Part shown: positions 1 through 26,153 of the stretch, in pieces
Position numbering within the stretch: the stretch's first letter is position 1
How the letters are laid out: every line of letters begins with the position of its first letter
Program-made: the position numbers and the translations under genes
The notes under the pieces: model-generated
Databases searched by the model: none
The model's input: the letters and a program-made list of their open reading frames with translations, nothing else
Told to the model about the DNA's origin: nothing
From: a virus
Strand: one strand, 5' to 3'
Length of the DNA: 26,153 bases
Virus record (IMG/VR): IMGVR_UViG_3300032331_000291
Coordinates: 1 to 26,153 of that record

Positions 1-1
1 A

Positions 2-313
2 TTAGTAGCCACAGTAGCAGCCCAGACTAAAAAAGGATTTGCTTCCTGTGATGCAGGACTTAAATGGTTTACTAAAAAAGGAAAGACTGTGCCAGTTGGT
101 AAGGCGCAGGCTGGGGACATAGTTTTCTTCCAGTTCGATGCAGATGCACAGGCTGACCACGTCGGCATATGTGCTAGCAACGATGGTAAGAAATACCTTA
201 TGGTCTATGAGGGTAATACCTCTGGGGATAATAAGGGTAGCCAGTCAAACGGAGATGGTGTATATCTAAAGAAACGTGCCTACTCCCTAGTAATGGGTGT
301 TGCTCGCCCTTAA
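2..313 (+). CDS. Endolysin, C-terminal part (CHAP/NlpC-P60-like)
   Basis: The reading frame is open from the first bases of the window, so this is the C-terminal 103 residues of a longer protein whose start lies outside. The visible part has the pattern AGDIVFFQF followed about 12 residues later by DHVGI, which is the second half of a CHAP or NlpC/P60 papain-like cysteine peptidase fold; the His of DHVGI would be the catalytic histidine. The catalytic cysteine would lie upstream, possibly outside the window. Such enzymes cut peptidoglycan peptide cross-links or amide bonds to lyse the host. A small membrane protein follows 9 bases downstream, which is the usual lysis-cassette arrangement. CHAP versus NlpC/P60 cannot be settled from this fragment. 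Confidence 0.75.
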   Translation, partial: LVATVAAQTKKGFASCDAGLKWFTKKGKTVPVGKAQAGDIVFFQFDADAQADHVGICASNDGKKYLMVYEGNTSGDNKGSQSNGDGVYLKKRAYSLVMGVARP

Positions 314-322
314 AGGACAAAT

Positions 323-514
323 ATGAATACAACTAAAGTAAAAGCAATTGTAATCTCCTATGCACGTGCAGCATTTGCTGCTGTGCTTGCTCTATACCTT
401 GCTGGTAATACAGATATCAAGGCATTAGCAACAGCAGGAGTTGCAGCAGTAGCAGGACCTCTTCTTAAGGCTTTGGACTCCTCAGCCACAGAATTTGGTC
501 GTGGTAGTAACTAA
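323..514 (+). CDS. Small membrane protein, candidate holin
   Basis: A 63-residue protein starting at an ATG with AAAGGA about 6 bases upstream. It has two short apolar stretches, roughly residues 13-28 (rich in Ala, Leu and Tyr) and 31-50 (Ala/Val/Gly/Leu), separated by a short polar turn containing Asn-Thr-Asp, with a positively charged N-terminus and a polar tail. Size, two possible membrane segments and position directly after the endolysin suggest a holin that lets the endolysin reach the cell wall. I do not recognise a specific holin family, so the role is inferred from context. It is the last gene before a strong terminator. Confidence 0.55.
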   Translation: MNTTKVKAIVISYARAAFAAVLALYLAGNTDIKALATAGVAAVAGPLLKALDSSATEFGRGSN

Positions 515-524
515 GTATATACCC

Positions 525-550
525 CTAATTGGGCTTTAAAGGCCCATTAG
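525..550 (+). other. Intergenic hairpin before terminator
   Basis: CTAAT and GGGC at 525-534 pair with GCCC and ATTAG at 542-550, with one bulged T at 530 and a short loop. It sits between the holin-like stop and the main terminator and has no T-run behind it. It may protect the 3' end of the lysis transcript or act with the following hairpin. Confidence 0.45.
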
Positions 551-560
551 AGACACAAAG

Positions 561-600
561 AACCCCCAACCTAGTAGAGATACTGGGAAGGGGGTTTTTT
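561..600 (+). terminator. Rho-independent terminator of the lysis module
   Basis: AACCCCC (561-567) pairs with GGGGGTT (590-596). Inside it CCTAGTA (570-576) pairs with TACTGGG (581-587) around a GAGA loop, with an A-A internal loop between the two stems, and the stem runs into TTTTTT at 595-600. This is a classic intrinsic terminator for rightward transcription. It lies between convergent genes and may also slow leftward transcription from the methyltransferase gene, although the T-run on that side is poor. Confidence 0.85.
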
Positions 601-601
601 G

Positions 602-1192
602 TCATTTCTTTTGCACCCATAATTGCTGGTTGTCACCAATAATTTCAAGTTCTAACTGCTTGGCCCAACAAAAAAAGTTGATTGCTGACTTAGGTTCATA
701 CAGTGCTCCTTTTTCGTGGGTCCAGGTATAGTCATCAAACGCCATAATACCACCAACCTTTAGATGTTGCCAAGCCATTACTGCGTCATCTAGGACATCT
801 GAGGCGGTATGGCCTGCATCTACATAAATGAAATCATACCACCAGTTACCCTCATCTTCGTGGACGTTTAGAAAATGGTTGGTAGATGTTCTATTAGGAA
901 ATACGTTATTGTAATCTTTTATTCTATGAAGATAACTTTTCCATACACCCTCAAAGTTTATCTCGTTATGGACATCTTCTGTGGGTGAGCCAAGCCAAGT
1001 GTCAACATCGGTAAGTTCTGATGTCTCGTCAGTTAATACATTATCTAACATCCATATACTTGCATCTCCATTAAACACCCCAAGTTGTAGGAACTGTAGG
1101 TCAGGCTTACCCTTGAATTGAGATAAATGAAGTTCAAAGTTTCCTTTAGCGTGCTCATTAAACCAATTAGGATAGGTAGTTGTATCTTCCAT
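602..1192 (-). CDS. Class I SAM-dependent methyltransferase (Methyltransf_24-like)
   Basis: 196 residues. The glycine-rich SAM-binding motif is FLQLGVFNGDAS at residues 34-45. The acidic strand motif is FIYVDAGH at 121-128, followed by a helix and GGIMAFDDY at 147-155. This order (a G-x-G loop, then a D-G/A-H block, then G-G-x-(x)-x-x-D-D) is typical of the Methyltransf_24 group that includes cephalosporin-hydroxylase-like and sugar or small-molecule methyltransferases. The substrate cannot be read from the sequence. The start has AGGAG 7-8 bases upstream. The gene stands alone, leftward, between two rightward operons and shares an intergenic control region with the nuclease operon. A role in glycan or nucleotide modification is only a guess. 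Confidence 0.7.
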   Translation of the reverse strand: MEDTTTYPNWFNEHAKGNFELHLSQFKGKPDLQFLQLGVFNGDASIWMLDNVLTDETSELTDVDTWLGSPTEDVHNEINFEGVWKSYLHRIKDYNNVFPNRTSTNHFLNVHEDEGNWWYDFIYVDAGHTASDVLDDAVMAWQHLKVGGIMAFDDYTWTHEKGALYEPKSAINFFCWAKQLELEIIGDNQQLWVQKK

Positions 1193-1217
1193 AGTTATAC
1201 TCCTAGTTATATATTAT

Positions 1218-1248
1218 AGACCCCTACGGGGTCTTATATAGTATTATA
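1218..1248 (-). promoter_or_regulatory. Possible promoter and 5'-end hairpin of the methyltransferase gene
   Basis: Leftward, a TATAAT hexamer (1248-1243) is followed by a perfect hairpin, AGACCCC / GGGGTCT around TAC (1218-1234), and then the AGGAG of the methyltransferase gene. The hairpin would lie at the very 5' end of the mRNA. No good -35 hexamer stands at 17 bases, so the promoter call is weak, but the hairpin is clear. Confidence 0.4.
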
Positions 1249-1281
1249 TACCTAAGTATACACCTAGGAATACCAATTGAT

Positions 1282-1305
1282 GGTAGGCACTTTATCCTGC
1301 CTACC
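1282..1305. promoter_or_regulatory. Perfect 8-bp inverted repeat, candidate operator
   Basis: GGTAGGCA (1282-1289) and TGCCTACC (1298-1305) form a perfect dyad with an 8-base spacer. It ends just upstream of where the -35 region of the promoter at 1327-1332 would be, and that promoter lacks a TTGACA-like box. A bound activator or repressor is the simplest reading; a transcript hairpin would only matter if transcription starts further upstream. Confidence 0.55.
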
Positions 1306-1326
1306 TACGATGGCTATTGCCTATGA

Positions 1327-1332
1327 TATACT
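1327..1332 (+). promoter_or_regulatory. -10 box of a probable leaderless promoter
   Basis: TATACT ends six bases before the ATG at 1339, so a start at the usual distance would fall on the A of the ATG. There is no Shine-Dalgarno sequence upstream of this ATG. Leaderless mRNAs are common in actinobacteria. This promoter would serve the replication operon. Confidence 0.6.
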
Positions 1333-1338
1333 ACTGCT

Positions 1339-1530
1339 ATGACTATTGAATTGGGTGAATACACCTTACCAGAACATATATCTTACTCCGCATTTACCAC
1401 CTTTATCGACTGTGGCTACCAGTATTATCTAGGTCGACTGTTACAATTACCTGAGGCACCATCTGTATGGTCAGTGGGTGGCTCATCATTTCATACCGCT
1501 ACTGAGTTGTGGGATTTGGAGAACCTATGA
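1339..1530 (+). CDS. Cas4/AddB-like nuclease, N-terminal fragment
   Basis: 63 residues holding the N-terminal signature of RecB/Cas4-type PD-(D/E)XK nucleases: SYSAFTTFIDCGYQYYL (residues 15-31) and GGSSFHTATEL (47-57). Cys25 matches the single N-terminal cysteine of 4Fe-4S 'iron-staple' nucleases and His52 the active-site histidine. The remaining catalytic residues and three cysteines lie in a separate ORF at 1735-2340 in the same reading phase. A stop at 1528-1530 ends this piece right after the GxxxH helix, overlapping the ATG of the next ORF (ATGA). No Shine-Dalgarno precedes the start, in line with leaderless translation. It may be a functional half of a two-chain enzyme or a remnant of a broken gene. 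Confidence 0.65.
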   Translation: MTIELGEYTLPEHISYSAFTTFIDCGYQYYLGRLLQLPEAPSVWSVGGSSFHTATELWDLENL

Positions 1531-1763
1531 TTAGTATAGTTAATGAAGAGGGTGGTATCACCACTATGCAGTGGGAGACTTACAACACCATTATGCGTGA
1601 GCGATATGAGGATGGATTAAGAGAAACTTGGAACGTTGCTATTGGTTCTATCAATTCACTCATTGATAAGACAGTAGATGAGACTGAACTTGCTGGATTG
1701 CAACACGCTAAACTAGCCCTTAGGGAGGCAATAAGTGCTCACCGCTCAAAGTCTATGGGATAA
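1527..1763 (+). CDS. Small ORF lying inside the split nuclease gene
   Basis: 78 residues, of no family I recognise. The ATG at 1527 overlaps the stop of the nuclease N-terminal piece (ATGA) and has GGAG at 1517-1520 six bases upstream. The protein is charged and predicted helical, with MQWETYNTIMRERYEDGLRE near the N-terminus and many Glu, Arg and Leu residues later, and has no cysteines. Its last 29 bases overlap the next ORF in another frame. It separates the two nuclease halves, which are in the same phase as each other, as expected if a segment with length divisible by three had entered one ancestral gene. Its own start signal and phage-like codon use argue that it is translated. Confidence 0.5.
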   Translation: MISIVNEEGGITTMQWETYNTIMRERYEDGLRETWNVAIGSINSLIDKTVDETELAGLQHAKLALREAISAHRSKSMG

Positions 1764-2340
1764 AGCGTGGACCAAAGAAGCAGAGGGTGTTGACTTAACC
1801 TTTGCTCGTGTTGGTGGTAGAACATCTAAAGCATTTCCTAATAGAGAGAACATAGATTTCTGGCAACAGACAGGACCTGAATGGGTTCAGTCTTATATTG
1901 ATTGGCGCAAGGCTAATCATAACTGGAAGATTTGGCATACTCCTGAAGGCGCACCCGCTGTAGAGTTGGGGTTAACTCCTATTTTTGCTGGTGTACCAGT
2001 GAAGATGGTTCTAGATAGAGTGTTTGAAGTCGATGGTGAGTTGGTCGTGGTTGACCTCAAGACTTCACAACAAACCCCAACTTCTACTTTACAACTTGGC
2101 TTCTATAAGTTAGGACTTAAACAAGTCTTGGGTGTAGATGTTAAATATGGTGCATACTGGATGGCTAGGCAAGAGGGTACCTCTGCTATGGTTGATCTAA
2201 CTAGTTACACTGAGGAAAAACTTGAGTACTTAGTTAGTAATTTTGACAAGGCACGCAAGGCTGGTATATTTATTCCTAATACAAACAACTGCAATCGTTG
2301 TGGACTTACAGAATACTGTCAGTTCACTTCGAAGAAATGA
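1735..2340 (+). CDS. Cas4/AddB-like nuclease, C-terminal catalytic fragment
   Basis: 201 residues from a GTG with a near-perfect AGGGAGG at 1722-1728, six bases upstream. It carries the PD-(D/E)XK core: Asp94 in the LDRVFEVDG strand, Asp107-x-Lys109 in VVVDLKTS, and the QxxxY motif Gln120-Tyr124 (QLGFYKLGL). A C-terminal C-x2-C-x5-C (Cys186, 189, 195) is the three-cysteine half of the 4Fe-4S cluster known from AddB and Cas4. The fourth cysteine and the histidine are on the 1339-1530 product. The family includes single-strand exonucleases used in phage recombination and replication. It begins inside the preceding ORF, so translation is probably coupled. Confidence 0.75.
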   Translation: MLTAQSLWDKAWTKEAEGVDLTFARVGGRTSKAFPNRENIDFWQQTGPEWVQSYIDWRKANHNWKIWHTPEGAPAVELGLTPIFAGVPVKMVLDRVFEVDGELVVVDLKTSQQTPTSTLQLGFYKLGLKQVLGVDVKYGAYWMARQEGTSAMVDLTSYTEEKLEYLVSNFDKARKAGIFIPNTNNCNRCGLTEYCQFTSKK

Positions 2341-2348
2341 GAAAAACA

Positions 2349-2738
2349 ATGGCAAACGAAGACTGGAAACTACAAGTTTCCTACAAGACACCATCAGGTG
2401 ATATGATAAACGTACGTGCTAATACTGCTGATGAACTATCAGTATTGTTAGAAGGCGTAGGAGATTACTCTCCACAAATTGCTGCTACTCAGCAAAAGAT
2501 AGTGGGTTCATACGCACTAAACCCGTCCTCAACATCGAGTTCCACTACAAGCACAAGGCCCTCGAGTTACTCCGCTCCAACCCCAGTCTCAGCAGTATCA
2601 GGTACAGCGTCACCCGTATGCAAGCACGGGTCCCGTATATGGCGAGAGGGAATAAGCAAGGCTAGTGGTAAACCGTATGCGTTCTGGTCTTGTCCTTCAC
2701 CGCAAGGAACACCTGACCAATGCAAGCCAGTAAACTAA
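2349..2738 (+). CDS. Zinc-ribbon-tailed protein of the replication operon
   Basis: 129 residues when read from ATG 2349 (MANEDWK). An alternative ATG at 2337 overlaps the upstream stop as ATGA and adds four residues; neither has a strong Shine-Dalgarno. The N-terminal 55 residues look like a small beta-rich domain, followed by a Ser/Thr/Pro-rich linker (about residues 58-88). The tail has Cys91-x-His93 and Cys115-x9-Cys125 around WREGISKASGKPYAFWSCP, resembling zinc-binding tails of proteins that touch single-stranded DNA. Placed between a nuclease and a helicase-like ATPase, it may be a DNA-binding accessory of replication or recombination. The exact function is unknown. Confidence 0.6.
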   Translation: MANEDWKLQVSYKTPSGDMINVRANTADELSVLLEGVGDYSPQIAATQQKIVGSYALNPSSTSSSTTSTRPSSYSAPTPVSAVSGTASPVCKHGSRIWREGISKASGKPYAFWSCPSPQGTPDQCKPVN

Positions 2739-2781
2739 AAGACTGGCATAAATCTTTTTTCGGAACTAGAAAGGAACCAGG

Positions 2782-3564
2782 ATGCGTACACTTGTCAGAT
2801 CAGTTGGTCGTGCCAGTATTGGTGGGGAACCATTACCATCTTGCTTTAAGGCATTTGAATCAAACAAGATCATCATCCGTCGCTCTGAAGTTTCTATGTT
2901 CGCAGCAGCACCAGGAGTGGGAAAGTCCACACTAGCATTAGCATTAGCGCTAAAGATGAAAGTGCCAACACTTTATATCTCAGCAGATACCAATGCTCAT
3001 ACTATGGCTATGCGATTAGCATCTATGATTTCTGGAAAAAACCAAACAGATGTAGAGGGGATGTTACATTCTGATGTTGGTTGGACTAAGGCTACTCTAT
3101 CCAAGAGTAGCCATATAGTCTGGTCATTTGAATCAGCACCAACACTACAAGATATTGATGAAGAAGTTCAAGCCTTTGAAGAACTATGGGGTTGTTCTCC
3201 TACACTTATCATAGTAGATAACTTAATGGATGTAGCCACAGATGGTGGCGAAGAGTTCGCTTCAATGCGTGCTATTATGAAGGAGTTAAAATATCTTGCT
3301 CGTGCTACTAATTCGGCTGTTGTCGTTCTTCATCACACTAGTGAGGCTGTGCTTGGGTCACCGTGTCAGCCACGCTCTGCTATCCAAGGTAAAGTGGCCC
3401 AACTTCCAGCGCTTATATGTACACTTGGTGTTGTCGGAACTTCAATGGGTGTTGCTCCAGTCAAGAACAGATACGGAAGAGCAGACGCAGGTGGTGGACT
3501 AATGACTTGGATTGCATTCAACCCTGAGTATATGTTTGTTGATGACATTCCAGAGAACCATTAG
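2782..3564 (+). CDS. RecA-fold ATPase, DnaB-like replicative helicase
   Basis: 260 residues starting at an ATG with AAAGGA about 8 bases upstream. Walker A is APGVGKST (residues 43-50) and Walker B TLIIVDNL (141-148). A conserved strand ending in VVVLHHTS (180-187) matches the H3-type motif of DnaB/RepA/KaiC-like hexameric ATPases. It lacks the DnaB N-terminal primase-interacting domain, so it is a short helicase comparable to RepA- or gp41-type minimal ATPases. With the primase ORFs a few hundred bases downstream, it most probably unwinds DNA at the phage fork. A RecA-like recombination ATPase is the alternative, but the HHTS block and operon position favour a helicase. Confidence 0.8.
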   Translation: MRTLVRSVGRASIGGEPLPSCFKAFESNKIIIRRSEVSMFAAAPGVGKSTLALALALKMKVPTLYISADTNAHTMAMRLASMISGKNQTDVEGMLHSDVGWTKATLSKSSHIVWSFESAPTLQDIDEEVQAFEELWGCSPTLIIVDNLMDVATDGGEEFASMRAIMKELKYLARATNSAVVVLHHTSEAVLGSPCQPRSAIQGKVAQLPALICTLGVVGTSMGVAPVKNRYGRADAGGGLMTWIAFNPEYMFVDDIPENH

Positions 3565-3565
3565 T

Positions 3566-3769
3566 ATGCCTACCAAAGATATAGGTAGAAGATCTGTTAC
3601 CATTGGGCTTAATACTATCCATTGTTTTGGTGTAGGCTATGAAAGATATCCTATTGTAGAGTGGACTGAAGAACCATTTGCTCCAGTTTGTGCTTGGATA
3701 AATAGATTTGATTTTTTCTTTTTCTTTATTAACTTTACTAAGTATCCTAAGGTGGACTGGCGTGAGTAG
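3566..3769 (+). CDS. Small hypothetical protein with a poly-Phe stretch
   Basis: 67 residues, start ATG one base after the helicase stop; the Shine-Dalgarno is weak. I do not recognise a family. It reads as short beta strands with Trp and Pro (IVEWTEEPFAPVCAWI), then five consecutive phenylalanines within FDFFFFFINF (about residues 48-57), encoded by a T-rich run at 3710-3732. Too short and too uneven for a clear transmembrane helix, although the segment is very apolar. Its last 8 bases overlap the GTG start of the resolvase-like gene (GTGAGTAG), indicating coupled translation. Confidence 0.5.
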   Translation: MPTKDIGRRSVTIGLNTIHCFGVGYERYPIVEWTEEPFAPVCAWINRFDFFFFFINFTKYPKVDWRE

Positions 3770-4115
3770 TTATGGTAAACGCAAGGGTGCTACCTTTGAG
3801 ACGAGTGTAGTTAAGTGGTTACGCTCCAAGGATATACTAGCCGAGAGACTAACTAAGGCTGGTGCTAAAGATGAGGGTGATGTAGTTGCTTTCTTAGATG
3901 GAGCAGCAAACATACTAGAGTTAAAGGCAACAAAGAAGTTAGACTTACCACAGTTCTGGCGTGAGGCTGAGGTTGAGGCAGAGAATTATGCTAAGGCTAG
4001 AGGATTAAAAGAAGTACCATATAAATTTGTAGTAGTTAAACGTAGACAGGCAGGCATAGACAAGGCTTGGGTGGTGGAAGATTTTGAACAATGGATTAAG
4101 AGGGCAGGCAAATGA
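3762..4115 (+). CDS. Holliday-junction-resolvase-like PD-(D/E)XK nuclease
   Basis: 117 residues from GTG 3762, chosen because it overlaps the preceding stop and because the N-terminus SSYGKRKGATFE matches the usual start of the Hjc/VRR-type fold; the longer in-frame extension upstream is mostly encoded by the T-run and looks spurious. Active-site candidates are Glu13, Asp40 in DEGDVV, and Glu53-x-Lys55 in ILELKAT. A helix with Gln64 and many Glu/Ala residues follows. Such enzymes cut branched DNA during recombination-dependent replication or before packaging. It lies between helicase and primase, and the ATGA at 4112-4115 links it to the next gene. Confidence 0.7.
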   Translation: MSSYGKRKGATFETSVVKWLRSKDILAERLTKAGAKDEGDVVAFLDGAANILELKATKKLDLPQFWREAEVEAENYAKARGLKEVPYKFVVVKRRQAGIDKAWVVEDFEQWIKRAGK

Positions 4116-4473
4116 CTTACCAAGTATCAAAGAAATACTTATACACTACGGAGCACAAGTCCGACAAGGAAACGGGCAAGTTAATCTCAAGTGTCCTTTC
4201 CACTCCGACACTCACCAATCAGGAAGCGCTAATCTCAACAATAACATATACATATGCTTTGCCTGTGGAGTCCAAGGTAACAGTTTACAAATTGTCGCAC
4301 AGCAAGAGAGGGTAGATATACGTGAAGCAAAGTCAATCGCAGAAAGAATTACTGGGACAGGCAGTTCAGAAGTACGCGGCAAACATTTATCAGGCAGAAG
4401 ATTACCTGCGAAGCAGGGGAATAACAATGGAAGCAGCACGTCTGGCTCGATTCGGCGTAGTAGGGGAGCCTGA
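4084..4473 (+). CDS. DNA primase zinc-finger subunit (CHC2-like), start uncertain
   Basis: Read from TTG 4084 the frame gives 129 residues. The CHC2 zinc finger is CPFH (37-40) and CFAC (58-61), separated by 17 residues that include an ICFACG strand, followed by the helix SLQIVAQQERVDIREAKSIAERIT. That is the template-sensing domain of DnaG-type primases. The natural-looking start, ATG 4112 with AGAGGGCAGG upstream and ATGA overlap with the resolvase gene, is in the wrong frame by one base; reading the zinc finger needs the TTG or a frame change. The C-terminal 40 residues overlap the TOPRIM ORF and are basic and low in complexity. Zinc finger and TOPRIM domain are thus separate polypeptides here, or joined by a +1 shift. 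Confidence 0.65.
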   Translation: MNNGLRGQANDLPSIKEILIHYGAQVRQGNGQVNLKCPFHSDTHQSGSANLNNNIYICFACGVQGNSLQIVAQQERVDIREAKSIAERITGTGSSEVRGKHLSGRRLPAKQGNNNGSSTSGSIRRSRGA

Positions 4474-4945
4474 AATTGGACACGAACAATTCCAAGGAAG
4501 ATTATCTATACCGTATATTACAAAGAGTGGCGTAGTTGATTTAAGATTTAGATCTCTTAACCCAGCAGTCGAACCTAAGTATATGGGTATGACTGGGGCT
4601 GAGACCAAGATGTATAATGTATTAGATATAGAACGAGCAGGCGATTTTATAGGAGTGTGTGAAGGTGAATTGGATACAGTTACTTTGTCTAGTTGCGTGG
4701 GTATTCCTTGTGTCGGTGTACCTGGTGCCAACAGTTGGAAGAAACATTATACAAGATTACTCGCAGACTTTGAAAGAGTATATGTATTTGCAGATGGAGA
4801 TCAACCAGGCAAAGAGTTTGCCAATAGTCTCGCAAGGGAGTTGCCCGTCACTATCGTGCAGTTGCCAGACGGAGAAGATGTGAACAGTGCATATGTAAAG
4901 TATGGCTCTGATTACATTAGAGATAGGGCTGGATTAAATGGATAG
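4322..4945 (+). CDS. DNA primase TOPRIM subunit
   Basis: 207 residues from GTG 4322, with AGAGGG about 9 bases upstream; an internal ATG at 4427 has a better AGGGGA but would delete the conserved helix AEDYLRSRGIT. Residues 20-70 match the N-terminal RNA-polymerase core of DnaG-type primases. The TOPRIM core has VCEGELD (112-118, Glu114 catalytic) and VFADGDQPG (155-163, Asp158 and Asp160 for metal). It synthesises primers or, with its zinc-finger partner at 4084-4473, forms the primase. No C-terminal helicase-binding domain is present, so contact with the 2782-3564 ATPase would be by another route. The stop overlaps the next ATG. Confidence 0.8.
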   Translation: MKQSQSQKELLGQAVQKYAANIYQAEDYLRSRGITMEAARLARFGVVGEPEIGHEQFQGRLSIPYITKSGVVDLRFRSLNPAVEPKYMGMTGAETKMYNVLDIERAGDFIGVCEGELDTVTLSSCVGIPCVGVPGANSWKKHYTRLLADFERVYVFADGDQPGKEFANSLARELPVTIVQLPDGEDVNSAYVKYGSDYIRDRAGLNG

Positions 4946-5276
4946 AAGCATACCACCTTGCCCTGAATGTGGCGAGCATTTTGAAAATGTATTCCAAGCA
5001 ACAGATCATTTGCTGGAAGATGATGAAGAGTTTGACCCAGCATTAATGTTGCCCAATGGGGCTAAGTTAATGATAGGTTCTTTACTTAGGTGTCTGTATA
5101 AATATGCAGACAAACCAGATCAGTTAAGAACTATAACCCAGTCTACATATATGACATTGTTTACGGCAGAGACTCAGCCCGAAGCAATCAAAGATATAGT
5201 AGAAGAGATGATAATCGAATCACAGATGATGGAAATAGATAATGAACTCAAGCAACTACTGGAAGAGGGGAAGTGA
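4938..5276 (+). CDS. Hypothetical protein with N-terminal CxxC
   Basis: 112 residues; the ATG overlaps the TOPRIM stop (ATGGATAG). The N-terminus has Cys8-x2-Cys11 and His14 or His24, similar to half of a C2H2 or zinc-ribbon finger (PCPECGEHFENVFQATDHLL). Residues 25-35 are very acidic (LLEDDEEFDP), followed by helices and an acidic C-terminus. No family recognised. The position after the primase suggests an accessory of replication, but nothing in the sequence proves it. Confidence 0.5.
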   Translation: MDRSIPPCPECGEHFENVFQATDHLLEDDEEFDPALMLPNGAKLMIGSLLRCLYKYADKPDQLRTITQSTYMTLFTAETQPEAIKDIVEEMIIESQMMEIDNELKQLLEEGK

Positions 5277-5279
5277 AGA

Positions 5280-5660
5280 ATGGCAGATTATAATCCACTT
5301 GGAGGAACAAGGTTTCCATATAAGTCAAGTGCAGAAGATGGATGGGAGACTCGTAGTTACCCTGACAGTGCCTCTTTTGAGTCAGCAGTTGGAGCAACAT
5401 ACCAAGAACTATTAGATCTATTGTTAACTAAACATAAGGATTACGGCCCAAAGAATATTGCTGACGCACCTGGTGGTGCCATCAATGGACTGCGTGTGCG
5501 TATGCACGATAAGTTAGCACGCATAAATAACTTATATGAATATATGGAAGACACTAACGGGTTTCAACCACAGCACGAATCCATTGAAGATTCCTTCAAG
5601 GATATGGCAAACTATGCAATCATAGGGTTGCTAGTACTGAGAGGACAGTGGAACAAATGA
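5280..5660 (+). CDS. Nmad1/DUF1599-like nucleotide-modification-associated protein
   Basis: 126 residues, ATG preceded by AGAGGGGAAG. The core KHKDYGPKNI (51-60) and GLRVRMHDKLARINNLYE, then ESIEDSFKDMANYAIIGLL near the C-terminus, fit the DUF1599 / nucleotide modification associated domain 1 pattern, an all-helical fold related to MazG-type pyrophosphohydrolases. The paired D/E clusters (HDK, EDSFKD) would bind metal. Family members sit next to phage genes for modified nucleotides, so a role in nucleotide-pool control or DNA modification is likely but not demonstrable here. The stop overlaps the next ATG (ATGA). Confidence 0.65.
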   Translation: MADYNPLGGTRFPYKSSAEDGWETRSYPDSASFESAVGATYQELLDLLLTKHKDYGPKNIADAPGGAINGLRVRMHDKLARINNLYEYMEDTNGFQPQHESIEDSFKDMANYAIIGLLVLRGQWNK

Positions 5661-5815
5661 TAGTAGCGGGACCTGCACTAATAGAAGGAACAGTTAAAAC
5701 TGACGCTGGCAAAAAACTTTACAAAGAAGTAGAAGAAAAATTTCCAGTTGAGTTGTGGACAACTGTGTTAAAGGGTATATGGGAAATAGAAAAAGAGTTA
5801 GAAGGAACTGAATGA
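5657..5815 (+). CDS. Small hypothetical protein, 52 residues
   Basis: A short ORF that exactly fills the gap between two genes, with ATGA overlaps at both ends (5657-5660 and 5812-5815), which is strong evidence for translation. The product starts MIVAGPALIEG and ends with an acidic amphipathic helix (WEIEKELEGTE). It has no cysteines and no membrane segment. Function unknown. Confidence 0.55.
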   Translation: MIVAGPALIEGTVKTDAGKKLYKEVEEKFPVELWTTVLKGIWEIEKELEGTE

Positions 5816-6552
5816 AAATTATAGTCTGCGTATCTGACTTGCAGGTACCGTACCACGATAGGAAGGCAGTCTCAGCGCTGTCTAATTTCATAAAGAAATA
5901 TAAACCTGACGAGGTGGTATCTGTTGGGGATGAGATGGATATGCAGACTATCTCAAAATGGAGTAAAGGCACCGATCTTGAACACGAGAAGTCTATTGCT
6001 AGAGATAGAGATGAGACTCATCGTGTGCTTGAATCATTAAAGATTAAGCATATGATTAGAAGTAATCATACTGATAGATTATTTAATACAATTAGAATGA
6101 GAGCGCCAGGACTTGCTGGCTTACCTGAGTTAGAGTTAAAGAACTTCTTAAGACTTGATGACTTAGGTATTACATATCACGAGAAGCCATATGAATTAGC
6201 ACCGAACTGGTTGCTATTGCACGGCGACGAGGGTAATGTGCAACCTACTGCTGGTGCTACTGCACTCGGGTTAGCCAAACGTGCTGGTATGTCTGTTGTG
6301 TGTGGTCATACGCATCGTGCTGGCTTGACACATTACACTCAGTCGTATTTCGGTGGCACACCTAAGACTGTATGGGGATTAGAGACTGGTTGCTTAATGG
6401 ACTTTAAGTTCGCTAAGTATATTAGAGGTGGCTTGTTCACTTGGCACAAAGGTTTCGGTGTATTATATGTTGATGGGAATAAAGTTACACCACAATTAGT
6501 TCCAGTTAATATGGATGGTTCATTCGTATTCGACAAGAAGGTGTGGAAGTAA
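5812..6552 (+). CDS. Calcineurin-like metallophosphoesterase
   Basis: 246 residues, ATG overlapping the upstream stop, with GAAGGAA shortly before. Metal-binding motifs appear in the expected order: SDLQVPYHD (Asp9), VGDEMD (Asp40), SNHTDR (Asn85-His86, in place of the usual GNHD/E), LLLHGDEG (His137) and CGHTHR (His166, His168). This is the dinuclear-metal fold used by phosphatases, phosphodiesterases and DNA-repair nucleases of the Mre11/SbcD type. It has no SbcC partner nearby and is short, so a nucleotide or RNA/DNA end phosphatase is as likely as a nuclease. It lies in the replication operon just before the sigma-like gene. Confidence 0.8.
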   Translation: MKIIVCVSDLQVPYHDRKAVSALSNFIKKYKPDEVVSVGDEMDMQTISKWSKGTDLEHEKSIARDRDETHRVLESLKIKHMIRSNHTDRLFNTIRMRAPGLAGLPELELKNFLRLDDLGITYHEKPYELAPNWLLLHGDEGNVQPTAGATALGLAKRAGMSVVCGHTHRAGLTHYTQSYFGGTPKTVWGLETGCLMDFKFAKYIRGGLFTWHKGFGVLYVDGNKVTPQLVPVNMDGSFVFDKKVWK

Positions 6553-7263
6553 TTGGACTGGGATAGCATTGAAAAGTGGGACTACATTGTAATAGCGGTT
6601 GCTTCTGAATACCATAGGAAATTTTCTATGGTAGAGTTAGAGGACATAAAGCAATCGCTATATCAATGGTTCACCGAGCACCCAAATAAACTTAAAGACT
6701 GGGAAGCAATAGGTGAAAGAGATGCGAAGAATCTTATCTATCGTTCACTTCGTAACGATGCATTAGATTATTGTCAACGATGGAAAGCAAAGTCTGTTGG
6801 CTATGACATCACCGACTTACATTATTATGAATCGGAAATGGTTGAAGCATTACTACCACCAGTATTGCGTGGTGAGTATGGTGTTACACATAAACTAAAT
6901 CTTGGTAGACCAGGTAGACCATCTGCTCCTGCCGAAGGTGGCAACCTAACTATAATGATGTTAGAGGTTGACGCAGGCTATTGGAAGTTAAACAAAGAAG
7001 ATAGAAGGATTATATTCTTACGCTTCGCAGAGAACTTAGACTTCGGCGAGATAGCAAACTACTTAGAACTTGGTACTGATAGTGCTGCACGAATGAGACT
7101 TAAGCGTGCCATTCGTAGGCTTATCAATAAGATAGGTGGCTACAAACCTTACAATGATACTGACTCACCCGATGAAGATGAAACCAAAGAAGATACTGTA
7201 GAACAAAGCAACCAAGAGTCCGATAAGGAAAGTGGGGACAATGATGGGAGCGAACAAGATTAA
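6553..7263 (+). CDS. Sigma-70-family RNA polymerase sigma-like factor
   Basis: 236 residues from a TTG placed directly after the previous stop, with GGAAG upstream. Residues 25-85 are helical with NLIYRSLRNDALDYCQRWKAK, resembling sigma region 2. After a linker with GRPGRPSAP, residues 145-195 (RRIIFLRFAENLDFGEIANYLELG, then AARMRLKRAIRRLINKIGG) match the region 4 helix-turn-helix that reads the -35 element. The last 40 residues are highly acidic and disordered. Such proteins are usually phage transcription regulators, and the late module at 13635 has no host-type -35 box. The gene ends four bases from the convergent gene at 7268 without an obvious terminator between them. Confidence 0.7.
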   Translation: MDWDSIEKWDYIVIAVASEYHRKFSMVELEDIKQSLYQWFTEHPNKLKDWEAIGERDAKNLIYRSLRNDALDYCQRWKAKSVGYDITDLHYYESEMVEALLPPVLRGEYGVTHKLNLGRPGRPSAPAEGGNLTIMMLEVDAGYWKLNKEDRRIIFLRFAENLDFGEIANYLELGTDSAARMRLKRAIRRLINKIGGYKPYNDTDSPDEDETKEDTVEQSNQESDKESGDNDGSEQD

Positions 7264-7267
7264 TAAT

Positions 7268-7753
7268 TTAATCAGCCTCAGGCTCACTCCATACATCCTC
7301 TCCATCAAACCATAGATCGCTATCGTTCATAGCAAAATCTTCTATCTCTTCGTCGTCATAGAACTCAGGAAATAATTTCTTACCCTTAGAAATGGGCAGG
7401 AAACCTACGGTTTTAACTACTTTTTCGATGTCTTCGAACTCGGTAGTCTTAGGTAGATTATCTTTATCTTCCCAAATAATTTTGATAGTATCAAGGTTGA
7501 ACTCCCATATACCATCAGGTGTTGAACAGATATACATCGGTGTCTTGCCACTTACATTAGCCTGTTCAATTACAGTATCATACTTATATTTTTCTATAAG
7601 CAAGTCATCATAGTGTGTATGCCTACACTTTAATTCTATATATAAATCTTCACGCTCTGATACACAATCAAAGTTAGAATACTCATCGCTAACCATAGTT
7701 AGGTCAGGATAGTATTCATCTCTAAGCATACTAAAGAGTTGTTCTTCGTTCAT
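7268..7753 (-). CDS. Putative PD-(D/E)XK endonuclease-like protein
   Basis: 161 residues. The core FDCVSEREDLYIELKCRHTHYDD (Asp29, Glu40-x-Lys42) fits a restriction-endonuclease-like fold with acidic metal ligands and a lysine, followed by a helix (YKYDTVIEQANVSGK) and a strand TPMYIC. The C-terminal 35 residues are very acidic. The start is coupled to the FmdB-like gene (TAATG overlap) and has GGAGGA upstream. It is the last gene of the leftward operon. A junction-cleaving or DNA-processing nuclease is possible, but only one motif supports this. Confidence 0.5.
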   Translation of the reverse strand: MNEEQLFSMLRDEYYPDLTMVSDEYSNFDCVSEREDLYIELKCRHTHYDDLLIEKYKYDTVIEQANVSGKTPMYICSTPDGIWEFNLDTIKIIWEDKDNLPKTTEFEDIEKVVKTVGFLPISKGKKLFPEFYDDEEIEDFAMNDSDLWFDGEDVWSEPEAD

Positions 7754-7929
7754 TATCCTCCAGTTGAATAGAACCCTGTCCCTTTGAAGTGAACTGGGTT
7801 GGCTTGGTATTCTCTTGTCATCTCTCTCTTACATTGCGGACACTCGACCAAGTCATCTCGTTCATCAACGCTACGACTTACTTCTGTTAGTGTCTTATCG
7901 TCAGGACATCTGTATGAATAGGTTGGCAT
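7753..7929 (-). CDS. FmdB-family zinc-ribbon protein
   Basis: 58 residues: MPTYSYRCPDD at the N-terminus, then ECPQCKREMTREY at residues 29-41. The start MPTYxYxC followed by a CPxC pair is the FmdB/CxxC_CxxC regulatory-protein signature; the first pair is Cys8-Pro-Asp-Asp here, so one ligand is replaced. The C-terminus GTGFYSTGG matches the usual glycine-rich FmdB tail. FmdB proteins are small putative regulators, and phage copies are frequent. Start and stop overlap its neighbours as TAATG, with GAGGAAA before its own ATG, so it belongs to the coupled leftward operon. Confidence 0.7.
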   Translation of the reverse strand: MPTYSYRCPDDKTLTEVSRSVDERDDLVECPQCKREMTREYQANPVHFKGTGFYSTGG

Positions 7930-8105
7930 TACATTTCCTCACTATCTTCTGGTGTTGGTGCTGTTGCAAGAGTGCCACATAAAGCACACTCCATATCTAA
8001 GAAGTACATATCAATCTCACCAGTCTCATCATCGAACACAGTCTTTAAGTTCCATATATTACAACCACAAGGACAGACAGTAGTGGCTCTACCTCTGATA
8101 TCCAT
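7929..8105 (-). CDS. Small zinc-ribbon protein (CPCGC / CALC)
   Basis: 58 residues from ATG 8105: Cys11-Pro-Cys13-Gly-Cys15 and Cys40-Ala-Leu-Cys43 with about 25 residues between, a typical zinc ribbon; the tail is acidic. No Shine-Dalgarno precedes this ATG. The frame stays open upstream for about 22 codons (ending KDRKHITELKPDYKSA) without ATG, GTG or TTG, so the true start may be a rare codon or be coupled to the upstream gene. The stop overlaps the ATG of the FmdB-like gene. Function unknown; probably binds zinc and perhaps nucleic acid or a protein. Confidence 0.6.
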   Translation of the reverse strand: MDIRGRATTVCPCGCNIWNLKTVFDDETGEIDMYFLDMECALCGTLATAPTPEDSEEM

Positions 8106-8155
8106 AGCGGATTTGTAATCAGGTTTAAGTTCTGTTATATGTTTACGATCTTTGA

Positions 8156-8560
8156 TTAGTAGTATCCCTTCTTAGTAAAGAACTTCCACGCCTCGCAAGG
8201 GGTATGATACCTATTATAGATATAAGATAACCCGCGATCTATTTGCTTTGGCGCTGGTGTTTTAGGGTCAAGCCCTAACAATTGTGGAATACCTCCAGCA
8301 TTTTTACCCATAACTTTTACTTTGTTGTAAGCATTGGGTCTCCAATTACTTTCTTTAGTCCACAATTTGTTAAGGCATTCCCATTGTTTATACTGCCACT
8401 CATAGAGTTTATCCTGAGCATAGGCTTTGCTATCCATTACTGTCCAACCTTCCTCAACAACTTCTCCTGTTGGATTAGGTTGGTTAACGGGTGTAGCAAA
8501 TCGGATACCCACTATGAGCAGTAAGCCCATAATAAGTGTCAGTATAAATCCTCGTTTCAC
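8156..8560 (-). CDS. Membrane-anchored or secreted lytic-transglycosylase-like protein
   Basis: 134 residues from a GTG with AGAGGAG upstream. Residues 5-20 form a hydrophobic signal anchor after Lys2-Arg3. From residue 58 the protein shows QWECLNKLWTKESNW, GGIPQ, IDRGLSYIYNRYHTPCEAW and KKGYY, the pattern of the actinobacterial SLT-type transglycosylase domain, in which the Glu of TKES (Glu70) is catalytic. A pair Cys62/Cys122 could form a disulfide outside the membrane. It would cut peptidoglycan glycan strands. It is not in the lysis cassette but in the leftward operon, so a role in envelope remodelling during infection or superinfection is more likely than lysis. The domain is short. Confidence 0.7.
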   Translation of the reverse strand: MKRGFILTLIMGLLLIVGIRFATPVNQPNPTGEVVEEGWTVMDSKAYAQDKLYEWQYKQWECLNKLWTKESNWRPNAYNKVKVMGKNAGGIPQLLGLDPKTPAPKQIDRGLSYIYNRYHTPCEAWKFFTKKGYY

Positions 8561-8561
8561 T

Positions 8562-8741
8562 TTATATCTCCTCTGCTTCTACATCTGTGCCTAATGGCAT
8601 ATCAAATTCTGATACTTCCCACTCTTGATATGGTGCTTCTATTGCTAAGTTAATTGCTGTATCTATATCATACTCTGATACATAATACACTAGTGTAGCA
8701 CGCACCGCATTAACTGTAATCTTATACTGTTTAATTTCCAC
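8562..8741 (-). CDS. Small hypothetical protein, 59 residues
   Basis: Starts at GTG 8741 with AGAGGGG five bases upstream and overlaps the end of the WhiB gene by 11 bases; its stop lies one base before the start of the transglycosylase-like gene. The product begins MEIKQYKITVNAVRATLVYYVSE and continues with an acidic second half (YQEWEVSEFDMPLGTDVEAEE). One strand-helix-strand unit is likely; no known family. The excellent ribosome site and tight coupling support translation. Confidence 0.55.
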   Translation of the reverse strand: MEIKQYKITVNAVRATLVYYVSEYDIDTAINLAIEAPYQEWEVSEFDMPLGTDVEAEEI

Positions 8742-9135
8742 TTATTCCCCTCTCTTTCATAGCACGCCTAACCTTGCGAGCAAACATTAACTTCTGTTTG
8801 TTAGCAGAGTTCTTCATTGACCTACCTGCTGTAAGTAATCGTTCTCCTGCCATAGTGCCACCATATATACCGAAGTATAATTGATGACCACGATTACCTA
8901 TCTCTAAACAGTTATCCTTAGCAGGACAACCCCTACATACTGATAGAGCAACGATAGCCTTATCTACTTCTGCTTGTGCTGCCGTTGAATTTGTATTGAC
9001 GCTACTATTAGGGTCGGTTAAATCAACCTCACCTGCGAACCATAAGTCAGGGTCGTCGTGTCTCACACATAGACCATTACTTATATCCAAATCTTTATCA
9101 TCAGACATATATAAATCTATCATACCTTTAGCCAT
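8731..9135 (-). CDS. WhiB-family iron-sulfur transcription regulator
   Basis: 134 residues. Four cysteines in WhiB spacing: Cys23 (GLCVRHDDPDLWFAGE), then Cys67-x2-Cys70-x5-Cys76 (CRGCPAKDNCLEIG), which bind a 4Fe-4S cluster. The G-I-Y-G-G turn at 89-93 corresponds to the GVWGG motif that contacts sigma-A region 4. A basic C-terminal tail (KQKLMFARKVRRAMKERG) would bind DNA. Family members act by binding the host principal sigma factor; phage copies such as WhiB of mycobacteriophage TM4 can displace the host protein. The insertion between Cys23 and Cys67 (43 residues) is longer than in many WhiB proteins. The start overlaps the stop of the 9135-9275 gene (TGATG). Confidence 0.92.
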   Translation of the reverse strand: MAKGMIDLYMSDDKDLDISNGLCVRHDDPDLWFAGEVDLTDPNSSVNTNSTAAQAEVDKAIVALSVCRGCPAKDNCLEIGNRGHQLYFGIYGGTMAGERLLTAGRSMKNSANKQKLMFARKVRRAMKERGISGN

Positions 9136-9275
9136 CAGTTGTGTATCCCATACTCAAAGCATATACGACTGACTGCTGAACTTAACTCTGTTGTCATCTG
9201 TTTAATCTCCTCATCTGATAGGTGTTCTGTATCTTGCTTCCTAATATATGAAGTCCAAGTATAATTCTCTAGCAT
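9135..9275 (-). CDS. Small hypothetical protein, 46 residues
   Basis: The ATG at 9275 (MLENYTWTSYIRKQ) is preferred over an upstream in-frame start because AGAGGACAC stands directly before it. The product is helical and acidic (HLSDEEIKQMTTELSSAVSRICFEYGI). It is the gene directly upstream of whiB and overlaps its ATG, so the two are co-translated. No family recognised. Confidence 0.55.
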   Translation of the reverse strand: MLENYTWTSYIRKQDTEHLSDEEIKQMTTELSSAVSRICFEYGIHN

Positions 9276-9298
9276 AGTGTCCTCTCTATGTTGGTGTA

Positions 9299-9318
9299 GG
9301 TGGGGCAATAACCCCACC
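9299..9318 (-). other. Intercistronic hairpin
   Basis: GGTGGGG / CCCCACC (7 bp, loop CAATAA) lies between the 9336-9623 gene and the 9135-9275 gene. No T-run follows in the direction of transcription, so it is not a standard terminator; it could be a processing or stability element, or attenuate transcription into whiB. Confidence 0.5.
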
Positions 9319-9335
9319 CACAATTAACTAGTTTA

Positions 9336-9623
9336 TTATGGGCGGAATACTACTGAAGTATAACCTTCTAGGCGTGAGTGCTTGGCGATTAAGCCCTTCT
9401 CACCAGTCAAGTGTTGATACTTGCCGTTACCTAGTGATACCCACATAGACTTAGGCTTGAACCTAGACTGTGTTGGTAGTGCTTTTAGGATAGTGCCTTT
9501 AGGTTCATACCCATTGACGCTATCTACATCAAACTGAACAGTAGCAAGTTCATCTGCCAAGTCAGCAAGTGTTAGTGATATGCTAGCCAAGTAGTCCTCT
9601 ACTTGTATAGTCGTGGTTGTCAT
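9336..9623 (-). CDS. Hypothetical protein directly behind an internal promoter
   Basis: 95 residues from ATG 9623 (MTTTTIQVEDYL), chosen over ATG 9638 because AAAGGTAACACA precedes it. N-terminal helix (ISLTLADLADELATVQ), then a strand-rich part with VSLGNGKYQHLTGEKGLIAKHSRLEGYTSVVFRP. No cysteines; no family recognised. It is the first gene behind a near-consensus promoter (9689-9717) with an operator-like dyad and has a leader of about 60 bases, so it may be expressed separately from the genes upstream. Confidence 0.55.
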   Translation of the reverse strand: MTTTTIQVEDYLASISLTLADLADELATVQFDVDSVNGYEPKGTILKALPTQSRFKPKSMWVSLGNGKYQHLTGEKGLIAKHSRLEGYTSVVFRP

Positions 9624-9647
9624 TGTGTTACCTTTCATTGTTATCCG

Positions 9648-9664
9648 CTTGGCAATTTACCAAG
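9648..9664 (-). other. Leader hairpin of the 9336-9623 gene
   Basis: CTTGG / CCAAG with a 7-base loop lies between the predicted transcription start (about 9682) and the ribosome site. A direct repeat GGTATC, 9666-9671 and 9676-9681, adjoins it. Short stem, so only modest support. Confidence 0.35.
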
Positions 9665-9683
9665 TGGTATCTGTTGGTATCGA

Positions 9684-9717
9684 TAGTGATTATATCACTA
9701 CCAATTCTAGAAGTCAA
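9684..9717 (-). promoter_or_regulatory. Near-consensus promoter with dyad over the -10 box
   Basis: Leftward TTGACT (9717-9712), a 17-base spacer and TATAAT (9694-9689). The dyad TAGTGAT-TAT-ATCACTA (9684-9700) covers the -10 box and is placed as a repressor operator would be. The promoter lies within and next to the end of the amidotransferase gene. Its -35 and spacer start share 17 bases with the promoter at 13017-13045. Confidence 0.75.
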
Positions 9718-10552
9718 GTGGCTCTTTACTATACCACTTGTTGTCAATAAATCCATACTCATCTCTTATCATACCCTTAGCATTAGGGTTGTAGCATAGG
9801 CAGTCTAAGAACTGTGCGCTACAATCAAAGCAACACTCACACATCAAGCAGTAGAGTTCGCTATCCCATAAATCTATTAACGCATTACAATTAGGACACT
9901 CGAACTTGTTTTCCTCATACGCAGTAGGTTCGAAGTGCTTGTCTGCTACTACTATATCATACACACTAGCCTCATACTTGTAAGTCGGGGTAGCCTTGTG
10001 TGAATTATTACTCCACCATATACCATTGTTGTCCCAACTACCAGCACTCTCGTTGATAATATACATCTTGTATTGTGCGCTAGGGTCATTGGTCATAACT
10101 GCTACCTTACTACCGCTAGCCCACGAACTCATCATATCATATAGATAGTCATCATCTAACGCAGACACACCGCCTAGTCGTGGCAGTAATTCCTCTGCTA
10201 AGATACGAGTATCGCTACGCTTATCATCTTTAGGTATTAGAATATCTAACACGCCATTGTGCGCTAAGTAAGTATCGTGCTCACCTGCTACCTTAAATGG
10301 GTGGCAGTTAAGTTCGTTCTTAACTCCGTGAGTAGCATACCTAGCGTGCCACATAGCATAGCCATTAGGATACTGCTCTCTAAGTTCTAAGAACCTAGCG
10401 ATAGACTTCTTAGCAGACATACTGCGCTCAGATATAATACCCTCGCCAGTATCTATCGCAAAGCCAAAGCCGTGTGGGTTCTTACACGCACCCTGCTTTA
10501 GTTCATCTTTACTTGGTGTGGAATTAGGATTACACACCACTAGCAAACACAT
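9707..10552 (-). CDS. Class II glutamine amidotransferase (Ntn fold) with zinc-ribbon tail
   Basis: 281 residues starting MCLLVV, so that Cys2 becomes the N-terminal nucleophile after methionine removal. MWHARYATHG (67-76), NCHPF and LAHNG match the substrate-binding loops of GATase class II enzymes such as GlmS, PurF and AsnB glutaminase domains. It would release ammonia from glutamine. From about residue 215 there is a cysteine-rich tail (CPNC, CLMCECCFDC, CLC) resembling one or two zinc ribbons. No synthase domain is attached; the adjacent amidoligase gene is the probable acceptor of the ammonia or works in the same pathway. AAGGGGG precedes the ATG. Confidence 0.82.
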   Translation of the reverse strand: MCLLVVCNPNSTPSKDELKQGACKNPHGFGFAIDTGEGIISERSMSAKKSIARFLELREQYPNGYAMWHARYATHGVKNELNCHPFKVAGEHDTYLAHNGVLDILIPKDDKRSDTRILAEELLPRLGGVSALDDDYLYDMMSSWASGSKVAVMTNDPSAQYKMYIINESAGSWDNNGIWWSNNSHKATPTYKYEASVYDIVVADKHFEPTAYEENKFECPNCNALIDLWDSELYCLMCECCFDCSAQFLDCLCYNPNAKGMIRDEYGFIDNKWYSKEPLDF

Positions 10553-10563
10553 ACTTAACCCCC

Positions 10564-11766
10564 TTACGCATTGACTAACTCTTTACTATTTAGAACTAAC
10601 TTATCCACTCTACTCATACGCATATAGAGTTCAGGATACCTGCCGTTGTTGGCTTGTATCCAATCAGCGAACCACTCCCAACTTAACGCACCCATTTTAA
10701 CATCAGATAGGGTCAAGTCCCTTGTGTATTCTACTGTTGCGTGTGCTAATTGTATAGCACTAAGAACACTACTAGGGTTCATAGTTCCTCTAAAGAACCT
10801 GAGTTCTAGCGTGTGTTCGTTCTGCGTATTTACCGCAGAATATCTCTCGGTCATAGCCCTACTAGGGTGTGCGACCTTGTTTGCTAGCGTGAAGTATGGT
10901 CGGTCATACTCATCATACTGCCACACATCACTAAACTTAGCATAGGTAGAACTTCTACCGCCTAACTTCATCATCTTATCTGAGTTCTTGTAGATAAGGG
11001 ATAAGAACCTGTGAGTGTGTGCGCCACCCTTAAACCCTGCCCTGCTTATATGGATATGAAGTCCGCAACTCTTAGCGTCCCAACTCCTAGCAGTATGAAC
11101 CTTGCGTAGATAGTCTAGCGTAGCCCATAAGTTCTTATGGTCAGCGAAGTAATCTAAGGTAGCAGGGTGGGATACTAACTCAAACCCACGATAACCACCG
11201 CCACTTATACTACTATCCTCTTTAAGATAGGTAAAGTCGCCTAACATCTCTATTACATAACTAGCACTATCCTCTAAATTATTATCTCTAATCTCCATCT
11301 CTAATTCTATACCGAAGTATAGTTTATTCTTATCATCACCATAGAATACTGGGTCGGGCTTGTAAGAGTATTGGTTAATTAACCTACCACCACCACAATC
11401 CTCGCACTCACTTCTAGTATAATGGTCGCACTCATCACACCAATTAGCATTACTCTGACAACAACCTTCACACCAATAGACACCAATATCAGCAACCTCA
11501 TAACTACTATCGTTATCTGAGTAGGTTTCCTCACAACTCTCACACCAGAAGGTATAGTTATCAGAGCATACTTCACAATAAGTTCCATATCCATTTACAT
11601 ATCTACTGTTATCAGCGTAGTCATATTCCTCGCAACGCTCACACCATATACGGCAATCCTCGCACAATAACTCAACATTACGATTAGTAACTAAGTCATC
11701 AGGCTTATGCTCGGTATTACAATTATGGCAAGGAATTAGCCCTGTATCCTCTAAATCCTCAGACAT
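10564..11766 (-). CDS. Amidoligase (COOH-NH2 ligase) with N-terminal zinc-ribbon array
   Basis: 400 residues from ATG 11766 (GGAGAG upstream), overlapping the stop of the previous gene. Residues 13-124 hold about eight cysteine pairs (CHNC, CEDC, CERC, CEVC, CESC, CEGC, CDEC, CEDC), an array of tandem zinc ribbons. From residue 149 follows the amidoligase_2 core: LYFGIELEMEI (Glu154, Glu156), GFELVSHP, CGLHIHIS (234-241) and HTLELRFFRGT (319-329). The fold is related to glutamine-synthetase-like COOH-NH2 ligases that form amide or peptide bonds using ATP. Phage amidoligases have been linked to GATase partners and to peptide or wall modification. The neighbouring 9707-10552 amidotransferase fits that pairing. 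The substrate is unknown. Confidence 0.85.
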   Translation of the reverse strand: MSEDLEDTGLIPCHNCNTEHKPDDLVTNRNVELLCEDCRIWCERCEEYDYADNSRYVNGYGTYCEVCSDNYTFWCESCEETYSDNDSSYEVADIGVYWCEGCCQSNANWCDECDHYTRSECEDCGGGRLINQYSYKPDPVFYGDDKNKLYFGIELEMEIRDNNLEDSASYVIEMLGDFTYLKEDSSISGGGYRGFELVSHPATLDYFADHKNLWATLDYLRKVHTARSWDAKSCGLHIHISRAGFKGGAHTHRFLSLIYKNSDKMMKLGGRSSTYAKFSDVWQYDEYDRPYFTLANKVAHPSRAMTERYSAVNTQNEHTLELRFFRGTMNPSSVLSAIQLAHATVEYTRDLTLSDVKMGALSWEWFADWIQANNGRYPELYMRMSRVDKLVLNSKELVNA

Positions 11767-11899
11767 AATCACTCTCCAATTCTACTAGATAACCCCACTT
11801 TAGCAGGGTATCGTTAGCATAGCAAGCGTGGCAGAGTAGTATATCATCTCCGATATACCCCTCAGATACCATAGCAACGCTACACTCTAGGCAGTTCAT
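11759..11899 (-). CDS. Small zinc-ribbon protein, 46 residues
   Basis: ATG 11899 with AAGGAG six bases upstream. The protein has Cys3-x2-Cys6 (NCLEC) and Cys23-x2-Cys26 (LCHAC), enough for one zinc site, and an acidic C-terminus. It resembles a single unit of the cysteine-pair array in the amidoligase encoded directly downstream, whose start it overlaps by 8 bases. It may be a free-standing partner or substrate carrier of that enzyme; this is inference. Confidence 0.6.
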   Translation of the reverse strand: MNCLECSVAMVSEGYIGDDILLCHACYANDTLLKWGYLVELESDYV

Positions 11900-11901
11900 A
11901 T

Positions 11902-12081
11902 CTAACTCCTTACCTTTCCTGATACTTCGATTATTATATCACTAATCTTATTCTTTAGCAAGTCAGCAGATAAAGCCATACCCTTAAAGTCGCCTCTATC
12001 ATACCAGTTCGCTTGCGTTCTAAGAGAAGTCCTAATCAGTTCTAGTTCATCTCTAGTAAGTTCTACCACTATGTTATCCAC
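11902..12081 (-). CDS. Small hypothetical protein, 59 residues
   Basis: From GTG 12081, two bases after the previous stop, with only a weak GAG upstream, so translation is probably coupled. The product (VELTRDELELIRTSLRTQANWYDRG, then LSADLLKNKISDIII) is a two-helix protein of the sort common in actinobacteriophage operons. No cysteines and no membrane segment. Function unknown. Confidence 0.55.
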   Translation of the reverse strand: MDNIVVELTRDELELIRTSLRTQANWYDRGDFKGMALSADLLKNKISDIIIEVSGKVRS

Positions 12082-12083
12082 GA

Positions 12084-12236
12084 TTACTTACGCTCTCGGA
12101 ATAACTTTATACTTCTTAGGGTGATAGCCACCACCGCTAACATAATTAGCGTTCTATGGGGTAGCCATATCTCACCGAAGTAAGTGCTTAGGTAGGTAGC
12201 AACGCTATCCACGCTAAACTCTTGGATTATCTCCAT
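12084..12236 (-). CDS. Small single-span membrane protein, 50 residues
   Basis: ATG 12236 with AAGGAG five bases upstream. Apolar segment at about residues 29-45 (TLIMLAVVAITLRSIKLF) followed by basic residues (RERK), which suggests one membrane helix with the C-terminus inside. The first 23 bases overlap the end of the 12214-12327 gene in another frame. Could act on the envelope together with the transglycosylase-like protein, but nothing beyond topology is visible. Confidence 0.55.
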   Translation of the reverse strand: MEIIQEFSVDSVATYLSTYFGEIWLPHRTLIMLAVVAITLRSIKLFRERK

Positions 12237-12327
12237 TACTCTCCTTCTCTTTACAAGGGCAGGGCGGGTAAGAACCTAGATTAAGTCTGCCACACTTAGG
12301 GCAAACTACGAACCCTTTACTTACCAT
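12214..12327 (-). CDS. Small zinc-ribbon protein, 37 residues
   Basis: ATG 12327 preceded by a perfect AAGGAG at seven bases. Cys9-x2-Cys12 (VCPKCGR) and Cys23-x-Cys25 (CPCK) would bind one zinc ion. It is the first gene behind the promoter at 12352-12380. Too short for function assignment, but its ribosome site is one of the best in the window. Confidence 0.6.
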   Translation of the reverse strand: MVSKGFVVCPKCGRLNLGSYPPCPCKEKESNGDNPRV

Positions 12328-12351
12328 ATCCTATCTCCTTGCTTATACCTA

Positions 12352-12380
12352 AGTATAGCATACTCAGGGCTACAAGTCAA
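12352..12380 (-). promoter_or_regulatory. Leftward sigma-70 promoter
   Basis: TTGACT (12380-12375), exactly 17 bases, TATACT (12357-12352). Predicted transcription start near 12345, about 18 bases before the first ATG of the small-gene cluster, with AAGGAG in between. Same build as the promoters at 12918, 13017, 13087 and 9689. Confidence 0.78.
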
Positions 12381-12397
12381 GTTCTGACTTATGGCGT

Positions 12398-12447
12398 GTC
12401 CTAGTAGGGTATCGAACCCTAAGCATACCGAACCTATCGGCTAGGAC
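12398..12447 (-). ncRNA. tRNA-like element without anticodon arm
   Basis: Read leftward: a 7-bp acceptor-like stem GTCCTAG (12447-12441) with CTAGGAC (12404-12398); directly stacked on it a 5-bp arm TAGGG / CCCTA with loop TTCGATA, a canonical T-loop; and a 4-bp arm CCGA / TCGG with loop TAGGT in D-arm position. Only 19 bases join acceptor and T-arm instead of about 42, so the anticodon and variable arms are missing. Downstream is ACGCCA, so CCA is not directly attached. Either a tRNA remnant, an attachment-site-like mimic or a working tRNA-like structure. It lies between the stop of the 12458-12772 gene and the promoter at 12352-12380. Confidence 0.55.
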
Positions 12448-12457
12448 TATCTTACAA

Positions 12458-12772
12458 TTATAGGTAATTATCGGCAGGTTTAGCCAACAATTTAGCCATT
12501 ACTTCTAAGCGTTCTTGCGCCTTAATCTTGCGTAGTTCTAACTCGGTTAAGGGTTTAAGGGTAGCAGGTTTAGGCTTAGCGTTCTTAATAGTTCGCCTTG
12601 CCAGTTTAACCGCTTGACTATCCTCGATAGCCACGATTAAATTACCTTCACGATCACGCACCTCTAGATTAGAGAACCGCTTAGAGCGTGAACCTAACCA
12701 CGCCTTGCTAACTCTCACATCTCTAGGGGGTGTGATTATGCTACCCATAACCCCGAAGGGATTATAGGACAC
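12458..12772 (-). CDS. Hypothetical basic protein, first gene of the leftward operon
   Basis: 104 residues from GTG 12772, with GAGAGG eight bases upstream. The N-terminal part is strand-like (KRFSNLEVRDREGNLIVAIEDS); then comes a basic helix (AVKLARRTIKNAKPKPATLKPL) and a charged C-terminal helix (ELELRKIKAQERLEVMAKLLAKP). No family recognised; the net positive charge would suit nucleic-acid binding. It is the first gene behind the tandem promoters and the structured leader at 12793-12897, so it is probably expressed early and strongly. Its regulation through the leader is the most interesting point. Confidence 0.6.
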   Translation of the reverse strand: MSYNPFGVMGSIITPPRDVRVSKAWLGSRSKRFSNLEVRDREGNLIVAIEDSQAVKLARRTIKNAKPKPATLKPLTELELRKIKAQERLEVMAKLLAKPADNYL

Positions 12773-12792
12773 GATCTTACCTCTCTAGTCGG

Positions 12793-12897
12793 GGCTTGAT
12801 TAGATAGTGAGTAAGTCGCTAAGATCACCCGATCAGCGCACCCGCCGATACTACTAGGGGTGAAAGCCCACCGACCTACTTACTACCTAATCAAACC
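12793..12897 (-). ncRNA. Structured 5' leader RNA with 26-bp closing stem
   Basis: Leftward, 12897-12872 pairs with 12818-12793 over 26 positions with 25 pairs, among them three G-U wobbles. The mismatches fit the leftward RNA better than the opposite strand (C-A on the plus reading becomes G-U). The 53-base interior holds ATCGGC / GCTGAT with loop GGGTGC, and a CACCC that can pair either with GGGTG or, in part, with an upstream GGTG, so two states are possible. The predicted start of the promoter at 12918-12946 lies about 14 bases before the stem, and the GTG of the 12458-12772 gene about 20 bases after it. Not a riboswitch class that I recognise. Confidence 0.6.
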
Positions 12898-12917
12898 TTT
12901 ATTTAGTTATTAAGAGT

Positions 12918-12946
12918 ATCTTACACGACTTAATCTAATAAGTCAA
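12918..12946 (-). promoter_or_regulatory. Leftward promoter, proximal copy
   Basis: TTGACT (12946-12941), 17-base spacer ending in AAGTCGTG, TAAGAT (12923-12918). The predicted start near 12911 gives a transcript beginning just before the structured leader. Confidence 0.65.
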
Positions 12947-13016
12947 GTCCGACACGCCCTAACTTCTAAACTTCTTTATTTAGTTATATCGGGTCAAGTT
13001 CTAACCTGATAAGAGA

Positions 13017-13045
13017 ATACTACCACGCCTAATTCTAGAAGTCAA
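13017..13045 (-). promoter_or_regulatory. Leftward promoter, middle copy
   Basis: TTGACT (13045-13040), 17-base spacer containing TTAGGCGTGG, TAGTAT (13022-13017). Shares AATTCTAGAAGTCAAGT (plus-strand reading) with the promoter at 9689-9717. Confidence 0.68.
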
Positions 13046-13053
13046 GTCGTGTC

Positions 13054-13073
13054 GGTGTGATATACCTCACACC
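13054..13073. promoter_or_regulatory. Dyad upstream of the middle promoter
   Basis: GGTGTGA-TATACC-TCACACC, a perfect 7-bp inverted repeat. Its centre is 18.5 bases upstream of the -35 hexamer, the same offset as the dyad at 13126-13141. Confidence 0.55.
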
Positions 13074-13086
13074 ATATTAGGGCGGG

Positions 13087-13115
13087 ATTATACTACACGC
13101 CTAAGAATAAGTCAA
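13087..13115 (-). promoter_or_regulatory. Leftward promoter, distal copy
   Basis: TTGACT (13115-13110), 17-base spacer containing TTAGGCGTGTAG, perfect TATAAT (13092-13087). The strongest-looking of the tandem set. Confidence 0.75.
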
Positions 13116-13125
13116 GCAGTTTAGA

Positions 13126-13141
13126 TGTGGTGTCCATCACA
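13126..13141. promoter_or_regulatory. Dyad upstream of the distal promoter
   Basis: TGTGGTG-TC-CATCACA, 7-bp inverted repeat with one mismatch, centred 18.5 bases upstream of the -35 hexamer. Shares the TGTG...CACA half-sites with 13054-13073. Confidence 0.45.
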
Positions 13142-13154
13142 CTATAAGTAATTA

Positions 13155-13186
13155 GGACAATAGGGGCGAATAGGATATATGGTATT
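13155..13186 (+). repeat. 32-bp direct repeat, copy 1
   Basis: Begins GGACAATAGGGGC and ends GTAT; 26 of 32 positions match copy 2 at 13249-13280. Distance between starts is 94 bases. Confidence 0.5.
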
Positions 13187-13248
13187 TATTAGGGCAGATA
13201 GTCATCAACCCCGCATTTAAGACATAAGGGTATAAACTACACCATATA

Positions 13249-13280
13249 GGACAATAAGGACTAATCGGACATATAGTATG
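13249..13280 (+). repeat. 32-bp direct repeat, copy 2
   Basis: Begins GGACAATAAGGAC and ends GTAT. The inner CGGACAT recurs once more at about 13427, suggesting a family of GGACA(A/T) sites. Confidence 0.5.
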
Positions 13281-13293
13281 GGTAGTATTATAT

Positions 13294-13325
13294 GTCAATA
13301 AGTCTATAAGTCGATATGTCGATAT
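13294..13325 (+). repeat. Four tandem 8-bp repeats, iteron-like
   Basis: GTCAATAA, GTCTATAA, GTCGATAT, GTCGATAT follow one another without gaps, consensus GTCNATAW. Tandem short repeats beside an AT-rich stretch and a DnaA-box-like site are typical of initiator-binding arrays. Confidence 0.55.
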
Positions 13326-13353
13326 TTGGGGTGGGGTGTGTTAATTCGCTTGT

Positions 13354-13403
13354 GGGGGGCATATATAGTATCCAACAATAATTTTCTGTTATATTAGCCC
13401 CCC
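13354..13403. repeat. GGGGGGC / GCCCCCC inverted repeat with 36-base loop
   Basis: Perfect 7-bp G:C dyad (13354-13360, 13397-13403) around an AT-rich centre. Two further G4 tracts lie just upstream at 13328-13336. No T-run follows, so it is not a plain terminator. Confidence 0.45.
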
Positions 13404-13471
13404 TATATATACAAACTAGTACAAATCGGACATTATAAAAAATATATCACCCTAAGTTGTTCGCTTTTCAG

Positions 13472-13480
13472 TTATTCACA
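13472..13480 (+). other. DnaA-box-like site
   Basis: TTATTCACA, one base from the classical TTATCCACA. A single copy only; supportive of an origin together with the iterons and the AT-rich DNA at 13483-13580. Confidence 0.4.
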
Positions 13481-13508
13481 GGTTATCTATATATGTAATA
13501 TAAATTAA

Positions 13509-13551
13509 TATATAGGGAGTTGTCTCCCTTTAATTCCGACAACTCTTATAT
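13509..13551 (+). other. Two mutually exclusive hairpins before the late genes
   Basis: AGGGAG-TTGT-CTCCCT (13514-13529) competes with GAGTTGTC (13517-13524) pairing to GACAACTC (13538-13545); the latter extends outward through G-U pairs into TATATA arms. Could attenuate transcription or hold a binding site upstream of the terminase gene. Confidence 0.4.
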
Positions 13552-13574
13552 ATAACAGTATATATAATAATATA

Positions 13575-13580
13575 TATAAT
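13575..13580 (+). promoter_or_regulatory. Candidate -10 box of the late (terminase) operon
   Basis: TATAAT about 55 bases before the terminase ATG, with no TTGACA-like hexamer at 16-18 bases. Three CCGTT repeats (13594, 13607, 13618) lie between it and the AGGGG ribosome site. A promoter needing a phage activator or sigma factor would look like this; several AT-rich alternatives exist. Confidence 0.35.
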
Positions 13581-13634
13581 GGGTGTATTATGCCCGTTTA
13601 TACTTACCGTTAAATAACCGTTTTTAGGGGTGCT

Positions 13635-15503
13635 ATGGGACGCAAGCCAGGGGTGCAGTCGATACCCAAAGATGTAGCACAAAAGCAAGTCTTAGAAATC
13701 TTATCTCAAGGTTCCACCATCACCGACGCTATGCTAGCCGTAGGTCGCAACGAGGTTACCTTCCGCCAGTGGTCAATGCAAGACCCTGACTTCAAGGCTG
13801 AGGCTGATAAAGCACGCCTTGCTGGTAAAGGCATTAAGACTGATATGGCTACCCTGAAGGATATCTCCTTTGAGGATTTCTCTGAGCAATTCCTAGACAC
13901 CAAACTTTTTGAACATCATAAAGACTGGGTAGATCTGATTGAAGGCCGAGAGCCTAGATGGATCCATCCCTCTATGACTTATGAACCTGCGGCCAACAAC
14001 CGCGTTCTTATTAACGTACCACCTGAACACGCTAAGTCCACAGTTATTACAATCAACTATGTAACCTATCGTATAGCCACTGACCCCAATGTTAGAATCA
14101 TTATAGTTTCTAAAACCCAGGGTATGGCTAGAAAATTTTTATCTGCTATCAAAACAAGAATGAGCCATCCTAACTGGACCAAACTCCAAATGAGTTTTGG
14201 ACCTAATGGTGGCTACAAGGCAGATTCGCAGACTTGGTCTGCTGATATGATTTACTTAGGTACTGGACGCGACTCTGGCGAAAAGGACCCTACAGTACAG
14301 GCTTTAGGATTTGGGTCACAGATTTACGGTGCTCGCGCCGACCTGATTATCCTAGATGATGTGGTGATGAACTCAAATTCTCACGAGTGGGAAAAGCAAA
14401 TTGAATGGCTTCAAAAAGAAGTCATCACCCGTTTGGGACGGCACGGAAAACTACTTATTGTAGGAACCCGTGTCGCTCCTATTGATTTATATAAAATGAT
14501 CCGAGATGGCGACCAATGGACAGGTGGCAAATCTCCGTTCACTTACTTCTCTCAACCAGCAGTATTAGAGTTTGATGAGAAGCCAGCAAATTGGAAAACA
14601 TTATGGCCCTGGACTGATAGGGCTGAAGGCGACGTAGATGAAGCAAATGCAGAGGGACTATACCCTAAGTGGGATGGACCCTCGCTCTTTACTCGAAGGT
14701 CTGAGGTTGCTCCGTCAATCTGGGCTATGGTCTACCAACAAGAAGACATTGTCCAAGACTCCATCTTCCCACCATCAGCAATTGCAGGAAGTGTTAACGG
14801 AATGCGAAAACGCGGACCTCTTAAAGTTGGAACAGCAGGCCATCCAAGCCACGTTGACGGCGCTTATACTGTAATTGGTTTTGACCCTGCAGTATCTGGA
14901 AGATCTGCTTTTGTAGCAGTTACTTACAATAAGGCTGATTCAAAAATTTATGTTTTAGACTGCGTCAATATGGTTGATCCTTCCCCACAAAAAGAACGTG
15001 CTCTTATTGAAGAGTGGGTTGAAAGATACAAGCCTCAAGAATTTAGAGTTGAAATTAACGCTCATCAAAAAGCGTATCAGATGGATACCGACTTAGTTCA
15101 GTTTCTAGCCATAAATGGATGTAAATTAAATCCGCATTATACTGGTAAGAACAAGTGGGATACATCGTTTGGTGTAGCCTCTATGTCTGCCTTGTTTGGC
15201 AGCCTGAGGGACGGCAGATTTCAAGATAATAATATAATAGAACTTCCATCCAATGAAGGTTCAGAGGGATTGAAGTCACTGGTTCAACAGTTAATTACTT
15301 GGAAACCAGACACTAAAAATCCGACTGACTGTGTGATGGCATTATGGTTTGCTATTATTAGAGTCCGAGAATTAATGCAACAATCATCTTTTGCTACTAA
15401 ATATCAAAGTAATCGATGGGCTACAAGACGACAAAAAGAATCAAGGTATGGAATTAATTTAGATGAGGCCTTTGCTGAGCAATGGTCTGAAACTTATAGT
15501 TAG
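13635..15503 (+). CDS. terL: Terminase large subunit with N-terminal HTH region
   Basis: 622 residues, AGGGG before the ATG. Residues 14-65 (VAQKQVLEILSQG, then AMLAVGRNEVTFRQWSMQDPDFKAEADKA) look like the helix-turn-helix of small terminases or transposase-type DNA-binding heads. The motor has Walker A as PPEHAKST (129-136), with Glu-His-Ala instead of the common Gly-x-Gly, and Walker B ADLIILDD (235-242). The nuclease domain has GFDPA (Asp417), RVEINAHQ (Glu473) and PTDCVMALW near the C-terminus. It packages DNA into the prohead and cuts it. No separate small-terminase gene is visible between here and the control region, so the N-terminal head may supply DNA recognition. Confidence 0.92.
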   Translation: MGRKPGVQSIPKDVAQKQVLEILSQGSTITDAMLAVGRNEVTFRQWSMQDPDFKAEADKARLAGKGIKTDMATLKDISFEDFSEQFLDTKLFEHHKDWVDLIEGREPRWIHPSMTYEPAANNRVLINVPPEHAKSTVITINYVTYRIATDPNVRIIIVSKTQGMARKFLSAIKTRMSHPNWTKLQMSFGPNGGYKADSQTWSADMIYLGTGRDSGEKDPTVQALGFGSQIYGARADLIILDDVVMNSNSHEWEKQIEWLQKEVITRLGRHGKLLIVGTRVAPIDLYKMIRDGDQWTGGKSPFTYFSQPAVLEFDEKPANWKTLWPWTDRAEGDVDEANAEGLYPKWDGPSLFTRRSEVAPSIWAMVYQQEDIVQDSIFPPSAIAGSVNGMRKRGPLKVGTAGHPSHVDGAYTVIGFDPAVSGRSAFVAVTYNKADSKIYVLDCVNMVDPSPQKERALIEEWVERYKPQEFRVEINAHQKAYQMDTDLVQFLAINGCKLNPHYTGKNKWDTSFGVASMSALFGSLRDGRFQDNNIIELPSNEGSEGLKSLVQQLITWKPDTKNPTDCVMALWFAIIRVRELMQQSSFATKYQSNRWATRRQKESRYGINLDEAFAEQWSETYS

Positions 15504-15510
15504 GATATAA

Positions 15511-17277
15511 ATGGCTCTATCAGTTGAGAATATCGCAGCACGAGTTCAGTCACTCAAGTATCGTGCCTCAGAACGCGATGCACGTGCTGGCGACGTACTC
15601 TCTGTTCGTCAAGGTAAAATATCAGAAGTTTACCCTGACTTTTTTCCAGAGGGCGTAGACACCAACGTAGTTGCAAACTTTATTGATATTGTTGCTAGAG
15701 ACCTTTCAGAGGTGATGGCACCCCTTCCTACAGTTAACTGCTCATCTGCTAGCCAGGTCAATGATCGTGCTCGTAGATTTGCTGACAACCGTACTCGCAT
15801 TGCTTCTAACTATTTTAACCATTCTGACTTACAGGTCTCTATGTACACAGGGGCAGACTACTATGTAACATACGGTTTCCTCCCATTCATTATTGAATTG
15901 GATGAGGAATCAAAGATGCCACGCATCCGTGTAGAAAACCCAAGGATGGCTTATCCTGAATTTGATCGCTACGGACGATGTATAGCATTTGCAAAAATAT
16001 ACACACTTACACTTGGTGAACTTGTATCACAATTCCCTGAATATGAAGTTCAGTTGCTAGGCAAAACAGGATTCAAGCAAGATGTTAATGGCTTAATAGA
16101 AATAGTTCGTTACTATGATAAAGATCAATCTGTAGTTTATATTCCAAGCAGAGACAACTTAGTCTTGTCTAAAGCAAAAAATCCAATAGGAAAGATGATG
16201 GTAGTTATTGCCAAGCGTCCAACTGTTGATAGTGAGATGCGTGGACAGTTTGACGATGTAATTGGAATTCAATTACTACGCAACCGCTTTGCTATGTTGG
16301 CTATGGAGGCTGCAGAAAAATCTGTTCAATCACCTATTGTATTACCAAGTGATGTTCAAGAACTTCAACTTGGTGGAGATGCTGTAATTAGAACAAACAA
16401 TCCAGCAGGTGTACGTCGTGTAGAACTTACTTTACCACAAGGTGCATTCACTGAACAATCACTACTTAATCAAGAATTAAGAGTTGGTGCTAGATATCCA
16501 GAAAGCAGAACTGGTAACGTTAACGCTTCTGTTGTTACTGGTCAAGGAGTACAAGCCCTTATGGGTGCCTTTGATACCCAGGTCAAATCAGCCCAAGCAA
16601 TATTTGCTGCAGCACTAAGAGATGTAATTGGAATTTGCTTTGAAGTAGATCAATCAGTATTTGACGAAATTAAAACAATTCGTGGCGTAGATGCTGGTTC
16701 CCCATATGCATTAGAGTATAAACCATCTAAAGACATTAAAGGCGATTACTCAGCCGATGTTCGTTATGGTATGCTTGCTGGTCTTAATCCAGCACAAGGA
16801 CTTATATTTATGTTACAGGCTCTTGGAGGCAAGTTAATCTCCAAGGATATGGCGATGAGAGAGTTACCATTCAATGTTAATGTTACACAAGAGCAAGAGA
16901 AAATTGAAGTTGAAGATATGCGTAATGCTCTTGTTGCTTCACTTCAAGCATACACACAAGCCATACCACAAATGGCGGCTAATGGACAAGATCCAACTGA
17001 CATTGTTGGAAAAATTGCTAGCGTTATTAAATCGCGACAAAAAGGACAAACAATTGAAGACGCAATAGAAGAGATCTTTGCGCCTAAACAACAAGTTCCT
17101 CCTGCTGGAGTAGCGCCTCAGGTTGAGCAACCGTCCCCTGCTCCCACGCCTCCAGTAGGAGGTCAATCTCCAATAGAAACACAACCACAACAAGTTCCAG
17201 ATATACAAAGTTTATTATCTAGCCTAACATCTGCTGGTGGATCAAACGCAAGTGTAAGAACTATTCGACGCCGATAA
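15511..17277 (+). CDS. Portal protein
   Basis: 588 residues, ATG 8 bases after the terminase stop with AGGATAT upstream. Order and content fit a portal: N-terminal ENIAARVQSLKYRASERDARAGDVLSVRQGKI, ADYYVTYGFLPFIIEL (wing strands), VENPRMAYPEFDRYGR, the helical stem and crown region (MLAMEAAEKSVQSPIV; DTQVKSAQAIFAAALRDVI), and a Gln/Pro-rich C-terminal tail (about 530-575) with basic end RTIRRR. It forms the dodecameric ring at the capsid vertex. It is identified mainly by its size and by its position directly after the large terminase; the C-terminal tail is probably disordered. Confidence 0.85.
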   Translation: MALSVENIAARVQSLKYRASERDARAGDVLSVRQGKISEVYPDFFPEGVDTNVVANFIDIVARDLSEVMAPLPTVNCSSASQVNDRARRFADNRTRIASNYFNHSDLQVSMYTGADYYVTYGFLPFIIELDEESKMPRIRVENPRMAYPEFDRYGRCIAFAKIYTLTLGELVSQFPEYEVQLLGKTGFKQDVNGLIEIVRYYDKDQSVVYIPSRDNLVLSKAKNPIGKMMVVIAKRPTVDSEMRGQFDDVIGIQLLRNRFAMLAMEAAEKSVQSPIVLPSDVQELQLGGDAVIRTNNPAGVRRVELTLPQGAFTEQSLLNQELRVGARYPESRTGNVNASVVTGQGVQALMGAFDTQVKSAQAIFAAALRDVIGICFEVDQSVFDEIKTIRGVDAGSPYALEYKPSKDIKGDYSADVRYGMLAGLNPAQGLIFMLQALGGKLISKDMAMRELPFNVNVTQEQEKIEVEDMRNALVASLQAYTQAIPQMAANGQDPTDIVGKIASVIKSRQKGQTIEDAIEEIFAPKQQVPPAGVAPQVEQPSPAPTPPVGGQSPIETQPQQVPDIQSLLSSLTSAGGSNASVRTIRRR

Positions 17278-17291
17278 TTAAGTAGGGGACA

Positions 17292-17834
17292 ATGACAACA
17301 ATTATTGGAATAGAACATAAAGATCGCTGCTTTATAGTTGCTGATAGTCAAACAACTGATGCTGATGGTAGAATTTATACACATCCTGAAGTTAAAAAGA
17401 TTTCAGATAGTGGTATGTTTTTAATTGCGGGATCTGGTGAAACATTACCCTGTGATATAGCACAACATATTTGGGAGCCACCAACTCCTACTAAGCAAGA
17501 CCGAGAAGATTTATATCATTTTATGATTGTAAAGGCTATGCCATCTCTACGCAAGTGTATGACAGAGAATGGTTATAACTTTGATGAAGATACAAAAGAA
17601 TCCCGCTTCCAGTTTATAATGGCTATAGGTGGGGAAATATTTGATGTTGACCAAGAGTTATCAATAAGTAAATCTGCAGATGGAGTATACGCTGCAGGAT
17701 CTGGTGCAAATTATGCACTAGGTGCTTTATATGCTGGAGCAGATGCATTCGAGGCAATGGAAATTGCATCTAAACTTACAGCATTTACAGCAGGACCTTA
17801 CATATCAAAAGAACAACCAAGAAAAATTAAGTAG
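17292..17834 (+). CDS. HslV/proteasome-beta-like Ntn hydrolase, candidate capsid maturation protease
   Basis: 180 residues, AGGGG before the ATG. The N-terminus MTTIIGI...CFIVADSQTT is that of 20S/HslV beta subunits: Thr2 would be the exposed nucleophile after methionine removal, Asp18 corresponds to HslV Asp17, and Lys35 or Lys36 (VKKI) to Lys33. A later GSGANYALGALYAGADAFEAMEIASK matches the G-S-G-x-x-A-x-G-A block of the fold. No propeptide is present. It sits where tailed phages normally carry the prohead protease, between portal and scaffold/capsid genes, so it may cleave scaffold or virion proteins. It might alternatively be a cytoplasmic peptidase. The fold call is strong, the role inferred. 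Confidence 0.78.
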   Translation: MTTIIGIEHKDRCFIVADSQTTDADGRIYTHPEVKKISDSGMFLIAGSGETLPCDIAQHIWEPPTPTKQDREDLYHFMIVKAMPSLRKCMTENGYNFDEDTKESRFQFIMAIGGEIFDVDQELSISKSADGVYAAGSGANYALGALYAGADAFEAMEIASKLTAFTAGPYISKEQPRKIK

Positions 17835-17842
17835 GAGGAACA

Positions 17843-18304
17843 ATGGCTGGAGTTAAAGGAAGAAGTGGTGGCGCTAATGGCGGACCACAATACAGCCCAA
17901 CCAATGTTTCTGCAACTGGTGGTAATGGACAATCTGGAACACAAGCGGCAAAATATTATTCAGGTATGAGTTACGGACAAGGTAAGGCAACAATGCAACA
18001 ACAACAATCTGCTCCTATGGCTGGAACTCCTACTGCGCCGTTAATGAATCCTATAGATTCATTTCCTCAAGCAACACCATTTTCTGAGCCATCAACAATG
18101 CCTACTACTCCAATTACTGATGGAGCGGCTATTGGTGCAGGTGCTGGTACGGAAGCACTATTGCTACCAAAAGAACAAGATAATGATGTTGAGAAACAAA
18201 GACTATTATCTTACTTACCAGCCTTAGAGGCAGCAGCACAAAGCCCAAATTCTTCACAAGCATTCCGTAATTATGTGAGAATTCTAAGGGCTAATCTTCT
18301 ATGA
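17843..18304 (+). CDS. Hypothetical low-complexity virion-module protein
   Basis: 153 residues, perfect GGAGGAAC before the ATG. The first 110 residues are Gly/Ser/Thr/Pro/Gln-rich and probably disordered, starting MAGVKGRSGGANGG; the last 45 are helical (EKQRLLSYLPALEAAAQSP, then QAFRNYVRILRANLL). No family recognised. It lies between the protease-like gene and the giant virion protein and overlaps the latter as ATGA, so a small structural or assembly role is likely. Confidence 0.55.
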   Translation: MAGVKGRSGGANGGPQYSPTNVSATGGNGQSGTQAAKYYSGMSYGQGKATMQQQQSAPMAGTPTAPLMNPIDSFPQATPFSEPSTMPTTPITDGAAIGAGAGTEALLLPKEQDNDVEKQRLLSYLPALEAAAQSPNSSQAFRNYVRILRANLL

Positions 18305-21300
18305 GTGATAGAGAAGCCGCACAAAAAGCATATCAAGATATGCAGAAGTCGAAGAATCCTTCTGCCTTTGATACTATGGGTGCATTTAACAATTATTATG
18401 CTGGATGGAATGTTGACTCATCTAAATCTTTAGCGCTAGATATGGGAAGATATGTTCCTGCAACAAATAGAGCAGAGGCTACTGCCCAATTTAATCAATC
18501 TAAAACTCCAGTTGCAGATGATGGTAAAAGTTTCTGGCAAAGAGCATTTACTGGAATAGAAAAAGCCTATAACTTTACGACTCAAACAGTATCTTTTGGT
18601 TTAACATTGCCTGAAAAAAATAACCCTATGTGGAAAGATGAATTTTCACTAGATAAGGTTAAAGAAGCCTGGGATAAATCTAGAAATATATCTGCTGGTC
18701 GTTCTATTATGAGAACTACTGTAGGTAGACCCTTAGATGAACTAGAAGGAATCTTTAGTGGCATAGCAAAGACTGTAAGTTTTGGTAAACTATCTGGTGC
18801 TGATAAATTCTTACAAGACCACGTACTGTTTGCTGCAAACGACTTTGATATATTTAACAAACAAGAAGCCGAGAATGCTTTTCGTGAACAAAATGTTGGA
18901 CGGTTCACCTCATTTGGTACAGATGTAGTATCTAGATTTGTTCTTGACCCTACCATTATTGGTGGTAAACTTGTTAAGGGATATAAGGCTTTAAACTATA
19001 CTGTTAAAGGCGTTAAAGAGTTAAATGCTATTCTTGCTGGGGAAAAGGCTGGAGTAAGAGCCAATAAAGTAAAAGCAACCTTTAATGAGTTCATTCAAAA
19101 AACAGATGGTATGGATGCCATTGAATTATTTAGAGTTAAGGCTATTAGAGAATCTGCTAACCCTGCATCTTTTGCAGATATACTTGCAGATGCAAATAAA
19201 ATTGAAGACATTGCACTTCGCCATACAGCCAAGGCAGATATAATTAAGATGGCAATGGGTGACGCTGATGCTGCGACTAGATTACTAGCAACTAACCGTA
19301 ACCTTGCTGTAAAAATTGGTAACTTACAGGACGAAGTTACTGGTGCTAAGTATCTAGGTGCTGGATTAGACAAGGCAAGTGGACAACTTACATTTGATTT
19401 AGTTAATAAAGGAACTGATTTAGAAAAAGCCACAGAAAATATACTTTTATATGAAGATGAATTGGCTGAATTAACTCAGAAATTAAATGCCGAGGCTATC
19501 CTAGATCCTACAAGAATACCACAATTTGATAAAGTGTCTGGTATTCGCAATGCTATTTCAGGAAGTCAAAAGTTTATTGACCTTCGTGCAGGTGCTGCAG
19601 GTGCTCCAGTTCGTGTTCTAACTGGATTTTTCTATAAGCGCCCTAGAGGTTGGATTGATTTTACAGACAATCAATCAGTTCAGACTGTAGATAATCTACT
19701 AAGTCGTGTACGCGGTGTAGCCGATAAGCAAGAAAAGTCTTATTTAGTAGAAATTAACTCTTTAAAGAATAAACTTAACACACAAACTCTTGCGCCAACA
19801 GAAGTAAAATTGCTTAAGACTAAGATTAACGGTCTTGAAGATGACTTAAAGAAGGCTTCATTTACGATTGAACGTAAGAATGTTTTGTTTAATGAATATG
19901 CTGCTGCTACAAATGCTGCAGAACGTGCAAATGCTTTTCAGAAAATTGAACAAGAACTGTTTAATACAGTTTCTAAACAATTTGGATTTGATGAAAGCGA
20001 TATTCGCCAGGCTTGGTCTTTATTTTCAGGTGGTCGTGCTAAGGCACACAACATTATTCGTGAAAGAGCATACACTGGCGCTACAAAAACTCTTCCAGAT
20101 GGACGAGTTGTACCAGTAGGTTCTAAAGCAACACCTATTCTTGGATCAGAAGACTTAAAATATATTATTCCTCTGCCATTAAATGAAACTCAACTAGTAA
20201 AACAGTTGCCAGTTCTTGATATTGACACAATGTACAATGCTTTAACCCGCTTAACTAGAGCACGTCGCTCAGATGCTGCTGGCGTCTACTATAAAAGCAA
20301 GGCTGGAGCAACAGATCTTGTAGATGGTTTAGATTCATTAATTAAATTTGAGGTTCTTGCTCGCATTGGTTACCCTGTACGTAACGTATCAGAGGGAATT
20401 ATGCGTATTCTTACTACAACTGGTCCTATGGCTATTGTTGCTGGTCTAAAAGAATCTAGTCGTAAATTAATTGCAAATAGATTCTCTGGTGCATCACTAG
20501 ATGATATTTATCGCTGGTCTGATGATGTGAAACTACAAACATATCGTGATGAACTAGATGCTATGCGTGATATTGCCGATGATCCTGACTTAATTGCTTC
20601 TCAAATTAAAGAGATTGATGGTATGTTAGATGGAACCATCAAAGTACAGGACAAGTTTGGATTAGGTCTACGTGAAGTAGATGGCATAACATATGAAGAT
20701 GCTTTAGGTGCAACACCTGAGCGTGCTGAATTTATTAAGAATAGATTTATTTCTGAATCTGCAAAGATTGTCGATGCTCATTTGTCAAGCAGTAGAAATA
20801 AATTAAACAATGTATTTGAAACTACTGGTGACTTTGTAGTTGTTAAAGGTGATGATCCCAACTGGGCTCAGGCTTATGAAAGAGTAGTAAATCGTCAAGT
20901 TCGTAACTCTAAGATTACGCAGATTCTTTTACAGAACAAACCAAGAGAACAAGTTATTGATGAGGCTGAATACTTCTTATTACAGACCAAAGAAGGCCGA
21001 GATATACTAAAGGTTCTTGGTATGGGTAGAGATGCTCGTTCAATTGTTGAGGCTAATATGGATAACATTGATGAGTTATTTCCAGCCTTTGCAACTGGAT
21101 TAAAAGAAATTGCTAAGACTCGTAAGATTACATCAGATGATATTATAAAGGCATTCGGTACAGATACACTAAATTATCCAGCAGTCAATGCTGCTCAGGT
21201 TGGTGCTGCTAATGGATCTCATCCAGCCGTAAGAATGCTATCATCTATTAGAGATAAGTTTTATAAAAACTTTGGAGAAATTCCAGAATCTAGTCTTGTT

Positions 21301-22956
21301 CGTCACCCATTGTTTGTTGATTTATATCGCAAACGTATGGATTCAACAATTAGAAATGCTATTGATACCTACCCTGGCGATGCAATACCACCAGAATATA
21401 TCCGTAAATTAGAATCTAATGCACGTCAATGGGCTAGAGCAGAACTGCGTCGCTCTCTTTATGATACATCTGAGCGAGTAGATGCTGCCTATACAATGCG
21501 TTATGCCTTTCCATTCTTTGGTGCATTTACGGATGTGGCTGAAAAGTGGAGTCGTATTGTAGTAAATGACCCATCAGTATTTGGTAAACTACAAACTGTG
21601 TATAATTCTCCAAACCGTGCAGGTATTACTGAAGAGCGTGATGGTAAGACATACATCAATGTTCCTGGTGAGTGGGTAAAACGTGGTTCATTTGGCTTAG
21701 TAGATAGACCAATAGCCATACCTAAAACAAGTCTTGACCTTTTATTCCAAGGTAACTCTTGGTGGAATCCAGGCGCTGGATGGTTCGTTCAAATTGGTGC
21801 ATCTCAACTAATTAATTTTATACCCGATTTAGAGCGTAATAAGTTGCTTAAGACTATATTACCTTATGGTCCAACTGGTACAAGTCCAGCAGAGTTTACT
21901 AAAGATTTACTTATTCAAAACCAAGCATTGCGTAAAGCGTGGGCTAGATTTGATGAGAATGATCCTACTCGTCGCAACCTTACAGTTCTTATTGCAATGG
22001 AAGAAAACCAAAAGTATGATAATGGTTTACGTTCATCTCCTCCAACAGCAAAAGAAATTGATAATAAGGCTAAGAATATTCTTGCATTAGAGATAGCAGC
22101 AAGAGCAGTTCTTCCATTTGCTACAAACTTACGCTCTCCTTATCAATTCTATATTGATGAATGGCAGAGAATGCGAGAAGAGAATCCACAAAATGCATCA
22201 GAAAAATTCTATGATACATATGGAGAAGATTACTTCTTGTTTACCACTAGTTTATCAAAGAATAATACTGGTATTGCAGCAACTGTAGATGCAGAGAAAC
22301 GCTCTAGAGAATTATCTGATATAATTGCAAAGAGTCCAGAGTATGGATGGTTTGTAGTAGGAGATGTCAATGCTGGTGAGTTCTCACCTAGTGTATATCA
22401 GAGCCAAAGAAATACTCCAGTTGCCCCTGGTAGCACAAAGAAGTTTCGAGAGTCTCAAGATCCTTATGATGCAGTAGCCGCTACCCAAGCAGAAAAAGGC
22501 TGGATTGTTTACAATAGAGGCATTGACATTATAGAGTCAGAACGTATTGCAAGGGGCTTAACTAGTCTAAATAGTTCCAATGCTCAAGACTTAAAAGAAC
22601 GTAAGCAACAATTTATTGCTGATCTTGAGGCAGAAAATCCTGAATGGGCTAAGGTTCGTGGAAAAATTGACACTAATAAAATTGTTAATTTTCTAAGATT
22701 TTCTCAAGAACTAACATTAGATCCTAGAACTAAAGATAGATCTGATATCAAAGCAGTTGCTGACTATATTGATGGAAGAGAATATCTTCGTCAAATTCTT
22801 GCTACTAGAAGCAGTAAGTCAATTGATGCTAAAGATAATATGGATTTAAAAGAAATGTGGGATACATTTACTAGTTCATTGTTAGATGAATACATTTCTT
22901 TCAGTAGAGTATATACAAGAATTCTTGAAAAAGACGATCTTACGAAGGGCTTATAA
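18301..22956 (+). CDS. Giant virion protein (1551 residues), possible internal or ejected protein
   Basis: Longest gene of the window; ATG overlaps the previous stop. N-terminal 130 residues contain Trp/Phe-rich amphipathic stretches (FWQRAFTGIEKAYNF). Residues 360-400 and 480-530 are likely coiled coils. About 690-725 (EVLARIGYPVRNVSEG, then a GPMAIVAGLKES stretch) is apolar. At about 1060-1180 there is a conserved-looking block, MRYAFPFFGAFTDVAEKWSR, NVPGEWVKRGSFG and SWWNPGAGWFVQIGASQ. The C-terminal third is charged and helical. I recognise no enzyme motif. Length, helical content and position between portal and scaffold suggest a large internal virion protein delivered with the DNA or a minor head protein. 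Function not assignable by eye. Confidence 0.6.
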   Translation: MSDREAAQKAYQDMQKSKNPSAFDTMGAFNNYYAGWNVDSSKSLALDMGRYVPATNRAEATAQFNQSKTPVADDGKSFWQRAFTGIEKAYNFTTQTVSFGLTLPEKNNPMWKDEFSLDKVKEAWDKSRNISAGRSIMRTTVGRPLDELEGIFSGIAKTVSFGKLSGADKFLQDHVLFAANDFDIFNKQEAENAFREQNVGRFTSFGTDVVSRFVLDPTIIGGKLVKGYKALNYTVKGVKELNAILAGEKAGVRANKVKATFNEFIQKTDGMDAIELFRVKAIRESANPASFADILADANKIEDIALRHTAKADIIKMAMGDADAATRLLATNRNLAVKIGNLQDEVTGAKYLGAGLDKASGQLTFDLVNKGTDLEKATENILLYEDELAELTQKLNAEAILDPTRIPQFDKVSGIRNAISGSQKFIDLRAGAAGAPVRVLTGFFYKRPRGWIDFTDNQSVQTVDNLLSRVRGVADKQEKSYLVEINSLKNKLNTQTLAPTEVKLLKTKINGLEDDLKKASFTIERKNVLFNEYAAATNAAERANAFQKIEQELFNTVSKQFGFDESDIRQAWSLFSGGRAKAHNIIRERAYTGATKTLPDGRVVPVGSKATPILGSEDLKYIIPLPLNETQLVKQLPVLDIDTMYNALTRLTRARRSDAAGVYYKSKAGATDLVDGLDSLIKFEVLARIGYPVRNVSEGIMRILTTTGPMAIVAGLKESSRKLIANRFSGASLDDIYRWSDDVKLQTYRDELDAMRDIADDPDLIASQIKEIDGMLDGTIKVQDKFGLGLREVDGITYEDALGATPERAEFIKNRFISESAKIVDAHLSSSRNKLNNVFETTGDFVVVKGDDPNWAQAYERVVNRQVRNSKITQILLQNKPREQVIDEAEYFLLQTKEGRDILKVLGMGRDARSIVEANMDNIDELFPAFATGLKEIAKTRKITSDDIIKAFGTDTLNYPAVNAAQVGAANGSHPAVRMLSSIRDKFYKNFGEIPESSLVRHPLFVDLYRKRMDSTIRNAIDTYPGDAIPPEYIRKLESNARQWARAELRRSLYDTSERVDAAYTMRYAFPFFGAFTDVAEKWSRIVVNDPSVFGKLQTVYNSPNRAGITEERDGKTYINVPGEWVKRGSFGLVDRPIAIPKTSLDLLFQGNSWWNPGAGWFVQIGASQLINFIPDLERNKLLKTILPYGPTGTSPAEFTKDLLIQNQALRKAWARFDENDPTRRNLTVLIAMEENQKYDNGLRSSPPTAKEIDNKAKNILALEIAARAVLPFATNLRSPYQFYIDEWQRMREENPQNASEKFYDTYGEDYFLFTTSLSKNNTGIAATVDAEKRSRELSDIIAKSPEYGWFVVGDVNAGEFSPSVYQSQRNTPVAPGSTKKFRESQDPYDAVAATQAEKGWIVYNRGIDIIESERIARGLTSLNSSNAQDLKERKQQFIADLEAENPEWAKVRGKIDTNKIVNFLRFSQELTLDPRTKDRSDIKAVADYIDGREYLRQILATRSSKSIDAKDNMDLKEMWDTFTSSLLDEYISFSRVYTRILEKDDLTKGL

Positions 22957-23669
22957 TGAGTAGTGCTTTAGATAAACTAAAATCTGGAAGTTTAAGTGGC
23001 GGTACTAGCACTGCTGGAAAAGTATATGTGGGTCCTGGTGCCAAAAAAACTATCAAGATGAAAAAGACTGGCGTAGAACTTGAAGTAGAATCTGACAATT
23101 TGACTATTTATGAGGCAAAGAAAAGATATCTTGATGATCCTAGTATTGAAACAGGATGGCTGAATACTCTTAAGAAAAATGGATATGGTGATGTAAGTCC
23201 AGCAAAGGGAAAAGCCTTATATGATTTTTCTGTTGATGAGGCTGCTAAATGGTACCAACAATCTGGCGGTAGCAAGAAGATAACACCTGAACAATACTTA
23301 CAATGGTATGCTAAAGATGAAGGCGTTTCTGGTTCTGGACAACCTACAGTAAGCGTTCAAAAGTACCTATTTCAACCTGAAGAAATTCAATCATTAATAG
23401 ATGACACTTTAAAAACATCACTTAATCGTAAGGCTACCGATAGCGAAACAAAAGAATTTTATACTGCTATTCAAAAGATGATTGATGAGGGTACTGTTAC
23501 CACTACTAAAAAAGTGGGTGGAAAAACTATATCTGAAACAAAGCCTGGATATTCTAAAGAAAAAGCACAGGCACTTATTACAGAAAAACTTAAGACAGAT
23601 TCACCTCAAGACTTTCAAGAAAAACAAAGTTTAGATTTTGGTGACTTCCTTGCAAAGTTGAAGGGCTAA
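22956..23669 (+). CDS. Hypothetical structural-module protein A
   Basis: 237 residues; start coupled to the giant gene (TAATG). N-terminus is Gly/Ser-rich, followed by KKTIKMKKTGVELEVESDNLTIYEAKKRYLDD and several short helices; many Lys and Gln residues. The second half (QKYLFQPEEIQSLIDDTLKTSLNRKATDSETKEFYTAIQKMIDEG) is helical and resembles segments of the giant gene's C-terminal part in composition. No family recognised. It is one of three consecutive genes of similar style between the giant protein and the scaffold-like gene. Confidence 0.5.
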   Translation: MSSALDKLKSGSLSGGTSTAGKVYVGPGAKKTIKMKKTGVELEVESDNLTIYEAKKRYLDDPSIETGWLNTLKKNGYGDVSPAKGKALYDFSVDEAAKWYQQSGGSKKITPEQYLQWYAKDEGVSGSGQPTVSVQKYLFQPEEIQSLIDDTLKTSLNRKATDSETKEFYTAIQKMIDEGTVTTTKKVGGKTISETKPGYSKEKAQALITEKLKTDSPQDFQEKQSLDFGDFLAKLKG

Positions 23670-23670
23670 T

Positions 23671-24504
23671 ATGGCAGACTCAGCAACAACAGCATATGGT
23701 ATTACTTCTGATCTAATCAAAGCATTCCCTGAACTGCAAAGAATCTATGATTTATATGTAGCAGGAGATCTGACACAGGCTGAACTAGAGTACTATAATA
23801 CTGGATACTACAAAGGTCTTACCGTTACATCTAAAAATAGGGCTGCTCAAAAGGCATCTCAACCTGGTGTATATACCCAGGGATTAGAGGTATATAAGGT
23901 AGAACAACGTAGACGCCTTATTGCTAAAGGTATTAATCTAGATGAAACAACATTTAATTCAGTAATTCAGGACGCATATGATAAAGGTCTTGATGATGCT
24001 CAGATAGATTTACAAGCATTAAGTAAGTTTAAAGGAACTTTAGGCGGAGATACCTTAAGTAAGGTACAATCACTTGAAGAATACGCTGATACTTTCGGTA
24101 TGAGTTATACTAAAACTACTCTAGATTCCTGGTCACAGGGTATATTTTCAGGAACCAATACCTTAGCAGATATTCAAGAAAAGATTCGCAGAGATTCGGC
24201 TAGTGCATATCCTGTATTTGCAGATGATATTAATAAAGGAACTAGTGTTGATGCACTTGCATCTGCCTATAAGTCTTCTATGGCAAACATATTAGAGATT
24301 GATGCAGACACTATATCTTATACTGACCCTACATTCCGTAAGGCATTACAATATATAGGAGCAGATGGTAAGCCAGCAATTAAACCTATCTGGCAATTTG
24401 AAGCAGAATTACGTCAAGATCCTCGTTGGGATTTAACGGATAATGCTAGGGCTACTGCTGATTCATTATCACTTAAAGTCCTTAAAGATTTGGGAGTAGC
24501 ATAA
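23671..24504 (+). CDS. Hypothetical structural-module protein B
   Basis: 277 residues, ATG one base after the previous stop. Almost entirely helical: LIKAFPELQRIYDLYVAGDLTQAELEYYNTGYY near the N-terminus, EYADTFGMSYTKTTLDSWSQGIFSGTNTLADIQEKIRRDSASAYP in the middle, and WQFEAELRQDPRWDLTDNARATADSLSLKVL at the end. The repeated helix-turn units with acidic turn residues recall helical virion-packed proteins. No catalytic motif or cysteines. Function unknown; context says virion. Confidence 0.5.
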   Translation: MADSATTAYGITSDLIKAFPELQRIYDLYVAGDLTQAELEYYNTGYYKGLTVTSKNRAAQKASQPGVYTQGLEVYKVEQRRRLIAKGINLDETTFNSVIQDAYDKGLDDAQIDLQALSKFKGTLGGDTLSKVQSLEEYADTFGMSYTKTTLDSWSQGIFSGTNTLADIQEKIRRDSASAYPVFADDINKGTSVDALASAYKSSMANILEIDADTISYTDPTFRKALQYIGADGKPAIKPIWQFEAELRQDPRWDLTDNARATADSLSLKVLKDLGVA

Positions 24505-25829
24505 TGGCTAGACCAGTAGATCCAGAAACGGCTAGACAAGACGCTATAGACTTAGCAGCAGCACAAGCAATTACTGCTCCTAAACCATATGACCCAACAG
24601 CATTATTATCTGCTGGAAGTGGCGCAGCCGCTGCAGAAGCAGCAAGACAAAGCGTACTTGCACAAGGTGGAAGTGCTGCTGGAGCAGCGTCATCAGCACG
24701 ATATACTGGACAAGCATTTGATTATTTTAAAGCGCAAGCAGATGCAGCAGCAGCGGCAGAAGCCGCAGCGGCAGCAGCAAAAGCAAAGGCTGCACAAGAT
24801 GCCCTTGCAAAAGCACAAGCAGATGCATTAGCGGCAGCAAATGCCAATAATGCAAGAGCATTGGCGGGAGCACAAGCAGCACTAGCAGCAGCACAAGCAG
24901 CAGCAAATGCAGCGGTAAGTGCAGCAACTGTAGCAGCAACAACTGCAGCACAAAATACTGCAGCGGAAAAAGCAGCCGCCGCCGCAGCAGAAGCAGAGAA
25001 AGTTGCAGCACAACGCGAGTCTATTGGTAAGATTGTATCAGACAGATTTGCTCAATATGGATTAGAATCACTTGGAGTTAAGGTCTTAGAACTTGCTCGC
25101 AAAGGTTATACTGAATCTACAATTACTTTAGAATTACAAAATACAGATGAATATAAAACTAGATTTGCGGCTAATGCCGAAAGAGTTAAGAAGGGCTTAA
25201 CAGTCCTCAGTCCAGCAGAATATTTGAGTGTAGAAGATGCTTATCGTCAAACATTACGTGCATATGGTTTAACTCAATTTGATAACGATGCATATGTTCG
25301 TCAGTTTATATCTAATGATATATCACCATCTGAGTTATCTACTCGTGTAGTTACAGCAGTTCAGAGAGTTCAGAATGCTGATCCAATTATTGCTAGAACA
25401 TTACGCGATTACTATGGAATTGGTGATGTTGATATGGTTGCTTATGTTCTTGATCCTAATCAGAAACTGCCTCAAATTCAACGTCAAGTTGCGGCAGCAG
25501 AAATTGGTGCAGCAGCAAGAGTTCAAGGACTTGAGGCTGGTGTATCTGTATCAGAACAACTTGCATCACAAGGTATTACTCAGGCAGAAGCACAAAAAGG
25601 ATATGCAACTATTGCAGATATTCTACCTACCTCAGAAAAATTAAGTTCTATTTATGGAACTCAACTTCCTGGATATGGACAAGCAGAAGCAGAGCAAGAA
25701 GTATTTAATACTTTAGCGTCTGCACAACGTAAACGTAAAGCACTTTCTGAAAGAGAAATAGGAGCGTTCTCTGGTAAATCAGGAACATCTAGAGCATCTC
25801 TTTCATCTAAACCTAGCGGACAAATATAG
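24504..25829 (+). CDS. Ala-rich coiled-coil structural-module protein C
   Basis: 441 residues; ATG overlaps the previous stop. Residues 55-172 are mostly Ala, Lys, Gln and Glu in long helical runs, encoded by repeated GCA codons, probably an extended single helix or coiled coil. The C-terminal half is normal in composition (YLSVEDAYRQTLRAYGLTQFDNDAYVRQFISNDISPSEL; VQNADPIIARTLRDYYGIGDVDMVAYVLDP) and has the helical-turn style of protein B, so B and C may be distant relatives. The tail is Ser/Lys-rich. It may be a scaffold-associated, internal or minor structural protein; no known family recognised. Confidence 0.5.
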   Translation: MARPVDPETARQDAIDLAAAQAITAPKPYDPTALLSAGSGAAAAEAARQSVLAQGGSAAGAASSARYTGQAFDYFKAQADAAAAAEAAAAAAKAKAAQDALAKAQADALAAANANNARALAGAQAALAAAQAAANAAVSAATVAATTAAQNTAAEKAAAAAAEAEKVAAQRESIGKIVSDRFAQYGLESLGVKVLELARKGYTESTITLELQNTDEYKTRFAANAERVKKGLTVLSPAEYLSVEDAYRQTLRAYGLTQFDNDAYVRQFISNDISPSELSTRVVTAVQRVQNADPIIARTLRDYYGIGDVDMVAYVLDPNQKLPQIQRQVAAAEIGAAARVQGLEAGVSVSEQLASQGITQAEAQKGYATIADILPTSEKLSSIYGTQLPGYGQAEAEQEVFNTLASAQRKRKALSEREIGAFSGKSGTSRASLSSKPSGQI

Positions 25830-25834
25830 AATCC

Positions 25835-25948
25835 TGACGCGGATCCATCGGCCCTCGCGCAGTGTATAAGACCGATAGCAAGATCCAGCCTAGTTCCCCG
25901 ACTAGAATCTGAGGCTTGCGACTACAACGAATAGAAGGGTGGGTTGCT
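25835..25948 (+). promoter_or_regulatory. GC-rich folded leader before the scaffold-like gene
   Basis: About 58% G+C over 25835-25924 by hand count, well above its surroundings. GGATC (25841-25845) pairs with GATCC (25882-25886) and ATCGG (25847-25851) with CCGAT (25872-25876), forming one interrupted stem. A second stem has AGCCT (25887-25891) with AGGCT (25912-25916) and an inner AGT/ACT around TCCCCG. It ends just before AGGGTGGG, the ribosome site of the next gene. A cis-acting RNA controlling scaffold/capsid output is the simplest reading. Confidence 0.5.
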
Positions 25949-26153
25949 ATGAGCAACAACTACTGGGATGAAGACGAAGACGACCTGGATACCGACAACG
26001 GTGTGCAATTAGAAGGAAGCGATTTACTTAAAAAATTGCGGAAGGCTAAGCGCAACGATGAGAAACGTATTAAGGAACTCACTGAGCAACTTGAGGGATT
26101 ATCCAAGGTGCAGCGTGAGCGTACAGTTAAAGAAGTCCTAGAAAAGAAGGGCG
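25949..26153 (+). CDS. Scaffold-like protein, N-terminal part
   Basis: Starts at ATG 25949 with AGGGTGGG about 9 bases upstream and runs off the window; 68 codons are visible. The N-terminus is strongly acidic (WDEDEDDLDTD), followed by a charged heptad-like helix (LLKKLRKAKRNDEKRIKELTEQLEGLSKVQRERTVKEVLEKKG). Acidic start plus coiled coil, placed where the scaffold precedes the major capsid gene, suggests a capsid assembly scaffold. The call depends on position and composition, not on a sequence motif. Confidence 0.55.
   Translation, partial: MSNNYWDEDEDDLDTDNGVQLEGSDLLKKLRKAKRNDEKRIKELTEQLEGLSKVQRERTVKEVLEKKG

Follow-up and report, generated by a model that had tools for sequence, protein, structure and literature searches.

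The stretch of DNA analyzed here, which we call the window, comprises the 26,153 bases of IMG/VR virus record IMGVR_UViG_3300032331_000291. The record is classed, by its length, as a fragment. Its genes include those for a terminase, a portal protein, and WhiB-like and amidoligase-like proteins. Among named records, the terminases closest to its own, at 76% identity, are those of OX376640 and OX376641, which are cultured Planktophila phages (PMC10202952). Terminase similarity, together with the WhiB-like protein, points to a probable actinobacterial host; the phages whose contigs carry the hairpin described here form a family of freshwater, lake-type, and thus probably actinobacterial, phages.

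On its leftward strand, the window carries a 105-nt hairpin that a preliminary description, made from the sequence alone, had proposed as a structured leader RNA located between a promoter and the first gene of an operon. This placement is borne out in the window: a TTGACT-17-TAAGAT match reads into the hairpin from upstream, and the GTG start codon of a 104-amino-acid (aa) open reading frame (ORF) lies 20 nt beyond it. The promoter is predicted to be of the sigma-70 type, and transcription would start near 12911, ~14 nt before the hairpin. A scan of the window sequence revealed no promoter inside the hairpin on the hairpin's own strand. No terminator was found after the hairpin in the window, leaving nothing there to end it as a free RNA. 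The features of the locus are as follows.

12941..12946 (−): −35 hexamer TTGACT of the promoter reading into the hairpin; consensus match
12918..12923 (−): −10 hexamer TAAGAT, 17-nt spacer; consensus match
12793..12897 (−): structured RNA element with class 1b core, 105 nt; fold, covariation, and covariance model R2
12872..12897 (−): P1 5′ arm, pairing with 12818–12793; 25 of 26 positions paired, compensatory changes in relatives
12793..12818 (−): P1 3′ arm; 25 of 26 positions paired, compensatory changes in relatives
12858..12863 (−): P2 5′ strand UCACCC, pairing with 12830–12825; fold, double changes at 4 of 6 pairs (helix 2)
12825..12830 (−): P2 3′ strand GGGUGA; fold and covariation
12850..12857 (−): unpaired joining strand CUAGUAGU; apparent counterpart of the conserved class 2 bulge (U)AGUARCA
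12832..12849 (−): apical hairpin P3, AUCGGCG-GGUG-CGCUGAU; 100% of cells paired in helix 3, three pairs double-changed
12780..12786 (−): purine-rich ribosome-binding site AGAGAGG; from sequence
12458..12772 (−): ORF of 104 aa with GTG start; start 20 nt past the hairpin
12744..12768 (−): 11-bp hairpin in the coding region, from 1 nt after the start codon; fold and synonymous recoding
12398..12447 (−): tRNA-like element of 50 nt directly 3′ of the ORF; one found on the strand versus 0.1 expected from shuffles

The ORF product is basic (21 K/R, 11 D/E) and mostly without a predicted fold; AlphaFold2 models of the protein have low confidence (pLDDT 66 and 58), with the C-terminal helix alone confident. 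Searches of the 104-aa protein against Pfam, PHROGs, NCBIfam, PADLOC, and PDB returned no credible match. No relatives of the gene were found among GenBank phages, the single DNA match being due to chance (E 0.8).

Fold and stability of the hairpin

The hairpin, which runs from 12897 to 12793 on the leftward strand, is the most stable of the 7,444 segments of this length (105 nt) that the record contains on its two strands. Its minimum free energy (MFE) is −58 kcal/mol, compared with −29.0 ± 3.5 kcal/mol for dinucleotide shuffles (z −8.2), and none of 200 shuffles was as low. The outer stem, P1, forms standard pairs at 25 of 26 positions, with a single A-C, and encloses a 53-nt interior, exactly as first described; when the hairpin is folded together with flanking sequence, the P1 pairs have a mean probability of 0.995. 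The interior hairpin first counted as 6 bp needs amending: this apical hairpin (P3) has 7 bp. The interior also contains a 6-bp stem, UCACCC/GGGUGA (P2), a 4-bp stem, UGGG/CUUA, and the unpaired CUAGUAGU. Two competing pairings, of CACCC with either GGGUG, had been proposed as well; the window sequence allows both, but that of relatives such as L004 (GCCUUC/GAGGGC) or L009 does not, and they are therefore not conserved. A pseudoknot between UCG of the P3 loop and CACGA was considered and dropped, as the loops vary among relatives. The window, a fragment, holds one copy of the hairpin.

Conservation across homologous loci

Homologous loci were gathered from IMG/VR with the 104-aa protein, and also with diverged relatives of it, as queries and were surveyed as group A (window-like, L110–L148), group B (L178–L215, about 30% identical), and group C (L217–L232, about 30%). 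Group D (L284, L273, L234, L263, and L271), in which the protein has a different N terminus, was encountered through the hairpin. A covariance-model match lies upstream of the gene at 89 of the 93 loci of groups A–C, a count of loci rather than of independent lineages that includes many near-duplicates; at the other four (L123, L127, L214, and L225), the contig ends within or before the hairpin. The small gene adjoins the hairpin in every intact locus of these groups. The gene order (amidoligase, small gene, hairpin, divergent terminase) is constant, so adjacency by itself is no proof of regulation.

Terminase loci with upstream DNA, 49 in all, include 15 with hairpin and gene, one with the hairpin only (at a contig end), 27 with neither, and six with a distant gene relative but no hairpin. 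Distant gene relatives matching neither hairpin model are present at L082, L085, L090, L091, L096, and L097, and the other GC-rich hairpins found upstream there may represent a further core class. Of 33 records examined as a set, 23 have a significant match to the class 2 hairpin (described below), each of them exactly one. These records are mostly about 39–40 kb, and complete class 2 genomes carry one copy each. Covariance model R1 found no class 2 hairpin in the two cultured Planktophila phages, and no class 1 hairpin was found in the region adjoining their terminase.

Both covariance models describe a single unbranched hairpin. In class 2, P1 varies in sequence and length and is accompanied by a 3-bp helix, UYG/CGA (GCG/CGC or UAG/CUA in group C), and a 4×1 internal loop; the apical part consists of P2 (about 7 bp), an unpaired stretch, (U)AGUARCA, and a 5-bp P3 capped by a small loop, usually of 3 nt. 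Class 1 (the window's class) and class 2 alike have a P2 on which P3 stacks and a bulge containing (C)UAGUA. By this layout, CUAGUAGU would be homologous to the class 2 bulge. The two cores may share descent, but cross-matches between the models are unspecific: with the class 1 model, loci of class 2 give E values of about 1e-8 to 1e-11, and opposite strands of true hairpins score nearly as well.

Compensatory changes and the transcribed strand

Fitted to the covariance model, 46 distinct class 2 sequences show double changes at 24 of 26 pairs, with 309 double-change cells versus 96 in shuffles and a covariation score of 0.668 versus 0.188 (slid structures, at most 0.146). A MAFFT alignment of 25 sequences gave the same result (0.692 versus 0.209). 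For class 1 (15 sequences), double changes occur at 15 of 42 pairs, in 64 cells versus 21, and the score is 0.327 versus 0.154 in shuffles. At most one of 500 shuffles reached any covariation measure, and slid structures all scored far lower. One relative, L148, has arms GGAATAAGTGAGTAG / CTACTTACTTATTCC in place of those of the window, with pairing retained. Another, L001, is a recombinant with arms from two lineages and a broken distal stem. The hairpin is thus a genuine structured RNA whose shape is kept though its sequence varies, with compensatory changes above controls, and the early proposal of a new structured RNA holds up in its homologs. Neither finding named in advance as a refutation of it, homologous leaders lacking compensatory stem changes or a promoter within the hairpin, was encountered.

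G-U cells exceed A-C cells by 139:10 in class 2 and 65:24 in class 1. This excess fixes the transcribed strand: the leftward RNA, which the preliminary description had favored on the basis of its G-U pairs, is what is selected. Covariance model R2 scores 101 bits on the hairpin strand versus 37 bits on the opposite strand.

The preliminary description knew no riboswitch or phage RNA class that the element matched, and Rfam 15 agreed at both strict and permissive thresholds: it returned nothing for the window at the gathering threshold, nothing at E up to 5 within 12330–13200, and nothing at E up to 0.5 for the five relatives searched. ARAGORN found no tRNA or tmRNA. A search of 84,980 cellular genomes with the class 2 pattern yielded nine matches, of which the model confirmed none (the best had E 0.026 and MFE −7.7), and a literature search of partial coverage found no published description of the hairpin RNA. 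It is a new, previously uncatalogued RNA family of a familiar general kind, the phage structured RNA.

Exchange of cores

Near-identical genes can bear different cores. The proteins of L217 and L218 are 98% identical, and their cores are of class 1a and class 2, respectively; L119 and L120 contribute identical rows to the protein tree and carry cores 1b and 1a. Mapped onto this tree, which is built from few columns, core class requires six changes, at least four of them on well-supported branches. Judging by these comparisons, cores are swapped between near-identical genes, and class does not track the protein.

Spacing, promoters, and the downstream gene

In groups A and D, 14–26 nt separate the hairpin and the start codon; in group A, L139 (5′ end cut) apart, the distance is 19–26 nt, too short for a promoter. 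The gap is wider in groups B and C, mostly 50–110 nt. A TTGACA-17/18-TANNNT promoter-like site between hairpin and gene is present at 28 of 34 loci in group B, 7 of 12 in group C, and 0 of 36 in group A, counting loci with automatically measurable hairpin ends, a few of which are approximate. Upstream of the hairpin, TTGACN-17-TANNNT is found at a distance of 11–24 nt at 27 of 36 group A loci; in groups B and C, the automatic search located an upstream promoter at just 7 of 34 and 5 of 12 loci, respectively, and in group B an extra small structured element often sits between promoter and hairpin. All of these promoters are consensus matches.

Co-transcription of the hairpin and the small gene is likely in groups A and D. 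Where a promoter-like site intervenes, as in most of groups B and C, a transcript of the gene could start beyond the hairpin and lack it. The designation as a leader therefore suits the window and groups A and D but not most of groups B and C, where a promoter-like site intervenes and cores are swapped. Intervening promoter-like sites and the pairing of near-identical genes with different cores make it unlikely that the conserved role is cis control alone.

The second hairpin of the locus, at the start codon, is matched in stability by only 3 of 500 synonymous recodings of the window gene, and it persists despite other N-terminal peptides (MKSTLAGR in L292, 2 of 500 recodings; VTRVYHG in L099, 5 of 500). 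The recoding test was not significant for L228 and L230, and the hairpin is missing in group D. It looks selected, so translation of the small-gene mRNA seems to be controlled. Such a hairpin also occurs at the gene starts of L099, L231, and L292 and, across groups A–C, is apparently conserved at the RNA level. Folding of the window region gave no alternative pairing between the 105-nt hairpin and the ribosome-binding site.

Possible functions of the RNA

We tentatively favor an explanation in which the RNA is itself what the locus provides: a small RNA that binds a protein, has a promoter of its own, and in the window would be fused to an mRNA 5′ end. The sigma-70-type promoter, located in the regulatory region that separates the leftward genes from the rightward terminase operon, would give rise to a folded RNA of about 70–105 nt. 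P1, an end-to-end stem, would hold and protect a core in which P2 and P3 flank an asymmetric bulge of ~8 nt, (U)AGUARCA in class 2 and CUAGUAGU in the window, and this core probably binds a protein, whether host RNA polymerase, an RNA-handling factor, or the adjacent small basic protein. In the window and close relatives, where the RNA would be fused to the 5′ end of the small-gene mRNA, it may protect or regulate that mRNA or be released by RNase III. Covariation, strand bias, presence at 89 of 93 loci, single copy, intervening promoter-like sites, and core exchange all speak for a small RNA; the constant neighboring gene family, which a free RNA does not need, speaks against it but can be explained by the constant terminase/amidoligase order, and further objections are the lack of a terminator, the rarity of upstream promoters in groups B and C, and the leader-like spacing in groups A and D. 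It is also possible, if somewhat less probable, that the hairpin is a cis-acting 5′ leader controlling stability or translation of the small-protein mRNA, for example through autoregulation or as an RNase III site, such as the one ahead of the ribosome-binding site in the lambda N leader. Same-strand adjacency, universal across diverged protein subfamilies, agrees with a leader, as do the short promoter-free distance to the start codon in groups A and D, the grip of a selected-looking hairpin on that codon, with mRNA translation apparently controlled, and the small, basic, mostly unfolded protein. Such a role is harder to reconcile with the promoter-like site at 35 of the 46 measured group B and C loci, which would give hairpin-less mRNA, with cores that change while the gene does not, and with the lack, in the window, of an alternative pairing between hairpin and ribosome-binding site. 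The small-RNA explanation fits most of the facts, with the leader a close second.

By analogy with HK022, the hairpin might instead act as a putRNA-like nascent RNA that binds the transcribing RNA polymerase just downstream of the promoter and keeps it from pausing or terminating within the leftward operon. We consider this improbable: the 11–24 nt that separate it from the −10 box in group A, a size similar to that of putRNA, and a strong structure with conserved bulges would suit such a role, but it is an unbranched single hairpin rather than two stem-loops, it occurs once per class 2 genome versus putL and putR of HK022, and most group B and C loci have a promoter-like site right after it, so that downstream transcripts could lack it. 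A metabolite riboswitch is very hard to credit, even with a conserved core within a stem in a 5′ leader, since there is no expression platform (neither a terminator nor a structure competing between hairpin and ribosome-binding site), a hairpin of −58 kcal/mol is too stable to switch plausibly, the neighboring gene matches no known family, and Rfam has no riboswitch match. Least probable of all is a DNA-level palindrome, that is, a cruciform, a protein-binding site, or an inverted-repeat mobile element; the inverted repeat does sit in an intergenic region, but the G-U excess is strand-asymmetric, the opposite-strand model scores far fewer bits, no target-site duplication is visible, and position is constant relative to the gene.

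Returning to the small-RNA explanation, we speculate, with considerable doubt, that the hairpin forms an exchangeable cassette, its protein-binding core, in at least two forms (class 1 and class 2), recombined at a fixed place beside a near-identical gene. Taken jointly with this idea and equally doubtful, the swapping would be expected if diversifying pressure acted on the RNA, for instance because it confers immunity to related phages or helps to evade a host defense that senses RNA. A covarying RNA present as one copy in each of many long phage records points to RNA biology overlooked by protein annotation; the covariance models let it be searched in metatranscriptomes at once, and class exchange provides a concrete handle on what it recognizes.

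Relation to known systems

Several known systems resemble the locus in part. The ompA-type 5′ mRNA-stabilizing hairpins are likewise very stable and close to an mRNA 5′ end; the conserved bulge and swappable core classes seen here exceed the needs of a plain stabilizer. Type III toxin-antitoxin loci also place a structured RNA directly before a small gene, but the hairpin is a single unit without tandem repeats, and the protein, unlike a ToxN-like endoribonuclease, has no PADLOC or NCBIfam match and no credible Pfam match. The lambda N leader (nutL, RNase III stem, N gene) shares the arrangement of a promoter, an RNA structure, and a small, basic, mostly disordered first leftward gene, but both RNA and protein differ. 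Lambda nut sites are present in both early operons, unlike the single-copy hairpin. A multi-operon element of the N/nut or put type was disfavored by this single copy. HK022 putRNA is about 70 nt, has two stem-loops, and occurs as putL and putR (PMC9378689). The likeness to the hairpin is that of a folded RNA of about 70 nt shortly after a phage early promoter; the hairpin differs in being unbranched, single copy, and without an Rfam match.

Elements accompanying the hairpin

The tRNA-like element 3′ of the ORF (12398–12447) comprises a 7-bp acceptor-like stem, a D-arm-like hairpin, and a 5-bp T-arm with a TTCGATA loop, lacks an anticodon arm, and is recognized by neither ARAGORN nor Rfam; it could be a 3′-end processing mark or a small RNA. 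Comparable elements follow the small gene elsewhere (L001, 3327–3376; L080, 2763 (−); L102, about 2815–2755 (−)), and two occur in L234 (8797–8748 and 9296–9250 (−)); in group D, the element also follows another small gene. The acceptor stem shows compensatory changes (GTCCTAG/CTAGGAC, GTCGTAG/CTACGAC, GTCCTGC/GCAGGAC), and the T-arm loop is of the TTCGANN type. At L179, L181, L102, and L172, the stretch between hairpin and gene has an inverted repeat of tRNA-like form that overlaps the promoter-like site there (TTGACAAGTCGCGTAGCGTAGGCTATACTAGGCTCACAACCTAGCGCGAC).

Upstream of the hairpin, L179, L181, L192, and other group B loci carry one more small structured element, AAGTTAGAACCCC-GATA-GGGAGCGTCCCTAACTT, whose stem varies in sequence. 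In the window, 12900–13130 (−) contains tandem leftward promoter-like sites, with first hexamers at 13115, 13045, and 12946, and another such site lies at 12380. The sequences GGCGTGTC/GACACGCC recur beside several of these sites, and AACTAAATAAAG occurs twice.
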